The position numbers were made by a program, and so were the translations under genes. This document shows positions 1-64,000 of a DNA stretch of 64,000 nt, piece after piece. Every line of letters begins with the position of its first letter. Positions within the stretch are counted from its first letter, which is position 1. The DNA is taken from assembly GCF_900105625.1 (NCBI RefSeq), contig NZ_FNSD01000001.1, positions 1,178,001 through 1,242,000 on the forward strand, in the 5' to 3' direction. The notes beneath the pieces were generated by a model that did no database searches, was not told where the DNA came from, and saw only the letters and a list, made by a program, of their open reading frames with translations. Source of the DNA: Terriglobus roseus (GTDB taxonomy: Bacteria > Acidobacteriota > Terriglobia > Terriglobales > Acidobacteriaceae).

Positions 1-978
1 GAAGAGATCAGCAGGTACCGCTTCGTCAGTAGTTCAAGAAGCTACAGTCTGAGCATCAGTATCGGTATCGCCCAGCTTGGCGTAGCTGAAGAGGATGTCC
101 AGGACGTTCTCGCCCAGGCTGACACTGCATGCTATGCGTCGAAGCGATCTGGACGAGGAACATATCAATTCTTTGCCTTCGATGACGTGCTTATCTCTGA
201 GACTCACGTCGACCTGGGCTGGTTCCAACGTATACGGCGAGCGCTTAGCCCCGAATCTGCGCCAGACTCGGAACGATTAGAGCTCTACTTCCAAGCCATC
301 GTCGACGGAGACGGGAAACAGCTGGGGTCCGAAGCCCTCATTCGATTCATTACTAATGAACACAAAGTGATCTCTCCCCAAGAGTTTCTACCCACTGCTG
401 AAAGGATGGGCTTAATGGGATCCTTAGATCGTTGGGTCTGCAAGCACGCTATGCACATCCTGGCTCTGATGGAAGCGGATCCGGCGGTAAGCAACCAGAT
501 TGGCGGCTTCATTTCCGTCAATGTCAGCGCCACCACGTTGAGCACTCCGTCTTTCTGCGAAGACCTGCTTCTCATGCTCAACGCCAGACCAACGCTCGGA
601 GGTCGATTGAGAATTGAGATCACGGAGTCAGAGCGGGGTCGTTGGGGTGCAGATGAGCTTCAACTGTTGCAACGACTGCGTAAAGTCGGTGTTTTCGTAA
701 TTCTCGATGACTTCGGCTCCGGCTACAACTCCTTCCACTTCCTTAAACTGCTGCAGGTCGACGGGCTCAAGCTTGATAAGACGGTTGTTAATGGCTTGCG
801 CATCGGACCCATCGATCGCAATCTAGCCGCGGCGGCCATTGCGATCGCTAAAGAGTTACAAATAATTGTCACTGCGGAAGGAGTGGAGGACGAAGAGACT
901 ATGCAGCGTCTTGTCGCTCTCGGCGTGGATCACTTCCAGGGATACTTTTTTGATCGCCCGCATATCTTGCGGCGATGA
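1..978 (+). CDS. GGDEF-EAL protein, 5' end outside window (c-di-GMP phosphodiesterase)
   Basis: The frame is open from the first base, so this is the C-terminal part of a larger protein. The first ~50 codons are the end of a GGDEF domain (SISIGIA, then QADTACYASKRSGRG). An EAL domain follows, with all signature blocks present: SEALIRF, SVNVSA, RIEITES, the metal-binding DDFGSGY, KLDKTVV and TAEGVED, ending in HFQGYFFDRP. The metal and catalytic residues appear intact, so an active cyclic-di-GMP phosphodiesterase is plausible. Whether the GGDEF half is active cannot be judged because its GGDEF loop lies outside. Any start inside the window (for example near 187) would cut the domain. It is one of five GGDEF/EAL genes here and is followed by a decayed EAL remnant. 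Confidence 0.93.
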   Translation, partial: EEISRYRFVSSSRSYSLSISIGIAQLGVAEEDVQDVLAQADTACYASKRSGRGTYQFFAFDDVLISETHVDLGWFQRIRRALSPESAPDSERLELYFQAIVDGDGKQLGSEALIRFITNEHKVISPQEFLPTAERMGLMGSLDRWVCKHAMHILALMEADPAVSNQIGGFISVNVSATTLSTPSFCEDLLLMLNARPTLGGRLRIEITESERGRWGADELQLLQRLRKVGVFVILDDFGSGYNSFHFLKLLQVDGLKLDKTVVNGLRIGPIDRNLAAAAIAIAKELQIIVTAEGVEDEETMQRLVALGVDHFQGYFFDRPHILRR

Positions 979-1079
979 GATCAAGAATAGCGATTCAACT
1001 TCTCGTGACCGGAATGGCTGGGCTAGGCGTCTCTTGCTAAGTTGATGGCTTATGCCTACCCGATTGTTGCACGATCAAA

Positions 1080-1350
1080 AGTTGGGACCGCAAGAAAGCT
1101 TGGTCTCAATCATTACGCTCGTTCTCATGAGCATGCCCATCTTCGCAACTACAAGCTGGACAACATCGGGCTCGATCGCACCTCCCCGGAAGAGATGCTA
1201 AGAGATCCTGGAGCAAAACCTGTCTGAGCTTTAACGGTCTCGCTCTGGCTTTGGTTTGGAAATGATGGTCGAGGGCGTCGACGACAATAAGCAACGTCGA
1301 CTGCTCATCAACCATGGATTCGATTAGGCGCAGGGACACACACTTCGGCG
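1080..1350 (+). pseudogene. decayed EAL-domain gene fragment
   Basis: Separate frames here still resemble late EAL blocks. Around 1147-1190 the + strand reads NYKLDNIGLDRT, matching the usual LKIDRSF block. Around 1260-1335 it reads MMVEGVDDNKQRRLLINHG followed by a stop and AQGH, matching the AEGVE...GCDxxQGY block. The stretches are in different frames and contain a stop at 1327, so no functional protein is possible. It sits just behind an intact EAL gene, so a partial duplication or the relic of a neighbouring phosphodiesterase gene are both possible. Recognition is by motif only. Confidence 0.55.
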
Positions 1351-1520
1351 CTACTGTGATTGCTGCGCATGCGTCCAGCTGGAACGCTGACCGCCCCTCA
1401 AGATATAGAGGGCACCACGGCCTCATGCGGGTCATTTCTGATATCGAATGCGTTTCGTCTTGCTGTCGAGCTGGACCTTACCCAAAACCCCTCCAAACGG
1501 CTTCCATATTCATCCAGGCT

Positions 1521-2765
1521 TTACACCAGCTCTTCAGAGGCCGTGTTTGGACTGAACGCACGCCACTCACGCACAAGGTTCCGGCCGTCACGCTTCGCGC
1601 GATACAGAGCCGCGTCGGCCGCACCCAGGAGTGCGGATGCCTCAGGGATGAGGGCGGGGATGCCCGCCGAGACGCCACAGGAGATGGTGGCCCGCAAACC
1701 GTGTAGGTCTGGGTCGCCTGTACGCACGGCCGGAAGCCCTGCCAGTTCGACAAGGCCGCGGAGACGTTCGGCGACTCGCAACGCTAACTGCATTGAGGTG
1801 TTTGGCAAGACAACCACGAATTCCTCGCCTCCATAGCGGGCGATGAAGTCATCTTCACCGCGTAAGGCCTCAGCCATCAGACGCGCCACGCGCTTGAGCA
1901 CCCTGTCTCCGTAGAGATGGCCGTAGCGATCGTTCAGCCCTTTAAAGTCGTCGATATCTGCCATGACAATTGAGCACTCTTCGGTTGATAGCTCGGGTCT
2001 AGACCACAAGTCAGTCAGGTGAGCGTCAAAGGAAGATCGATTTGCCAGACCTGTCAGACCATCGGTAGAGGCGGCTTGAGCAAGGCGCTGGTTGGATTGC
2101 GCGAGATCGCCGGCGAGCCTATCTTTCTGCGCAAATTTCAAAAAGGCCAACCGTGCCTCCCTGTCCTGACCATAGTTTGAAATGACAGTAAGGAAACCGG
2201 CGCCCAATATCAGCGCTACCCGGTACATTTCAAACGCCCGGCTGCTTTGAGGCTCCAAACCGATCAGCACACACTCCACACTGATCGCCCAGGCAAATGC
2301 GGCCACTGCGAAGGAGGGCCGCACCCTCATCACCGTATTGACAAAAATCAGCACGACGAGTACGGCGACGTGCGCCGTGTACTCACCGCTGTCCGGATGA
2401 TGAAGGCGGGGAAAGATCTCGAGCGATCCTGCAGCGACTGACACGATCAGGAGGGTAGTTTCACGGAACCACAGGGGCAAGCGAGACCGGAGCACATAGG
2501 TGAAGATAAAGAGCAGCGGTAACACGAACTCAAAACGCAGCTGAGTTGCTAACCTAATTCTTTCCGGCGCGGCTAGCTGAGTGATGATTGCAAATGCTAC
2601 GTAAAGCACGGTGCTTATGGAACTCTCGAGCCACTGCCGTCTGCTGCGGAAGGCCCCCAAATCTCGTCTGAACTCCTGCTCGAGTGCTTCTGAGAACACC
2701 GGTTTGAAGAAGTGCAGACCAGAAAATCGTTGGATCAGGACGCGAAGCCGTTCTTCTTTTGTCAC
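1521..2765 (-). CDS. membrane-bound diguanylate cyclase (GGDEF)
   Basis: A 414-residue protein starting at GTG 2765. The first ~200 residues hold about six hydrophobic helices (for example TVLYVAFAIITQLAA, VLPLLFIFTYVL and TLLIVSVAAGSLEIF), an uncharacterised membrane sensor. After a short linker comes a GGDEF domain with LTGLANRSSF, MADIDDFKGLNDRYGH and the active-site loop ARYGGEEF at about residue 310. The active site is intact, so synthesis of c-di-GMP from two GTP at the inner membrane is expected. RGED lies upstream of the loop but one residue out of the usual inhibitory-site register, so product inhibition by an I-site is doubtful. It is transcribed alone, convergent with the preceding EAL debris. 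Confidence 0.93.
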   Translation of the reverse strand: MTKEERLRVLIQRFSGLHFFKPVFSEALEQEFRRDLGAFRSRRQWLESSISTVLYVAFAIITQLAAPERIRLATQLRFEFVLPLLFIFTYVLRSRLPLWFRETTLLIVSVAAGSLEIFPRLHHPDSGEYTAHVAVLVVLIFVNTVMRVRPSFAVAAFAWAISVECVLIGLEPQSSRAFEMYRVALILGAGFLTVISNYGQDREARLAFLKFAQKDRLAGDLAQSNQRLAQAASTDGLTGLANRSSFDAHLTDLWSRPELSTEECSIVMADIDDFKGLNDRYGHLYGDRVLKRVARLMAEALRGEDDFIARYGGEEFVVVLPNTSMQLALRVAERLRGLVELAGLPAVRTGDPDLHGLRATISCGVSAGIPALIPEASALLGAADAALYRAKRDGRNLVREWRAFSPNTASEELV

Positions 2766-3213
2766 AACGTCACCCGGGAACCATCCCCTACAGCTAATCT
2801 TTAAGCCAACTCAGGCGGACTTCAATACCACCAAAGACGTGGTCGATCAAATGAGGGAATGCTACGTGATGTTGTACCTCGGCGTACTTGTTTTGACGCG
2901 GCCCTACATGAGTTGGCAGCTAGGAAGCGGGTGACCCGATAAGAACGACAAGTTCTATCTCCAGCTCCAGATCTGGCGAAGGAGCCTTCACCGCCTTTCT
3001 TGACGACGGGATGCGTGCGCGCATCCGCAAATGGCGTTTTCGAGAAAGCTCCTCAACGGAGAGGTGGGCGAGACTCCGGTTGTATCCGTGGTCAGTCGCT
3101 GATGGGGAGGCTGCTCAAGCACGGTGACGAAAACAACTCTCCGAATCCGCGATGTTCTGGAGCATTCCATCGACCTATTGGGGACGTTCCTGCGGATAGT
3201 TCCGTCGCGATGA
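2766..3213. other. no recognisable gene
   Basis: Short overlapping frames on both strands with atypical, arginine-rich composition. I see no family motif, repeat or RNA gene. It contains the upstream region of the cyclase gene at 2765. Confidence 0.4.
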
Positions 3214-3741
3214 CTAGGATCCCGCCACCCCGTTGAAGCTCGCACCGGCCGCCGCTGAAGACGCGCCGACCTCTTCCTCACGAGCTATCGTCGGCCCATA
3301 GAAGAATGGAGCGATAGCATCGAACTCGACCCTAGAAAGGATCACAGTTTTGCCTACGCTGTCTTGTATCGTTTTCCGTATGGAGGCGCAGATCAAAAGC
3401 TGCCGTTCACCCACGACACGCGTGAGGGCGTGCCACTTGTTACTGGCCACCGCGAGCACGCGCGCTTCGTTCTCAGTCCGTACAAGATTTTTTCTCCATG
3501 GCGAGAGAAGAGACCGTTGGTACTGAAAGCTTCGTATCAGGGCCTTCTGCTGCTGCTCGCGTTGCTGCGCAACCTGCAACTCAACTTCTTCGCAAGCCAT
3601 GAGGACAGCGGCACTGTCATACCGATGCCATAAGTCGCCCACGCTCAATCCTCCATCCGTGGAAATTTTACCCGAGAGTGTGCCGGTCTTCTCGTCTGTG
3701 CACAAACGTGCGTCGCCAAGTTGCGCAAAATGAATGCCCAT
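3214..3741 (-). CDS. hypothetical protein, 175 residues
   Basis: I do not recognise a family. The composition is protein-like: a soluble N-terminus (MGIHFAQLGDARLCTDEKTG), a glutamine-rich probable helix (VELQVAQQREQQQKAL), a basic middle and an acidic, alanine-rich tail. The ATG at 3741 is preferred over an in-frame ATG 15 codons upstream because the extra residues are arginine-rich and unlike the rest. There is no signal peptide or membrane segment. No neighbour is close enough to suggest an operon. It could be non-functional. Confidence 0.45.
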   Translation of the reverse strand: MGIHFAQLGDARLCTDEKTGTLSGKISTDGGLSVGDLWHRYDSAAVLMACEEVELQVAQQREQQQKALIRSFQYQRSLLSPWRKNLVRTENEARVLAVASNKWHALTRVVGERQLLICASIRKTIQDSVGKTVILSRVEFDAIAPFFYGPTIAREEEVGASSAAAGASFNGVAGS

Positions 3742-3786
3742 ATTGATAGGGCGGATTCGATAGCTTGTCCTCGACAAGTGGTCCAA

Positions 3787-4796
3787 ATTTTTCTGAACCG
3801 TTTTAGAGAATTCCAGCTGCCGTTACCCATGCCGCCAGGCGTGCGCAAAAGGCTTAAGACTTTGGCCTCAGCCGAGGGCTAAGGCACAGATAACTTCCAT
3901 GCACCGCTGGTGCCGCTTGTGTCGAAGGTTTCTTGGAACCGCTATCCCTAGTGCGCGCAAACTTCTGGAGACCGGCAGCACGTCAGCTTAAGCAAGGGTC
4001 TGGACCGCGACCTGCAAGTGCAAGTCTTGCCGAGCCCGACGGGACAGGTTTTCCTTTCATCCCAAGGGGCTGGAGGTCCCCCGCTCTTTCGCTCGAACGC
4101 TTCCGCACCTAAGAGAGTGCCAGGACTGACTCGAAGCAGCAGATATCGCTTTTGCTTCTCCGCCTTGCCGGCGATATGGATGACGCTCGGATCGAACTTG
4201 CTCTCCAAGGCGCAATCCCAGTGCTTCGAAACGTGCCTTCACTTTCGAGGAGGATCGTGTACCTATCGGCGCGCCATACCGATCTGTCCCGGCGCAATTT
4301 GCATATCGAGCCGGGTAGCACTGCTCGCCTCTGGTAGAAGCACGCTGAAAAGGATGGCTTTGTGCCGCTTAGACTTTCGGTCTGCGTTCAGCATGCCACT
4401 GTGGAGAATCCGCGCCCTTCGAGCGTACTTCCCTTCCGCAACCGGTCGCGAACCTCTGCGAGGGATGGACTCCGTGTCCACGGCAAGCTGTCGCCCATTT
4501 CCGAAGGTTCCATCCAGTCGCCGAGGGAGAGAATGGCGATTGCACACCCGTTGACCACGCACGCACTGCGGAAAGCGAAGAAAAAGACATCGATTACGAA
4601 CAAATCGGCCCTATAGGCCACCTCGGACAGAAACCAGTAGCCAAGACTGCCCATAAGGCCGCGCTCACTCAGCACGATTAGCATGCTTCATTCCGTTCAC
4701 GGCCGCGAGCTGAACGAAATGTGCTCTGAGCGACGGACTTAGTGGTTAGAGTCACGTACGCTTTGCCGTGCAGTCGGATCGCTCTGTGAAGCCTTC
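3787..4796. other. gene-poor stretch, probably decayed
   Basis: About 1 kb with many short overlapping frames on both strands and none convincing. Around 4160-4210 the complement reads KFDPSVIHIAG, and a similar piece (KFDPGLVHAIC) recurs near 49.85-49.91 kb. A small gene family may therefore have decayed at both sites. I cannot name it. Confidence 0.35.
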
Positions 4797-4810
4797 CGGG
4801 AAGGAAATGC

Positions 4811-6499
4811 GTGCCTCCTTCGCAAGACGAATTACGTCACCAAGCTTTGATTTTCGCAGCAGTCCAGACTATAGGTGATGGCCTGATCCTCGTGGATCGG
4901 GAGAACAGAATTATCTATATCAATCCTGCGGCCGAGCGGTTAACGGGTTGGTTTTTACAAGACGCTTCAGGAAAGCCTCTTGGGGTCGTCTTCCGAATCA
5001 TCAACGCTATCACGAAAGAGCCCGATTGGAATCCGGTTCTGCCAACTATGGAGGACGACCAGCAGTACCTGCTGCTACCAAACAGCTTACTTCTGAGGAA
5101 AGATGGCACCGAGGTCGTAGTGGAGGATTCGGTCAACCCAATTCATGACGCGGCAGGTGAAGTCATCGGTGCCACCATTGTTTTCAGGGATGTCGAGAAA
5201 AACCGGGCGATCCTTCTGCAGGTGTTGGCTCGTGCTCAGCGCGATCCCCTGACCAATCTTCCGAACCGAGCCTTCTTCGAAGAAACCTTAAACAAGTTGG
5301 ATCCCAAGGAGGACCACTACGCACTCCTGTACTTGGACCTAGACAACTTCAAAGCCGTCAACGACACGTGGGGTCATCTCACGGGCGACGTGATCTTAGG
5401 TGTGCTCGCGCGGCGACTGCGCGAAACTGCTCCAACCACCAGTACGGTCTGTCGTTGGGGCGGGGATGAATTCGCCGTGCTCCTCCGCAATATTCGAAAC
5501 TCCGAAGAAGCCAACGGAGTACTCGTTGCATTGCAAGCTGCGTTAGCTGAGCCCATCGCTCTGCAGGCCGCCACCATTCGGATAAATGTCAGCATCGGCG
5601 TTGCGTTAAGCTCCAAAGGATCGGTCGCCGGCCTCTTGGGCGTCGCCGACCATGCCATGTATCACGCTAAACGGGCCGACAAGGAGAGAGCAGCAAGGAG
5701 CGACATTTCAGGATCACCAGCGTTTCGCCGGAACTTTGTGCACCCCCCGCCGACTCCATCAACCTTCACAGAAACTGACATGATCTTGCATTTTCAACCG
5801 ATCGTCGATCTTGCAACCGGCAGAATCACCGGCGCCGAGGCGCTTGCGCGCACGCGTGACACAGCGACCCTGCCTGCGGATTTAATTACGAACGCGGAGC
5901 GCAACGGAACGATCATCGGTTTGGGCCAAGCGGTTCTACGGGGTGGTTTGAGGCAGCAGGCAGAGTGGCGAAAGGCAGGTCACGAGGATCTCTGCATGAG
6001 TGTTAATGTTTCCGCCATTGAACTACTTAATCCTTCTTGTCTACATCATCTCGACCGGATTCTGGAGGAAGAGTCGTATATCCCCGGGCGAGTGATCATC
6101 GAGCTGACGGAATCGTCCTCCCTACATACAGAACAGCAAAGTTCGCTGATCAAAGCGATGGCGAGAAGAGACCTGCAAATCGCCATCGACGATTTTGGTG
6201 TCGGCTATTCCAACCTGAACTATTTACGTCGCCTGCCAATCAGCATCCTCAAGATTGATCGCGACTTCCTTCGGGAAATGCCTGACTCGGATCAGGATGC
6301 CAGCCTCGTCAGGGCAATGATCGCGCTTGCACGCAGCCTGAAGCGCTCGGTGATTGCTGAAGGGGTCGAAACAGAGGCCCAGCGAAAGCTCTTACAAGAG
6401 ATGCGCTGTGCTAAAGGTCAAGGTTTCCTCTTTAGTCCAGCTGTGCCGCCCGATCGATTCTTGACTCTTCTACGGTCACCGCCGCAGACGCAGACATAG
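4811..6499 (+). CDS. PAS-GGDEF-EAL bifunctional c-di-GMP protein
   Basis: 562 residues. The start is GTG 4811, supported by a GGAAGGAA ribosome site at about 4799-4806. A PAS sensor covers residues ~10-135 (DGLILVDRENRIIYINPAAERLTGW, then VFRDVEKNRAI). A GGDEF domain follows (RDPLTNLPNRAFF, DLDNFKAVNDTWGH, RWGGDEFAVLL near residue 215). An EAL domain runs from about residue 330 (GAEALAR, SVNVSAIEL, IIELTES, IDDFGVGYSNL, LKIDRDF, IAEGVETE, GQGFLFSP). All key residues of both catalytic domains look intact. It is cytoplasmic, with no membrane segment or signal peptide. The PAS domain presumably binds a ligand or cofactor that sets the balance between synthesis and hydrolysis. Confidence 0.95.
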   Translation: MPPSQDELRHQALIFAAVQTIGDGLILVDRENRIIYINPAAERLTGWFLQDASGKPLGVVFRIINAITKEPDWNPVLPTMEDDQQYLLLPNSLLLRKDGTEVVVEDSVNPIHDAAGEVIGATIVFRDVEKNRAILLQVLARAQRDPLTNLPNRAFFEETLNKLDPKEDHYALLYLDLDNFKAVNDTWGHLTGDVILGVLARRLRETAPTTSTVCRWGGDEFAVLLRNIRNSEEANGVLVALQAALAEPIALQAATIRINVSIGVALSSKGSVAGLLGVADHAMYHAKRADKERAARSDISGSPAFRRNFVHPPPTPSTFTETDMILHFQPIVDLATGRITGAEALARTRDTATLPADLITNAERNGTIIGLGQAVLRGGLRQQAEWRKAGHEDLCMSVNVSAIELLNPSCLHHLDRILEEESYIPGRVIIELTESSSLHTEQQSSLIKAMARRDLQIAIDDFGVGYSNLNYLRRLPISILKIDRDFLREMPDSDQDASLVRAMIALARSLKRSVIAEGVETEAQRKLLQEMRCAKGQGFLFSPAVPPDRFLTLLRSPPQTQT

Positions 6500-6976
6500 A
6501 CTCATGCTCGCGGTGGATATTTCCGCACGATGTTCCGAACAGTAAATCCCAACGGCTGTCTTGTCTATGATGAGCAGTCCACAGCGTCGACAAACTTTCG
6601 CACGTTAGCACCTAATCCTCTGCTTGCGCGGAACTCACAGATCGCTTCCGTAACGCTTCACAACAAACAAGTTGGGTCAGACTTACCTCACATCGCGCAC
6701 GGGGCTGTTTGAAACAGCAACAACGAGCGTACCGTTGGCGTCTTGAAAGTAAAGACCTGCTTGTCCGCACGATTGCTGAGCGAATGCACAATGCACCGCC
6801 GGTGCCTAGACTCTTTCGCTGTGGTTGACGAAAGACTCTAGAGGAGCAGGTCCACATATGACTTCGCAGGGTGAAGTCGAGCACCACCAGCCTTACGCTG
6901 TGAGGTGTTAAAAGGGGCACCCAAGAGGAAGCATTCAAGGAGTAAAACCTGATAGAGGCCTCTCCTGGAGTGATGC
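6500..6976. other. no recognisable gene
   Basis: Only short arginine- or cysteine-rich frames. Nothing supportable was seen. Confidence 0.4.
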
Positions 6977-7393
6977 TTAGGTTCGACGCGCGTGCTCCAC
7001 GTTCAGAATGCGGGACCTTCTTTTAGCAACACATCCCATGAGGACGAATTGCAGATCTCTGGCCTCGATAGGGTAGGTCAGGAACGCATCTGCAACACCG
7101 AATGGTTCACCAGAACGTTCGCCAACCTCGAAGGGGAAGGCCGTGTGAAAGACCACAGCGGTTAGGTCGAGATTCGGATCTTTCCGGATCTCCGCGCACA
7201 CATTTCCTCCACCGATATCCGGCATCCGGAGATCCAGGAGCACGACGTCTGGAGACAGCTTCCGAGCCATTTGAAGACCGTCCGCCCCAGTCAGAGTATA
7301 AGTCGCCTCATAGGTGTCTCCAGCAAGCATCTTCATCAAGAGAAGGCAATGAGATTCGTTATCGTTGACAACTAGAACCGTTTGTTTCCGCAT
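6977..7393 (-). CDS. single-domain response regulator (receiver only)
   Basis: 139 residues from ATG 7393, chosen because MRKQTVLVVNDNES is the canonical receiver start and the 26 upstream codons are not conserved-looking. It has the phospho-acceptor D54 in DVVLLDLRMPD, an acidic-pocket pair changed to N10/D11, and the T in VVFHTAFP. The nearly invariant lysine before the last proline is replaced: DAFLTYPIE instead of xLTKPxx. There is no output domain, so it would act by protein contact, as CheY-like proteins do. The missing lysine suggests altered or phosphorylation-independent signalling. No kinase gene is adjacent; a small unknown gene lies 67 bases upstream. Confidence 0.85.
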   Translation of the reverse strand: MRKQTVLVVNDNESHCLLLMKMLAGDTYEATYTLTGADGLQMARKLSPDVVLLDLRMPDIGGGNVCAEIRKDPNLDLTAVVFHTAFPFEVGERSGEPFGVADAFLTYPIEARDLQFVLMGCVAKRRSRILNVEHARRT

Positions 7394-7460
7394 AGGGCAC
7401 CGTGTGATAAGCGTTATGATGCCAGGCAACACCCTCAATGAGTAAGAGATCCGGATCAGT

Positions 7461-7691
7461 TCAGATCGCATCCTCCGTCCCTAAGTGATATATGTCTCCT
7501 TCGGACGCGACCGGAACATAATCGGCATTGGCTGGGTCGGTGTACTGTGGCGAAAGCAATTGTGGCTGAAAATTCGATTGGTGACTGTGCGCTACCGTTC
7601 CGTTCATTAAAAACGGCCGTGCCGTATACTTAAACGCTTCCGTCGCGAAAGCCGTACCGTTCTCTCCCTCGGCCTCCGATTTTGGAGTCAC
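7461..7691 (-). CDS. small hypothetical protein, 76 residues
   Basis: Not recognised. The sequence is polar, tyrosine- and asparagine-containing (MTPKSEAEGENGTAF... ending YHLGTEDAI), with no membrane segment. It lies between the Crp/Fnr gene and the receiver gene on the same strand, which fits a small operon. The protein-like composition supports it moderately. Confidence 0.4.
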   Translation of the reverse strand: MTPKSEAEGENGTAFATEAFKYTARPFLMNGTVAHSHQSNFQPQLLSPQYTDPANADYVPVASEGDIYHLGTEDAI

Positions 7692-7724
7692 GGCGGGATG
7701 CTTTGAGCGAAATAGCCTCTAGCC

Positions 7725-8465
7725 TCATCCTGAGTAGCCGCGCACAAGCCCGCCAGGGACAGTGGGGGGGCTAAGATAGAGATCCCTCTGGTAGCGCCGA
7801 AGAGACGGATAGCAGTCGCACGCCGCGCTCTCGAGCTTTGCGCGATCGAGGATACGCACCTGACCATATCGATACTCGATTAAGCCTGCTCTTTGCAAGG
7901 TGCCTGCACTGATGGTTACCGATGATCGCCGCGCTCCCAGCATCTCCGCCAGGAACTCCTGCGTAAGGACCAGATCATTTCCGTCGATACGATCCGCCAC
8001 CATGAGCAGCCAGCGTGCCAGTCGCTCTTCGATCTCGTGGAGCCGATTACAAGCAGAGAGTTGGCTTAATGAGAAGCCTTCGTACTGAACCTGCTCCAAG
8101 ATGCGCGTGTGCAACTCGGCGTTCAAGCGGTATTCGGCGACCAATTCGCGATATGGCATACGCAAGCCGGTACCAGCAATCTGCATAAAGCAGGTCGTGG
8201 CTTGGGGCTGGCTGCCGAGTAGAGCCATCGCTCCGGGAAGAGACTCTCGTCCGAGCAGGCCTACTTCCACGCCGATGCCTTCATTCATCTCCGTCACAAC
8301 TGAAGCGATGCCGGAGGTGATGAAATAGGCGTACCTCGGCTCGACTCCTGGAGAGTAGATGCTGGTCCGGAGAGGAAGAGGAACACTCTCCAGCCTGGAT
8401 GCTATGCGCTTGCGAGTTTCGGCGGAAAGTGCGTCCAAAAGTCGATTCGAAACAGGAGCAGCCAT
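7725..8465 (-). CDS. Crp/Fnr-family transcription regulator
   Basis: 246 residues from ATG 8465. An N-terminal cyclic-nucleotide-binding-like beta roll (residues ~20-135, with VEVGLLGRESLPGAMALLGS) is followed by a dimerisation helix (NRLHEIEERLARWLLM). A winged helix comes next (LTQEFLAEMLGARRSSVTISAGTLQRAGLIEYRYG). There are no FNR-type N-terminal cysteines. The effector is unknown: the cAMP-contact pattern of true Crp is not evident. It is paralogous to the regulator at 62.5 kb, with the same ACxCYPSLRRYQ / ACECYAAVRN tail. Acidobacteria carry many such orphans. It may head the small group of genes downstream. Confidence 0.93.
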   Translation of the reverse strand: MAAPVSNRLLDALSAETRKRIASRLESVPLPLRTSIYSPGVEPRYAYFITSGIASVVTEMNEGIGVEVGLLGRESLPGAMALLGSQPQATTCFMQIAGTGLRMPYRELVAEYRLNAELHTRILEQVQYEGFSLSQLSACNRLHEIEERLARWLLMVADRIDGNDLVLTQEFLAEMLGARRSSVTISAGTLQRAGLIEYRYGQVRILDRAKLESAACDCYPSLRRYQRDLYLSPPTVPGGLVRGYSG

Positions 8466-8890
8466 GGATTCCTCGCGGCAAGGGTTCGCAAGGGAAATCC
8501 GCTTTGGCTGCGGGGAAAATTGCGTGGAGTGCCATTTGTATATCTACGCTAACTGTAGAACGGCAATCGTTCGCTGGCGTACAATCTGCCAGATTGAGCA
8601 CCCTATTTAGCGGATTTCTAAGACTCGGACCAATCGCTAGTAGCGCGCGGTTTCCCGCTTTGTGCTGAATTGCCTCACTTACGATAGCGCTGTTGCACAG
8701 ACCATGACAAACTCGGAAAGGACTGGCCCCGCTCGTTCCCATTGCCAACGCGCAGCGTTCTTTAGTCAAAGCCAACAGGAGGCTCTTCGGCCCTCTCCTG
8801 CGCTGCAATTGGAGATTCTCTTGAATGCGACATTGATCCAAATGCCAGACGAAGTGCCGACGCGCCTTGGCTCAGGTTGAAGGCGGTGTC
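8466..8890. other. upstream region of the Crp/Fnr gene; no gene seen
   Basis: Contains short frames on both strands without recognisable motifs. It presumably includes the promoter of the regulator starting at 8465. Confidence 0.35.
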
Positions 8891-9196
8891 TCAATCGGCG
8901 AGCAATAGGAGATCCTCAACGCACGCGCTGAAATCAGGTACGAGTGCCTTGATGAGGTCTTGCAACACTCGAGATGTTTCGGAATTTCATCAGAGGATAA
9001 GTCTACGGTCGCAGACCGGTGTCTTAATGACCTCGGCATAGGGGATCTCAATTCGTGGCGGCACTTCCCGCGCTTGAGAGCAAACATCTGCGTAATATCT
9101 GGGCGCATCTATGTAGGCTAACAGCCGCTCCCTCTCACGCCTTTTTCCACCTTCGCCCAAACGACACTTGGATGAACCGGTTCTTGTGTGTAGCAT
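8891..9196 (-). pseudogene. hypothetical small gene broken by two frameshifts
   Basis: Read on the complement, natural-looking protein runs through three frames in order. First, a start near 9196 to ...IEIPYAEVIKTPVCDR (around 9010). Then VDLSSDEIPKHLE (around 8965-9005). Then LQDLIKALVPDF...EDLLLLAD and a stop at 8891-8893. Each join needs one single-base change. The family is unknown to me. The pattern of intact segments separated by frameshifts is that of a recently inactivated gene of about 100 codons. Confidence 0.4.
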
Positions 9197-9366
9197 TGTG
9201 AATTCGCCGGCACCGCCGCGGTTGCCCCACTAAAAAGCTTACGTGGCTGTCAGGTCTCTTCTGTCCCACGCTGGCGCCTCATTGTTGTAGCTGCCCCTCC
9301 GTGTATCGAGCCAAGGCGAATCGGACAGAGGTGAAGTCAAGACCTGTGGTGGGTGTGGACGCTGGA

Positions 9367-9621
9367 TTAAAGCATTCGAAGAATTTTTCGCGCCTGAGTA
9401 GCCGTTACGTCGAACTGCCATCCACGGGTATCACGCACCGTGCTGACAAAAAAATGCGCGAAGTCCGGGCGACGGATGGCCATGAACACTCGCTTGATGA
9501 GGGCTTCCGTTCCGTTCGACAGTTTGCCGATAAGAGTGGGTCGCATTTTCCCTGCACGGTAGACATGAAGAATGAATTCGTCGGACTGGCCTGGACGTTT
9601 ATCGATTGTCAGCAGTTGCAT
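9367..9621 (-). CDS. hypothetical protein, 84 residues (uncertain)
   Basis: Not recognised. The complement reads as plausible protein (HVYRAGKMRPTLIGKL, then FFVSTVRDTRGWQFDVTA). The opposite strand is also open across the region, so either could be a shadow. There is no clear ribosome site. It may be the remains of a gene similar to other small Acidobacteria genes. Confidence 0.3.
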   Translation of the reverse strand: MQLLTIDKRPGQSDEFILHVYRAGKMRPTLIGKLSNGTEALIKRVFMAIRRPDFAHFFVSTVRDTRGWQFDVTATQARKILRML

Positions 9622-9681
9622 CTCCTAAGCCTAGCACTTTGACGTGCCGCTTTAGGAATCTCGCGACTTACCAACAGCGGA

Positions 9682-9924
9682 TCAAAGGTGCGCGGCTTCC
9701 TGATCGCTGACTGCGGCGTTAGCTTGCTTTCCCGCGATGAGCGGCGTGAGGAATGCGTCCGCAAGTTCATCTTCAAGTGCGACTCAGCACCTCCGCAAGC
9801 TCGACGCTGGTGACACGCCCCGTCGGGTCATAGGACTTCTTAGCTTGTGGTGCTTGAGTGGAGAGTTTAAGCGCGCAATGCACGCCGTCAATGCGGTCTA
9901 GGATCATCAAAGTCTCTTTGCCAT
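9682..9924 (-). pseudogene. frameshifted copy of the small gene at 45.84-46.10 kb
   Basis: Aligning by eye with the intact 85-residue gene at 45840..46097 shows the same order of blocks. MAKRL comes first, from ATG 9924. One missing base then shifts into LMILDRIDGVHCALKL...KKSYDP...VELAEVLSR. A second frameshift near 9776 leads into LEDELADAFLTPLIAGKQANAAVSDQEAAHL and a stop at 9682-9684. The intact paralogue reads LMVPDRHNGVRCKLTF, KSYDP, GELVTILNR, DLADRFLMDLISGKN and LSDHEAAHL. Two independent frameshifts make this a pseudogene. The function of the family is unknown. Confidence 0.75.
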
Positions 9925-11256
9925 CAAGGCGGAGCTTAGCGCTGCTCGGTACCTCACGACGGAAACGCACCTAAGGAGCCGGTGTGAATGCCGCGGTTCT
10001 TCCTTCGAGTTGTTGCTCGCGCGCTTGGCCTGTGTGCCGCACCCCTAAGCTGGCATGGTTATCGTTTGTCCACTCGAGAACTTGCTTCTGCAGCAATTGC
10101 TTAGAGGAAAGCGGGGCTCGGTTCCGGCTACGTAATATGCGCTTGATACCTGCTTTGCAAGTCGGCGGATCAGGACGCTCCATGCCTACGCTCTCAACAA
10201 GTTCTCAGCGCCAATCAGAACGTGCACGAACTCTGGGTAGATGGAGACGGTACACCCGTTGTGCACGACAGCCGATGAGCACGCCTGCGATAAACTGCCC
10301 GATCGCAGACAGGATGACATCCGCCGCAAGCGCGTCGTCGATCCCAGCTTGCTGCCGATGCGTTCGGCATTTACGTCAACACTAGAAGTGGCATGCGCAT
10401 TAGAATCCCACTTCTCATAATCGCCTGGAGCGGTCTCGAAGCGCGGCGTACGTCGGTGGGCAAGTAGTTTTCTTTGCGTCGAAGAACGCTCTATCGATCA
10501 GCCGGCGTCCTTGCAACAGAGGCGACAGACCCTGGTTGCGGCCACAGGGATGACCCTTCAGAGAAGCGTAGGCTACGGCTCGTCTCGACGCATCGATCTT
10601 TACGGCGGGCATGGCCGCAGTACATCGCTATAAGCAGCTGCTAATGACCAGCGGCCCGCTGCGATCTGCATCTGAGTGGCGTGAGGTCTCGGTAGGCGGC
10701 GTGCGCCATTAGCCCAATGCCAATCATGCTGAGCACCACGAGCGGGAACCCCACGACCTTTAGCTCGGTGCGGAGCCAAATAGCCGCACTACAGCTCAGA
10801 GCTAGCATGAGCCCCGATTCTCGCTCTCGCTGGTAATGACGCCTTTTCCGCACGGTTCGAATTATTCGCCGTTTTTGCTCTGCCCGACAATAACAATCTT
10901 CGGTCATTCTGAGCTGCCAGCACCATGCGCATATTGCCTTCGAAGACCGCTTACGCACAACTACGACCAGCCTCTGCACAGCACGACCTGAAGCGCACTC
11001 GAGCAGCAGGCAAGACACCGCAGATCCGATTCCTCATCAAACGGGAACCGCTAGACTTCGCAGCAAATTGACAGCAACTCCAGACCGTACGAGTCGTGTG
11101 GAGTCGATTCCTATCTAAGGTGGCCACTTTGGTGCTTGTAGCTCTGACCGGAACTAGAGAGGCGCGCTGACAATGGGGCGCGCTGGTTGGCAGAGCTGAG
11201 CCTTCGCCTCGCGTCTTAGCCGCCTAAAGTCTGCAATGCCAACTTGCGGAAACTCT
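9925..11256. other. 1.3 kb without a convincing gene
   Basis: Many short frames. On the complement, 10415-10612 (KIDASRRAVAYASLKGHPCGRNQG) and 10641-10830 (one hydrophobic stretch, VVGFPLVVLSMIGIGLMAH) look vaguely protein-like but have no recognisable family. I regard the stretch as decayed DNA. Confidence 0.35.
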
Positions 11257-11262
11257 TAAAAT
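11257..11262 (+). promoter_or_regulatory. -10-like TAAAAT before candidate small RNA 1
   Basis: TAAAAT lies about 7 bases before the conserved start of the candidate RNA. The same hexamer sits at the equivalent place in the second copy (47324-47329). No convincing -35 box was found. Confidence 0.4.
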
Positions 11263-11268
11263 AATCCA

Positions 11269-11386
11269 GTCGTTGCGGACTGCAGAACGAGGTTCGGACC
11301 TCTCGGAGGTTCCGGAGGCGTCTGCGTTGCCCATAAGACGATTGGTAGAGCCTTGGGTCGCCTTGGGGAAGGCGACCCGACTTTTA
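11269..11386 (+). ncRNA. candidate small RNA, copy 1
   Basis: About 118 bases, homologous to 47336..47455. The two copies share a 5' block (CCAGTCGTTG), ACTGCAGAACGAG, and a 3' block (ACGATTGGT, then AGAGCCTTGGGTCGC), while the middle differs. Hand folding gives an outer helix (GCAGAaCG with CGTCTGC), an inner hairpin (GAGGT-TCGG-ACCTC) and a strong intrinsic terminator. The second copy keeps the same helices with different bases (ACTGCAGA with TCTGCAGT). There is no open frame of note in either copy. The single-stranded linker ACGATTGGTAGAGCC is the best-conserved part and might pair with targets. I do not recognise a named family. Confidence 0.6.
11355..11385 (+). terminator. intrinsic terminator of small RNA 1
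   Basis: A perfect 10-bp stem, GGGTCGCCTT paired with AAGGCGACCC, with a GGGG loop, followed by GACTTTTA. Confidence 0.8.
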
Positions 11387-11526
11387 CCCCTCACGTCTCG
11401 ACTGCCGATGGTTTACATCGTATAGGGCGCGGCGCTTTACCTCCAGTGATGGCAGCAGCCCGAGTGACCTTCGCACTCATTGCCAGCAAGTCGCTCGTGC
11501 GATTTGGGAGGACCATACGACCAGTA

Positions 11527-11886
11527 CTACGTGTTCGTGGATCCGTTACGCTTTCGAAAATTATTTCGCCTCCAGGGGTGGACAAAGCCGTTGAGCTGAT
11601 GATCCTCCAAGTGATCGACCAGGGACAGTCCAAACATTTCGTCATCCGACGCTTGCAAGTTTTCCCAAGCGATCAAACCCGAGAATTCACAGATAAATAA
11701 GCGATCGCCGGGGTGAAGGCACTGCACCAAGCAATTAAAGATATCGTTGGACGAGTGCTCTCGACTCGAAACGATCCAAGCTGCCTCAAGAATGTTGACT
11801 GCGTTGATACTCAGTAGCTCGGCGTGCAGTGCAGAATACTCATGTGCTTGCGGTGCTGATAATTGACAGGTAATTAGGAATGCCAC
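11527..11886 (-). CDS. Cas2-like small protein, stand-alone
   Basis: 119 residues from GTG 11886. The N-terminal ~90 residues read MAFLITCQLS, then ALHAEL, NILEAAWIVSS, NDIFNCLVQCLHPGDRLFICEFSG and LIAWENL. This is the layout of the short ferredoxin-like proteins annotated as Cas2-like (MxYLVTYDL, LESxWxV, DxLLVIE). No repeat array or other cas gene is present, so it is not part of a CRISPR system here. Orphan members of this family are of unknown role, possibly nucleases or toxins. The last ~25 residues are basic and may be a read-through extension. It lies convergent with the small RNA. Confidence 0.65.
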   Translation of the reverse strand: MAFLITCQLSAPQAHEYSALHAELLSINAVNILEAAWIVSSREHSSNDIFNCLVQCLHPGDRLFICEFSGLIAWENLQASDDEMFGLSLVDHLEDHQLNGFVHPWRRNNFRKRNGSTNT

Positions 11887-12608
11887 TCGACCGCCCTCCG
11901 GTGTGGGGCTAGCCAGTCTACCTTAAGACAGGATTAAGCCGCTCGATCCCTGCAACCGCTGTGCTTCGCTTTTGCCCGTCGACTGGAGTCAGAGACTGAG
12001 CTCGGCAGCAGAACGAGACCGCGTGAGCACGGTTGATGTCGGCTGTGGCCTTCATGTTAGCCACCCTCGAAACTCTTCCAATAGCGCCAACGGTCGCGTG
12101 TTGCAAAACACCGATAGGCTTTCAAAGCCACCAAAGCGTATGCAGACCGGGAAGAAGCCTGACAGAGCCCTGCTCGGCTTGGGACCGGCGACCCGGTCTC
12201 TTGAGCTGGAGCTGTCCGGCGGCTGCCCTTCCGTGGCTCTTATGAGATGGCGACGTGACCACTGTTTTGGAGGTCGAGCAGAACGCATGGCCCTAGCACG
12301 ATACGCCAGACAGGCCTTCAGCATCTTCGTCAAATCGCGACTGCGCGGTTCCCTCTGTGATGGACGGTCACCGAACACTCGCTGCCCTTATGGTTGAGCC
12401 CAAGGCACGCGACAACCGTATCGGACCACCATATCTGGCGACTCCTTCCGATGACTTTGAGGCGCTGGTCAGGCAGGGTTCGGACCAGAGCGTACACATG
12501 CCAGTGGCGCTATTCCTTGTAATCTGCGTAAAACGACGCTCGCGAGTCGTTCATCCGCCTGCTACATTGACCTTCCGATACGAATCGCACTCTGGATAAG
12601 AGATCTCG
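11887..12608. other. 0.7 kb without a convincing gene
   Basis: Both strands are partly open but the translations are arginine/serine-rich, and I found no motif. It probably contains decayed coding sequence and the promoter of the gene at 12609. Confidence 0.35.
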
Positions 12609-13322
12609 ATGGATAAGACCTTAGCACTGCTGCAAAGCCTCGCCCCCTCTTTGTGCGAAAGTCTAGAGTCACTCTCGCGGGCTGAGGGTTCCTCGATAGA
12701 TGAACTTCTCGTCATGGCCGTGGCTGAGAAGGTTGCGCGCTCTGAACACTCGGTCTGGTTGACGGAGCGGCGATCTATGGCTTCCCCGATAACAGCTTCA
12801 CCTGAAGACGCTCCACGACCAGACCGACGCAAGAACAGCGTTTCGCTTCCGAAGCGCGATAACTGCGCGTCGGAATCGTCGAAGAAGATGGAGGATCCGG
12901 AACGCCAGAGGCTTGCCGATCTCTTCGAGAGTGCTCCGGTGTTCCTCGCGATACTGCATGGCCCAGATCACGTATTTGAATTGGTGAATCAGGCTTATCG
13001 TGAACTCCTAGGCAATCGCGCACTGATAGGCAAACGCGTGGTAGACGGTGTACCTGAACTGGCCGGTACTCCCTGCATGGAGCGGCTTGACCGAGTGTAT
13101 GTGAGTGGGGAACCGTTGGTAGAGCGCGGCACTCGCTTCTCATTTGTTCCCACGCCGGGACAATCACCCGCAGATAAGTACATCGATTACGCTTACAGGC
13201 CTCGGAGGGCATCCGATGGTTCTATCACTGGGATCCTTGTGCTGGGAGTGGACACAAGTTTGATCCATCAACTCGCAGAGGGGAAGATGTCGGAAGTGGT
13301 TGCCATCGAATCGTTGGGTTGA
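12609..13322 (+). CDS. PAS-domain protein with ribbon-helix-helix-like N-terminus
   Basis: 237 residues from ATG 12609. Residues ~8-40 (LAPSLCESLESLSRAEGSSIDELLVMAVAEKVA) resemble the two helices of a ribbon-helix-helix or HicB-type DNA-binding fold. A polar linker follows. Residues ~97-225 form a PAS domain of the kind found at the front of acidobacterial sensor kinases (FESAPVFLAILHGPDHVFELVNQAYREL, IGKRVVDGVPELA, FSFVPTP, GILVLGVDTS). There is no kinase, GGDEF or other output domain. If the N-terminus does bind DNA, this would be a one-component sensor-regulator; otherwise it is a kinase fragment fused to an unrelated start. The PAS call is firm and the DNA-binding part is inference. Confidence 0.8.
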   Translation: MDKTLALLQSLAPSLCESLESLSRAEGSSIDELLVMAVAEKVARSEHSVWLTERRSMASPITASPEDAPRPDRRKNSVSLPKRDNCASESSKKMEDPERQRLADLFESAPVFLAILHGPDHVFELVNQAYRELLGNRALIGKRVVDGVPELAGTPCMERLDRVYVSGEPLVERGTRFSFVPTPGQSPADKYIDYAYRPRRASDGSITGILVLGVDTSLIHQLAEGKMSEVVAIESLG

Positions 13323-13354
13323 ACTCGCAGAAGAGGGGTTTTGCCGCGAACCTG

Positions 13355-13720
13355 CTATTGCAGGACCGGGAGGAAGCCCAAGCTACGCGCATCTTTATCT
13401 GAGATCAGGCGGTGTACGATCTCACCAGCCTCGATGAGAATCAAAATGTCATCAGTGGCATCTTCCGTCAGGAAGGCTCTCAGGCGCTTCCGCAGGCAGG
13501 TCGGAGAATTCAAAGTGAAGGGTTTCGCGCATTTAAACGTGATTTCTACGAGTGTAGTACAGCTCACGCGCGCGTAGATATCCTCCCCGTGAACGGGGAA
13601 GATGCTCAGAAGATGGTTTTTCAACGGGTCAAATCCTTTTGCGTGGGAGCTTGATTTGCTCGCTACTGGACAGATATTGAGACGAATTCCGTAAATAGAA
13701 CGTTGTCCGACCGCCGCCAT
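13355..13720 (-). CDS. hypothetical protein, up to 121 residues
   Basis: Not recognised. The complement gives soluble, protein-like sequence (SIFPVHGEDIYARVSCTTLVEITFK, ILILIEAGEIVHRLISDKDARSLGF). It may start later, at an ATG or GTG near 13640. Convergent with the PAS protein at 12.6 kb. The opposite strand is also open for 80 codons but looks less natural. Confidence 0.4.
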   Translation of the reverse strand: MAAVGQRSIYGIRLNICPVASKSSSHAKGFDPLKNHLLSIFPVHGEDIYARVSCTTLVEITFKCAKPFTLNSPTCLRKRLRAFLTEDATDDILILIEAGEIVHRLISDKDARSLGFLPVLQ

Positions 13721-13796
13721 AAGCTAGCTCAATCCACACGGCGATCTGCAAAACCGACTGGCAGTCGCCCAGCCATCCACGCTTCGCCTCCAAGTG

Positions 13797-14182
13797 ACCG
13801 CAATCTTGCCTGGATCGACTGGCATGCCGGCGCATGGTGGTCCTGCTATGCAAACTACGACAACAAGGGCGGTGACCCCACACGCGATCACACCGCAACC
13901 ACGCTGGTGAAATACGACGCGCACTTCGTCGAACAGGGTTCATGGCTATTCCCTGAAGACGTGCTCACAAAGTTCGGACACGTGAGCGCTTCCAGCGGTT
14001 GATGGGGCCACGATGTCCTCTTGTACGTCACCGGTCACGACCTGCCAGAGAGGTACGCGCTGCGCCTGCCAGTTGCGGGTGCTCGGCTGGAATACTTGAG
14101 CACGATCGTGCTTCCAACGAGCTGGCAGACCTTTGATCGGGATATGGCAGAGCCGAGCCATCTCTGGACCATGAGCGTATAG
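13797..14182 (+). pseudogene. C-terminal fragment of a cycloisomerase-like beta-propeller protein with an internal stop
   Basis: One frame reads NLAWIDWHAGAWW, TTLVKYDAHF, SWLFPEDVLTKFG and VSASSG. It is interrupted by TGA at 14000-14002, then continues WGHDVLLYVTGHDLPERYAL, LPVAGARLEYL, DRDMAEPSHLWTM and stops at 14180-14182. Continuous homology on both sides of the stop marks a pseudogene or a recoded stop. The pattern (WGxDGxLYVTGHDxPExYxL) is that of the acidobacterial/proteobacterial proteins annotated as cycloisomerase. The N-terminal half of the protein is missing. Confidence 0.6.
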
Positions 14183-15046
14183 ATTCCGCCTAGCCGAGAG
14201 TAAGATCCCAGCAAATGTTTCACGCCCGCGTTGATGCCTAGATCGATGCCACCCATATCGGACGGGTGTCGCGAAAGAGGCCCTTATCTTGTTCTTCATC
14301 TTGGGATGTCAGGCTCGTTACGGTTTAACGCTTCGCTGGGATCATCGGTGGTTCGCTTGGCACGCGGGAAAATTTCGCGTGTGGTTCGCGGGCCTCCATC
14401 CCTGTCTGTTACATCGGCAAGATCGCGCCCACGGAGAGCGCCTTTTCCCATCGCTTACGAGAGCCGCCTTATCAGGACTTATCGCACTACCTGACGACCG
14501 GAACGCAATTCAGGCTCGAACGACTCCGACGACTCCTGTGGGCGCGACTCAGCTGTGGCTTCAGGAGCCATGAGTGTGGAGAAGCGAACACGATGCCCAG
14601 TTTCCGCTCCAGACCTCGACGAAGCCCTACACGCGGAGGTTGCTGTCCCAGACCGTGGCGAAGCCTTGGCATCGGGCGTAGCGGGTCGAGACGGTTGAAG
14701 TAAATGCCGTTGACGAGTTCGCGCGACTACTGCTCGATGCGCAGGGATTCGGTGCGCCGATAGACGGGACTGAACTGTGCCTCACTTTGATCCAGTCAAA
14801 GCAGATGAAGACCGGCTCGAATGCCGAGACCACCATCCGGTGCCGGCCATCCGCGCGTTTAGCATCCTCGCTCGATGGTTGAAGCTCCGTCATCAATCTC
14901 AGTCTTCCGTCAGACGGTCATAAGGCCGGATAATGATCAAAGTAATGGCTGAGCCAGCCTTATAAAGCCAATAAAGATTGGTTCCAGAAGCCGCAAGCAG
15001 AACGAGCCACTTCCAGCGAAATGACAAAGGTGTGGAGACAACGCCC
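14183..15046. other. 0.86 kb, no convincing gene
   Basis: Short frames in both directions with tryptophan/arginine-rich translations. A + strand piece near 14700-14800 reads DEFARLLLDAQGFGAPIDGTE, which looks like protein but lacks a start and is short. Probably remains of decayed genes. Confidence 0.35.
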
Positions 15047-17989
15047 TTATTGCGGAGTCCCCACCACGAGCGTCCAGCTTTCGATCGATAGTGCTGTGGT
15101 CAGCTGGCCTGTTCCGGCGGTGAAGCCATAGAAGGCGGTAGTGCCACCAAGCATCGCTGGCAAATCGACCACCTTCGACCAAGTCGACGCCGCGCCATTC
15201 CGCGGGTCCGTGAGGACCAAAGTGAGCGTTGTGCCGTCGTAGGAGACATCTGCCTTCACATCTGTCGCGTTAAGAAAATCCACGCCGATGGGCACGGAGT
15301 GGGTCGGATCCGTTAGCGAAACGCCCGCGGGGTAGAGCCCAGTGGTGTTTGCGCCTTCACCATCGTTGTCAAAGAAATCGAACTTCAATGCCACACTGTT
15401 CGGTATGAAATTGAATCCGAGCTCACCACCTGGCGAACCAATTGCGCTCGAAACGGAACGCTGCAGCGTAAATGTAAAACCGTCCGCAGGTGGCCCATCT
15501 CCCGCGTAAGCATTGGTGAATGTGAACGTTGAGTGAAAGCTGGTGATATCGAAAGGACTTGGCGTCCAGGCCGATGCAGCCTTGTTCTGAGCCGTAGGCA
15601 CCGATTGAACATTCTGCGTCATGTTGAGCAAGGTACCGCCTTGGATGTTCGCCGTTCCATTCAGCGACAATCCGAGGTTTTCAAAGCGCGCTCTCGAGTC
15701 GATCGAAAGTGTTCCTGGTTTGTAGACCCAGTCGAGTATTTCGATAGTTGAAGTCAGGCCGCCCGTTGACCCAGTGAATCCGACATAGGCTGTGTTCGAA
15801 CCAATCGTTCCGGGGATATCAATGACCTTCCGATAGGTTGCGGTTGCGCCGGTTACCGTATCAGTAAGCAATAGATTCAATGTGTAACCGTCGTACGTCA
15901 CGTGAGCCAACATAGTATGGCCTGCGAGCAGGGACACGTCCGGAGGCAACACCGTCCCGGGACCGGTGAGTGAGTTGCCCGCCGTGTACACACCGACGCT
16001 GTTCGCTCCCTCACCAGCGTTATCGTACAGATCGAATTTCAGGGCGATGCTGTTGGGGATAAAGTTATAACCCAACTCTCCTCCTGCTGATCCTAAAGCT
16101 GAAGGAGCCGCGTTCTGAATGGTAAAAGTTAGTCCATCCGCCTGCGCGTTCGTTATCTTGAAGTGGAAATCTGAGGTAAAGCTGGTCGCCTTCACAGGCG
16201 CTGCGCTCCAGGCTGCGCCCGCTTCATACCCGTTACCATCGGTAAGCTGCAGCGCGGTCCCATCCAACCGTCCCGACCCGCTAAAGTTTAGCCCGAGGGA
16301 TGTCGAGAAGCCGCTACTCGCGTCCACACCGCCGCCGCCGGGGATGACCGTACCTTTCGGGACTTCAAACGCGTACAACTTGTTGTTTGGCGTCCCGCCT
16401 CCCGAATGGCCGTAGCCACTACCCCAATACACGACACCGTCAACAATCGACGGACCGTCAGCAACGGATCCGCCGCTTGCGAACTTCCAAAGAGTCTTGC
16501 CGTCTTTCGCATCGAGCGCGACCATATCTCCCGAGAGAGATGGTGCAAACACTACACCGTTCGCGACAGACATCTGTCCTATGGCGCCAGCGCCATAGGA
16601 CGGATGGAGCGGGTCTTGACCAGAGGCCCGCACCTGCCACTCAATCTTTCCCGTAAGTGCGCTTAGACCAGCCCAAGAGCCGGCACTCGCCGATTGCCCC
16701 CCCGGGAATGTGTAAGGGTGGTGGTCACTGTTGTTAAGGGCCACATAGACACGTTCATTGTCGGTTGCGGAGCCCCACAAGATGCCGCCCGCACCGCCAC
16801 CCGGCCCTACCTGTGTGCCCCAGAGAATGTCCCCTGTGTCAGGGTCGAGTGCCCAGTACATACCACTCTTCTGGCCCGCTCCGAGAACGTCGCGTTCGCG
16901 GCCGCCCGCCTGCACCGTAAAGAGATTAGGAGCCGAGCCGAAGTCATAATCGGGACCATGATTGTCCGGGCAAGGAATACCAAGGTTCGGGCTGGCGCCA
17001 CAGGCGACTGTCCAAGTATCAGGCCCGAAAAGACGGCGGCCCCAACGCTTACGTCCAGTCTTTAAGTCGATGGCCAGGATGGAGTCTATGCTGTCCTCGC
17101 TGTCGAGGCAAAAGTATTTGGCTTCCGGGGTACTGGCATTTGTGATGCACGAGTTGACGCTAGAAGGTATGGAGTAGTTATTGCCGGTACTCGCATAGAG
17201 CACCTCGCGCTTGTGATCGATCACGAAGCTGCTGCCCCACACTGCACCGCCACTATAGCCGTCTGGCACGCTGAAAGTACGCCAAAGGACGTCGCCAGAG
17301 CGGCGATCGAGCGCAACAACGGAGCCACGGAAATCTGGAACAAGGGTAGGATCTACGGAGGCAAGATATTCCTGCGCGGAAGCGATACCGACGTAGATAC
17401 GGTCGCCATCAATGACAGGCGAACTGGTGATGTAAGAACTCCGGGTCGTATCGAGTGTTCGCTTCCATATTAGAGAGCCGTCGCTCTTGTTGATCACCAC
17501 AACAGTAGCTGCGCCCTGGTCTCCAATGGCGACGATGTCACTGTCAAGCGCGGGCGAAGTACGAGAGATCGAATAGTCGAGGCCCGTGTATTCAGAGACT
17601 TTGTGCGACCATATCGCTTTGCCTGTTTCGGCGTCGATGCGGTGGATAAATCCGCCCCAGTCCGTGGAGTAGACAGATCCATCCCCGACGGTCGGGGTAG
17701 ATGAGACGTCGCCGTTGGTCGTGAACTGCCACTTCAACTTTAGACTGCCGACCGTACTCGGATTGATTTTGGATTCGTCCATGCTGCCATGAGAATTGTT
17801 GAGGTTACCACCCCAAGAAGGCCAACTATGTTGACGCTGCTCGCTCTGCACGCCGTCATGATCTACTTTTTCCTTGTATTGCGCTTGCGCCGCAAACGGG
17901 AACAGCAGTGAAACTGCTGCAAGCCATCCTGCACTTGGGAATGACTTGAAAGCCAGAGGCGGTGCCTGCGGCTGGTCGCTTTGCATCAT
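15047..17989 (-). CDS. secreted PQQ-type beta-propeller protein with two L-type lectin domains
   Basis: 980 residues from ATG 17989. The signal peptide ends in FPFAAQAQ (about residues 18-37). Residues ~45-545 form a PQQ_2/pyrrolo-quinoline-like propeller, with recurring blades such as GSVYSTDWGGFIHRIDAETGKAIWSH, GSVVALDRRSGDVLW, YWALDPDTGDILWGT and MVALDAKDGKTLWKF. It is the type seen in polyvinyl-alcohol dehydrogenase-like proteins, but no CxxCH haem site is present. Residues ~555-760 and ~770-978 are two copies of a legume/L-type lectin fold (ADGLTFTIQ, GGELGYNF, SIALKFDLYDNAGEGANS; then ADGFTFTLQ, GGELGFNF, VALKFDFFDNDGEGANT). It is likely exported and carbohydrate-binding, possibly an extracellular oxidoreductase or polymer-binding protein. 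Monocistronic. Confidence 0.88.
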   Translation of the reverse strand: MMQSDQPQAPPLAFKSFPSAGWLAAVSLLFPFAAQAQYKEKVDHDGVQSEQRQHSWPSWGGNLNNSHGSMDESKINPSTVGSLKLKWQFTTNGDVSSTPTVGDGSVYSTDWGGFIHRIDAETGKAIWSHKVSEYTGLDYSISRTSPALDSDIVAIGDQGAATVVVINKSDGSLIWKRTLDTTRSSYITSSPVIDGDRIYVGIASAQEYLASVDPTLVPDFRGSVVALDRRSGDVLWRTFSVPDGYSGGAVWGSSFVIDHKREVLYASTGNNYSIPSSVNSCITNASTPEAKYFCLDSEDSIDSILAIDLKTGRKRWGRRLFGPDTWTVACGASPNLGIPCPDNHGPDYDFGSAPNLFTVQAGGRERDVLGAGQKSGMYWALDPDTGDILWGTQVGPGGGAGGILWGSATDNERVYVALNNSDHHPYTFPGGQSASAGSWAGLSALTGKIEWQVRASGQDPLHPSYGAGAIGQMSVANGVVFAPSLSGDMVALDAKDGKTLWKFASGGSVADGPSIVDGVVYWGSGYGHSGGGTPNNKLYAFEVPKGTVIPGGGGVDASSGFSTSLGLNFSGSGRLDGTALQLTDGNGYEAGAAWSAAPVKATSFTSDFHFKITNAQADGLTFTIQNAAPSALGSAGGELGYNFIPNSIALKFDLYDNAGEGANSVGVYTAGNSLTGPGTVLPPDVSLLAGHTMLAHVTYDGYTLNLLLTDTVTGATATYRKVIDIPGTIGSNTAYVGFTGSTGGLTSTIEILDWVYKPGTLSIDSRARFENLGLSLNGTANIQGGTLLNMTQNVQSVPTAQNKAASAWTPSPFDITSFHSTFTFTNAYAGDGPPADGFTFTLQRSVSSAIGSPGGELGFNFIPNSVALKFDFFDNDGEGANTTGLYPAGVSLTDPTHSVPIGVDFLNATDVKADVSYDGTTLTLVLTDPRNGAASTWSKVVDLPAMLGGTTAFYGFTAGTGQLTTALSIESWTLVVGTPQ

Positions 17990-18254
17990 GAACGGTTACC
18001 CTCGGTTGGAGTGGTTGCGGCCGGGTACTCAAAAATAAAATGGTGGATCGATCTCAGTGTCCGAATCTGTCAGCGCTCCTTTGAGTGGGCGTCACACAAA
18101 GTTCGAGCGGCCTGGTAGCCGTTACTCACGGTGCGCCATTGAGCAATCGCGGGAGCGAGTCGAGCATACTACAAGCACTAACACTTTCGTTGTAGAGACA
18201 AGACGCAGTCGTCAGGTCTCCTCCTCGGCTGGACCACGCTTACCCTGGCAGCCT

Positions 18255-18835
18255 CGTCGTGACCGCCGGGCTCACAACTCCAACACGCTCATGGACCGGG
18301 ATCGCGATTCCAGCTCGACCCGAGTTGAGGCTCCGTCCTTTACATCGACTTATGTCCCAGCAAGAATTGGTCCGCCCTAGGTTGCCGCCGGCTTCACGGC
18401 AGAGCTCTGCACATGTGCAGCGAAATCATGAGCCCCGAAGTTCTCGATGCCGATCTCCTTCGCGGCTTCAGCGACAGCGGCCAGATAGCAAGTCGCTCAG
18501 TCTCCCCGACCTTGCCGCCCCCTAACCGGCTCCGATGCCGATTCTCAATACGTCCCGCCTCCTGCAAGGCATAGATCCCCTTTTACTCAGACCGGTATCG
18601 CCACGGTCCGCGCCCGGCTGCCCTTGCCGACGAGATCGATGATCATCCGGCGCTTCTCCCGCATCTAGATATCCTCGACGGTCAGCGAGGCCAGGCCCCT
18701 TCTCCGCAGCGCGCAGCCGACAGGCAGAGCAAGTATCCGTAACCCCGTTTGCTCTTCACGGTCGAGCGGTCTGCACGCCGAGCAGTTCCCACGCCTGTTC
18801 CTTCACCACCAACCCTAGCCGGGCCCCTCTCTTTC
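18255..18835 (-). pseudogene. tyrosine-recombinase (integrase) remnant
   Basis: The complement still shows the order of a tyrosine site-specific recombinase in broken frames. KEQAWELLGVQ is near 18800. LTVEDI, a stop, then RMIIDLVGKGSRARTVAIPV, lie near 18590-18685 (usually LTVEDIQxREGRWxIVDLVGKGGRxRTVPxP). EIGIENFGAHD is near 18430-18460, and then, in another frame, TCAELCREAGGNL (catalytic HDLRRTxAxL region) near 18380-18420. At least one stop and two frameshifts exclude function. This points to past integration of mobile DNA near 18 kb. Confidence 0.7.
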
Positions 18836-19036
18836 AAATTCGACATACGGTCCGGGCTACCGGCCTCCTTTTGAAGTACGTTGTTCGCGACGGACGTGTA
18901 ATTTGGACAAAAACCATTTAGCCTCTTTCCACCCCAACTCGTTTCTCCAGACGCCAACGATTGCGAAACCACGAATGCATCGTAAAGAAGGCAAAAAGCC
19001 TCGATGGCATCGGTCGGTACGGGGCGCTCTGCTCCC

Positions 19037-20626
19037 ATGTTCATCCCTCGGTGGAGGCCATGCGTGGTGTACCAAGAGACCTCGAAAGTTCAGATTGCGG
19101 ACCGCCTAGTCCACCTCCGGGATCTGTTCCGACGCCTTCCGCTAAAGAACGAACGAGACCGTCTCGCTCACGAGCGGCGTGAGTTGTTGACGAAGAACCT
19201 GCTATCGAATCTCGTTCGAACAAAGGAACACCCCACCTTACGAGTAGTCCTGGATATTGCTGAAGCTTTCCGACTCACACTGGATGGAGCGCATCAGTTG
19301 TTTGGCTATCAGCTGGATGCTATCCGTCATATCGATCGGGCTTTGAATGGCAGCCGTACGCACATAGTGGAGGCATATTCGTTTTATCGAGATCTCCCGG
19401 TTGACCTTCCCTTCCTCCTCGTCGCAAGTACCCTTCTCAATTCGCACGCAGCACTGCACGATCTGGTCTCCGAATGGCAGACACAGATTCCGATCCGAGC
19501 CATCGAAGGGGAAGGATGGCGTCGCCCCGGCTCGTTCTATATCCACGTTGGAACGGAAGACAGCCTTGGTTCGAGCTTGCCACCCGGGTCAATGGCGTTG
19601 GTCGAACCGATCTCGAGAAAAGAGGAACTGCGGCCAAATCCTAGAGCGACATATTTGCTTCAATTCGGCAATGGCTACCGTTGCTGTAAGTGTCTCGTGA
19701 CCGGAACGAAACTTATTCTGCTGCCTGAGGGACCCTACCCCGGGGTTCGAGAGTTCCGCTATCCCGGCATGGTGCGCGTTGCAGGCCGCGTGCGAATGTT
19801 TGCTCTCTCGCTGCCTATGCCGGACTATCCAAAGCCAGGAATGCTTCCACCCTCACCCCAGGGTGCTCCGCTGATCCTTCCCTGGGAACACCCAACACGG
19901 GACCGCCTGTTCTTAGCGAAGCACCGCAGGTTCACCCGACGAACTGAAGAGCGTGCGGAGATCCGGGATGCGCTGCATGCAACGTTCGGAAATAGTCTCA
20001 CCGAACGAACAGAACGCAGATACAGGCTGCCGTCCGAATCCCGGCCGCACGTCGACTCGCTGATCCAGATGGTGATCCTGAACACCGCCCGCTACAGCGA
20101 TGCCATCCGTTGGGACCGTCCTCTCACAGCAGATCGTGGGCATTACTCGCTGGATACACTCTTGACCGCGCGAAACTTAGCGGAGCTAATCGATCATTCG
20201 TCATCGGCTCTCACGCCGCAGCCGATCGAAATGTGGAACGCTTTGCGAGAACAGTACACGGAGTGGCCCGAGCCACTGTCGGCGAGATTTCCAGACCTTA
20301 GGGCGATGGAAGACCGCATCGTTCGGTTGCCAGTCGGTTCGGAACTCCGTGGTACCTCTCCGCCTATTCCTTCCGGCTCAATATTGCTGCTGAATCCATC
20401 TACATCCTCCATCGAGTCCGTCGAGCACACACACCGCGCCGGTGCATGGAGCCGCCCCATCTACGCGCTCCGGCGAGGAGCTCAGGTGGTATGTGGCTAT
20501 CTGCGAATCGATGAAAACCATTACGCACTCGGCGCGTCTCCTCTCGGTTCCGAGCCCTTCCTGACACTCCACAAACGGGACCTTGATGATTTGCGAAAGG
20601 TTTGCGGAGTCGCGGTTTTGGTATAG
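19037..20626 (+). CDS. HTH / S24 (LexA-like) peptidase-fold regulatory protein
   Basis: About 530 residues; ATG 19037 is a plausible start and an upstream ATG at 19004 adds 11 weak residues. The N-terminal ~90 residues resemble a diverged XRE helix-turn-helix protein (LLTKNLLSNLVRTKEHPTLRVVLDIAEAF). Residues ~165-255 look like a LexA/S24 peptidase-type fold: SFYIHVGTEDSLGSSLPPGSMALVEPI, NPRATYLLQFGNGYRCC, LILLPEGPYPG. The remaining half repeats a similar theme near the end (PIPSGSILLLNPS ... PIYALRRGAQVVCGYL), so two S24-like modules may exist. It sits 125 bases before the PqqD-like gene, same strand, suggesting it controls or belongs to that RiPP-type locus. Confidence 0.7.
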   Translation: MFIPRWRPCVVYQETSKVQIADRLVHLRDLFRRLPLKNERDRLAHERRELLTKNLLSNLVRTKEHPTLRVVLDIAEAFRLTLDGAHQLFGYQLDAIRHIDRALNGSRTHIVEAYSFYRDLPVDLPFLLVASTLLNSHAALHDLVSEWQTQIPIRAIEGEGWRRPGSFYIHVGTEDSLGSSLPPGSMALVEPISRKEELRPNPRATYLLQFGNGYRCCKCLVTGTKLILLPEGPYPGVREFRYPGMVRVAGRVRMFALSLPMPDYPKPGMLPPSPQGAPLILPWEHPTRDRLFLAKHRRFTRRTEERAEIRDALHATFGNSLTERTERRYRLPSESRPHVDSLIQMVILNTARYSDAIRWDRPLTADRGHYSLDTLLTARNLAELIDHSSSALTPQPIEMWNALREQYTEWPEPLSARFPDLRAMEDRIVRLPVGSELRGTSPPIPSGSILLLNPSTSSIESVEHTHRAGAWSRPIYALRRGAQVVCGYLRIDENHYALGASPLGSEPFLTLHKRDLDDLRKVCGVAVLV

Positions 20627-20750
20627 AGCAAACGTCTTCACGCAAGCGTTGGAGTAAGTTTGGCCGGAATTACGATTCTGTCTCCGCGATACAGGCACGA
20701 GCGTTACGCTCATCCCCATCGAGTTCCGATTCGGGCTACGAGGGGCAACG

Positions 20751-21044
20751 ATGAGCGAAAGCCAGTATGCACTCCGCAGTGTCATAAGCGCAGATGGCGC
20801 CGCCATACTTGATGTCGGCCGTGGAACGATCACCACGTTGAACGAGAGTGGTGCTTATATTTGGCAGCGGCTGCGGCGTGGAGAAGCGCTTGAGTCAGTG
20901 CTCGTGAACCTCGCGTTAGAAACAGGCCGGGACGTCGCCGACATCGAGCAAGATGTCCGTGGCTTCGTGGAGATCTTGCGACGCTCAGAGCTTCTTCGGG
21001 ATGAAAGCGGGAGAAGCTCTGATGAATCGCGCTTTGACGCCTGA
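20751..21044 (+). CDS. PqqD-family peptide-binding protein (RiPP recognition element)
   Basis: 97 residues from ATG 20751. The fold pattern of PqqD is clear: GAAILDVGRGTITTLNESGAYIWQRLRRGEALESVLVNLA...TGRDVADIEQDVRGFVEILRRSELL, i.e. a beta hairpin then three helices of a winged helix. Family knowledge: such proteins bind the leader peptide of a ribosomally made peptide and deliver it to the modifying enzyme, as in lasso-peptide and pqq clusters. No precursor peptide, protease (B2) or cyclase (C) gene is visible. The next gene overlaps it by 23 bases, so translation is coupled. Confidence 0.85.
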   Translation: MSESQYALRSVISADGAAILDVGRGTITTLNESGAYIWQRLRRGEALESVLVNLALETGRDVADIEQDVRGFVEILRRSELLRDESGRSSDESRFDA

Positions 21045-21504
21045 GGGCATCCGGTATCACCTGCTCATCACGGACACGGCCAGGGCTGGCCTTTTCGTGA
21101 TGGCATCCTTAGAGGGCTTCTGCCTGCCAGAGGTGTGCGTTCCGGTGTGGCAGAGACCTGCTCAGGCGTTGCAGACCGCCTGTTTGAGGTCCTGGAACGT
21201 GCACGCGATCGTTGCATGCTTTCTTCCGGTCAATCGGGGTTCGGATGATCGATACGCAGTCCTCGAGATCGTCGCTCCTTACGCGAACGGCACTTTGAAG
21301 CGGGTCGATCCGCGGCGAAGCTTTATCCGGCTTGCCGACGAGCAGATGGATGCGCTGACGACGTTGAGCACGAGCGGGAACGGTGGTTCTACTTCTGCGC
21401 TGGGATGGATACAGGAGGCTATCACATGGGTCGAGGCATCGGTGGGGTGCCACGGGGTGCGACCACGAGAGAACTGGGATCCGAAAGATGACCCCTTAGC
21501 GTGA
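21022..21504 (+). pseudogene. truncated Nudix-like/phosphotransferase N-terminus
   Basis: Start ATG 21022, with GGGAGAAG just upstream, overlapping the end of the PqqD gene. The first ~140 residues (GIRYHLLITDTARAGLFVMASLEGFCLPEVCVP, RSWNVHAIVACFLPV, RYAVLEI, LGWIQEAITWVEAS) resemble the N-terminal domain placed before an aminoglycoside-phosphotransferase-type kinase in some Acidobacteria. The kinase part is missing: after about 21440 the frame runs antisense through the 3' end of the TonB receptor and stops at 21504. It is therefore a 3'-truncated gene. Confidence 0.55.
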
Positions 21505-23371
21505 AGGCGTCATTGCCATGAGCCTCCGTGGGAGGCGGATTCACCTCCCACCGAATGCCGCCCGATAACGTGAGGTTAGACCGGACACGCCATTCGTCCT
21601 GGGCGAAAGCTGCAGCCTCATGGAAGACCGGAGTGGAAGGAAGGATCTTGTCCAGGAGCGCAAGATCCGCCACATTGTTCACGACAGAGGCCTGACTGTA
21701 GAAGATCCCGGCGACATAGGGTGCAGCGGGATAGAGAGGCGAGTTGATGTGGCGATAGTCGAAGCCAAACTTCAGTTGATGCGTACTGAGGCTCAACCCG
21801 AAAGTATCGACGACGTTCCACTGCCTTCCCTGGTTTGCGCTCGAAGGAACGCTCAAGTCGGCCTCGCCTGTCCCCGCAAAATAGAGATCGAACTCAGAGG
21901 ACGGGGTTCCGGGCGTCACATTCCCCAATGCCGACCCCAGATTGATGGGCGTTGCGCCTCCAAACGAATCGAGGGATGCGCTGGTTGTTGCATCGTTGCG
22001 CGAGTAGCCGATTCGAAACTCATTCGTCGCCTTGTCCGTGAGCTGGCTGGTCGCGCCGAGGGTGTAGGTCTGCGTGTTGAAGGAGGTTGCTGTCAACGCA
22101 GACAGTGCGCGCGAGTTGACAGAGCTCGGTGTGTCGCTGAAACGAAAGAACAGATGGAGGCGCGGTGACACGGTGTTGTCCAGACGGACACTTGTGGAAT
22201 CGATCTGGCTTGGAAGTGAATAGCCCTGGATGAACTGCGTAAGGCCGCTGCCGTACGTGATCCCTCCAGCTGAGGGCAAAGGGTAGGCGTTCAAGATCGA
22301 TTGCAGGGCGGCTGGTGCAGCCTGCCGCAAGGCAATGCTTGGGACGTACTGGATCGACGCGGCTTGCGGCTGAGTCAGACGAAGCCCTTCATAGGAGACG
22401 AAGAAGTAGCTCGGGTGCTGCTTGGCGAACGTTCCCGGCAGGAGCACAGGACCGCCGACGGTGCCACCAAAGTCATTCTGGTGGAGAGCCGTGGTTCCCA
22501 GGCCGTAGTGATTATTGAACCAATTGTTGGCGTCGAAGTAGTTGTTCCGCAGGTAGTCGAAGACGCTCCCGTGAAAAACCTTGGTGCCGGATCGTGTCAG
22601 GAGGGAGAACTGACCGCCAGGACTGCGGCCGTACTCTGCCGAGTAGGACGAGCTCGAGACACGGAACTCCTGAAGAGCGTCGACGGAGATGAGGCTCTGC
22701 GTGGTGCCGAGAGCAGTGCTGGCGCCCACCGCGCCTGCGGTGCCGGCCTGAGGACCACCATTCGCCGCGCCGGACGAGATGTTCGCACTGACACCATCAA
22801 CGGTGTAGTAGTTGCTCTCCGTCCGTTGGCCGTTCACGCTGAAATCGCCGTTTTGTCCGGTTGTTTGAGACGTCTGCGGACTTTGCGTAACGACGCCTGG
22901 CGTCAACGAGATGAGGTCCTGGAAGCTGCGGCCATTCAGGGGCATGTTCTCCACGAACTTGCTATCGATGACCGTACTCACGGAAGCATCTGTCGTGTTC
23001 AGCGTTGAGGAGCCGGCTTGAACGGTAATGCTCTCGGACTTCGCCCCTATTGGCAGCGCAAAATTAAGTGCGATCGCGCTCTGCACGTTCAGGATGACGT
23101 CGGGCTTGATGAGGGTCTTAAAGCCGGGCTTCGAGACCTGCACGTGATAACGACCTGGTGGAAGGATGGGTACGAAGTAGATGCCGGAGGCGTTCGTTCT
23201 TACGGAGTAGATCAGGCCGGTTTGATCGCTGACGATATCCACGGCGGCATCCACGACGAACTTGCCGGACCCGTCCGTCACGCCACCGCTGATGGTCGCA
23301 TTCGTACTCTGGGCACGAACGATTGATGCGAACAGACAAAGACCAGCAAGAAAGCAGGCAAGTCGCTTCAT
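21422..23371 (-). pseudogene. Oar-like TonB-dependent receptor, 3' truncated
   Basis: Start ATG 23371 gives a signal peptide (MKRLACFLAGLCLFASIVRAQ). Upstream codons to 23455 are not needed. Residues ~22-110 are a carboxypeptidase-regulatory-like domain (ATISGGVTDGSGKFVVDAAVDIVS, GIYFVPILPPGRYHVQVSKPGF). The plug follows (NMPLNGRSFQDLISLTPGVV) and then the start of the barrel. At about 649 residues it is much shorter than the usual >1000 of this family. Homology stops at the barrel block LTLSGGIRWEVNPPPTEAHGNDAFTLRGHLSDPSSL...APRGTP, after which only PMPRPM follows. The C-terminal half of the barrel is lost, so it is probably not functional. It is downstream of the ECF/anti-sigma pair on the same strand. 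Confidence 0.8.
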
Positions 23372-23460
23372 GCAGCGGCACTCCGAGTGGTGAGGATGAA
23401 TTGGGTTCACCCTATCTACAACTCGCCGCCCGATCTTGTACCAACTGCCCCGCAAAAACT

Positions 23461-24699
23461 CTAAGGATGATTCGCTTGCACCTGAAGGTAGGCCAGCAAG
23501 AGTAGCTTGCCCGTTGGCTTAGCGCTTCCCCCTTGCGGCTCCGCGGTGACGAACACCATGTTCAGACGGGCGAGCGTCTTTGTGTCCTTGAACTGCAGGA
23601 CCCAGCGCTTCTTCGTTTCATCCTGGTAGAAGAGACCGAGACTCACGTTCTGCTTATCGTCGCCACTTCCCCATGCCTGGAAAGCGACGGCCTGCTGCTT
23701 CAACCCGGCTTGCTTGTCCAGGTCATAGCCGTAGAAGACGAGGGAGCGGTCTTTCGTATAGAAGATGCGGCCGAAAGGCTTGGCGGTCTTGCCATTCTGC
23801 GCAACGTCGTAGATGTCGGCGATGTAAAGGTCACGAGCCGCAATCAGATCCCGGATCTCCCGGTCATGCGATAGAAACTCCCTATCGAGCGACAACAGAC
23901 GGTCCTTCTCTTCCACAGCGGCGGTGAGTTCCTTCAGCTCAGTCTCAAGAGATGACGCGCGGCCGGCCTCCCGCGTTGCGGCGGTGCTAGATGCTGCCGC
24001 ACGCTCCTGCAGGCTCTGCGAGTCAGCCCGGACCTCAGCTAGTTGTTGAATTACGGTATCCCGCTCTGCGGTCATCTTCGCAAGTTGCGTCTGCTCAGCT
24101 TCCACCTGCTCCTTCGCGGTCGATGACGTCGAGATAGACTCTCGGGATCTCGCTTCTGCTGCACTGAGTTGGTCTTGCAAACGGGCGATCTCACGCTTTG
24201 CGGCAACAAGGTCCACCTTCAATGACGCTTCCCCGTTTGGTGACCCGGCGGGCTGCACAGCAGCCCCTGAGGGTGCGGGGGCACGTGTGGCTGGAGTCGT
24301 CACGCTGACGGCCATGGGTTTCGTGTTACCCAATCGGAACCCGACGAAACATCCTACGCCCACAAGGCAGGCAGCGAGGCCGACATATGGTCTCCACGAG
24401 GTCTTCGGTTGCTGCCTTGGCGGCTCCTCAGCGGCTTCGGACTCCAGATGTTTGAAGAGTCTTGCCTCAGCAGCTTCGAGGGAGAAGGACATCGGCTCTG
24501 GTTTGGATTCAAGATAGGCCGCGGCCCCCAGTGCGGGCATCACCTCGGAGGTCAAATGCTCATACTGATCAAAAACAATGCGGCATTCCTCGCAAAAGGC
24601 GAGGTGGACCTGCAGGTGTGCCCACTCCTCTTCCGTCAGGTCGCCGGTCGAATAGAGGCTGCAAAGCAGAATGTATTCTTCGTGCTTTTGAGGATTCAC
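23461..24699 (-). CDS. anti-sigma factor with zinc-binding motif and coiled coil
   Basis: 412 residues. The N-terminus has the anti-sigma zinc motif H32-x3-C36-x2-C39 (HLAFCEEC). One membrane helix lies near residues 108-130 (YVGLAACLVGVGCFVGFRL). A long periplasmic coiled coil (AAKREIARLQDQLSAAEARS to EEKDRLLSLDREFL) leads to a globular anti-sigma-K-like C-terminal domain (FYGYDLDKQ, AWGSGDDKQNVSLGLFYQD). It would hold the ECF sigma factor at the membrane and release it on an envelope signal. The sigma gene ends 48 bases upstream on the same strand. Confidence 0.9.
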   Translation of the reverse strand: MNPQKHEEYILLCSLYSTGDLTEEEWAHLQVHLAFCEECRIVFDQYEHLTSEVMPALGAAAYLESKPEPMSFSLEAAEARLFKHLESEAAEEPPRQQPKTSWRPYVGLAACLVGVGCFVGFRLGNTKPMAVSVTTPATRAPAPSGAAVQPAGSPNGEASLKVDLVAAKREIARLQDQLSAAEARSRESISTSSTAKEQVEAEQTQLAKMTAERDTVIQQLAEVRADSQSLQERAAASSTAATREAGRASSLETELKELTAAVEEKDRLLSLDREFLSHDREIRDLIAARDLYIADIYDVAQNGKTAKPFGRIFYTKDRSLVFYGYDLDKQAGLKQQAVAFQAWGSGDDKQNVSLGLFYQDETKKRWVLQFKDTKTLARLNMVFVTAEPQGGSAKPTGKLLLLAYLQVQANHP

Positions 24700-24747
24700 T
24701 GGCTCAGCTTCCCGCCTGGAACTGCTATCGGCTTCGATTCTCTCAAG

Positions 24748-25431
24748 TCAGCTGCGCTTCTTCGGAAACACAAAGGACCGAAGCCTTTCGAGGCCCCGGT
24801 AGTAGTGGTGCCGGACGTTGCCTAGCGTCTGGCCAGTCTTTCCCGCGATTTCGTGGAAAGTATAGCCCTCGTAGAAGTGAAGTTCCAGAACTTGTCGCTG
24901 CTCCGCATTGAGCTCAGCCCGGAACTGGTTGAGCAGCTCCCGGCTAGCGATTTCTTCCAACGCGGTTGGCGCGTCCATCGGTCGCTGAAACTCTTCCTCG
25001 AACGATCGGGCATCGTAGTGTTGGCGAGCATTCAGGTACTTCCGCCGGTTGAGAGCGCGGTGGTAGGTGACCTGGATGATCCACGAGATGGCCGATCCCT
25101 TTGTCGAATCGAAGAGAGCCGCCTTTTGATAGACAAAAAGGAAGACCTCTTGAAGTAGATCTTCTGCTTCGGCGCTATCCCGGAGTATGCGCTTGCCCAC
25201 GCCTAATACCGGCGACGAGTGGCGTCGAAATAGAACCGCCAGCGCATCTTTACTGCCACTCTGGATCTGGCACATCAACTTTTCGTCAGATTGCTCCCCT
25301 GCGGCTCGGTCGAGGAGATTCGACCGATCAAGAGAGTCATTTGAACCGCTACCGGCGCGTGATAAGTTCGGGGCGCTAAGAGCCACGTCCGTTATTACTC
25401 TAGCGAAAAGCGCAGCAGCTTCGGAACTCAT
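24748..25431 (-). CDS. ECF-family RNA polymerase sigma factor
   Basis: 227 residues from ATG 25431. Region 2 is ALAVLFRRHSSPVLGVGKRIL, then SAEAEDLLQEVFLFVYQKA and SAISWIIQVTYHRALNRRKYL. Region 4 is LNAEQRQVLELHFYEGYTFHEIAGKTGQTLGNVRHHYYRGLERLR. An unusual acidic ~50-residue N-terminal extension precedes region 2, so a later start is possible. Partner of the anti-sigma factor directly downstream; the truncated TonB receptor after that was probably its target operon. Divergent from the XRE gene, whose palindromic operators lie 66-103 bases upstream of this start. Confidence 0.93.
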   Translation of the reverse strand: MSSEAAALFARVITDVALSAPNLSRAGSGSNDSLDRSNLLDRAAGEQSDEKLMCQIQSGSKDALAVLFRRHSSPVLGVGKRILRDSAEAEDLLQEVFLFVYQKAALFDSTKGSAISWIIQVTYHRALNRRKYLNARQHYDARSFEEEFQRPMDAPTALEEIASRELLNQFRAELNAEQRQVLELHFYEGYTFHEIAGKTGQTLGNVRHHYYRGLERLRSFVFPKKRS

Positions 25432-25496
25432 CGAATCATCCTCGCTACCGCGATCCCAACGCAGGAAGGCTCAGAAGCGATGGCATCAAGATTTAA

Positions 25497-25510
25497 GGCA
25501 CTATAGTGCC
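25497..25510. promoter_or_regulatory. palindromic operator 1
   Basis: GGCACTATAGTGCC, a perfect 14-bp palindrome, identical to the copy at 25521. It lies between the divergent sigma factor and XRE genes, and its centre contains a -10-like TATAGT readable on both strands. Confidence 0.75.
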
Positions 25511-25832
25511 CCTATTAGAAGGCACTATAGTGCCTCCACATGAGGTCGTCAATCCTAAATATGGGAGTGTGGCCACACGGATTTTTAAACCGCTCACGTT
25601 GGAGAAGGCGGTCGGTCGCGTGTTCACAGAACTAAGGGAAAACAAGGGCTTGAAGCAAGTCGACGTAGCAGCTGCAACCGGCTATGTTCTTCGTACGGTG
25701 GGCATGGTTGAACGGGGCGAGAAGAGCCCAACGCTCCGCACCATGGACAATTTTGCTTCGTTCTATGAAGTCCCTCTTGAGACAGTCATTAGGCGCGCGA
25801 AACTGCTGAGGCAAGCTTCCACTGCGAAGTGA
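25506..25832 (+). CDS. XRE-family helix-turn-helix regulator
   Basis: The HTH domain is clear: RVFTELRENKGLKQVDVAAATGYVLRTVGMVERGEKSPTLRTMDNFASFYEVPLETVIRRA. The start is uncertain. The longest frame starts at GTG 25506, inside the first palindrome. GTG 25530 (inside the second palindrome), GTG 25569 and TTG 25602 are alternatives, and the last two would place the operators upstream of the gene as expected. The most likely protein is 75-90 residues with only the HTH. It is probably an autorepressor acting at the two palindromes, and may also repress the divergent ECF sigma gene. It resembles C-proteins of mobile or restriction elements in size. Confidence 0.85.
   Translation: MPLLEGTIVPPHEVVNPKYGSVATRIFKPLTLEKAVGRVFTELRENKGLKQVDVAAATGYVLRTVGMVERGEKSPTLRTMDNFASFYEVPLETVIRRAKLLRQASTAK
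25521..25534. promoter_or_regulatory. palindromic operator 2
   Basis: A second exact copy of GGCACTATAGTGCC, start-to-start distance 24 bases. Two identical sites beside an XRE gene are what an autoregulated Xre/controller-type repressor would use. Confidence 0.75.
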
Positions 25833-26079
25833 TAGTGCGCTAGGAAGCTGCCATTCAGCTTGAGGTGACTCAAATACTAGGCACCGCGGACTACTACTGC
25901 GCGCTAATGGCCCTAGCAACTCAGCTTCTCTTCCAGCTCGATTCCGTCTTCACTCGGCACCCAGGCGTCTCAGCTTTGGCCGAGCAGCGGCAGCCTTCAG
26001 GATTATCGCGGCACCAAAGGATGTGAAGCAGGAATCGAATCAGGTCTCATCTGTCAGTTCGCGAGGAGCCGTTCCCGTT

Positions 26080-26122
26080 GCAAGCGAGGATTCGAACCTA
26101 CGACTGCCACCGTGTGAAGGTG
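26080..26122 (-). other. 3' part of a tRNA-Val(CAC) gene: attachment-site scar
   Basis: The complement gives the anticodon arm CACC-TTCACAC-GGTG (anticodon CAC) and then GTAGGTTCGAATCC with the conserved T loop. There is no D arm or 5' acceptor strand upstream (higher coordinates), and after AATCCT the T stem and acceptor no longer pair. A tRNA 3' half without its 5' half is typical of the far end (attR) of an element integrated into a tRNA gene. In that geometry the element lies at coordinates above 26122. Confidence 0.65.
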
Positions 26123-26200
26123 TCCGAAATCCTGCCGAATACACATTCTAAAGGGTTAGAAGCCGGTGCAATAGCTAAAAACCGGCTCAAATGGCCCCTC

Positions 26201-26219
26201 ATGCAACAAAAATGCAACA
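26201..26219 (+). repeat. ATGCAACA direct repeat, integrase-arm-like
   Basis: ATGCAACA occurs twice, 11 bases apart, about 80 bases from the tRNA fragment. Short TGCAAC-type direct repeats near a tRNA attachment site are common as arm-type integrase sites. A 7-bp inverted repeat (AGCCGGT at 26161, ACCGGCT at 26181) lies just before. Confidence 0.4.
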
Positions 26220-26762
26220 AGGATTTCGCTGATGTGGGCAAGGACAAACCGGGTGATCGTCAAGCTCCTCATCCGGAGTTGTCGAAACAGAAGCCGCTGA
26301 TCTTTATCGTTACCGCAGGTAGCTTCCTTTGCGCTTCATCGATCTTGTCAGTCTTGGAGGCTCGGCCAGCATCGGCGCGGACAATCGACTCTGCGATGGG
26401 TATTGTAAAAATCGCCCAGCAATGGTCGGCCGCACTCAAGAGCGTCCGAGCAGGCCGAATGGCATCCGTTATCGGTCCCGCCCTGCTCCAGCGCGTACTG
26501 CATACGCAATCTGTGAGCGGTCCAAGCTCGGTTTCAAAGTCACCACGATGGGTTCGTCAGCTGCTGCGCGGTTTAGTGGATCGTCGATATCTCGCGACAG
26601 AAGCGATACGGGGCGGAAGCTCGAAGATCGCCGTTCGTCGGTGTTATCAGAAATCACAGCCCAAATATTTCGGAGCACTCATTTCTGCAGTCGATAGCCA
26701 TCATTCCCCAAGTTTGTCTCCGTGATAATTTGGATTTTTCTGATGTGTCACGGACATAGCCC

Positions 26763-27539
26763 ATGAAGCAATTGCGCCTCTTGCTAGCGTTGCTCGCTCT
26801 TCTGGCTCTTCCGGCCGGCCTGAGAGCACGCGGCCAGCAGCCGCAGAATCAGAACTCGGTAACTCAGTTTTTCCAGCAGAGCGCTAAGTTCATATACAAC
26901 CTTGCATGGCCCACAGCGACCTACTCTGATTTCGGGCTCAGGGGGATCGAACCTGTACAGGGAGGCTTCGACGTCAAGATTTTGCTCGACGGTCGCAGCG
27001 GCTTCGACAATAGCGATCTCTGGATTTTGCTCCGGATCAAGATCCGTAGAAACGGCATCGCCGATATCGTCGTGCTCAACGACAACCACTTCCTGATGGC
27101 TCCGTTTGCGACCAGCACCGCCGTCGGTCAGGCCGTTGTCCAGCTTTCCCAGCGCTACGCTGAGTCTCAGCCCAGCTCCGCAGCGGTGAAGACTCCTCCC
27201 GTTCAGAATCAACTTCCCGCGACGCCCTCGCCGTCCACAGTGAGCCAGGCGGTCTGCATCGAGAATCGAACAGGTAACCCGGTTCCCCTTCTCTATCGCT
27301 GGGGCGATCAGGATTGGGCGTCTGATAGCCTGCCCGCAGCAGGTAGCCATATCTACTACTGGAACAGCGCTACTTCGCCCCCTTTCTTCGTCCGCTATGA
27401 TGCAGATTTTGCAGAAGGACTTCAGCTCAAAACATACGAACTCAACCACAAAACCGCGGCCGCAAACCCTGACTGCGCATCGTCTCAGCGCTACCAGTTT
27501 TCCATTCAAGGCAATGGCATCGAGGTGTATGCGGAATAG
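26763..27539 (+). CDS. secreted hypothetical protein, 258 residues
   Basis: From ATG 26763. The signal peptide is MKQLRLLLALLALLALPAGLRARG. A glutamine-rich linker is followed by two modules. The first is alpha/beta-like (residues ~35-130: FIYNLAWPTATYSDFGLRGIEP, GGFDVKILLDGRSG, GIADIVVLNDNHFL). The second, after a proline/serine linker, is beta-rich (VCIENRTGNPVPLLYRWGDQDW, SHIYYWNSA, FFVRYDADF, YELNHKTA). I do not recognise a family. It lies 93 bases before the TIR gene on the same strand, so co-transcription with the conflict operon is possible. A periplasmic or exported component would be unusual for such systems. Confidence 0.75.
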   Translation: MKQLRLLLALLALLALPAGLRARGQQPQNQNSVTQFFQQSAKFIYNLAWPTATYSDFGLRGIEPVQGGFDVKILLDGRSGFDNSDLWILLRIKIRRNGIADIVVLNDNHFLMAPFATSTAVGQAVVQLSQRYAESQPSSAAVKTPPVQNQLPATPSPSTVSQAVCIENRTGNPVPLLYRWGDQDWASDSLPAAGSHIYYWNSATSPPFFVRYDADFAEGLQLKTYELNHKTAAANPDCASSQRYQFSIQGNGIEVYAE

Positions 27540-27632
27540 AGAGTGCTTCTGCCGGCGGATTAATCCTTTTCAGCGTTCAAGACAGCGCGCTAGTATGTTC
27601 CACACACTGAATCTGTTGCCTCACGACCCCCC

Positions 27633-29129
27633 ATGAGCTTCGATAACCATCTTTTTATTAGTTATGCCCACATCGACGATATTCCGCTCAGCGTTGAACA
27701 AGACGGCTGGGTATCGCAGTTCCACAAAGACCTTTGGGGTATGCTCACCCGCAAGCTGGGACGCAAGGCAACGATCTGGCGCGATCCCAAGCTGAACGGG
27801 ACGGATCGCTTTGAGAGCCGTATTGTCGCTCAGTTCGCGCACAGTGCCCTTCTGCTCTCCATCGTCAGCCCCCGTTATCTCGAATCGGAGTGGTGTCAGC
27901 GAGAGCTGAAGGAATTCTGCGAGATCGCGGAGCGACAGGAGGGACTTACTATTAGCGATCGCTTTCGCCTTATCAAGGTCGTAAAGTCGCCACCCTTCTC
28001 TGACCAGACGCTGCCCGCGATCATGCGACAGATGCTCGGCTACGATTTCTATGAGATCTCAGACGACGAAACTCCCGTTGAGTTGGACCCCCTCTTCGGC
28101 AAGCAATACAAGGAAAAGTACTATGCAAAGCTCAATAAGCTTGCATGGGAGTTATCGAAGACGCTTCGCGAGATGGAACGCGGCGTCCTGAGCCCTGCTC
28201 AGGACGCAATTGAAGCACCTGTCCCGACTGTCTACCTTGCTGAGTGCAGCTACGATCAGCGCGATGTCCGTGAGGCACTCGATGCAGAGCTAAAGGCGCG
28301 CGGCTACCGCATTCTGCCTGAGTCCCCGCTCGCGCGGGATGAATCCACGTTCCTACTCCAGGTGGAACAGTGCCTGCGTCAGAGCCAGCTTGCCATCCAC
28401 CTGGTCGGAGCGAACTACGGCGCCGTTCCTGACGGTCCCAGCCAGAAGTCCATCATCGTTCTACAGAACGAGCTGGCGATCAGGATCTGCCGCGAACAGA
28501 CGCTGCCTCGAATCATCTGGATGCCGGAGAGCGCGCGTTCCCGCAGTACCGCACATAACGAATTTGTCACCTTGCTCGAGACCGACCCTGAGACCCAGTT
28601 TGGCGCCGACCTGATAACCGACGATAACCCCGAAACCATCAAAACATCCATCACGGCGGCATTGTCAAAACTCCAGAATACACCGGAGCCGCCACCCGTT
28701 CCGGTTCCGGGCGCCGTCAATCGTCTGATCTATGTGCCATGCACCGTAGGCGACCGGCGCAACCTAAAGGAGCTGCTGCAGCAGTTACGCGCGTTGGGCT
28801 ACGAAACGGAATTGCCCGCCTTTGAAGGGTCGGCGGAAGAGATGCGCGCCGCCAACCAGGCACTCATGCAGCAATGCGCCGCTATCGTTATCTTCTACGG
28901 CAGCGGAACTGAGGCCTGGAAGCTGTCCGTGCGCAATGAAATCCGAAAGGTACTCGGGCTCGGCCAGCTACAGGGCGGTGTGCCTGTCTTCACCTATCTC
29001 GCGGCTCCGTCGACGGAAACCAAGCTCATGATCGCGGACGTGGAAACTAATATCATCGACGCCCTCAACGGACTCACGCCCGAGGCGCTCGCACCGTTGC
29101 ATAGAGCAATTCAGGCCGGCGCCCGATGA
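27633..29129 (+). CDS. TIR-domain protein with two further TIR/DUF4062-like modules
   Basis: 498 residues from ATG 27633. Residues 1-180 are a TIR domain: HLFISYAHIDD, KATIWRDPKLNG, SALLLSIVSPRYLESEWCQRELKEF. E91 in WCQREL is at the place of the catalytic glutamate of NAD-cleaving TIRs. Residues ~205-350 (TVYLAECSYDQRDVREALDAELKARGYRI, QSQLAIHLVGANYG, NELAI) and ~365-490 (RLIYVPCTVGDRRNLKELLQQLRALGYE, CAAIVIFYGSGTEAWKLSVRNEI) look like further TIR/DUF4062-type folds, without an obvious active site. It overlaps the next gene by 4 bases (ATGA). Predicted role: NAD-consuming or signal-producing effector controlled by the partner STAND protein. Confidence 0.9.
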   Translation: MSFDNHLFISYAHIDDIPLSVEQDGWVSQFHKDLWGMLTRKLGRKATIWRDPKLNGTDRFESRIVAQFAHSALLLSIVSPRYLESEWCQRELKEFCEIAERQEGLTISDRFRLIKVVKSPPFSDQTLPAIMRQMLGYDFYEISDDETPVELDPLFGKQYKEKYYAKLNKLAWELSKTLREMERGVLSPAQDAIEAPVPTVYLAECSYDQRDVREALDAELKARGYRILPESPLARDESTFLLQVEQCLRQSQLAIHLVGANYGAVPDGPSQKSIIVLQNELAIRICREQTLPRIIWMPESARSRSTAHNEFVTLLETDPETQFGADLITDDNPETIKTSITAALSKLQNTPEPPPVPVPGAVNRLIYVPCTVGDRRNLKELLQQLRALGYETELPAFEGSAEEMRAANQALMQQCAAIVIFYGSGTEAWKLSVRNEIRKVLGLGQLQGGVPVFTYLAAPSTETKLMIADVETNIIDALNGLTPEALAPLHRAIQAGAR

Positions 29130-31558
29130 AAACCGTGAGTTCAGGAAATCCCTTTCCAGGTCTACGCCCCTTCCGTGAGGGAGAAGAGTATCTGTTCTTC
29201 GGCCGCGAGAGCCAGGTCGATCGCATGATCGACAAACTCGCCGCGACGCGATTTCTGGCGGTCGTGGGCACCTCTGGAAGCGGCAAATCATCGCTTGTCA
29301 GTTGCGGTCTCAAGCCTGCCCTCAATCGAGGCCTCATGGCTGTAGCAGCTGAAACGTGGCACATGGTTCAGTTCCGCCCGGGCGCGTCGCCGCTCACCTC
29401 GTTGGCGGAGGCATGGGCCGAGAGCCTTCCCCTCACCGAGGAAGAACTGCAACCCGGCTGCCCCTCACTCGTGGACATGACCGAAGCAACACTCCAGATG
29501 AGCAGCCTTGGTCTCCTCCACCTCTACGAGGAGTCTCACTTTCCCACAGGTACCAGCCTGCTGCTCGTCGTGGACCAGTTCGAGGAGATCTTTCGTTACG
29601 GCGCTGCCGCGAATCGATCCGCCGATACCTTCGGCGTGACGCAGGAGACATCGGCCTTCGTCAAGCTGCTGATCGAAGCGCATGCTCAGCGCGAACTGCC
29701 TGTCTATGTCGTGATCACCATGCGTTCGGACTTCCTTGGTGAGTGCTCTCAGTTCGAAGGCCTTCCTGAGGCCATCAACGAGGGCCAGTATCTGGTGCCG
29801 CGTATGACCCGTGATGAACGACGTGACGCCATTCAGGGTCCTATCGAGGTCTTTGGCGCGGAGATCAGTCCTGTTCTCCTGACGCGGCTCGTGAACGACG
29901 TTGGAGGCAACCCCGACCAACTTTCTCTGCTGCAGCACGCAGTGCATCGCACATGGGAGCGTTGGCGAGCCTCGGGAGGCACGTCCGGACCGTTGCTGCT
30001 GGAGCATTACGAAGCTGTAGGGACCATGGCGGGTGCGCTCGATCGCCACGCGGAGGAAGCGTTTAAGGATCTGAGCGAGATCCAACAAAAGCTTTGTGCT
30101 CGGATCTTCCGTGCACTCACCGACACCGGCACCGATTCACGTGGTATCCGGCGTCCCATGCCTTTGCGCACACTCTGTGCCGTCTGCGGTAGCGCGGAGG
30201 CTGAGGTACTGCGGGTCGTCGATCTCATGCGAAGCGCGCATTACTCCTTCCTCATGCCTCCTCCCATGCAGGCCGTACGTCAGGACACTGTCATCGACAT
30301 CACGCACGAAATTCTGATGCGCGTCTGGCTGCGATTGAAGGACTGGGCCGAGGATGAGTCACGGTCCGCTGCCATCTATCGCCGTCTTGTAGAGTCTGCG
30401 GCACTCCACAAGGCGCATCGCGAAGCCCTGCTCGGCGATCCAGGGCTCCAAGCTTCGCTGGACTGGTATGACCAGCAACAGCCTAACGCTGCATGGGCCC
30501 GACTCTACTGTCCCGGCTTTGAATCGGCCATGCAGTTTCTCCGTCTGAGCAAAGAAGAACGGGATGCCGCTGAAGTGCAGAGGGATTTCCAGCATCGTTG
30601 GCAGACCGTCTCAACCGTTCTGGCGTCTCTTATGGCGGTGCTTTATCTGCTCGCACTTTATCGCGTCTTTCTCACGTTCAAATCCATCGAGGAAGCCCTT
30701 AACCAGGACCCGGCAAATCTGCTCCATCACCACAGGGTTCTGTCTTTCATCTCGTACATCTCTGAGAAGTTGCGGCAATCTCTCAACATCGATCCGGGAC
30801 CTGCTGCGATCTTGAATGCGCTTTTACTCTTCTTCGTTGTCACGGTCGTTTGTTTTGGCAGCTTCCTTCTCGTCGATGCGATCTGCAAGAATGCCGCCCG
30901 ACGTCTGTTCACGCCGCGCATGCTCCACAGACGCCTGATAGCCAGCCAATTTGAGGGATCCAATGCCAGCCAACCGCTGACTCTCCCGCTGCAGACCTGT
31001 ACCACTGCTGAGCCAGTCCGACCCGCTGGATTCTGGTTGCGCTTTATCTCCGACTTGATGGACTCAGTCTTCCTTACTGTCCTTGGCGGCTTCTGCGTCA
31101 TGACTACCAGCGTCGTTGCGGCCGTTGCTCACGTCAGCTCGAACGCTTCATCCAACATCGTGATCATTGCGACGATCGGTTTTTGTTGCACTTGTTGGCT
31201 CTATCCAGTGCTATGCATCATCGGTCCGGCACGCGGTACTTTGGGTGATGTTCTCTGCGGTCTCGCCGTCGTCCGCAAAGATTATCGTCGTTGCGGCTTC
31301 TGGAGGGCTCTTGGAAGAACCGTCACCAAGACAGTTCTTCTTTCGGTCTTCAGTGGTGTGCTGCTCGCTGCCATTGTCTTGCGCGAGAACAAGAGCCATC
31401 CGGTGACGGCTCGCTTCCTCCTTTACTCTTTTCTGCTCGGCTCACTCTCTTACCTCTTCATCGTCGTCTTCCGCCGCAAGCGTAGCTTGGCAGACCGCAT
31501 CATGGGGACAACCGTCTTGCGTCGCAGGAGGCGCTACGCCGACGAGGTCGCAGCTTGA
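29126..31558 (+). CDS. nSTAND1-type P-loop NTPase fused to an RDD membrane domain
   Basis: 810 residues from ATG 29126, overlapping the TIR gene stop. It opens with NPFPGLRPFREGEEYLFFGRE, the hallmark of novel STAND 1. Walker A is GTSGSGKSS (48-56), Walker B LLLVVDQFEE (145-154), and a sensor-like VITMRSDFLGEC follows. Helical STAND regions continue to ~480. A membrane helix lies at ~492-515 and another at ~563-588. Residues ~630-800 are an RDD-family membrane domain (PVRPAGFWLRFISDLMDSVFLT ... GTLGDVLCGLAVVRKDYRRCG ... RSLADRIMGTTVLRRR). STAND proteins act as ligand-triggered oligomeric switches. Here the C-terminal sensor repeats usual in NLR-like proteins are replaced by a membrane module, which suggests sensing or killing at the membrane. 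Confidence 0.92.
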   Translation: MKTVSSGNPFPGLRPFREGEEYLFFGRESQVDRMIDKLAATRFLAVVGTSGSGKSSLVSCGLKPALNRGLMAVAAETWHMVQFRPGASPLTSLAEAWAESLPLTEEELQPGCPSLVDMTEATLQMSSLGLLHLYEESHFPTGTSLLLVVDQFEEIFRYGAAANRSADTFGVTQETSAFVKLLIEAHAQRELPVYVVITMRSDFLGECSQFEGLPEAINEGQYLVPRMTRDERRDAIQGPIEVFGAEISPVLLTRLVNDVGGNPDQLSLLQHAVHRTWERWRASGGTSGPLLLEHYEAVGTMAGALDRHAEEAFKDLSEIQQKLCARIFRALTDTGTDSRGIRRPMPLRTLCAVCGSAEAEVLRVVDLMRSAHYSFLMPPPMQAVRQDTVIDITHEILMRVWLRLKDWAEDESRSAAIYRRLVESAALHKAHREALLGDPGLQASLDWYDQQQPNAAWARLYCPGFESAMQFLRLSKEERDAAEVQRDFQHRWQTVSTVLASLMAVLYLLALYRVFLTFKSIEEALNQDPANLLHHHRVLSFISYISEKLRQSLNIDPGPAAILNALLLFFVVTVVCFGSFLLVDAICKNAARRLFTPRMLHRRLIASQFEGSNASQPLTLPLQTCTTAEPVRPAGFWLRFISDLMDSVFLTVLGGFCVMTTSVVAAVAHVSSNASSNIVIIATIGFCCTCWLYPVLCIIGPARGTLGDVLCGLAVVRKDYRRCGFWRALGRTVTKTVLLSVFSGVLLAAIVLRENKSHPVTARFLLYSFLLGSLSYLFIVVFRRKRSLADRIMGTTVLRRRRRYADEVAA

Positions 31559-33552
31559 TGGGCATGGACACCCCAGCGTGCACATACCGTCCTCCCCGTC
31601 CGCGCCTTGTCCTACGCATGGGCATCACGGGCCATCGCCCTACCGCCAGACGTCCTATGGATGTCGCCGCGATTGAGCAAGCCCTCTTCCGCGTCATGTC
31701 CGTGGCAGACGAACTCCTGCCTTCGATCGAAGGCACAGCCTACGACCTGGCTCACCCGCCACGACTGACCCTCATTTCTGCCCTCGCTGCGGGGGCAGAT
31801 CAGATTGCGGCGCATGTCTTCCGCAGTCTGCCGATTCGCGACGACCGTGCACGCCAGTTTGAAGTAATCCTCCCATTTCCGATCAATGCTTATGCAGAGA
31901 CCATGGATGACCCCGCGGACGCGGAGACGATGCGAACCCTCTGCAAGGGCGCAGACAAGTGCCTGCAGCTCGCGGACTTTCTGCCGCTTCCGGGAGACAC
32001 CAAGGACTCCATAGCACAATCTCGCCAGAACCGGCGTTACGAAACAGTCGGCAAGTTGGTTGTGCACCAGTCGGACGTCCTGCTTGCCGTCTGGAACGGC
32101 CTGCCCAGCGAAGGTGTGGGCGGCACAGGTGACGTGGTGCTCCATGCGATCCGGCATGGAGTCCCTGTTGTCTGGATTCACCCTGACGGTATCTGCTCCA
32201 TCATTCCGGTGGGGACCATCCGGGGTGACGCATTCCAGTGGGTAGCCAGCAATGCCGTCACATTCGCGGACTCCGTTCTAGAGAAGCTCCTGCGGGATGC
32301 CCTCTGCCCGCCCCCTGTCGACGTCGAGTCTGGCGCAGAGGAAGCTGAGACGACTCCGCATTACACTCTGCAGGAGTATCTGCTGGAGGATGAGCGTACC
32401 CTTCGGCTGAATTGGAGTTTTTATAACTTCCTTCTCGCGGCACCCGCTGGACGGCGCGCCAATCTACAGAATGTGCGCCGCATCCGCGGCCCGGTGGGCT
32501 GGTGGACAGATGCTCGCGATAGTTGGAGGATGCCCAGTGACTACGTCCGGCGTTCCCTATCCGCCGACTGGAAGGGCTTTCCCGGTACCAAATCGTCAGA
32601 GGAGCAACTGCACTTCGGCATTGCCTGGTCCTCGGCCGACGCAATCGCTACAGGGCTGGGGCATGTCTATCGTTCAGCCTATATCCTGGTGCTCGCACTC
32701 TCCTTTTTCGCAGTAGCGTTCGGTCTCGCGGGTATCGTCCTGCACGAGTACAAGCCCTGGTTCGTTGGGACTGAACTCACCGTTCTCTTTGCAGCGCTGT
32801 ATCTGTACCACCATGGCCGCGATAAGGGGCTGCATGAGCGCTGGCTTCAGACACGCGAGGTTGCCGAACTGCTCCGCGCTGCCTGGGCTCCCATGATGAT
32901 CGGCGGAGGAGGACGCAGGTTGGCCCGCGACGGGAAGCATCACTGGAGTGCGTGGCTCAGCAACGCTTACATGGCGGAAGCCGGTCTGCCATCACTCAAC
33001 CTTACGCCAAACGTGCTTGCCCAAATTGCGGAAGCTGCGTTGCACGGCATTGCGGAAGATCAGGAACGGTATCACACCAAAAACAATTTGGTCCTGCGTT
33101 CTATTCATCATCGCCTCGAGAGCATCGGGCGCGGCTCGCTTACCCTGGCCATCGTCAATTCGCTTATGCTGCTGGTGCTCCTGATTCTTTTCCACCTGTT
33201 GCCGGAGAGACTCGGCGATGTCGAATGCCACCAGCGGCTCATTCTTGGTATGGCCGCGGCAAGCGCAGCGCTGCCGACTCTCGGTGCGACGGTCGCCGCG
33301 TTGCGGTTCCAGGGTGACTTCGAGCGCTTTGGCCGCCGATCCGAACAGACGAGCGGTCAGCTTCGCCAGGTATGCGAGCAGCTGCGCGCATTCATTCTTG
33401 CGATCCAGAATGAAGAGACTTCAAACAACGCGCACCTGCCGCGCTTCGAGAGTCTGCTGGAACTCTTCTCACTCCTCGAGACCGCGTTGGTGGCAGATCT
33501 GGATGACTGGCGATTCGTTTACATCACACGAACGATGCCCGAGCCCAGCTGA
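31558..33552 (+). CDS. SLOG-domain protein with four membrane helices (SLATT/DUF4231-like)
   Basis: 664 residues from ATG 31558, which overlaps the previous stop as TGATG. A TTG three bases earlier is also possible. Residues ~15-240 are a SLOG-type Rossmann nucleotide-binding domain: LRMGITGHRPT, LTLISALAAGADQIAA, HQSDVLLAVWNG, HAIRHGVPVVWIHPDG. A middle region follows, then helices near SAYILVLALSFFAVAFGLAGIVL, VGTELTVLFAALYLY, LTLAIVNSLMLLVLLILFHLL and LILGMAAASAALPTLGATVAAL. The last helix is followed by the RFQGDFERFGRRSEQTSGQL block typical of SLATT/DUF4231 pore-like domains. In published comparative genomics, SLOG proteins sense or make nucleotide signals and SLATT modules are predicted membrane-perforating effectors. 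Third gene of the coupled operon. Confidence 0.88.
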   Translation: MGMDTPACTYRPPRPRLVLRMGITGHRPTARRPMDVAAIEQALFRVMSVADELLPSIEGTAYDLAHPPRLTLISALAAGADQIAAHVFRSLPIRDDRARQFEVILPFPINAYAETMDDPADAETMRTLCKGADKCLQLADFLPLPGDTKDSIAQSRQNRRYETVGKLVVHQSDVLLAVWNGLPSEGVGGTGDVVLHAIRHGVPVVWIHPDGICSIIPVGTIRGDAFQWVASNAVTFADSVLEKLLRDALCPPPVDVESGAEEAETTPHYTLQEYLLEDERTLRLNWSFYNFLLAAPAGRRANLQNVRRIRGPVGWWTDARDSWRMPSDYVRRSLSADWKGFPGTKSSEEQLHFGIAWSSADAIATGLGHVYRSAYILVLALSFFAVAFGLAGIVLHEYKPWFVGTELTVLFAALYLYHHGRDKGLHERWLQTREVAELLRAAWAPMMIGGGGRRLARDGKHHWSAWLSNAYMAEAGLPSLNLTPNVLAQIAEAALHGIAEDQERYHTKNNLVLRSIHHRLESIGRGSLTLAIVNSLMLLVLLILFHLLPERLGDVECHQRLILGMAAASAALPTLGATVAALRFQGDFERFGRRSEQTSGQLRQVCEQLRAFILAIQNEETSNNAHLPRFESLLELFSLLETALVADLDDWRFVYITRTMPEPS

Positions 33553-33608
33553 TCTCGCAGTCTCTATTCTTCTTTGAGCATCCTCCAAAGCACGACGCCT
33601 TTTCGGGT

Positions 33609-33737
33609 GTGCCTGAGAGGCATGGAGAACTACCGAGCTCAGAGAAGCGATATGTGGCAGAAGTGTGTCGTCTTTCTACTTATCTGGCCCACTTCTATCC
33701 AGATCATATGGCCCGGTTTGGAGAGCTCAAGATCTAG
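33609..33737 (+). CDS. possible 42-residue protein or gene fragment
   Basis: Right after the SLOG gene one frame reads VPERHGELPSSEKRYVAEVCRLSTYLAHFYPDHMARFGEL and ends at TAG 33735. It is open further upstream, overlapping the SLOG stop. The sequence looks protein-like but I recognise no family, and only a weak GTG start exists. It may be the stump of a truncated gene. Confidence 0.3.
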   Translation: MPERHGELPSSEKRYVAEVCRLSTYLAHFYPDHMARFGELKI

Positions 33738-34045
33738 TGAGTCATCAAGAACTTCGCAAGAATCGCTTCCAAGCCGCAGGCGTCTTTTCCGCTCTACGGC
33801 CGCAACATGCCCAACAATCTATGCCCTGCGGACCGTCACCGAGAACGAGGTTTGGAATCGACGAGCGCAAAGGCGATTTAGCGAGAACTGAAGATTAGCG
33901 CGTTTGTCCGGCGTCAGCCTTAAAGAGTTCTAGACTGCTGCGATTGGCGCCGAGCCGTGATCGGTGGCAGAAATTAAGTATCTGACCGAAAGTTGCCGTG
34001 TTGACATCATTGAGGTCATCACGTCTTCTTCTTACGAGGCGAAAC

Positions 34046-35737
34046 ATGAGACCTGCCGCTCTAACGGTGTTCCTTTGGCTAGTTGCTCTGGGGACCGCTC
34101 AATCGCAGTCGAGTTCTCCTGTGATCATCCCGGGGAGCGAAGTGCGGGATCACGCGATTCAGCCACAGCATACGTGGGTGCATTTCCCAACAAGCGGCCG
34201 CTGGATGGCGATTCCCCTTCGCCTTACGCTTACCGTCTCTCCGCAAGGCACCGTTATTGGGGCAGAGCCCCATGGCAATCCAGAGCAGATGCAAGCTTGG
34301 CCTGCGGCGCAAGCCGTTGTCTACGGTTGGACGTATCGACCTTTTCTTCGTAGTGGAGAACCTGTGATTGCTCTTATACAGAGCAGCATTTCGATTGTGC
34401 CACCGGAGGTTCCGCCAAGCGCCGTTCCAGAGCCAGGGCTGAAGCCGGACAGCCAGATCATCCTCTCGCTCCAACGCACGGTCTGTTACGGCTCGTGCCC
34501 CGAATACACTGTCATACTCAGCAACACTGGCGTGACCTTTGAAGGAGGGAGGTGGAGTGCTGAGGACGGCACACACCATGCCCCCTTGGAGCAGGACGCT
34601 TTGCGTGCAGTCGCAAAGCACATGCTCGATGCCGGCTGGTTCGGCCTCAAGGACAGCTATCACGGGAACTGGACCGACAATCCCGCACAGACGATCACAC
34701 TATCCATCGACGGGAAGACCAAGAAGGTAGTCGATTACGTCGGCACAGATGCCGGGATGCCTGACTTTGTGCGTGACGCGGAGTTCGAAGTCGACCATCT
34801 GGCAGGGTCTGACCGTTGGGTGAAAGCGGCAAGCGGCCTGGCGATGCTGCTTCAGGCGGAGGGCTACGACTTCAAAACCTATGCAGCACAGAGCTTGCTA
34901 CGCAGCGCAGCTTCCAACGGCGATGCCTCCAGCGTTCGTGAGCTTTTAGCGGCAGGCGTCGCCCGCGACACCTTGGCAAAGCCACTACAACAGATTCAGA
35001 CCTGGGGTGAAAGTTGGAGCGGCTATGACGGTCTCTTAACCACCGCTGTCCGTCACCCTGATGTTCTGAAGGTGATGATCGCCTCCCGCGTGAGTTCACA
35101 AAATGAGTTGGAAAAAAACCTAGCCTTTGTCGCATCCGTTCGGGCTGGCCAAGCCGAGTCAGCGAGACTGCTGCTTGCGTATGGAGCTGATCCGACAGTG
35201 AGCTTCGGGGAACTGAAGCGACACACCGATGCGTCCGCTTACTGGATCAACGACAGCACCGACCTGCTCACCAGCGCAGTCAAGAGTGCAAATCCCGAAG
35301 TTGTGCAGCTCGTTTTGGTGACGAAAGAGTGGAAGGATCCTCTACGAGTACGTCGAGGCAAGTTTCTGGTTGATCTTGCGTATTCTGCCAATCCCGAAAA
35401 CCTGAACAATTTGGCAGAATGCGCGCACCTCCTTTTACAGGCCGGAGCGGACGTGGGCGCAACCGACGATCGCGGACGCACCGCGTTGCATTTCGCACGT
35501 GGCGCATCCTTCGCCAAGGAATTGGTAGAGGCTGGTGCGAACGTGGATGCGCAAGACGTGGACGGGAATACGCCTACCTTTTCTACCTATGACCCTGACA
35601 TATTCCGAATCCTAGTCCGGCACGGAGCAAACCTGCAGATTCGGAATAGGGCTGGTCAAAATGCGATGCAGAATCCCCATCGATCTGCCCAAGAATGGGC
35701 CCCCATTTACGCGGAGTTCCAGGCGAAACCTTCCTAA
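34046..35737 (+). CDS. secreted DUF6438 and ankyrin-repeat protein
   Basis: 563 residues. ATG 34046 is chosen because it gives a clean signal peptide (MRPAALTVFLWLVALGTAQSQ) behind a GAGG ribosome site. The upstream part (~30-130) resembles a TonB-like C-terminal/energy-transducer fold (RLTLTVSPQGTVIGAEPHG, YGWTYRPFLRSGEPV). Residues ~150-280 are a DUF6438 domain (LQRTVCYGSCPEYTVILSNTGVTFEG). Residues ~300-555 are ankyrin repeats (LLLAYGADPTVSFG, LLLQAGADVGATDDRGRTALHFAR, LVEAGANVDAQDVDGNTP, VRHGANLQIRNRAGQNA). It is exported, probably periplasmic. Such proteins recur in Acidobacteria genomes and have no assigned function. It is about 490 bases from the conflict operon, so a link is uncertain. 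Confidence 0.85.
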   Translation: MRPAALTVFLWLVALGTAQSQSSSPVIIPGSEVRDHAIQPQHTWVHFPTSGRWMAIPLRLTLTVSPQGTVIGAEPHGNPEQMQAWPAAQAVVYGWTYRPFLRSGEPVIALIQSSISIVPPEVPPSAVPEPGLKPDSQIILSLQRTVCYGSCPEYTVILSNTGVTFEGGRWSAEDGTHHAPLEQDALRAVAKHMLDAGWFGLKDSYHGNWTDNPAQTITLSIDGKTKKVVDYVGTDAGMPDFVRDAEFEVDHLAGSDRWVKAASGLAMLLQAEGYDFKTYAAQSLLRSAASNGDASSVRELLAAGVARDTLAKPLQQIQTWGESWSGYDGLLTTAVRHPDVLKVMIASRVSSQNELEKNLAFVASVRAGQAESARLLLAYGADPTVSFGELKRHTDASAYWINDSTDLLTSAVKSANPEVVQLVLVTKEWKDPLRVRRGKFLVDLAYSANPENLNNLAECAHLLLQAGADVGATDDRGRTALHFARGASFAKELVEAGANVDAQDVDGNTPTFSTYDPDIFRILVRHGANLQIRNRAGQNAMQNPHRSAQEWAPIYAEFQAKPS

Positions 35738-36000
35738 AAACTCTGTGAAAGCCCTTGAGACTCGGACGTCAATCTCCGCGTCTCGCCTATCAGGCGAGTG
35801 CGGCGACGCAGCATGGGCTGATCGCTGCGTGCGAGTTCAGGATGTCGGCTTCTGGGAATCGATCCGCCCGAGGCGTTCTCATTTGTTGCCAACAGGCCAA
35901 TGCACTCATCGACAGTAGGTCATCAAGTGCTACGCTTCCGCGTCGCCAGTCCGCCCGACTACATGCACGCTCATCACCCATGTTCATTTCACGCAAGCGG

Positions 36001-37029
36001 TCAGTCGAGCTTGCTCAGTTCCGTGCCAATCTTGTCGGGACTGAGAGGGACGTAGCCTTCGTCGGTATCCCTCTGCGATGCGATGATGGCCTGTCCGCTT
36101 TCGGAGAGAAGCATACGAATGTATTCCTTCACAAAGGGGTCCAACGGCTTGCCTGGTTCGCGGTCGATATAAACGTGCAAATAGGCCGGGAATGCCACAT
36201 TTTCGTTGGAGACATTCTCGTAAGTCGGCAGTAAGAACGGTGTGCCTGGTGTTGTTGCCACCGGCAGCGGACGAACCGAAGGCAGCTTTGATGCATCGAA
36301 GAAACCCATCAGCGCGATTCCGTAGGGATCGTCCGCAATGGCTTCTCCGATATCTGCTGCCTTTGGAAGCGCCTCGTAGGTTCGCGCAAACGTCCGGTCT
36401 TCCAGAAACTGCGAACGGAACGCCAGTGTGCCGCCGCTTCCTTCATCCAGGCCGTAGATGTGGATGGCACGCTTGGCCCACGGTCCCTTCAACCCAAGCT
36501 GTGACCAACGTGTGATCGATCCACCTTTCGCGCCTTCCGTAAGAATCTGACGCACCTGTTCGATCGTGAGTCCGCCAATCGGATTTTTTGCATTCACATA
36601 GATGCCCGGAGGGCTCTTACGTCCGTCGCGCGGGCCGAAGGCTGCATAGCCAATGTGAATATCAACGGGGTCATAACCGCGCAACCGATTAAAGGCGAAA
36701 CGATCGTCTTCCCACATGGCACGTGCCATGGGCGCCATCGCGGAGACGCCCGTCTGCAAGGCAGGGATTGCAACCGAGCTGCCCTTCATCACGGGAAGCA
36801 ACTCACGTTTGAAACCAGGGTGTGTCTGGATGAAGAGTGCATCAAACTTTGCCATCATGTCTTCCCATCCGTCATTGCCCACGATCTGGATCTTCCCATC
36901 GCGGGTGAGATAGGACGCAGTATTCGGCACCGTCACCGGCGTCGGCGTGTAGGCCGGGATGCCACTTTGGGCGACTGCGACACTCGACAGGCCGCACACG
37001 GCAAGAACTCGAAATAAAGAACGGAACAT
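36001..37029 (-). CDS. PstS-like periplasmic phosphate/anion-binding protein
   Basis: 342 residues from ATG 37029, chosen for its signal peptide (MFRSLFRVLAVCGLSSVAVAQ) and a GGGAAG ribosome site. Upstream codons belong to the receptor gene. It has the type II periplasmic-binding fold of PstS (IQIVGNDGWEDMMAKFDALF, VDIHIGYAAFG, GGLTIEQVRQILTEG, HIYGLDEGSGGTLAFRSQFL). No pstCAB genes follow. It is 28 bases behind a TonB-dependent receptor. Family knowledge: orphan PstS-like proteins next to TonB receptors occur in Acidobacteria and may capture phosphate or phosphate-containing ligands. The real ligand is not known. Confidence 0.87.
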   Translation of the reverse strand: MFRSLFRVLAVCGLSSVAVAQSGIPAYTPTPVTVPNTASYLTRDGKIQIVGNDGWEDMMAKFDALFIQTHPGFKRELLPVMKGSSVAIPALQTGVSAMAPMARAMWEDDRFAFNRLRGYDPVDIHIGYAAFGPRDGRKSPPGIYVNAKNPIGGLTIEQVRQILTEGAKGGSITRWSQLGLKGPWAKRAIHIYGLDEGSGGTLAFRSQFLEDRTFARTYEALPKAADIGEAIADDPYGIALMGFFDASKLPSVRPLPVATTPGTPFLLPTYENVSNENVAFPAYLHVYIDREPGKPLDPFVKEYIRMLLSESGQAIIASQRDTDEGYVPLSPDKIGTELSKLD

Positions 37030-37057
37030 AATTACTTCCCTTTCAGGCAGGCGCTGT

Positions 37058-39448
37058 CTAGCGCGTCCAGGTGATGGAGCCGATGATGGTGCGGGGTGCG
37101 CCCGGAGCAACGCGCACGCGCGTGCTGCCGCCTTCGAAGTAGCGGCGATCGCCCACGTTCTGCACGTTGAAGTTGACGTTGAGGCGGCTCGCATCATGCA
37201 GCGTGCGAGAGTACGAGAGGTTGGTATCCACACGCGCATACCCCGGTGTCAGGTACGTGTTGTTTGCGTCACCGTAGCGGCGGCCGGAGCCAAACACGCC
37301 AGCGCCAACACCGAGCCCCTTCAACCCACCGTTCGACATGGTGTAGTGCGTCCAGAAGTTCCCTGTGTGTCGCGGTGCACCCGCGAGAAGATTGCCAACG
37401 CGAATCGTGTTGTCCTGCGTGACCTGCGGAATGTTGTAGGCGTACCCGGCAATGATGTTCCAGTCACGCGTCAGTTGGAACGTGTTGTCCGACTCGATGC
37501 CTTTGCTGCGCTGCTCTCCCACGGCAATGGAGTAACCGGTATGGACCGGGTCTGCGGTAAGAACGTTGGTCTGCTTGATCTGAAAAGCGGAGATGGTGGA
37601 AACGTATCGCTGCGAAGGATTCGTGAAGCGGATCCCCGTCTCCATCAACTCGCCTCGCGTGGGCTTGTAAGGAGTGCTGTCGAAAGTCGTACCGATCTGG
37701 GGCTGGAATGACTTCGCATAGGTCGCATACAGCGAGATGCGTTCGATCGGTTGATACACGATGCCCGTACGAGGCGACCATGCCGTGTTGCGGCCGGACA
37801 CATGGGGAACATACGCCCCGCGGGCGCTGAAGTAGGTATCCGTGATCGTCTTGGCGATGTCATACCGCGTTCCCAGCGTGAGCTTCAGATTCTTCCGCAG
37901 CTCAATCTGGTCCTGAAGATAGAAGCCGCCATAGGAGCCATCGGCGTTGTTCGAAATGTCCGGGCCCAGAACACGTGTCGGCAGCGCCGCATAGTTCGGG
38001 TTGTAAAGATCCAGGGTGACCGCACCAAGTGCTGCCGGCCTGGCCTTCGCATAGTTCGGGTTGATCTCACGGTCAAGCTCAAACCCGCCAAGAATCGTAT
38101 GCCCGATCGGACCAGTGCGAATCCGTCCAACAGCCTCGTTGACCCAGTAGTGCGTCTGGAAGTTCTGCTCTGAGGTCGAGTCGTTCAGCGTGATCGTGCG
38201 GTTGTCCTTGGTCGACAGCGATTGCGCGACACGCGAGTTGTAGATCGAGACGCCGACGGAACTGCGCTCGTAACTGCGAAGAACCCAATGGCTGCCGATC
38301 GTCTTGTCGACACTGATGCCCACCTTCCCCTGGCGATCGGGAGCAATCAGCTTGGGGTCGTTCAGGTAAGTGCTGATCGGTACGTTCGCTGGGCGGGTTC
38401 CGACTGCGATGAGGCCCTGGTCGTTCACCGAATTCTGAATCAGGAACTCGCTATAGAAACGCACAGACATCGTCGGATTCACAACCCACGTCAACACTGG
38501 GGCGATGAACGCCTTCTGGGTGAACGCATAGTTGCGGAAGCTCTTCGTATCCAACCCGGACACCGTAAAGCGATAGAGCAACGACTGGGTCTTATTGAAA
38601 GCGCCGGTGAAATCCAGGTTGAGCTGGTTATAACGGAAGCTGCCACTGGTATAGCTGGCATTGAAGGCACGATTAGGACTTGGAGCACGAGTAACAACAT
38701 TCACCACGCCACTCGGATCAAGTCGGCCGAACACCATCGATGACGGTCCCTTGAGCACTTCCACACGCTCGACGTTGCTCAACTCCAACGGCGCACGGTT
38801 TGAGCTGGGATCATTACGGAAGCCGTCCTTGAACTGGTTCATTGTCGTAAAGCCACGAATCGTGATGCTCTCGTAGCGCCCGCCCGACGTCCAAGGGATG
38901 ACCACACCGGCAACATTGCGAAGCACGTCGTTCATACTGCGTGCCTGCTGCTGATCCAGGACCTGTCGCGAGACAATCTGCAAGGACTGCGGTACGTCCC
39001 GCAGCAAGGTCTCTGTACGCGTGCCGATGTCGCTGGCGGCAACGAGGGAACCATTCGAGGTGGACACTGTCACCGTCTCTGCGTTGGATCGCACCGCCAT
39101 GGCAACATCGAAGTGCGACGCAGCCACTGAAGCCAAGACGTGGATCGTCTTCTCCTGCGCCTGAAATCCCTCTGCTTCGGTATGCATCACATACGATCCC
39201 GCGGGCACTTCCACCACAACAACACCACTCTCGTTGGTGGTTGCGCTCTTGACCACGGAGCCGCAGGTCATCGCGATGTGGGCACCGGAGATTGAGGCTC
39301 CCTGCGCATCGGTGACGGCAAGTTCCACGGGCGTCATTGCCCCACCGCAAACCACAGAAGACGATGCGGTTTGCGCAGTAGCGTGCGTCGCGGCCAGAGC
39401 ACTGGCAGCCAGGGCCATCCCCATGGCCCTTGATCGAAATGTTCGCAT
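37058..39448 (-). CDS. TonB-dependent siderophore-type receptor
   Basis: 796 residues from ATG 39448, with AAGGA/AGGAGG sites upstream. The signal peptide ends THATAQ. Residues ~38-115 are a carboxypeptidase-regulatory-like domain (PVELAVTDAQGASISGAHI, GVVVVEVPAGSYVMHTEAEGFQAQ). The plug has the siderophore-receptor pattern (LLRDVPQSLQIVSRQVLDQQ, MNDVLRNVAGVV, ITIRGFTTMNQFKDGFRND, VEVLKGPSSMVFGRLDPSG). A full 22-strand-type barrel ends in the terminal aromatic-rich strand GAPRTIIGSITWTR. It imports a ferric siderophore or similar chelate using TonB energy. A structured RNA element lies in its leader and a PepSY protein precedes it, so iron- or substrate-responsive control is likely. Confidence 0.95.
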   Translation of the reverse strand: MRTFRSRAMGMALAASALAATHATAQTASSSVVCGGAMTPVELAVTDAQGASISGAHIAMTCGSVVKSATTNESGVVVVEVPAGSYVMHTEAEGFQAQEKTIHVLASVAASHFDVAMAVRSNAETVTVSTSNGSLVAASDIGTRTETLLRDVPQSLQIVSRQVLDQQQARSMNDVLRNVAGVVIPWTSGGRYESITIRGFTTMNQFKDGFRNDPSSNRAPLELSNVERVEVLKGPSSMVFGRLDPSGVVNVVTRAPSPNRAFNASYTSGSFRYNQLNLDFTGAFNKTQSLLYRFTVSGLDTKSFRNYAFTQKAFIAPVLTWVVNPTMSVRFYSEFLIQNSVNDQGLIAVGTRPANVPISTYLNDPKLIAPDRQGKVGISVDKTIGSHWVLRSYERSSVGVSIYNSRVAQSLSTKDNRTITLNDSTSEQNFQTHYWVNEAVGRIRTGPIGHTILGGFELDREINPNYAKARPAALGAVTLDLYNPNYAALPTRVLGPDISNNADGSYGGFYLQDQIELRKNLKLTLGTRYDIAKTITDTYFSARGAYVPHVSGRNTAWSPRTGIVYQPIERISLYATYAKSFQPQIGTTFDSTPYKPTRGELMETGIRFTNPSQRYVSTISAFQIKQTNVLTADPVHTGYSIAVGEQRSKGIESDNTFQLTRDWNIIAGYAYNIPQVTQDNTIRVGNLLAGAPRHTGNFWTHYTMSNGGLKGLGVGAGVFGSGRRYGDANNTYLTPGYARVDTNLSYSRTLHDASRLNVNFNVQNVGDRRYFEGGSTRVRVAPGAPRTIIGSITWTR

Positions 39449-39460
39449 GGTGTTCCTTCT

Positions 39461-39476
39461 CCTCCTTTGCGGGAGG
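39461..39476 (-). promoter_or_regulatory. hairpin over the receptor ribosome-binding site
   Basis: In the mRNA sense CCTCC-CGCAAA-GGAGG can fold and hide the GGAGG upstream of the receptor start. It directly follows the 3' strand of the pseudoknot element, so it could be the expression platform of that element. Confidence 0.5.
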
Positions 39477-39478
39477 GG

Positions 39479-39540
39479 TTGTTGTCGATCTCACTCACAC
39501 ACCCGGCGCTTCGCCAAAAGACAACCGTTGCGTGGCTTCT
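39479..39540 (-). promoter_or_regulatory. conserved leader RNA element, copy 2 (before the receptor gene)
   Basis: Shares with copy 1 the blocks GGTTGTCTTTT, GGCGAAGC, CCGG and GAGATCGACAAC in the same order. The pair GGTTGTC with GACAAC is kept. The other helix is weaker here: CACGC with GTGTG, one G-U pair. The spacer between the two 5' strands is three bases in both copies. It lies 31-92 bases upstream of the receptor start. Confidence 0.65.
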
Positions 39541-39556
39541 TGATAGAGAAAGTCTG

Positions 39557-40723
39557 TTAGACCGCTACTGCGTCCGGCGCTCTGTGTGCCGTTCTCACGG
39601 CACGTCTCTTACGGCTTCGCCATGCCAGCCAACGGCGGATGGAAAGCGAAAATCCTGTAACGACAAGTAGCAAGGCTCCAAGCGCAGTAAAAAACGCAAC
39701 CATCTGGCCTGTAAGACCGAACAGCTCGCCCGTGTGGATGAAGTGGGCAAGAAGCCTCCATCTGCGTCCCCGCGTATTGTCCTGGTAGTGCGCCCATTTC
39801 AGGACTTCTGCAGACTTGCGTGCCAGCGTAAGTTGCGATTTGGTGCGAGGATCGCCGCCCTCGCCCTCATCGATGGAGAAGGCAATGTCCTTGCCCTTCG
39901 CCAGGGGGACACGCAACGTCAGGCTCGTCCACGAGGGGTCTTGCATCGCCGCTTTTGCAATCAGTGGATCGAGTTCCTTGTAGCGCGAGACGGGCAGAAC
40001 TTCGCTTGTCTTCAGTTCACGCTCCGCTCGTACTGAAGGCAGCGTATCTCCCGCCGCGCGATACAGCAGGCCGTTGGCCCATGCATAGGCCATGATCAGC
40101 CCGGTCAGCGAGATCGTCACAAGGGGCAGGAACAGCCAGAACCCGGCAACGGTGTGCAGACTCCATTCCGACGCACGGCCGAATCCCTTCCACTTGGGCA
40201 CCAGGCCCACGCGGGTATGCTTCCATGTCCACTGCCGGGGCAGCCACAGGATCAGGCCGCTCAGCAACAGGAAGACAAAAGCAAGAACACACGCATTCTT
40301 GATCGACCGCAGTCCCTCGTTACGCGTTCCTACCAACGCGACATAGCGATGGAGATCATGCACTTCATCAAAGAACCCGCGCAACCGTCCCGCGTTCGTA
40401 TCCAGCAAACGCCCGCTGCATGCGTCCACCAGAAGAAGCCGTCCCTTGGGGAAAGCGATCTCGTCCGGTCGATGCGGATTCGCATAGGACGTCCAGGAAA
40501 GCGGCTGACCATAGCCAAGGCCGGCCGTCGTCGTCAGTATCTCGGATGGAGCAGTGCATGTCTGCGTTTGTGCCGTAGACGTCCTCAGCCTGTGCTCCGA
40601 CCAGCCAATGATCTGCGGCTGAAAGGCCAGGATGCAGCCCGTTACAGCAAGAAAAGCCACCACGGAACCCACGATTATTCCAGTGGTCAGGTGCAGCCAA
40701 AACAGAACGCGGCGAGCGGTCAC
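39557..40723 (-). CDS. PepSY-domain membrane protein
   Basis: 388 residues from GTG 40723. It shows the PepSY_TM layout of iron-reductase-like proteins: a first helix (LFWLHLTTGIIVGSVVAFLAVTGCILAF), a periplasmic PepSY-like part (PHRPDEIAFPKGRLLLVDACSGRLL, FDEVHDLHRY), two central helices (ACVLAFVFLLLSGLILWLP, WSLHTVAGFWLFLPLVTISLTGLIMAYAW) and a last helix after HTGELFGLTGQMVAFFTALGALLLVVTG. Conserved histidines (HDLHRY, LHTVAG, HFIHTGE) could bind haem. Family knowledge: such proteins accompany TonB siderophore receptors and may reduce the imported iron chelate. It is 108 bases upstream of the receptor gene. Confidence 0.92.
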   Translation of the reverse strand: MTARRVLFWLHLTTGIIVGSVVAFLAVTGCILAFQPQIIGWSEHRLRTSTAQTQTCTAPSEILTTTAGLGYGQPLSWTSYANPHRPDEIAFPKGRLLLVDACSGRLLDTNAGRLRGFFDEVHDLHRYVALVGTRNEGLRSIKNACVLAFVFLLLSGLILWLPRQWTWKHTRVGLVPKWKGFGRASEWSLHTVAGFWLFLPLVTISLTGLIMAYAWANGLLYRAAGDTLPSVRAERELKTSEVLPVSRYKELDPLIAKAAMQDPSWTSLTLRVPLAKGKDIAFSIDEGEGGDPRTKSQLTLARKSAEVLKWAHYQDNTRGRRWRLLAHFIHTGELFGLTGQMVAFFTALGALLLVVTGFSLSIRRWLAWRSRKRRAVRTAHRAPDAVAV

Positions 40724-40845
40724 GCTGCACCACTTTGCTTTGCGAAAAGACAGATAACAATGGGACTACTAGGGCGCATTATGGCATCCATAGCCGACCG
40801 CGCACCACATGATCTATAGTGGAGCAACTCGTCAGCCTTCTTTGA

Positions 40846-40904
40846 GGTTGTCGATCTCAGCCTCCTTCCGGGGCTTCGCCAAAAAGACAACCGGGGGAGG
40901 CTTT
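40846..40904 (-). promoter_or_regulatory. conserved leader RNA element, copy 1 (before the PepSY gene)
   Basis: In the mRNA sense, strands occur in the order AGCCTCC (40902-40896), GGTTGTC (40892-40886), GGAGGCT (40865-40859), GACAACC (40852-40846). AGCCTCC pairs perfectly with GGAGGCT, and GGTTGTC perfectly with GACAACC. The two 7-bp helices interlock as an H-type pseudoknot. The loop carries GGCGAAGCC. It lies about 120 bases upstream of the PepSY start. A second copy precedes the receptor gene. I do not recognise a known riboswitch class. Confidence 0.7.
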
Positions 40905-41497
40905 TGTTGTGTCCCCATCATATAGGACGAATCCGGTCCGCGTTGTGGTCAGTTCCAGTACAAAAGAGAATTACCTCTGACCAAATCGTCATTGAAAACC
41001 ATCCATAGCTCCTCAGAGGCGCGCTAAATCGTCCTTAGGTCATCCCCGCCACCAAATCTAATCCCAGAATCGTGGGCACATCGTGGGCTCGGCGGTTGTG
41101 CCGACGGCGTCCTTTCAGGTCCACACAGTCGCGGCCTGCGGGGGATCGCCTTCTCACTATCGCTGGTGCGAGGCCAAGAGACGACCCCAACGAACCTTGT
41201 TCTGGATGCCTATAGGAACAGCGCTTTACCCGCAAATGCCGAAATTATGACGTTCGCCTCCAGAATCTGCTCTGAGATCCGTCATTGGGATTGGGCTCAG
41301 GTCTTGCCAAACGCCCTGCCCGTACAAGTGTTTCTGGATTGTCGACCTATCGCCAATGCACTGATCGACCCGGCTTAGTACCGCTATGTCGGCTTATCGC
41401 CAGCGACCGCCAATGAAGAAAGTGGATTTCCCGAGAAATAAGATTTAGCCCTGGCACATGGGAAGAGAGAGGGACAGGAGACTGGAGTGAACTCCTG
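40905..41497. other. 0.6 kb intergenic, promoter region of the PepSY-receptor operon
   Basis: No gene recognised. The transcript start of the PepSY operon must lie above 40904. Short frames at 41035-41378 on both strands have no recognisable features. Confidence 0.4.
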
Positions 41498-42325
41498 TCA
41501 TCGGTCCCTGCCTAACACCGCAGGGGATCTTCCGCGTCTTAGCCAGAAATTGATCATCAGAGAGTCTTCGTGATTCTCCACGAAATGACTCCACCCCGCA
41601 GGCACATAGAGCAGATCGCCCGCACGCTGCGTGATGGAGATCGATTTAGCCTTCGAGAACTCCGGGAAGCGCGTCGCATCCGGAGACTTTGCGTTAACCA
41701 TGCTGACCCCGAAGTCTGGAAGTGCATTCGGTTGCGGATGAATCATGTAGAGATAAGGAAAATCGGCTGGCGGATAGAGGAGCCATTCTTTGGCACCGAA
41801 GTAGGCAAACGAGAAGTTGTCCGGGATGTCCTTGTGCAGGGCGGTCACCGTTCCCCTCTTACCCATCCACATCCGTGGCTCATTGAGAAAATATTCAGGG
41901 TAGAACATCGGAAAAGGTACCCCGAGATCGCGCGCCATCTCGACGGGGATCACGGTGCCGGCGGCATAGGCCGTCCCGGCATCGTTTACCTGCATGAAGT
42001 GTTCCCCAATGAAATTTCTTAGGGGCATCCCTTCTTCGCGGCGATTCAGATAGCTACCTGGATCTGCCATATTGCCGAAACGGACGGTCACGGTCTGATC
42101 GCCGTAGGCCTCTTGCAGCAGACCTAAGATCTCCGCTTCAGAGAACTTTAACGCGCCCAGCCGCAGTAGAAAAGGCACGGAGCGCGCTGCATACTCTTTC
42201 GAAAATGCCTCGTCACTCAGAGAATCAAGAACGTCCAGGGCGGCGAGGCGAGGCATCTCACAGGTCGCCTCACATATCTGGGGAAACCAAACAACAGGAC
42301 TATCCATCAATCGACTCCGACACAT
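41498..42325 (-). CDS. cupin-like / JmjC-type Fe(II)-dependent oxygenase
   Basis: 275 residues; ATG 42325 or the ATG six codons later. A cupin_8/JmjC core: VTALHKDIPDNF gives the HxD metal pair, KEWLLYPPADFPYLYMIHP the 2-oxoglutarate-contact region, and GDLLYVPAGWSHFVEN the distal histidine. The N-terminal helix part (AFSKEYAARSVPFLLRLGAL) is typical. Family knowledge: these are protein- or small-molecule hydroxylases, in Acidobacteria and Caulobacter-like bacteria often near TonB receptor loci. The substrate is unknown. It is monocistronic, about 590 bases from the leader of the PepSY operon. Confidence 0.9.
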   Translation of the reverse strand: MCRSRLMDSPVVWFPQICEATCEMPRLAALDVLDSLSDEAFSKEYAARSVPFLLRLGALKFSEAEILGLLQEAYGDQTVTVRFGNMADPGSYLNRREEGMPLRNFIGEHFMQVNDAGTAYAAGTVIPVEMARDLGVPFPMFYPEYFLNEPRMWMGKRGTVTALHKDIPDNFSFAYFGAKEWLLYPPADFPYLYMIHPQPNALPDFGVSMVNAKSPDATRFPEFSKAKSISITQRAGDLLYVPAGWSHFVENHEDSLMINFWLRRGRSPAVLGRDR

Positions 42326-42631
42326 TTTGAGAATAGATCCTGGACGACTCCAGCCCGGCCTAAAGTCCCTAGAAGTCGGCTTGTGTTAACGATTGCTGGC
42401 GCAGGGAAGCTCTTCTAGCGAGAACAGGCCGATGCACTCACTGAGTCAGGATTAGTCTTCATGAGGGTGCCTCGCTTCATTCGAAAGCGCCGCAGGAAAT
42501 CAAGGGAAAGAATGCAAAGAGGAGGAACTTGACTCTTTGCCGCGCAGCCGGCGAGCGGGGCCGGTACCCAGCGGGATGAGGGTCGGGAGAAACCGAAGGG
42601 GTTCTCCCGCGCTTTTTGCGAGCGTTCCAGA
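42326..42631. other. intergenic, no gene
   Basis: No coding frame of note. Ends at the terminator of the ParB-like fragment. Confidence 0.4.
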
Positions 42632-42660
42632 GAAAAACGGCCCCGGACGAACCGGGGCCG
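42632..42660 (-). terminator. strong intrinsic terminator
   Basis: In the minus sense, a perfect 9-bp stem CGGCCCCGG / CCGGGGCCG with a 5-base loop, followed by TTTTTCT. It lies 11 bases after the stop of the ParB-like fragment. Confidence 0.85.
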
Positions 42661-42671
42661 GAGTGAAGCAA

Positions 42672-42930
42672 TTAGGCGGCCCTCTGTTTCTTCGCACTTG
42701 TCTTTTTCTCGGCAGGTTTGACGAGAGTTGGAGCGGCTTTGGGCTTGCTGGCTTTCTTTGGACTGGCCTGGGGCGGAACGAAGATGACCTCGGCTTCCGT
42801 CAGCAAGTCGGGGTCGGTGTCGCGCGGAAGGCTGAGATGGTCCGTCAACGCGAGGCGCAGCGCGAAGCTGGTTAGCTTTATGTCTGCTGTTGTGCCAAGT
42901 GCGGAGAGAACGATCTCCTGCTCGGCCTGT
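42672..42930 (-). pseudogene. C-terminal fragment of a ParB-like plasmid protein
   Basis: The last ~85 codons read as coherent protein: DDENHRQAEQEIVLSALGTTADIKL, FALRLALTDHLSLPRDTDPDLLTEAEVIFVPPQ, then a lysine/alanine-rich tail ending KKTSAKKQRAA. This resembles the end of ParB-domain proteins found on plasmids and integrative elements of Acidobacteria. Upstream of about 42930 the frame stays open but is antisense to an ArdC-like fragment and no longer looks natural, so the N-terminal nuclease/DNA-binding part is lost. The family call is tentative. Confidence 0.5.
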
Positions 42931-42947
42931 CTGTGGTTCTCGTCGTC

Positions 42948-43140
42948 CCCTGCGAAGTGACTGGCGACTTCCTCAAGGAAGCGCTGCGCGAAGTTTCCGG
43001 AGACCCCGGCGAGAGCATCGATCGTCTCGCGGCCTTCCTGAGAAGCCAGGGCATCCAGATTGTCTACAACCCGAAGATTGCCCCCGCCATGGGGATGAGC
43101 TACGGCGGACGCATCGCCATCCCTTGGAACGGAGGCGAAG
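42948..43140 (+). pseudogene. ArdC-like antirestriction protein, internal/C-terminal fragment
   Basis: The + strand reads VTGDFLKEALREVSGDPGESIDRLAAFLRSQGIQIVYNPKIAPAMGMSYGGRIAIPWNGG. This matches the segment before the zincin motif of ArdC-type proteins (IxYxxxIAPAxGxSYGGxIxL). The HExxH motif that should follow is missing and both ends are cut. ArdC proteins protect incoming conjugative DNA. Together with the ParB-like stump facing it, this is plasmid/ICE debris. Confidence 0.55.
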
Positions 43141-43229
43141 ATGGAGTGGAAAGGACGAGCGAAGCGAAGGTCTGCACAAGCGCAGCGCGGAAGACTGCGG
43201 GAGACCCCTTGCGCCGCGCGATCGGGGCA

Positions 43230-43390
43230 GAGCCCCTTAGCGAGGTTTGGCTTCCACATACGTGCGCGTTAGCGCACGGGATCTCCCAGGGTGGGCGTTG
43301 CGGGCGGGAACGGCCCGCTGAGGTGGGTTAGCGCAGGACGCAGAGCGGCTGAAGACAGGGAGGAAAGCTCCTCCTCCGAACCGTCAAGCT
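43230..43390. repeat. hairpin-rich stretch
   Basis: Several short perfect inverted repeats in succession: GGGGC-AGA-GCCCC, GTGCGC-GTTA-GCGCAC, CGGGC-GGGAACG-GCCCG and GAGGAAAGCTCCTC. It follows the ArdC-like fragment and has no gene. It could be part of a plasmid transfer or replication region, or simply an intergenic relic. Confidence 0.4.
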
Positions 43391-43439
43391 AGCGTCGGCG
43401 CTAGGTCGGAAAAGTAGAACTTCAAGAAGGCAGCGGTGA

Positions 43440-43857
43440 AGCACGCAGGGAAAGACACATGGTCAACATGCCGCTTGTAAGGAAGCATAACCACGACCTT
43501 TTCGCCCTTCGTGACAGCTGCTTTGAGGTCACCTGTCGCGGACTCTCTCTTCCTTCTTGAAGAGATCCAGGGCTATGTGATGATCCTGCGCGGTTCCCGT
43601 CGTATAAGTCCTGTCGAAGTCCATTCGCCCATTTTGCTCAAGACGTCAAACTTCTGCTGGTATTCCGAATCCAGCTTGGTCACAGGTGTCACGCCTGCCT
43701 GCTCCGCAAAAGGCTTCATGTCCACTTTCAAGCTTTTGATGGTACGTCACCATCTGCTGGCGCAGGCCTTCACCTTCGGATTGGAAGCTTTCTCCGTGGC
43801 CAACTGGCTGAACTTGATCTCAGTGAAGTCACTCTGCGAAGACTTCGTCAGTACCGC
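43440..43857 (-). pseudogene. DUF4142 gene, frameshifted
   Basis: The complement, in broken frames, reads SDFTEIKFSQLATEKASNPKVKA. A frameshift follows, then MKPFAEQAGVTPVTKLDSEYQQKFDVLSKMGE, then another break, and finally SATGDLKAAVTKGEKVV. This is the DUF4142 (ferritin-like, periplasmic) order: LGxLAxxKASNPxVKxFAxxMV, then LSxKxGxxxDxxY, then DxxLKAxxxKxxP. At least two frameshifts exclude function. Confidence 0.6.
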
Positions 43858-43916
43858 TTCTCCATATCACTCGTAAGCGCGCATGCAGCTACACCGCTCA
43901 CTATCAGAAAACAACC

Positions 43917-44130
43917 CAGATCTACTGAACGCATCTACATTTGGAACTTGTAAGCGCACCTACGCCAATCCGTAAGTCATAGAAGCTGCTTCCCTTCCTT
44001 GTTTGGTCAGCCTACACATCAGGCTGGTGTTCGACAGGCGCCTCTGTATCATTGAATCGATCCTCGGCGTCCCTGCACATTACGATTTAACGCGGACGAT
44101 CTTGGCGCGCTCAGATGACGAAGTCTTCGC
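43917..44130 (-). repeat. diverged repeat A, winged-helix-like relic
   Basis: About 210 bases similar to 52330..52550. The complement still reads RAKIVRV, RIDSMIQRRL and CRLTKQGREAAS, with frame breaks. This looks like the C-terminal wing of a small helix-turn-helix regulator. Both copies share the exact block AGCTGCTTCCCTTCCTTGTTT on the + strand except at the flanks. Confidence 0.5.
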
Positions 44131-44234
44131 ACCGCGGTGCTGTGACAAAGCAGAATCGCTGCTGGTTGGTAGACCGGTTGCCAGATGCCTTGCGCTGAAC
44201 CGGCGATTGGCGGCGTAAGTGCATCGAACCTGTC

Positions 44235-44405
44235 ATGGATGACGATTTCAGTGTTCTTTGCCCCGCAGGGGAAGGCCTCCGCCGGGAGTGGGCTCTACGT
44301 ATCGGAGAGTACGGCAGTCCGTTCGAATATTCCGCAGAGTGGCGGGCATTGGTCTACCACACTAACACTTGCCTGCTTTGCAGGATGAATCGTCGCGAAG
44401 GTTAA
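44235..44405 (+). CDS. small protein with CxxC motif, family 1 member a
   Basis: 56 residues from ATG 44235 to TAA 44403. It starts MDDDFSVLCPAGEGLRREW and ends ALVYHTNTCLLCRMNRREG. The pattern LCPxGxxLxxxW - x20 - W(K/R)xxxxHxxxCxLC is shared with the gene at 49253..49435. Conserved cysteines and a histidine suggest a small metal-binding protein. It falls below common gene-length cut-offs. Function unknown. Confidence 0.6.
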   Translation: MDDDFSVLCPAGEGLRREWALRIGEYGSPFEYSAEWRALVYHTNTCLLCRMNRREG

Positions 44406-44649
44406 CTCTCGTGCGAGGGCCGCGGCTCACGAATGTGCGGGCAGTTCTGGGCTTCCGATTACTCTCGCGCTTTATTCAGTGAACGATCTTCTCGTGACAA
44501 GCGCGGCCGCTCGTGTCGAACAGCCCTAATCGTGTAATCGAGGACTGAGATGCCGGGGTCAGTGCACGTCTTTATGGGTCTCTCGTCTCGACCGCGGTTC
44601 ATGAGACGGACTTTCGTGGTCTCTGACAATACCTATTCAGGAGTGCTAC

Positions 44650-44934
44650 GTGGACACGGAGTTGGGAAGCATGGCTGGCACGCAAGAGGTGCAGTTGCTG
44701 GTTCATCGATTGCTGGAAGAGGCGAGAGCCTTGGCAGGCTTTGACTGCATTTGGCTAGATAAACGGGGTGAGATCAAGGCTGCGAAACATCCCCCGGAGG
44801 GGAGGCTAGCGGCTCGCGGTGTCTTCTTACACATCTCTCCAGGGAAGGATAGGCCAATAGTTTATTTCACAAAGACCTACGTCAAGCGTTGGGACCTCAC
44901 CACCGAGAACATTGAACGCATATCACGCAGATGA
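44650..44934 (+). CDS. hypothetical protein, 94 residues
   Basis: Start GTG 44650 is preferred over ATG 44671 because AGGAG lies six bases before it, at 44639-44643. The soluble protein has a helical N-terminus (QEVQLLVHRLLEEARALAGFDCIWLD) and a beta-rich C-terminal half (GVFLHISPGKDRPIVYFTKTYVKRWDL). No family is recognised. It stands alone. Confidence 0.55.
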   Translation: MDTELGSMAGTQEVQLLVHRLLEEARALAGFDCIWLDKRGEIKAAKHPPEGRLAARGVFLHISPGKDRPIVYFTKTYVKRWDLTTENIERISRR

Positions 44935-45424
44935 AGGAAGAGTACCGATGCGGTCGATTAGGCAGCCGTACCAAGTCTCCATACATCTGGGATGGAGATC
45001 TGTAGCCACTTAGGCGTGCCGCTCACCTTGACCTGGGCCAAGGGAGGATACTCACCGGCTTTCGCGCTCACCCTGGTCATCAGCACATGGCGTGACGGCG
45101 CGCTCTTTACGGCGGAGAAGCGGATTGGCAAGTAATTTAATGCCTGCTCCTCGGGTACAAGCCTCACCGGCAGAGAAGTCGACGTTCTTCGCCTGTCGCT
45201 GTTCCCCCAGGTCACTTCCCTTACCTCGGTCACTGTTGAAGCGCCGGTCGATAACCATCCGTCAGGTTCGATGTCTCGAAGCCGGCAAGTCATCTGGTAG
45301 CGGCGGCGTCATTCAGAGATCCCTCAGTGACAGCGGACGGGCTGAGGATTGGCTGGCGGGATAAGCCCGAACGCTGTTCCGCTTCAGATGCGGCAAGGTG
45401 GAGACTCTGACACAAGAGATAGAG

Positions 45425-45634
45425 ATGAAGTTTCGTATCCTGATCGAGAGCAGCCCTGGCAGCACGGCTCGTCATTTCCTGGTCATGACGGAGTCGGTGG
45501 GCGAGATCCGTATAGTGCCTCGACATTCCCTCGTCCGATTCAAGATGACCAACAGAAGGCATATGGACCTCGATGCGAGAAATATTGAAGCTGGGACGGA
45601 GCATGGCTCACTAAAGTTGCCCGGTGAGTCTTGA
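45425..45634 (+). CDS. hypothetical protein, about 69 residues (uncertain)
   Basis: From ATG 45425 (MKFRILIESSPGSTARHFLVM ... VPRHSLVRFKMTNRRHM). A compact beta-strand-like pattern without a known family. The complementary strand (45290-45604, HLYLLCQSLHLAASEAEQ) is also open and protein-like, so strand assignment is unsure. Confidence 0.35.
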   Translation: MKFRILIESSPGSTARHFLVMTESVGEIRIVPRHSLVRFKMTNRRHMDLDARNIEAGTEHGSLKLPGES

Positions 45635-45839
45635 GCCAGAACCAATGATCTAACGAAAGTGGTTCCGAAAACTTTGACTGCGCCGCTTCTTTGGAGCAGC
45701 GCTCAGCGGTGTTGTTCTCTGTCTCGTCCCTAGGGACAGGGCAAATCCGCAAGAGTGTCTTCCAGGACCGCATGGTCCGCATTGGTGATCAGCTGCGAGG
45801 AAGCCTCTTTCTTCTCTGAACGAAGAGCCTTACGGCCAT

Positions 45840-46097
45840 TTACAGCGAATCGAAAAGGTGTGCAGCTTCGTGGTCACTGAGCTCTGCTTCGGCATTCTTC
45901 CCGGAGATGAGGTCCATGAGAAATCTGTCGGCCAGATCCATCCTGCCAACTCGGTTCAAGATCGTCACCAGTTCGCCGCTGCTGATATTCCGCGGCGGAT
46001 CGTACGACTTCAGAGCATGAGGTTCTGCGGGGAAAAAGGTGAGCTTGCAACGCACGCCATTGTGGCGATCCGGAACCATCAGAAGTCTCTTCGCCAT
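45840..46097 (-). CDS. small conserved protein, intact paralogue of the 9.7-kb pseudogene
   Basis: 85 residues from ATG 46097: MAKRLLMVPDRHNGVRCKLTFF, ALKSYDP, SGELVTILNRVGRMDLADRFLMDLISGKN, LSDHEAAHLFDSL. The same block order is found in broken form at 9682..9924, which supports it as a real gene. A short beta part followed by helices. Function unknown; no membrane segment or catalytic motif. Confidence 0.65.
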   Translation of the reverse strand: MAKRLLMVPDRHNGVRCKLTFFPAEPHALKSYDPPRNISSGELVTILNRVGRMDLADRFLMDLISGKNAEAELSDHEAAHLFDSL

Positions 46098-46871
46098 AGA
46101 GACTTCAATCTAACACTGGCGGGACTGCGTCAGCACGCTGTTGGGCCCTTAGTACTGAGGCTTCTTCCTTTGTGATCGCTTCCGCAATTTTGCCGATGCG
46201 CAGGCCTTTGAAGCTGGCGTGGCACAGGTGGTCGCCGTCCGTCACCACGGCTTTGCAGCAGAGCTTCACGCAGGTACGGCGAAGATGCTCGACCTTACAG
46301 CTGTGGCCCCAGTGACACTTTGGCAAAGTGTAACTTATCCAGCACCATCCGGAAGCCGCGGCCCGATTGCGACTTCCTTGGTCGAGGGCTTGCCTGGCTG
46401 TGAGGTCTAACATGGCGCCACCACGCTCTGCCAAGGCCTCGACCGTGTCCCGGCTCGCGAACGTCAGGTCTCGCATGTGAGATTCGCCGCGCGGTTCAGT
46501 GGGTGTGACGCGCCAGACCAGACCCTCACGCTGGAAGCGAGCGTAGTCGTTGTAGGTCACCGCGGCCTTGCACTTGCCGCGAAGGCGCTCGCGCCATGGG
46601 TACGGCGGCGGAACGCTGCCCTGGCACCTGCAAACAGACCTTCCCTCACTGGCGTTGGCAGGTCGTAGACGCACGTTCGCCTTCCATGACCAAAGCCTAG
46701 GCGGAGAGGAGGCGAGGCTATAGCCCCCATGATGTGGGTCTGTGAAAGCCGCCTGACCGGATCGGTCGCTTGGACCATGGGCGTTCAAAAGCGTGAAGGA
46801 ATCTCACCGCAGCCCCGTCACCTATGTCGATGTACAGGCGAATGCACCCTTGAGGTGGTTGATTGCCTCGA

Positions 46872-47174
46872 TCATCTCTGGCTCCAGCGCTTCCGTATCT
46901 GCAGCGCTCTGATAATCAGACCGATCGCGGTAGGCGTCGGGTGGCGCAGGACCAATCGCTGGCCGTCGCTGAGTACTCCTTCTACCGAGTAGATGACAAG
47001 GCTCAGTTCTCCGTCGGATTCGATAGACAGAACAAAGCAGGATTCCATCCCGCCAATGCAGCACTGAAGTTCCGCGAGAGGAGCCTCACTTCCACTTACA
47101 ACGGTCGGAATGAGGATTGCCTGCTCATAAGTGAGAAGCCGGCCCAGGCCTACAATATTGCACCGCCGAGCTCC
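46872..47174 (-). CDS. protein-like frame without a normal start codon
   Basis: Between a stop at 47175-47177 and TGA 46872-46874 the complement reads as fluent protein: LLTYEQAILIPTVVSGSEAPLAELQCCIGGMESCFVLSIESDG, then ELSLVIYSVEGVLSDGQRLVL and LIIRALQIRKRW. No ATG, GTG or TTG opens it; CTG or ATT would be needed, or an internal ATG that cuts the fold. It is probably the 3' part of a decayed gene. Confidence 0.35.
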   Translation of the reverse strand, partial: GARRCNIVGLGRLLTYEQAILIPTVVSGSEAPLAELQCCIGGMESCFVLSIESDGELSLVIYSVEGVLSDGQRLVLRHPTPTAIGLIIRALQIRKRWSQR

Positions 47175-47323
47175 CTAAAAGACCGATACCTTCGCATCCA
47201 GGCGCTAGTATTGCGTACTTAATGAGTTTGACTGGTCGATTTTGAATTGAGTCGGCCCATTTTGGGGTCGAGACTCATGATCGCAGTCGCCTAAAGGCTA
47301 CATAGCCATCCGTGCCGAACTAC

Positions 47324-47329
47324 TAAAAT
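47324..47329 (+). promoter_or_regulatory. -10-like TAAAAT before candidate small RNA 2
   Basis: Same hexamer and same distance to the conserved RNA start as in copy 1 (11257-11262). The flanking CGCCTAAAG block about 30 bases upstream is also shared. Confidence 0.4.
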
Positions 47330-47335
47330 ATCGCC

Positions 47336-47455
47336 AGTCGTTGTGTACTGCAGAACGAGATTCGCGCCAATCAAAAGCTGCGGACGTGTCTGCAGTGCTT
47401 AGAAAACGATTGGTTAGAGCCTTGGGTCGCTCTGGGGAGGGCGACCCGATTTTTA
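47336..47455 (+). ncRNA. candidate small RNA, copy 2
   Basis: Homologous to 11269..11386. The outer helix is ACTGCAGA with TCTGCAGT (8 bp), the inner hairpin GATT-CGCGCC-AATC, and the linker ACGATTGGTTAGAGCC is conserved. It ends with a terminator. The helices keep pairing although several bases differ between the copies, which supports a structured RNA rather than a chance repeat. Confidence 0.6.
47424..47455 (+). terminator. intrinsic terminator of small RNA 2
   Basis: A 10-bp stem, GGGTCGCTCT with AGGGCGACCC (one G-U), loop GGGG, followed by GATTTTTAG. Compensated relative to copy 1. Confidence 0.8.
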
Positions 47456-47669
47456 GCTCCACGTTCCGGCTGCTGGTGGATGTGCGTCGTGTATTCGGCG
47501 GCCTTTGCTTCTACCTCATTGTGTGCGGCTGTCTGCGATCGATCGAACACCGCAGACAGATCCAGTCTTTTCCACTCCTTTGAGTGTAGGCGCGAAACGA
47601 AACAGGGTTGGAGGGCATAGGATCAGCGGACACTCGTTCCATAACCCATGTCAGCCGTGCACATGCGTA

Positions 47670-48076
47670 AGAGCTATGCATCCGCAGCCATGTCTCAGAC
47701 AGCCGCTGGCGTTCGGAGAGGGGCTTGGCCAGCATGCTTTTGCTGTCGAGGTGCAAGGGGTCAAACGCGTAGGAGACAAGTCGCAAGTAGCGGCTCTTGC
47801 GGATCTACATGAGTGGGAGCTGGGACGGCCGGCAGCATCCAGCGCGCACATTCGCCGTCAACAGAAGTACCGAGCGGTAGCAGCAGCTTTAGAGCGGAAG
47901 TTGACCGTGAGCGTGTTCTGCGAGAGCTTGCCGGTGCGAGAAAAGAGCAGCACGCCACCGCTGCCCCGGATAGCCTGAGCACAGTGACCATCGAGCTTAA
48001 TCTCGTTTCCACGCCGGGCCCTCCGGCATTTTCCACGGCTAGGCCTGCCAAGGGGGCCATGATTGGTGGCGCAGGC
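47670..48076 (-). pseudogene. ATP-dependent DNA ligase (LigD-type) remnant
   Basis: In broken frames the complement reads PLAGLAVE and PEGPAWK. The active-site block EIKLDGHCAQAI (usually EIKxDGYRxxA, with the adenylated lysine) comes next. It continues RGSGGVLLFSRTGKLSQN, LPLGTSVDGE, ALDAAGRPS and finally SYAFDPLHLDSKSMLAKPLSERQRL (usually YxFDLLHLDGxDLxxxPLxER). The order matches the nucleotidyl-transferase domain of ligase D. Multiple frameshifts and stops make it inactive. No Ku or polymerase gene is present. Confidence 0.6.
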
Positions 48077-48336
48077 ATAGAGGTCACGGAAAGCAGGCTG
48101 GAGGCGGCGGCTGGTCGCAGGTTATGTGCTGCCCACACGCTCCCAGCGTTCCTGGATAAAAGGGCCAGCCGTCACCGGATAGATGGATGGCACAACACAT
48201 CTGCAGGTTGCTGAGTCGGTTGAGTCGATGCTCCATACATTCGGTGGGACCTGTTCAAGGGGCCGGGCGCTCAGACACAAACCGGAGCACATCACAGCAC
48301 GAACGCCCATATCACCCACCGATGAGCGCACGGACA

Positions 48337-49011
48337 TTAGCTCTCGGCTAGGCGGTATCCACGTCCGCGCACAGTTTCGATCGTAACGACATCTGTGCAT
48401 TCTCGGAGCCTCTTCCGAAGATTCGAAATGTGGGCTTCGATCACATTTGAGTGCTGTTCCCAAGTGAAGTCGTACAGGTTTTCAGAGAGCTCACGCTTTG
48501 AAACCACCATCGTTGGGCGGCGGATCAGATATTCGAGGATGCGAAACCCTGTCGGCGATAGTTCGACGGGAATCTCGTCACAGGTCAGCAGGTATTCTCC
48601 CGTGTGCATCTCCAGGTTATGGAAGCGCAGCGTTGATGCGCTTGTTTCCTTCGAGCGCCGGATAAGCGCACGGCATCTCGCGATCAATTCGCCAAGGTCG
48701 AAGGGCTTCGTCATGAAGTCGTCCGCACCAGAATTTAGAAGTGCGACAGTTCGTTTCGTGTCGATCACTGCCGTGAGTACCAGCACAGATGACCCAATCT
48801 TCGCGGCACGTAGCTGTGACAGAACAGAATCGCCACTGCAGCCTGGAAGCATCAAATCAAGCAGGACCAAGTCGTATTGACTGGCTATGCAGAGCTCTAG
48901 AGCCTTTGAGCCGTCGTGCGTTACGTCCACGGCATAGCCTGGCCCCTCGCGCAGCGCCCGCGCGACGTTTTCCGCAAGCCGAACCTCGTCCTCAACCACA
49001 AGAACACGCAT
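48337..49011 (-). CDS. OmpR/PhoB-family two-component response regulator
   Basis: 224 residues from ATG 49011. Receiver: VVEDEVRLAENV, phospho-acceptor D52 in LVLLDLMLPG, T in LVLTAV, K in FMTKPFDLGEL. Output: a winged helix of OmpR type (VELSPTGFRILEYLIRRPTMVVSKRELSENLYDF, SNVIEAHISNLRKRLRE, VETVRGRGYRLAES). No histidine-kinase gene is adjacent; the downstream side holds a decayed ligase gene. It is thus an orphan regulator or one that lost its kinase. Confidence 0.93.
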   Translation of the reverse strand: MRVLVVEDEVRLAENVARALREGPGYAVDVTHDGSKALELCIASQYDLVLLDLMLPGCSGDSVLSQLRAAKIGSSVLVLTAVIDTKRTVALLNSGADDFMTKPFDLGELIARCRALIRRSKETSASTLRFHNLEMHTGEYLLTCDEIPVELSPTGFRILEYLIRRPTMVVSKRELSENLYDFTWEQHSNVIEAHISNLRKRLRECTDVVTIETVRGRGYRLAES

Positions 49012-49252
49012 AGCTGGTTTCAGAGTATCGCAACAAGGATCGCCTCAAAATGCCCCTGCTGCTTGCATTCTGCCGTTAGCCAAGGAAGAGGAGCTCTGCA
49101 AGCTCACGGGCTCATAGTCGAAACTCAAGCGCGAGTGTCGAAGGCGTGAATAACCAGCTGATGTCTGTTTCCGCGCTCGCTTTCGATGAATTGATGCCGT
49201 CACGGGCTTCCGGGCAGACGCATCCGCCGGGGCGCACTATACTCCCGGAACT

Positions 49253-49435
49253 ATGGCTTATCTATGTCCAATGGGGCTTGCGCTCAAGGATCTCTGGCTG
49301 AATAGACTGGATCTCCCTTCACTCCATGTGGCCTCCAACGAATGGAAGACCTATCGTGAGCACATCGCAAGGTGCGAACTATGCGAAGCCCCTCAGCAAG
49401 CGTTGGCTGCAGAGGCGTCTGCAAGACTGGACTAA
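49253..49435 (+). CDS. small protein with CxxC motif, family 1 member b
   Basis: 60 residues from ATG 49253: MAYLCPMGLALKDLW, then SNEWKTYREHIARCELCEAPQQALAAE. Same pattern as the gene at 44235..44405 (LCPxGxxLxxxW, then WxxxxxHxxxCxLC). Two diverged copies with conserved cysteines argue for a real gene family. The next small gene starts about 50 bases downstream on the same strand. Confidence 0.6.
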   Translation: MAYLCPMGLALKDLWLNRLDLPSLHVASNEWKTYREHIARCELCEAPQQALAAEASARLD

Positions 49436-49486
49436 GTGTCGGGTAGGCGGAAGATCGCTCCCGTCCCTTTTTGGATAAAAATCCGA

Positions 49487-49771
49487 ATGGATCTACATAA
49501 CCGCAAAATTTTGGCCGCGAGGGCGCTTCCGACTGGCCTACTCGTAACGTTCGCTGACGCGAGTGCGGCTCTCTTCAGTACGGACCAGCTAGATTCCTTC
49601 GATCTGCTGCGGAACTCCGATTGGAGACGGAACTTCTGGACGTTGCGGTTCTGCAATTGCAGGACGAACTCCTCGATGCCGCCTTGGCTCAGCGACAAGA
49701 TGAACTCTCAGCCGGCGAGAACTAGAAAAGATCACACTTCAGTCAGAGAGCAGACATCTGTGAGTTCGTAG
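49487..49771 (+). CDS. small hypothetical protein, possibly frameshifted
   Basis: From ATG 49487. The first ~35 residues (NRKILAARALPTGLLVTFADASAALFSTDQL) are natural and resemble the small protein at 63589 (DGRLLLALNDGREALVRDEDV). After about codon 45 the current frame becomes unnatural, while another frame reads LRLETELLDVAVLQLQDELLDAALAQRQDELSAGEN and stops near 49724. A frameshift near 49610-49620 is therefore likely. Function unknown. Confidence 0.4.
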   Translation: MDLHNRKILAARALPTGLLVTFADASAALFSTDQLDSFDLLRNSDWRRNFWTLRFCNCRTNSSMPPWLSDKMNSQPARTRKDHTSVREQTSVSS

Positions 49772-50089
49772 TTCTGCGGGAAATGAGAGCACGGCGCTGG
49801 AGGCCATGACTTGGGCTCTCTGCGGCGCCCATCACTTCAATCGCGTGTGTCGGAGCTTAGGCAAATGGCGTGGACGAGGCCCGGATCGAACTTGCCCTTA
49901 AAGACGATTACTTTCCCGCGCCCCCAGCTCTTCCAAGCGTGCTTCCTACATCCGGAGAACCATGATAAAGGCGAGAGACTGGGCAGAGCGGTAGCCAGCG
50001 ACACTCCGCGCCCCAGCGGATCTCTTCGTGCAGTTGCCGCGACTGTTCTAGTTCTGAGCTGGCTTTCGCTACTCGCGCCATGAAGGAAC

Positions 50090-50455
50090 ACCGTTGAACT
50101 GGATGGCTCCCTCCGGTTTGCCTTTCTGTCTGCGTTCAGCAAGTGAATCGCCAACTCGATCGCCAGTCCGAAACCACCTTCCGGGTTGGCTCCGATGCCT
50201 ACGGCGGCAGTGACCGTAGCTTCAGGGGGAGATCCCAATCTTCAGTTTCTGCCCCGCACCTTTGACTGCGCTCAGGAAGCAGGCGGCATAGCCAGCAGCG
50301 AAGAGCTGCTCAGGGTTTACTCCATCTCCTCCGAGGCCACCAGATTCCTTAGGGGTGGCGAGGTGTGGGTCGAGTCGTCGGTCTTCGGTGCGGGTTCTCC
50401 CGTCCCGGCCTCCAGTGGCGGTAGCAGCAGCGCGATATTTCACGTCGATAGCCAT
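50090..50455 (-). pseudogene. Ohr/OsmC-family organic hydroperoxide resistance gene, frameshifted
   Basis: ATG 50455 gives MAIDVKYRAAATATGGRDGR, then LATPKESGGLGGDGVNPEQLFAAGYAACFLSAV. This is the Ohr pattern including the peroxidatic cysteine in AACF. Within a run of five C (50225-50229, minus sense) the frame ends as KIGISP*. The next frame continues as PEATVTAAVGIGANPEGGFGLAIELAIHL. One extra base in the homopolymer explains the break, so a sequencing error is possible. However, the expected C-terminal block with the second cysteine (CPYSxATRxN) is also missing, which supports a true pseudogene. Confidence 0.75.
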
Positions 50456-50506
50456 GATGATTCCTTCCATCACAAGTGTGAATTTCTACAGAGTTTTGTG
50501 ACTGCG

Positions 50507-51085
50507 TTAGCTGATGGCAGCCGCTGTTGTCGCTGTCTTCGACAGCTTCCGGCTAAGGAGAACACCTCCGATGAGGAAGTACAGGGCACCGAAAATGGCG
50601 TATCCACCGATGTCCTTAACGTGTTGTTTGTCCTTAAGTCCGAGAATCACGAAGAACAATCCCGCAAGCGCTGACTGTGCGCCGCTCAGGATCATGCTCC
50701 ACTGGCCACCGCCCAACTCCTTGCGGCGGATGAGACCCACCACCCATTGCAGGACTCCCGCTCCAAACGCCCACAAGCCGAAGATGGCGACGGCAAGGAT
50801 CGGATTGTGAAACACAGTCAGGCCGATGCCGGCGGCGGTAGCTACTCCTAAAACAGCGTTGATGATCTGCGAGGTACGTGCAGAGCCTGACTTGCTGAAT
50901 GTGTTCAGGTCGTAGATGGTGCAGGCTACATCCCATAGCGGGTACAGGAGGAAGAGAACAGCGGCCACTTGTGGCTGTCTTACCGCGGTTGTGATGACGC
51001 CTGCCGCGAAAACCACTTGGAAGGCGGTGCGAACGAAGTAGAGATTGCGTAGTGATCGTGCTGAAGCGATCGAAGGCGTTTCCAT
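50507..51085 (-). CDS. six-helix membrane protein (HdeD/DUF308-like)
   Basis: 192 residues from ATG 51085. Six hydrophobic helices, e.g. AFQVVFAAGVITTAV, AAVLFLLYPLWDVACTIYDLN, IINAVLGVATAAGIGLTV, ILAVAIFGLWAFGAGVLQWVVGLI, ALAGLFFVILGL and YAIFGALYFLIGGVLL. The layout resembles DUF308/HdeD-like proteins; no catalytic motif. It is downstream of, and on the same strand as, a TetR gene, with a related dyad upstream of its start, so it is probably a TetR target. Confidence 0.75.
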   Translation of the reverse strand: METPSIASARSLRNLYFVRTAFQVVFAAGVITTAVRQPQVAAVLFLLYPLWDVACTIYDLNTFSKSGSARTSQIINAVLGVATAAGIGLTVFHNPILAVAIFGLWAFGAGVLQWVVGLIRRKELGGGQWSMILSGAQSALAGLFFVILGLKDKQHVKDIGGYAIFGALYFLIGGVLLSRKLSKTATTAAAIS

Positions 51086-51104
51086 GATGTCTCCATGCTA
51101 TCTT

Positions 51105-51117
51105 CTAGTTGGTAGGT
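51105..51117. promoter_or_regulatory. possible TetR operator half-site pair
   Basis: Complement ACCTACCAACTAG resembles ACCTACTAGTAGG at the TetR promoter. It lies 20 bases upstream of the membrane protein start. Confidence 0.35.
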
Positions 51118-51187
51118 ATACGTGTGTGACACGTTCACCTGGTTGATGGTTTGAGGTTGACCTACGCAATCGCAGATCGCGGTATTT

Positions 51188-51760
51188 TTACAAGGAGATA
51201 CGGTCGATCGCCAGGTGCGTGATCTCTCGGAAAATTCTGGGGTCATTCGTCGCACGCGCTGTGAGCATGGCTCCGTGCATCGTGGCAATGAGAGCCTGAG
51301 TCTCGGCAGCAACGGTGCCCTTTAGCTCCGCCTTCCGTGACTTCGCTGCCGCTTTAAGAGTTTTTTGGAACCATTCTGTCAGCATGGAGAAGTGAATCCG
51401 TACTTCTACTTGCACTTCCTCGGGCAAGGATGGCATTTCCACGCCCAGAAGAGCTCCGATGCAAAACGAGATGGCTTGGCCTTCGATGCACTCTTCCCAG
51501 TACTTGAAGTACTTCTTAATTCGCAGGACTGGATCGTCGATCCCCTGATCCAAGGCTTTCATGCCTTCCGAGATTCTCTCCCTGTGCCTCCTCAAGACTG
51601 CGACGACAAGTGCCGCTTTCGTCGGGAAGTGGTGATGAATGCTTGCCTTCCGGATGGCGACGATCTCCGCGATGTCGGCGTAGCTGAAGGCGGAGTACCC
51701 TCGATCAATCAGGAGGGTGTTGGCCGCGTCGAGGATGCGTACTGCCGTTTCACCTTGCAT
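51188..51760 (-). CDS. TetR-family repressor
   Basis: 190 residues from ATG 51760; the upstream ATG at 51796 would run over the palindrome, so the later start is preferred. The HTH is AVRILDAANTLLIDRGYSAFSYADIAEIVAIRKASIHHHFPTKAALVVAVL. The all-helical ligand domain has ALLGVEMPSLPEEVQVEVRIHF and MLTEWFQKTLKAAA. Likely represses itself and the membrane protein gene downstream through CCTACTAGTAGG-type sites. Inducer unknown. Confidence 0.93.
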   Translation of the reverse strand: MQGETAVRILDAANTLLIDRGYSAFSYADIAEIVAIRKASIHHHFPTKAALVVAVLRRHRERISEGMKALDQGIDDPVLRIKKYFKYWEECIEGQAISFCIGALLGVEMPSLPEEVQVEVRIHFSMLTEWFQKTLKAAAKSRKAELKGTVAAETQALIATMHGAMLTARATNDPRIFREITHLAIDRISL

Positions 51761-51773
51761 ACCGATGAGACTA

Positions 51774-51785
51774 CCTACTAGTAGG
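51774..51785. promoter_or_regulatory. palindromic TetR operator candidate
   Basis: CCTACTAGTAGG, a perfect 12-bp palindrome 14 bases upstream of the TetR start codon. Confidence 0.55.
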
Positions 51786-51900
51786 AGTGGATGCAAGGTT
51801 TTTGGTTTTTGTTCGGGCGTGCTCCGAATTCAACAGCAAGATCCGGAGTTCAAGTCTGCCTGGTCATCCGTAGAGTTGATTTCAAGAAGGAGCGAATCCA

Positions 51901-52110
51901 ATGAAGACGACAGAATCTAGAGCGGAGCGAGCAGAGGCGGTGCTCCGTGACACCCGTTGGAACTCCCTGGTAGGGCGTGACCGACTGGCCGATGGAAAGT
52001 TCTTTTACTCCGTCGCGAGTACGGGTGTGTATTGCCGTCCGTCGTGTGGCGCGAGAACTCCTCGACCGGAGAATGTCGCGTTTCACGCCACCATTGAAGA
52101 GGCGGAAGCG
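51901..52110 (+). pseudogene. Ada-type N-terminal domain, truncated
   Basis: ATG 51901. Residues 17-70 match the methylphosphotriester-accepting zinc domain of Ada (RDTRWNSLVGRDRLADGKFFYSVASTGVYCRPSCGARTPRPENVAFHATIEEAEA) with C45 and C49. The second cysteine pair (normally FRPCxRCRP) and everything after are absent. Beyond about 52110 unrelated sequence follows (in one frame RYGRVNYGQQFVAIASEIASTGSLG). A four-cysteine zinc site cannot form, so it is non-functional. Confidence 0.75.
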
Positions 52111-52329
52111 CAGATGCAGCTTACGGTTACAACGGTATGGCCGGGTCAACTATGGGCAGCAGTTCGTCGCGATTGCCTCCGAGATCGCGTCCACCGGCTC
52201 GTTAGGAAGAGAGACCTGCGTTGACCCGGGTGCAATGGTGGAGTCACTCTACGAAGCCTTTATCAGGAATTGCTTATCCGCATCACTCGTCTGCGCGCAG
52301 TAGCTACGCTGCTCTCCGTCATGCAACAT

Positions 52330-52550
52330 TACCGAACTACTGAACGCATCTTCATTTGAAAGTCCGGTAGCGCACAATCTGTCAATCAGAGGAGCTGCTT
52401 CCCTTCCTTGTTTAGTCAACGTGTACATCACGCCGTTGAGCCGAGAGGAGCCTTGGTTTCACTCAATCGATCCTCGCCGTCACTACGCATCTACGATGCA
52501 ACGCGCACAATCTTGGTGCGCGCAGATACGAATTCTTTGCACAGCGGTGG
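52330..52550 (-). repeat. diverged repeat B, winged-helix-like relic
   Basis: Partner of 43917..44130. The complement reads RTKIVRV, then YTLTKQGREAAPLIDRLCATGLSNEDAFSS. Frames are broken. Probably the tail of a small winged-helix regulator duplicated along with flanking DNA. Confidence 0.5.
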
Positions 52551-52627
52551 TTCCGCATCCTCGAATCTCTGAAGAAACATACCAAACAGTGTTTTCAAAG
52601 CGTTACCTGTCGTCAATTTTTACAACG

Positions 52628-52753
52628 TTACTGTGACGGCACGCGGATGTGCTCGAATCTCTTGAACGGCCTCACGCATAGTTTGACTTGCAACTTGCCG
52701 TCAGGCCAAAGTCGAACATCTGTTCCACATGAATACCGGGCGTTAAGATCCAT
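52628..52753 (-). CDS. 41-residue protein, or 3' end of a longer decayed gene
   Basis: From ATG 52753: MDLNARYSCGTDVRLWPDGK, then LCVRPFKRFEHIRVPSQ. The frame is open and natural for about 45 more codons upstream (SVGEYVPLGICRFTHIERDAQH), but without a standard start, back to a stop near 52870. Either translation starts at this ATG or a longer gene lost its start. Not recognised. Confidence 0.35.
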   Translation of the reverse strand: MDLNARYSCGTDVRLWPDGKLQVKLCVRPFKRFEHIRVPSQ

Positions 52754-53021
52754 ATGCTGTGCGTCGCGCTCTATATGCGTAAATCGACAGATACCTAAGG
52801 GGACATACTCCCCGACCGATTTCCGCGAGTTTATTACCTCCGAGCGACTCCGGACAGGACGGATTCAACCATCTCGAAGACATGTCAGGGCTCCGAGATA
52901 GCTAGTAAGACGGGAGCACACCCTCGGTGGCCTGTTCCCTACTACATGGCCATATACCTGCTGATTGCGTAGTTCTGCTAGCGGTCTTCCCCAGCGTACG
53001 CAGAGCCTCCAAAAGCTTTCC
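52754..53021. other. no gene recognised
   Basis: Partly occupied by the upstream open frame of the small gene ending at 52628. Otherwise nothing. Confidence 0.3.
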
Positions 53022-55106
53022 TCACGCATCCATGCATGCGCTAAGCAGGAGTTGTTTCATCTGGTCGGGGGGTTGAGGCTTGCCGAGGAAAAAGCCTTGG
53101 AATAGATCGCACTTCAATCTCGAGAGATGGTCGAATGTGTCCTGATTTTCGATTCCCTCTGCAACAACTTTGAGGCCGAGGGCGTGTGCCATCGTAATGA
53201 TTGCGGCTACTATGGAGCGGGTTCCCTCAGCTGCAGACAGACGATTGACGAAGGAGGAGTCGATCTTAAGGGTATCTAACTCGAGATTGTCAAGTTGCCC
53301 TAAAGACGAGTACCCCACACCGAAGTCATCGACTGAGAAGCAGATGCCGGCATCGGCCAGGATCTTTATCTGACGAGCGGCTTCGTGGATATTACGCAGC
53401 ATTGCGGTCTCCGTAATTTCCATACCAATGAGCGAAGGATCGACCCCGAAATGGGACAGCGAGTCCAGCACTGTGACCGCGAAAGTCGGTGAACTGATCT
53501 CCACGGCAGAAATGTTCAAAGCGATCGGCACCAGGGGTATCCCGGCATCCCTCCAGTTCACTATCTGTGCACACACCTCATTGAAGACCCAAGCGCTTAG
53601 AGGGACAATCAGCCCCCTTTCTTCGGCAATGGATATGAATCTGTTAGGGAACACCATGCCTTGCTTAGGGTGGTGAAGCCGTACGAGCGCTTCGATACTG
53701 TGGATACGCCCTGAGACATTGAGAATTGGCTGAAGGAATAATTCCAATCCTCCTTCTCTTAGTGCCCGACGAAGCGAGACTTCCATGTCGTTCGCTTCAG
53801 AGCTTAGTTGAAGGATTTCCGGAGACATAGAGACCATCTGATTGCCACCGGATTTTTTTGCTCGATACATCGCAGAATCCGCATTTCGCCATAGCGCCGC
53901 GGAATCTGACCCGTCATCCGGGAAAACGGCGATCCCGATACTCGCGGTGATCTCAATCAAAAACTTTTCCGCTTGCATTGGTTGCTTTAATGCGATTCCA
54001 ACCTGCCGTCCGAAGCTCTCAGCTTCTTCATGAAGCGAGATGCCACTGAGAACGAGCGCGAACTCCTCCCCGCCAATGCGGGCCGAAGTATAATTCAGTG
54101 CTTTCAATTGAGACAAACGCATTCCCGCAGTTTGCAGACAGATGTCTCCTACGCCGTGTCCATAGGTGTCGTTGATGTGCTTGAAGCGATCCAGATCGAA
54201 ACAGATCAAGGCACACTTTGTCGATTCGTCGCGTGCTGCCTCAACAGCAGACTTCAGATCTTGTTCCAATGTTGCTCTGTTTCGCAGACCAGTGAGTTGA
54301 TCGTGAGTAGCTTGGAAAAGCAGGTTCGTGCCGGCTTCGTTCGCTGCAAGGATCTCATCCTCCAGCAACATCAACATCATGCCAAAGGCAACAAAATATT
54401 TCGGTATGTTCCAAAACTCGGGATGAACGCGCTGTTCGATACGCAGATGATCGAGGAACACAGCCGCTGGGAAGACTGTCGCCCATGCAATAAGTCCAAG
54501 CAAAACAGTGAGAGTACCTGCGGAAATGCGGCGGATTGTCCCGATATAGGTGAGACCAACTAGAACGTAGACCTGCGTGAGCAGGATTGAAAGTAGCAGG
54601 TCGATCCGGCCATGCAGAATCGCCCAATCGAACCAACAAACGGTCGCAGAAACCGCAGTAGACAGCAGAAGTCGCACGAAGGGCGGGGTACCCTGTAATT
54701 TGGCACTGTAACCGAGCCATCCAACCGTCGCTATTGTCCCAGCAGCGAAATAAGGCAGAGGCGAGGCGAACTCACAAACGGCCATAACCAAGCAGACAAG
54801 GGTTCCGGACCCCGCGATGCCAAGTACCCAAAGCAGGTCATTCCCTATACGTCCCCGATCAGGTCTTGGCGGCGCCGCGAGAAACATAACGCCGCACGCC
54901 AAGAGAGCAGCCATACTGATAGAGCTTACGGTGCGGTTTGCGATAACACCGGACGGCGCCATGAGGCGTACCGCGAAGTGCACAAGTATCATCACCCAAC
55001 CGAAAAGCCATGCACCAACCATCGAAGATGGTCTCTTTTGGTATGTAGAACCGAATAGCAGCACAAGGCAACCGATGATTGTGATGTCGAGGATCTCGCT
55101 CTGCAT
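53022..55106 (-). CDS. membrane GGDEF-EAL protein
   Basis: 694 residues from ATG 55106. The first ~250 residues hold seven or eight hydrophobic helices (IIGCLVLLFGS, GAWLFGWVMILVHFAVRLM, AALLACGVMFLAA, WVLGIAGSGTLVCLVMAVC, LLSILLTQVYVLVGLTYIG, TLTVLLGLIAWATVFPAAVFL). A GGDEF domain follows (HDQLTGLRNRATL, FDLDRFKHINDTYGH, ARIGGEEFALVL near 340) and an EAL domain from about 455 (SIEALVRLHHP, ALNISAVE, GMEITETAM, VDDFGVGYSSL, LKIDSSFV, VAEGIEN, LFQGFFLGKP). Catalytic residues are present in both domains. Integral membrane c-di-GMP enzyme with unknown input. Confidence 0.95.
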   Translation of the reverse strand: MQSEILDITIIGCLVLLFGSTYQKRPSSMVGAWLFGWVMILVHFAVRLMAPSGVIANRTVSSISMAALLACGVMFLAAPPRPDRGRIGNDLLWVLGIAGSGTLVCLVMAVCEFASPLPYFAAGTIATVGWLGYSAKLQGTPPFVRLLLSTAVSATVCWFDWAILHGRIDLLLSILLTQVYVLVGLTYIGTIRRISAGTLTVLLGLIAWATVFPAAVFLDHLRIEQRVHPEFWNIPKYFVAFGMMLMLLEDEILAANEAGTNLLFQATHDQLTGLRNRATLEQDLKSAVEAARDESTKCALICFDLDRFKHINDTYGHGVGDICLQTAGMRLSQLKALNYTSARIGGEEFALVLSGISLHEEAESFGRQVGIALKQPMQAEKFLIEITASIGIAVFPDDGSDSAALWRNADSAMYRAKKSGGNQMVSMSPEILQLSSEANDMEVSLRRALREGGLELFLQPILNVSGRIHSIEALVRLHHPKQGMVFPNRFISIAEERGLIVPLSAWVFNEVCAQIVNWRDAGIPLVPIALNISAVEISSPTFAVTVLDSLSHFGVDPSLIGMEITETAMLRNIHEAARQIKILADAGICFSVDDFGVGYSSLGQLDNLELDTLKIDSSFVNRLSAAEGTRSIVAAIITMAHALGLKVVAEGIENQDTFDHLSRLKCDLFQGFFLGKPQPPDQMKQLLLSACMDA

Positions 55107-55159
55107 GCCTCACCCTCTGATGATGGAGTTCTACGTTACGTACATCCCGCTCGTTCTTG

Positions 55160-55690
55160 TCACCCGCTTCGAGAATAAATGCACCAGTTTTGCGCAAGCT
55201 TCTGTCCCGAAATGTAGACCTCCGGGACATCTTGACAGGTCACGAGCACCCCTTCGGTCTGGCCCGAGTCACCGAAGACTGGACTGTAGCTGTAGGTCCA
55301 ATACACATCCTGGAGAGCGCCGTCTCGTTTGATTGGTACAAGTCTGTTCTCGAAGAAAACAGGTCTTCCTTGCTGCATCACGGCCTCGACCTGAGGAGAG
55401 ACGAGCTCCCAGGCTTCAATCCAGCACTCCTTCGCAAGCTGCCCCAGGCCCGCAGGATGTTTCTCTCCCATGAGCGGCCGGTACGCATCGTTATAGAACT
55501 GCACCCCATCGCCTCTCCACCAGATGGAAGTCGGGAACCCGCATCCGAGCATCAGGTTCACCGCGCTTATCAGGTTGTTCGGCCAGCTGTGGATGGGACC
55601 TACAGATGTGAAGCTCCAATTATGGGAACGGATCAACTCCGCCATCTCTGAGGATTCGTGGATGAGTTCCGAGCTGGTGCGGGTTAGCAT
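55160..55690 (-). pseudogene. PAS domain of a sensor kinase, 3' truncated
   Basis: ATG 55690 (MLTRTSSELIHESSEMAELIRSHNW). The sequence matches the PAS-like N-terminal domain of large hybrid kinases: SVGPIHSWPNNLISAVNLMLGCGFPTSIWWRGDGVQFYNDAYRPLMGEKHPAGLGQ, EAWELVSPQVEAVM, TYSYSPVFGDSGQTEGVLVTC. Where the family continues with TTERVLxERRLR and further domains, here VPEVYISGQKLAQNWCIYSRSG and a stop follow. Kinase and receiver are missing, so it is a stump bordering the neighbouring GGDEF gene. Confidence 0.65.
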
Positions 55691-55837
55691 GTCTTGTTCT
55701 CGTTTGCTGGGCAGGTTGGTGCGCTGGGGCAGGAAGCGACTTCGATTGTCTCTCATGCGCTACCGAGTAGGCGAATCGCAGAAAGCAGGAGCAGTTCACT
55801 CCTGAATCGCGCGAGAGCGCTCGCGTTACACTCACCC

Positions 55838-57685
55838 ATGAGCGAGCCGCCGACCACGAACGCGCGCAGACGGATTCTGCTCCAAAGAACCCATCGCTGG
55901 ATGCTGCCGCTATATCTCGCAGCGGCGTCCAGCTTGAGCATGTGGGTAGCCTTTCAATGGTTTGCGGATGCTAGCCACGTCATCTGGGTCTGGCCTGTCA
56001 CTGCCGTGCAGCTCGGCATCCTTCTGCCGTTTTGGTCCGATGTCAGATTGCGACTCTGGTCGATAGGTTGTGGCTTGGTAGCAAATGCAATCGCTGCAAG
56101 GCTCCTGGGGACGCCGCTGTGGTTTTCCTTAGCGATCAGTCTTACGAGCGCATTCGATGTGACCGTCGCTGGCGCGATCCTCTCAAGAGGAGTTTCCGGT
56201 TTCGAGGATCTCAAAAGCCGTGCCAGTTTCAAGCTGTTCGCAACGGCTGCCTTCGTCGCACCTGTTGTCAGCGGATTGCTGGCAACTCTCCCCGTATCTA
56301 GTTTGTTGCACGGACCATTCGGGCGCGTCCTTGTCACCTCTATCCTGAGCGACGCTATCGGCATTGCCGTTTTGGTGCCAGTGATTCTGTTCTGCCTCAC
56401 GGGAAAGTACCGGGATCCGCGCAAGCTCGCTCCGCACCTGCCGCCCGGCGTGCTTCCTGCGATCCTCTTCACAGCCGTTGTGGTTGGCGTCTTCAGTCAG
56501 TCGATCTACCCCCTCCTGTTCCTTATCTTCCCTCCGCTTGTCTTATTGATCATGGTCATGGGCCTGGAAGGAGCGATCTTTGCGAATGTAGCGCTGGTTC
56601 TGATTGCTTGCTATGCCACGGCACACGGGCATGGGCCGCTGTGGCTGTCCCGCGATGTGCAATGGGAAGAGCGCCTCGTGATCCTGCAAATCTTTCTTTG
56701 GGTAGCCATGGTCACGGGATTACCGATCGGTGCACTTCTGGACGAACAGCGCCGAGCGGAGATCAAGGCCAACGATGCTCGCTCGATCTACATGACCTTG
56801 CTCGAGAACACAGCCGACATGATCATCCTGTCGTCGTTTGACGGCGAGCAGCGATTCATTACAGCGGCGAGTGAGGCGCTCACAGGCTGGACACCCGAGG
56901 AGTTCGCAAAACTGGACCGCTTGAGCACCTTCCATCCAGAAGATCTTCCCGTAGCGGATATGGTCATCAGCAGCATGAAGGAAGGAAAGCGCGAGCATCA
57001 ATTCCGTTATCGCCTTCGCCAGAAATCGGGCGGCTGGCGTTGGGTCGAAGCATCGGCGCGTGCGTACTTCGACGATTTCACCGGAGAAGTGCGCGGGTAC
57101 GTCGGAACGATCCGGGACATCTCGTCTGTCGTGAAGACAGAGGAAGCGCGGGAGCAACTCTCGCTCGCACAGGAAGGACTCGAACTGATGGCGAGGACCG
57201 ATGCCCTCACGAGCCTGCCTAACCGGCGGGCCTTCGACAATGCCCTCGACCAGTACATCCTTGGCTACCGGTCTGAGGTCCAAGGCGTTCTGTTGATATT
57301 GGACATCGATTTCTTCAAGTCCTTCAATGATGAGTACGGACACCAAGCAGGAGATGAATGCTTGCGCAAGGTCGGGCAGGCCATCAGCTCCTCTCTCATA
57401 CGGTCCACTGATACTGCTGCAAGGTGGGGCGGCGAGGAATTCTGCGTGTTGATGCCTGGCGCGCCGGTGCATGTCTCGGAGCGCGTCGCGCTCAATGTGC
57501 TCGATGCTGTCAGAGGGCTCCGCATCCCACACGCTGGAAACCCAGAAGGCATCGTCACGTTGAGTATTGGTATCGCCCAGCGAACTGAGGCGAACGAAGA
57601 TCCAAGCCTCTGGGTTCAACGGGCTGACGCAGCTTTGTATGCGAGTAAACGCAGCGGGAAGAATCGCTTTACGGTAGCTACCTGA
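55838..57685 (+). CDS. MASE1-PAS-GGDEF diguanylate cyclase
   Basis: 615 residues. ATG 55838 is preferred: upstream codons overlap the divergent kinase stump and are not natural. Residues ~20-310 are a MASE1-type sensor with about eight helices (SHVIWVWPVTAVQLGILLPFW, GPFGRVLVTSILSDAIGIAVLVPVILFCLTG). A PAS/PAC domain covers ~320-440 (LENTADMIILSSFDGEQRFITAASEALTGWTPEEF, HQFRYRLRQKSGGWRWVEASARAYFDD). The GGDEF domain ends the protein (TDALTSLPNRRAF, LDIDFFKSFNDEYGH, RWGGEEFCVLM near 530). RSTD five residues before the loop is a canonical inhibitory site. Expected active cyclase with product inhibition. Confidence 0.95.
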   Translation: MSEPPTTNARRRILLQRTHRWMLPLYLAAASSLSMWVAFQWFADASHVIWVWPVTAVQLGILLPFWSDVRLRLWSIGCGLVANAIAARLLGTPLWFSLAISLTSAFDVTVAGAILSRGVSGFEDLKSRASFKLFATAAFVAPVVSGLLATLPVSSLLHGPFGRVLVTSILSDAIGIAVLVPVILFCLTGKYRDPRKLAPHLPPGVLPAILFTAVVVGVFSQSIYPLLFLIFPPLVLLIMVMGLEGAIFANVALVLIACYATAHGHGPLWLSRDVQWEERLVILQIFLWVAMVTGLPIGALLDEQRRAEIKANDARSIYMTLLENTADMIILSSFDGEQRFITAASEALTGWTPEEFAKLDRLSTFHPEDLPVADMVISSMKEGKREHQFRYRLRQKSGGWRWVEASARAYFDDFTGEVRGYVGTIRDISSVVKTEEAREQLSLAQEGLELMARTDALTSLPNRRAFDNALDQYILGYRSEVQGVLLILDIDFFKSFNDEYGHQAGDECLRKVGQAISSSLIRSTDTAARWGGEEFCVLMPGAPVHVSERVALNVLDAVRGLRIPHAGNPEGIVTLSIGIAQRTEANEDPSLWVQRADAALYASKRSGKNRFTVAT

Positions 57686-58070
57686 GAAAGTGGAACACCT
57701 CGAGATCAGCTCAGCCTGTAGATGTTTCCGCATCGCGGACATCCCGTGCGATCTCTTGGTCGTAGGCGATCTCGTCTCCTGACGCAAATGCAGCGGGTCG
57801 TTCAAATCAACCAGCCCACCGAACTCTCGATCGGCGTAGTGGCGACCACCAGATAGAACCTCGTCATCGGTCAGGCTTAGGTCTATGCCGTCGTTCCCAA
57901 GCTCATGTGTGCCAAATAATTCGAACAGAAGTGTGCCACATAGCTAGACAAGCGACAGCCAATGCACAGTACAACGACCGCACACGGGCCCTGAGTGCCG
58001 CGGCATACTGGTATCAGTTCATCAGGATAACTTTATGTCCGTTGGACTTCTCAACTTCATGTTACTCAGC
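57686..58070. other. short relics and a TGTGCCA repeat pair
   Basis: On the complement, 57714-57905 reads DDEVLSGGRHYADREFGGLVDLNDPLH and, one frame over, ASGDEIAYDQEIARDVRDAETSTG. This suggests a decayed small gene of unknown family. TGTGCCA occurs at 57907 and 57932 in a context resembling IS21-type terminal repeats (GTGTGCCAAATAATTCGAAC). No transposase is present. Confidence 0.35.
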
Positions 58071-58705
58071 CTATGGACGAGCGGCAGCTTCGATCGTGGC
58101 GCGAAGTTCTGCGTTCTCAGCATCGAGCACGGCTAGGCGGTCTTGCAAGCGGCGGAGAGCCGGCTGCAACTCTTCTGCCGTGTACCGCGGAGTGATGTGC
58201 TGAGGGCAGTTCCAGTCGAAGCCCTCGATATGTATGAGGATGGCGCGCTCGGGAATGTCCTTCGGATCGGCGGTGCGCAGGCGGTCGATCAGCGTGGCAG
58301 ATTCGGAGTCGTTTTCGTGAATCTCGACGCGGCCAAGGATCTTCAACCGCGTCTGGTTTGGGTAGTCCATGAAGAAGAGTGCTACACGCGCGTCGTGCTC
58401 TAGGTTGCCAAGCGAGATGTACTGCTTGTTGCCTCGCAGGTCCGCGAAGCCGACAGATCGGGTGCGAGAAGCTTCACGAAGCCAGCGGCACCGCCGCGAT
58501 GCTGGATATAAGGCCAACCGGTCTCGCTGACCGAGGCCATGTAAAAGCTGTCACGCATCGAGAGGAACGTCTCTTCGCTGATGCCCAGGCTTCGACCGGT
58601 CGTCCCGCTTTGGGCCATACGCCCATACTGGCGACGGCTGCCGTGCTCCTGCTGACGTGCTTTGACGAGGTCTGTGAAGGCAATCTCATGGAAGCGGTTT
58701 CCCAT
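58071..58705 (-). pseudogene. pyridoxamine-5'-phosphate-oxidase-family protein, frameshifted
   Basis: ATG 58705: NRFHEIAFTDLVKARQQEHGSRRQY, SEETFLSMRDSFYMASVSETGWPYIQHRGGAAGFVKLLAPD. Near 58455 the frame breaks and the homology continues one frame over as SVGFADLRGNKQYISLGNLEHDARVALFFMDYPNQTRLKILGRVEIHE. It ends with a helical AEELQPALRRLQDRLAVLDAENAELRATIEAAA. The sum is a full ~205-residue FMN-binding split-barrel protein. A single-base loss explains it, so either a pseudogene or a sequencing error. Confidence 0.75.
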
Positions 58706-58897
58706 GTAGTGATCTTATGCTCTTCGCTATCGAAGACTCTGGGTGATCTGAAGACTGCAGTGAAGGGCTTAGCCCTGGCCGCCCGGACTGAGCTTTTACA
58801 GACTCACAGCCTATGACGGAGCCCATCGAGAATAACTCACCCAAAGCTGCAAATCGTTTCATCGTCATCGACGAGGAGCACGCGTGAGGAAGAGCCT

Positions 58898-59914
58898 CTA
58901 TTTCGAAGCAGACTCCGGGTACGCATGATATAGGGGCGGGGTGTTTACACGGATAACTTCATAGCTTTCCGCGCACATCTCTTCGCGGCGAACAGCACCT
59001 TGAGCACGATCCATTCCTATGGGGAGAGAGCAGTGCACCGGGCGCGCCGACTCGACTTTTCTCTTTAAGTCCGAACTATACTGCGGGAGCGTTGTGAGGT
59101 AGGACACGATGTTCAGAATATCCTCATCCGTCAAGGCTGCAACAGTCCCCTTCATCAAAGCAGCATTGCTTCCGTCTCGTGCACCGGTTTTGAAATCATA
59201 AAGCTGCCGACCGATAGCGCTCGGTGAGCGACCCGCAATAGGTGGGACGAGTCCTCCCGTGCCATGCAGGCCAGTTCCATGACAGGTAGCGCAAGCAGTT
59301 GTTTTGTCTCCACCTGTTTCCACGAGGATCTTTCCTTTCGCGATGCTCCCTTTGGGGACATAGGCTATGAAACCGGAGGACGCGTCGCGCATACTGGTCC
59401 GGTTCGCGTCAACGGGCAGCTCTACGATTCTGTTCCCAATCGGTTCTGTTCCGCCTTCCGCGATAGCGATGAAACGATACCCAGCAAGTTCCGTTTTGGG
59501 CACGACGTCAGCCTCAATCACCTGGACCCACTTTGCGGGCGGTATCGATGCGAAGTACTCCGCCGCGTCCTTCGCTTCCGCTGGACTGATGTTCGCTGCC
59601 ACAGGGAGCATACTGCGTACGCTCATTCCCGGCACGGAGGCGTCACGACGGCCGTTCCTGAACTCCTCCATTTGCTGCTCAATGTAGGCGGCAGGAAGAG
59701 CATTCAATGCGGCCGTGTCCGGCTTACCTCGTCCGTTAGCGAGATGGCACTCGGCGCAAGCACGGTAATTCACTCCGCCGTGCGCCACAGGTGCAGGCAT
59801 TGTTGGATGGTCATCAGGTCTCTTTTTTCCCATACAGGAATCGCCACGGTGGCCGGAACCAGTCACCCTCCGACGAGATCGATGATGACCACTGTAGGCC
59901 TTTGACTGCTTCAA
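58898..59914 (-). CDS. dihaem cytochrome c, N-terminus doubtful
   Basis: Up to 338 residues. Two haem sites: C53-AEC-H57 (RACAECHLANGRGKPD) and CATCHGTGLHG near residue 210. Met ligand candidates lie in GMSVRSML and LMKGTVA. The pattern (PPMPxxVAHG, YIxQQMxEFRNGRR, GGxKTxxCATCHGxGLxG, PPIAGRSPSAIGRQLYDFKxGxR, MxxVVAxLTDxDILxIxxYL) is that of class I dihaem c-type cytochromes of periplasmic electron transfer. The N-terminal ~30 residues are arginine/serine-rich with no signal peptide, unlike the family. The true start has probably been lost by frameshift, so the gene may be 5'-damaged. The last ~40 residues also look like an extension. Confidence 0.75.
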   Translation of the reverse strand: MKQSKAYSGHHRSRRRVTGSGHRGDSCMGKKRPDDHPTMPAPVAHGGVNYRACAECHLANGRGKPDTAALNALPAAYIEQQMEEFRNGRRDASVPGMSVRSMLPVAANISPAEAKDAAEYFASIPPAKWVQVIEADVVPKTELAGYRFIAIAEGGTEPIGNRIVELPVDANRTSMRDASSGFIAYVPKGSIAKGKILVETGGDKTTACATCHGTGLHGTGGLVPPIAGRSPSAIGRQLYDFKTGARDGSNAALMKGTVAALTDEDILNIVSYLTTLPQYSSDLKRKVESARPVHCSLPIGMDRAQGAVRREEMCAESYEVIRVNTPPLYHAYPESASK

Positions 59915-60059
59915 GCGGACGCAATCACGATAGTTCGCCGTTAGCCTGTGAAGGCTCTCACGTGCGAGAGACGTAAAGGCATGCCCGACATCCAGACTTG
60001 CTGACTGCCGTCATGCATCGGTCCGATGAGCATAACGACGCCGCGCGCCTTTGCGTCTG

Positions 60060-60302
60060 TTACGACATAACCCCATTGACGCTCGCAACACGTTTGGCTG
60101 CGAGCCATATCTCTACATGGAGTGAAACAGTATTGGAAAGGACCTTTCTTAGGCTCTCAGTTGCGTCCGCTTCTGCGAAAAAGAAACGCATCAGACTCTC
60201 CAGTTGACCCTGATCTATACCAGTTATTCGGTCAAGGAGCATATCAGCAGATAACGGCAAATCAACACGCAATAACTCAAAGCGCCCATCGTGGAGCTGC
60301 AC
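60060..60302 (-). CDS. hypothetical protein, 80 residues
   Basis: From ATG 60302: MQLHDGRFELLRVDLPLSADMLLDRITGIDQGQLESLMRFFFAEADATESLRKVLSN, then EIWLAAKRVAS. Soluble, alternating strand/helix pattern, not recognised. The natural composition supports it moderately. Confidence 0.45.
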   Translation of the reverse strand: MQLHDGRFELLRVDLPLSADMLLDRITGIDQGQLESLMRFFFAEADATESLRKVLSNTVSLHVEIWLAAKRVASVNGVMS

Positions 60303-60750
60303 GGCGGCGCCTCAGACCGAGCCGTACGACTTCCGAGGCAATTAGCTCTCACCTCCGCTGTCGAACATCCATCACTTCTGGAAATGACTGATCATTGTTC
60401 GGTCCTAGTGCCCAGCGCGCCGATATTATAAGCTAGCAGACGGCACCTACCGCGTTGCTCATCATTCTTCTCATTCCTGTGCTGAGCAGTCACAGACCAC
60501 CCTGGGAACGCGGTGGCCTCTGCTGTGGCGACCGGCCAATTTGCGGCCTCGGTCCGCGCGATGTCCCATTCGTCTACAGGATCGTCGGGCTACCAATCTC
60601 GACACTTCACGCGTCGCCAGATACCCTCTGGAACGTCAGCTTCGAACCATTTTCAGTGATGCGGGGCACTTCTTTTGTCCATGTACGGCTCCATAGCGCC
60701 TGAGAAATGCGTATGGTGGCCAACTTCTGGACGGTGTCAGTCGTTAAACG
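60303..60750. other. no gene recognised
   Basis: Short frames only. Downstream flank of the phosphatase gene. Confidence 0.4.
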
Positions 60751-61962
60751 CTATGTGAGTGCTACGACCATGACTGAGGCGTCGTCATAAAAGTGGTCTT
60801 CGGCGAACGCTCGCACTTCGCGCATGATTTGTGAGCGAATCGCGTGTGCGGATGATCCGCCGTGCCGTGCTGCGTCGATCATGCGCTGCTCGCCGAATTC
60901 TTCTTCCGTGGCATTGAAGGCTTCGGTTACGCCGTCCGTCGAGAGCAGCAGGCAGTCACCCGGCCGCAGTTGCAGTACGTTATCTCCGTAGCTGGCGTCA
61001 GGCAGAAGACCGAGTACAGGGCCAGTGCCGGGCATGAGGATTGCATCCTCGCCACGCAGGAGCAGCGGCGGATTGTGCCCGGCGAGTTCGTAGGTCAACG
61101 ACATCCGTGCGCGGTCGAGGATGGCATAGGCCAAGGTGACAAATCGTCCCGGCGGCAGGTTAGCGCAGAGCGCATCATTCAAACGCTGGCAGAGACGAGC
61201 GGGGCTGTTCTCATTCGGGGCGAACGCGCGGAAGCTTGCCATGAGATTCGCCGTGATGAGCGCCGCGCTCATGCCCTTGCCTGATACGTCTGCCAGGCAG
61301 AAGCCGATGCGTGTGTCGCTGAGCACGATGACATCGAAGAAGTCTCCGCTGACCGTACGTGCGGGCTGCCATGCGCAACTGATCTCGACGCCTGCGATCT
61401 GCGGAATGGTTCGCGGTAAGAGGCTGGACTGGATGTCGAAGGCTGCCTGCAGTTCTGATGCGTGCGAATCAATCTGCTGCTGGCCGTACTGCACCTGCTG
61501 CGCGAGTTGCGCATTGAGCGCCTGCATGCGAAGGCGCGCGCTGACGAACAGGTAGTCCGCGATGCCAATGATGAAGACGATCAGGGCGGCAAACGGAATG
61601 TCGCCGCGCTGCCAATCCCGAAGATCGTTAACGGGAATCCGCAGGATGAGGTGATCCAGCACACCACCTACAACGCTCGATATAAAGGACACGGGCAACA
61701 ACAGTGCAGTGTAGATAATCCAGTCGCGCGGGAACGGTTGGTCTGCAAAGAGGGAGCTTGCGGAGGACAACAGCAGAGAGACGGCATTGCCGGCAATGAG
61801 CGTGTAGATGAGCGTGCTGACAAAGTTGTCATGCCCGACCAGCAACCATTCTATGCCGAACACCGCGGAAGCGACGCCGAGCAGGTACACCTGCGAAAGC
61901 AGGACTCCAGAGCCGAAGAGACCTTCGTACTGCGACAGACCGTTCATGAGCCATTTGAGCAA
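60751..61962 (-). CDS. membrane SpoIIE/PP2C-type serine phosphatase (RsbU-like)
   Basis: 403 residues from ATG 61962. Five or so N-terminal helices (VYLLGVASAVFGIEWLLVG, FVSTLIYTLIAGNAVSLLL, DWIIYTALLLPVSFISSVVGG, FAALIVFIIGIADYLFVSARL). A coiled linker (MQALNAQLAQQVQYGQQQIDSH) follows, then a PPM/SpoIIE domain: QSSLLPRTIPQIAGVEISCAWQPARTVSGDFFDV, GFCLADVSGKGMSAALITANL, LTLAYAILD-type strand, GHNPPLLLR, PVLGLLPD, LLLSTDGVTEAFN, YDDASVMVV. Metal-binding aspartates (GDFFD, LADVSGKG, STDGVTE, DDAS) are all present. It likely dephosphorylates an anti-sigma-antagonist; no STAS or HPK partner lies in the window. Confidence 0.93.
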   Translation of the reverse strand: MLKWLMNGLSQYEGLFGSGVLLSQVYLLGVASAVFGIEWLLVGHDNFVSTLIYTLIAGNAVSLLLSSASSLFADQPFPRDWIIYTALLLPVSFISSVVGGVLDHLILRIPVNDLRDWQRGDIPFAALIVFIIGIADYLFVSARLRMQALNAQLAQQVQYGQQQIDSHASELQAAFDIQSSLLPRTIPQIAGVEISCAWQPARTVSGDFFDVIVLSDTRIGFCLADVSGKGMSAALITANLMASFRAFAPNENSPARLCQRLNDALCANLPPGRFVTLAYAILDRARMSLTYELAGHNPPLLLRGEDAILMPGTGPVLGLLPDASYGDNVLQLRPGDCLLLSTDGVTEAFNATEEEFGEQRMIDAARHGGSSAHAIRSQIMREVRAFAEDHFYDDASVMVVALT

Positions 61963-62541
61963 TTGTTTGTCCTCGGCGTTGCTGGCACTAGAAGCAACTG
62001 CAGTCTCCCATGCGAGTCATCCCGTGTTGCAAAGTCGTAGGATGGTGGCCCTTAGAGCGAGATGAATGATCGCACGCTCTAACTTCCTTGACTAGGCTAT
62101 ATGACGCTTGATGACTTGCGGACCGTCGCCCTAGCGGCCCACGCGACGCCACTACACCGATTCAGTACCGCACATATAGGCGGGACCTGCAGCGCCTCAT
62201 GCATAGGAGCGGATGATTGCGAAGCTGCATATGAAAAGAACCCGCGACAAACGTGCCTCCTGCAAGATTGCGGGCGAGCCGCAAGAACCGTCCGGCGCTT
62301 GCTGCAACACTGTTTTTTGCTGCCTGTAGATGGCCTGGGCCAACGGTTCGATCAAAGGGTGTCGCTCCCGGATCCAAGGAGACTGCGCCTCGGGCAACGC
62401 TCCTTCTCGATCGCCCATTTGCGGGCTTCAGTCGCGCTCGGAGATGCCTTCGCTCCAACCGCAGCTCTCTTCAGTCCACGCGGTTCGTTCTTCTTCCTGG
62501 GTTGGTTGGGAGATGCTGCTTATCAGGAATAGTCTAGGCTC
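61963..62541. other. 0.58 kb, no gene recognised
   Basis: Open frames on both strands are arginine- and serine-rich, with no motif. Contains promoters of the divergent phosphatase and Crp/Fnr genes. Confidence 0.4.
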
Positions 62542-63336
62542 ATGCAATCTGGCGCTGGAAGTCTGACGACGTTTCAAAATACCCTATTAAGCCATCTTCC
62601 GGTCGATTCGATAGAGCGTCTCCAACTGGTCAAAATAGAGCTGCCCCTTAAACGTGAGATCGAGTTTCCTGGTGACGAGATTAGGTACCTCTTCTTCCTT
62701 GAGGCCGGCGCTGCTTCGATGACGACTACTTTCCACGATGGGAAGCAAGTAGAAGTCGCGCTCTGTGGCAGTGAAGCTGTGCTGGGTGCCTCGTTCCTCA
62801 TGGGGACGAGGAGAAGCCTGAACCGTGTTTACATGCAAATTGCGGGATACGGGTATAGAACAAAGAGCGCCGTAGCCGCTGATGAATTTAAGCTCCATGG
62901 GGAGTTTCATCGTTTGATTCTCCGTCATAATCAGACCCAGTTCATCCAGTCGGCCCAGACGGCAGGGTGTAATGCCCGCCATCCCATTCAGCAACGACTG
63001 GCGCGTTGGCTCCTCCTGTGCGACGACCGCGTCCAGGGCGGGCCGATCCGTCTTGCGCAGGAGTCCATCGCGGATATGCTTGGAAGCAGGCGTACCAGCG
63101 TCAGCATTGAAGCAGGTAAACTTCAGAAGTCCGGCCTGATCAGCTATAAACGTGGAAAAATCCTCATTACAGATCGTCGCGGCCTTGAAGCCGCGGCGTG
63201 CGAGTGCTACGCGGCCGTCCGCAACGACGCTCAGCGCTATGCTGATGACAACTGGGATTTAGAGAGGCCAATTCCGCGGACGGCCACCCGGGGCGCAAAA
63301 GGTGAACCTGCGCTGAATCGGCGGAACTGTGAGTAA
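62542..63336 (+). CDS. Crp/Fnr-family transcription regulator
   Basis: 264 residues from ATG 62542. Cyclic-nucleotide-binding-like N-terminal roll (EIEFPGDEIRYLFFLEAGAASMTTTF, VEVALCGSEAVLGASFLMG), helix (HPIQQRLARWLLLCDDRV) and winged helix (RLAQESIADMLGSRRTSVSIEAGKLQKSGLISYKRGKILITDRRGLE). Paralogue of the regulator at 7.7 kb. No iron-sulfur cysteine set. It overlaps the next small gene by 8 bases, so the two are probably co-expressed. Confidence 0.93.
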   Translation: MQSGAGSLTTFQNTLLSHLPVDSIERLQLVKIELPLKREIEFPGDEIRYLFFLEAGAASMTTTFHDGKQVEVALCGSEAVLGASFLMGTRRSLNRVYMQIAGYGYRTKSAVAADEFKLHGEFHRLILRHNQTQFIQSAQTAGCNARHPIQQRLARWLLLCDDRVQGGPIRLAQESIADMLGSRRTSVSIEAGKLQKSGLISYKRGKILITDRRGLEAAACECYAAVRNDAQRYADDNWDLERPIPRTATRGAKGEPALNRRNCE

Positions 63337-63535
63337 ATTTCTAGAGGATCAACGGGGAAAAGCGCTTGATCTTAAGGTCATGACCGATTGCCCAATTTAT
63401 CGGATCATTTGTTCAGCCTGCGGGACTTACAGGGACATCACTGGCGACTCCGCCTTAGCTTCTCTCGCCGTTTGGAAATGCGGTAGCTGTAGCAATCAAG
63501 GTCGCTACGTCCTCACGAGACCGCCAACCCATTAG
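63329..63535 (+). CDS. small zinc-ribbon-like protein, 68 residues
   Basis: GTG 63329, overlapping the Crp/Fnr stop. CPIYRIICSACGTYRDITG, then WKCGSCSNQGRYVL, give two CxxC pairs spaced as in a zinc ribbon. Translational overlap with the regulator suggests a joint function, for instance a small modulator. Not recognised beyond that. Confidence 0.5.
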   Translation: MSKFLEDQRGKALDLKVMTDCPIYRIICSACGTYRDITGDSALASLAVWKCGSCSNQGRYVLTRPPTH

Positions 63536-63588
63536 CGTCAGTGACGATGCCACTGTCACTGGCCCGCTGAAGAGGGCTCTTGGAGCAA

Positions 63589-63777
63589 CTAATCTGCTTC
63601 GTTTGCCTGCCGTTTCAACTCCTCGACGCTCTCGAATCCCTTCGTCTGCTCCGCGCATTCGATTACGTCTTCGTCGCGGACCAGAGCCTCGCGTCCGTCG
63701 TTTAGTGCGAGAAGAAGTCGTCCATCGGATAATAAGTCCACGTGCATTATCTTTTTCGCCAATCGACACCTCGGCAC
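63589..63777 (-). CDS. small hypothetical protein, 52-62 residues
   Basis: ATG 63777 or ATG 63747. The core MHVDLLSDGRLLLALNDGREALVRDEDVIECAEQT, then FESVEELKRQANE, is natural and resembles the start of the small protein at 49487 (LPTGLLVTFADASAALFSTDQL). It may be a small beta-barrel type family in this organism. Function unknown. Confidence 0.5.
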   Translation of the reverse strand: MPRCRLAKKIMHVDLLSDGRLLLALNDGREALVRDEDVIECAEQTKGFESVEELKRQANEAD

Positions 63778-64000
63778 GAATCCTAGTACGGCACGAACCG
63801 TATGTTCCTCCTCTTAAACGACAGAGTCTCATAGCAGGCATACGGTACGGAGACGCCGGTGCCCTCTATTCCTCGGGCCTCATAGAGCCAACTTGGCTCT
63901 TGCCCGAGGCGACCGGCTACTGCCAGATACTCGTTCTCCGGCGATGGTCTCAGTTCCTATCCTGCGAAGCCGGATTTTCGGGATCTGTGTTGATGCGTGA
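63778..64000. other. end of window, no gene recognised
   Basis: No frame of note. It may hold upstream sequence of the small gene before it. Confidence 0.35.

Follow-up and report, generated by a model that had tools for sequence, protein, structure and literature searches.

A strongly covarying leader RNA, probably regulatory, in iron-uptake-type operons of Acidobacteriaceae

An RNA element found before two genes of an iron-uptake-type operon of Terriglobus roseus recurs in mRNA leaders of related bacteria, where a hairpin of freely varying sequence carries a nearly fixed loop and is followed by a nearly fixed tail. On balance, we read it as a new class of cis-acting leader RNA, predicted to tune the translation of an iron/Fe-S-limitation regulon in Acidobacteriaceae. 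The 64-kb stretch of DNA that was analysed (hereafter, the window) contains two copies, both on the minus strand, one before a PepSY_TM gene and the other before a TonB-dependent receptor gene, as the original prediction had stated. The copies were first visible as a 47-nt repeat (70%). The pattern GGTTGTC-N3-9-GGCGAAGC matches the window twice (0.00 matches expected), and GTTGTC-N2-9-GGCGAAGC has two matches genome-wide, both in the window, with one in the reversed control. A DNA search of 200 genomes of the family yielded strong relatives, and 20 sequences including window copy 1, together with an RNAalifold structure, made up a covariance model (R1). Copies 1 and 2 are the sole R1 matches in the T. 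roseus genome at E 0.01, in a search with stricter filters that may lose weak matches. The features of the locus are as follows.

40827..40906, minus strand: element copy 1, model-matched core, in the leader of the PepSY_TM operon (77.4 bits, E 2.4e-17 with model R1, copy 1 being one of its 20 sequences)
40891..40902, minus strand: P1 5' arm, copy 1 (fold and covariation)
40874..40888, minus strand: conserved apical loop GUCUUUUUGGCGAAG, copy 1 (GTCTTTT(T)GGCGAAG exact in 102/120 parsed copies)
40859..40871, minus strand: P1 3' arm, copy 1 (fold and covariation)
40852..40858, minus strand: conserved tail GAGAUCG, copy 1 (each position kept in 111-117/120 parsed copies, which were partly selected by the tail)
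40831..40837, minus strand: P3 5' strand GGCUGAC, copy 1 (fold; partner permutations on relatives, copy 1 lying outside the 43 leaders used)
40792..40798, minus strand: P3 3' strand GUCGGCU, copy 1 (fold)
40920..40939, minus strand: degenerate IscR-Type-1-like palindrome and -10-like TATAT upstream of copy 1 (by eye)
40720..40791, minus strand: short upstream ORF of 23 codons, the TGA of which overlaps the GTG of the PepSY_TM gene (GTGA; sequence)
39557..40723, minus strand: PepSY_TM gene, first in the operon (PF03929, E 6.4e-42)
39477..39540, minus strand: element copy 2, between the PepSY_TM and TonB receptor genes (27.9 bits, E 1.4e-4 with model R1)
39525..39534, minus strand: P1 5' arm CACGCAACGG, copy 2 (pairing with 39496-39506 by eye; not in the minimum-energy fold of copy 2 alone)
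39509..39522, minus strand: conserved loop GUCUUUUGGCGAAG, copy 2 (comparison with relatives)
39496..39506, minus strand: P1 3' arm, copy 2 (compensatory to copy 1, by eye)
39486..39492, minus strand: conserved tail GAGAUCG, copy 2 (comparison with relatives)
39461..39476, minus strand: CCUCC/GGAGG hairpin 3' of copy 2, with its 3' arm at 39461-39465 (fold)
39454..39460, minus strand: probable Shine-Dalgarno sequence AGAAGGA of the TonB receptor gene (sequence)
37058..39448, minus strand: TonB-dependent receptor gene, second in the operon (PF00593, E 1.1e-51; PF07715)
36001..37032, minus strand: periplasmic binding protein-like gene, third in the operon (PF12849, E 3.5e-12)

The structure of the element was established on 131 R1 matches from 80 sources (the window and 79 loci, from related genomes), which are counted here as copies. 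They share a hairpin, P1, of approximately 11-12 bp, a loop GUCUUUU(U)GGCGAAG, exact at the DNA level in 102 of the 120 parsed copies, and a tail GAGAUCG(ACAACC), the GAGATCG of which lies at a near-constant distance; the P1 3' arm measures 14-16 nt in 106/120 copies. By contrast with the loop, the stem is different almost every time (117 distinct stems among the 120 parsed copies), and the two arms of a copy nevertheless match each other: own arms pair at -19.0 kcal/mol versus -11.1 kcal/mol for mismatched arms (127/131 copies), with the own partner ranking first in 39/127 and within the best 5% in 74/127. The same holds for 49 weak copies, which differ from the long ones in the region 3' of the tail (-16.9 versus -9.1; 0/2000 permutations as good). 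Canonical pairing at the five pairs next to the innermost one reaches 80% in the right register and 31-46% when the arms are slid (120 parsed copies). In the model-fitted alignment, 90.6% of cells are paired and 284 are double-change cells, compared with 74 in shuffles, none of 500 shuffles reaching the observed value; 264 of the 284 fall in eight P1 pairs, all of which have changed on both sides. Because loop and tail were used for finding and parsing the copies, their conservation is partly a matter of selection; the covariation of the stem is unaffected. What precedes these genes is thus a structured, aptamer-like domain with covarying helices in mRNA leaders, as expected of a riboswitch. 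Folded singly, copy 1 is more stable than its shuffles (z -2.12), whereas no gain in stability over shuffles is seen for copy 2 (z 0.16 and -0.52), and P1 is not the minimum-energy structure of copy 2 alone.

This architecture differs from the H-type pseudoknot of two interlocked 7-bp helices that the original prediction had drawn for copy 1. Such a pseudoknot is not the structure of the family, because just 11 of the 107 parsed copies form every pair of GGUUGUC/GACAACC. The GCCTCC/GGAGGC helix of copy 1 does exist, as the outer part (half) of the longer P1 hairpin, and the helix of copy 2 that had been described as changed and weakly pairing is better seen as compensatory variation of P1. As for the supposedly conserved helix GGTTGTC/GACAAC, all 7 pairs are rarely formed, but its three innermost pairs, GUC/GAC, are present in nearly all copies, with a small excess over shuffles (5.10 versus 4.95 pairs, 0/1000), and a short GUC/GAC tertiary contact is possible. 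A pairing of the loop with a downstream segment, AGUCUUU/GAAGGCU, is a further candidate by eye; both of its sides hardly vary.

R1 matches (E <= 0.01) were found in 61 of 398 genomes of the family, representing 15 of 79 genera, with up to 12 per genome. Across the phylum, 17 of 297 genomes had matches, 8 in the family and 9 outside it, the latter weak (E 2e-4 to 8e-3). The loop GTCT(3-6)GGCGAAG occurs nowhere in the ten out-of-family loci fetched, of which L092 alone has GGCGAAG together with GAGATCG. Scanning a collection of species genomes with an exact pattern returned 72 stretches, 65 of them in Acidobacteria records (Granulicella, Edaphobacter, Silvibacterium and Terriglobus among them). 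The 7 non-acidobacterial matches have stem energies of -5.7 to -13.0, compared with a mean of -18.9 (weakest -8.0) for 89 acidobacterial matches, and were for this reason taken as probable chance matches. The DNA search also gave many weak matches at query positions 55-84, which were left aside because they probably reflect chance similarity of coding sequences. The element is known so far from Acidobacteriaceae and close relatives only. Rfam 15 gave no match over the whole window at the gathering cutoff, four tRNAs only on 16 related loci, and two chance lncRNA matches only at E up to 10 over positions 39300-41100, in agreement with the original prediction, which had recognised no matching riboswitch class. 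No description of it was found in the literature as judged by titles, which is weak evidence of absence, subscription journals and preprints lying outside the scope of that search. The covariance-model search in Acidobacteriota put forward with the original prediction returned further covarying copies, TonB receptors being among their first genes, and neither of the outcomes named as counting against the prediction, lack of such copies or a match to an Rfam family, was encountered.

The genes behind the element point to iron. For 121/131 matches, the start of an ORF of 90 or more codons lies no further than 400 nt away on the same strand. With stricter limits (150 or more codons, 150 nt), this is true of 100/124 copies; the mirror position, which is occupied by divergent genes, gives 34. 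Of the distinct ORFs that come first, 118 in all, 46 are TonB-type, all with a carboxypeptidase-regulatory domain and 43 with a Plug domain (4 more ORFs have Plug), 16 are proteins with an S4 domain (in 14 of them, the ribosomal one), 13 are PepSY_TM proteins and 6 are ECF sigma factors. Flavodoxin, multicopper oxidase, GH43, AAA, Sel1 and Fic proteins are single first ORFs among the 25 of 43 families listed; the last four, one each, are not tied to iron, and some may be spurious ORFs. Further down, two element operons encode FTR1 and a siderophore-interacting protein, and single proteins of element loci also match CbiX and AraC (the latter divergent). The arrangement seen in the window, a PepSY-TonB pair in which both genes are preceded by the element, is repeated in L039, L136, L147, L126, L035, L038 and L138. 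A zinc regulon, considered at first on account of the S4 paralog without cysteines, was set behind iron/Fe-S in view of PepSY_TM, FTR1, the siderophore-interacting protein, flavodoxin and the IscR-like operator described below. In six loci (L052, L152, L156, L161, L162 and L168), the element precedes a family of 309-333-aa proteins with a Pfam match in 0/6; a small protein comes next in 4/6 of these loci, forming one cluster, the representative of which is a cytochrome c. Five others (L116, L118, L131, L112 and L165) encode a TonB receptor followed by a protein of a CbiX-like cluster, and the one inspected begins like a signal peptide and contains histidines.

A palindrome with a -10-like box lies no more than 120 nt upstream of 53/131 copies, and the palindrome alone upstream of 67/131; the full operator site is absent from downstream control stretches. 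Its consensus, ATATAGGACTAAATTTGTCGTATAT, fits 19 of 25 positions, by hand count, of the IscR Type-1 operator consensus ATASYYGACTRWWWYAGTCRRSTAT, as given in PMC6599224. The likeness to the IscR Type-1 operators concerns the palindrome upstream of the element, a separate DNA site and not the element itself, and binding by IscR is predicted. At copy 1, the palindrome is missed by the strict pattern, but in L147 and L136 the corresponding gene is preceded by clear versions of it. The palindrome was present in all 18 readable leaders of S4 paralogs (19 requested). The window genome has one clear Rrf2 gene (PF02082), which adjoins a class-V aminotransferase gene, by eye a cysteine desulfurase; a similar site begins 47 nt upstream of the putative start of the Rrf2 gene. 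By count, the operator is not enriched in the window genome, since a stricter form of the pattern has one match there and one in the reversed control. This match (L263, G000:C1:3137803) is an IscR-like palindrome before another TonB-type gene, as judged by eye, without the element. Transcription of the element-bearing operons appears to be separately controlled by an IscR-type Fe-S repressor. The core of the original prediction, an unrecognised structured leader RNA, probably regulatory and repeated within an iron-uptake-type operon, is supported by the 131 copies, the covarying P1, the lack of an Rfam match, the iron-type genes and the IscR-like operators.

Downstream of the tail, the long copies have a conserved GGCUGAC that can pair with a variable, GUCAGCC-like strand (P3). 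In 43 leaders, own P3 partners pair better than permuted ones (-13.1 versus -11.5, 0/5000), and so does the downstream strand with the region of the start codon (-11.9 versus -9.7, 0/5000), as exemplified by GACCAGCC with AUGGCUGGCC in L043. Both signals persist in 28 leaders left after thinning of similar ones, and the start-region pairing gives 2/5000 when five GGCTGG-type starts are removed (n=23). Because P3 and the start-region pairing use overlapping bases, we read them as alternatives, and the competition suggests a translational switch. An intervening hairpin, P2 (UCGACAACC/GGCUGACGA, from the tail to GGCUGAC), proposed by RNAalifold and single-sequence folds, is not claimed, as own and permuted partners score alike (-5.20 versus -5.21); it was counted as paired in the model-fitted alignment, with 20 double-change cells. 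P2 would couple the receptor to the switch; as it lacks permutation support, this step is hypothetical. Of the internal copies, window copy 2 and 17 others were inspected, and in most of them the ribosome site is preceded by local hairpins of other kinds. The one at copy 2, CCUCC/GGAGG, had been placed over the ribosome site by the original prediction; the hairpin exists, but the probable Shine-Dalgarno sequence AGAAGGA lies 3' of it, outside. It is kept with changed pairs in L136 and L147 and absent in L039. An upstream ORF that ends on the start of the PepSY_TM gene was seen in 5 of 9 leaders (the window, L147, L136, L038 and L126) and none so coupled in L039, L035, L138 and L040.

The S4-domain proteins among the first ORFs include paralogs of ribosomal protein S4, and that of the window genome lacks the four cysteines of its canonical S4. 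In Thermus S4, the Cys4 site is said to hold a [4Fe-4S] cluster; confirmation of this was not found in the literature as judged by titles. Element and paralog co-occur in 32 genomes (Fisher p 3.6e-28, the genomes being related and not independent), while 14/46 element-bearing genomes lack the paralog and 9/41 paralog-bearing genomes lack the element. In the window genome, the leader of the paralog is without GGCGAAG. Several S4-paralog genes of the window genus (L171, L174, L176, L177, L182 and L185) have a different leader, and in several of these a hairpin of the UUGAGGGACCC/GGGUCCUCAA type appears, by eye, to enclose the Shine-Dalgarno sequence by the start codon; it is perhaps another regulatory RNA.

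These observations bear on the question of whether the element is the site of S4 autoregulation that has spread, with the Cys-less paralog binding it in the leader of the paralog's own mRNA as well as in the iron operons. The 16 S4-domain proteins among the 118 first ORFs and the strong co-occurrence would fit. The alpha operon and rpsD leaders, which are bound by ribosomal protein S4, resemble the element in preceding an S4 gene. Unlike those leaders, the element has no Rfam match, stands mostly before other genes and occurs without the paralog, including in G017, G019 and G271, which are listed as 99-100% complete, and the paralog's leader in the window's own genome has no GGCGAAG. The element is thus found neither only with nor only before S4 genes. 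Since it occurs in genomes without the paralog, S4 is unlikely as the sensor, and we consider spread autoregulation very improbable; S4 looks like a target rather than a sensor. A protein of another kind, for instance an apo-aconitase-like RNA-binding regulator that recognises loop and tail together and either blocks or protects the mRNA, is a more serious candidate, if still an unlikely one: a near-fixed stem length, a near-fixed loop and a short tail are typical of such sites, and the regulon looks Fe-S linked, although the loop lacks the fixed CAGUGH motif of the iron-responsive element and the alternative pairings of the start region point to a self-contained switch. Improbable, too, is that a trans-encoded small RNA docks at the loop UCUUUUGGCGAAGC. 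Such docking would explain why a loop that may be exposed hardly varies although its stem does, but it leaves the conserved tail and the downstream pairings unexplained; beyond the two copies, loop plus flank (TTTTNGGCGAAGCNCC) has 2 sites in its own genome at 1 mismatch, as many as in the reversed control (2). A repeated operator or spread mobile repeat, with no RNA element involved, is hardly credible: up to 12 matches per genome would suit it, but the stem changes on both sides at once, loop and tail being preserved, long same-strand ORFs follow in 100/124 cases versus 34 in mirror position, and a separate DNA palindrome lies upstream in 53/131.

Known riboswitches offer partial parallels. 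The cobalamin riboswitch (Rfam RF00174) is a leader RNA often located before TonB receptors and acting on translation near the start site; the element shares the position before TonB receptors, but is much smaller and matches no Rfam family (at the gathering score, or at E up to 10 over the copies). The NiCo/czcD riboswitch, for which a response to Fe(II) has been reported, would likewise tie an RNA leader to iron, but it controls efflux genes with ON logic, and the element has no Rfam match. That the element is itself a riboswitch is plausible. As a leader RNA that tunes translation, it could work as follows. Loop and tail would form a receptor; when this is occupied, under iron- or Fe-S-replete conditions, GGCUGAC would be held and the downstream strand would mask the start codon (OFF), and when it is empty, P3 would form and leave the start codon free (ON). 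The occupant would most likely be a small ligand, as in a riboswitch, and less likely a protein or a small RNA. Copies located inside an operon, window copy 2 for instance, would allow every gene on a single mRNA to respond. The signal sensed, its link to iron and the equation of the bound state with OFF are what we infer from the sequences.

The most specific version of this reading would make the element an OFF-type, uptake-side riboswitch for iron or Fe-S status, the first such, employed repeatedly within an operon and as many as a dozen times in a genome, and repressing iron acquisition and an iron-sparing Cys-less S4 translationally, under an IscR layer; we offer it tentatively, as a possibility with the odds against it. 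To our knowledge, no uptake-repressing iron riboswitch is known, and that gap would be filled if the element senses iron or a related cofactor directly. In these soil bacteria, an RNA class with strong covariation that Rfam 15 does not contain, apparently a translational switch, is stacked on transcription that is likely Fe-S controlled, and its link to the Cys-less S4 paralog suggests that the composition of the ribosome may be adjusted to metal supply.
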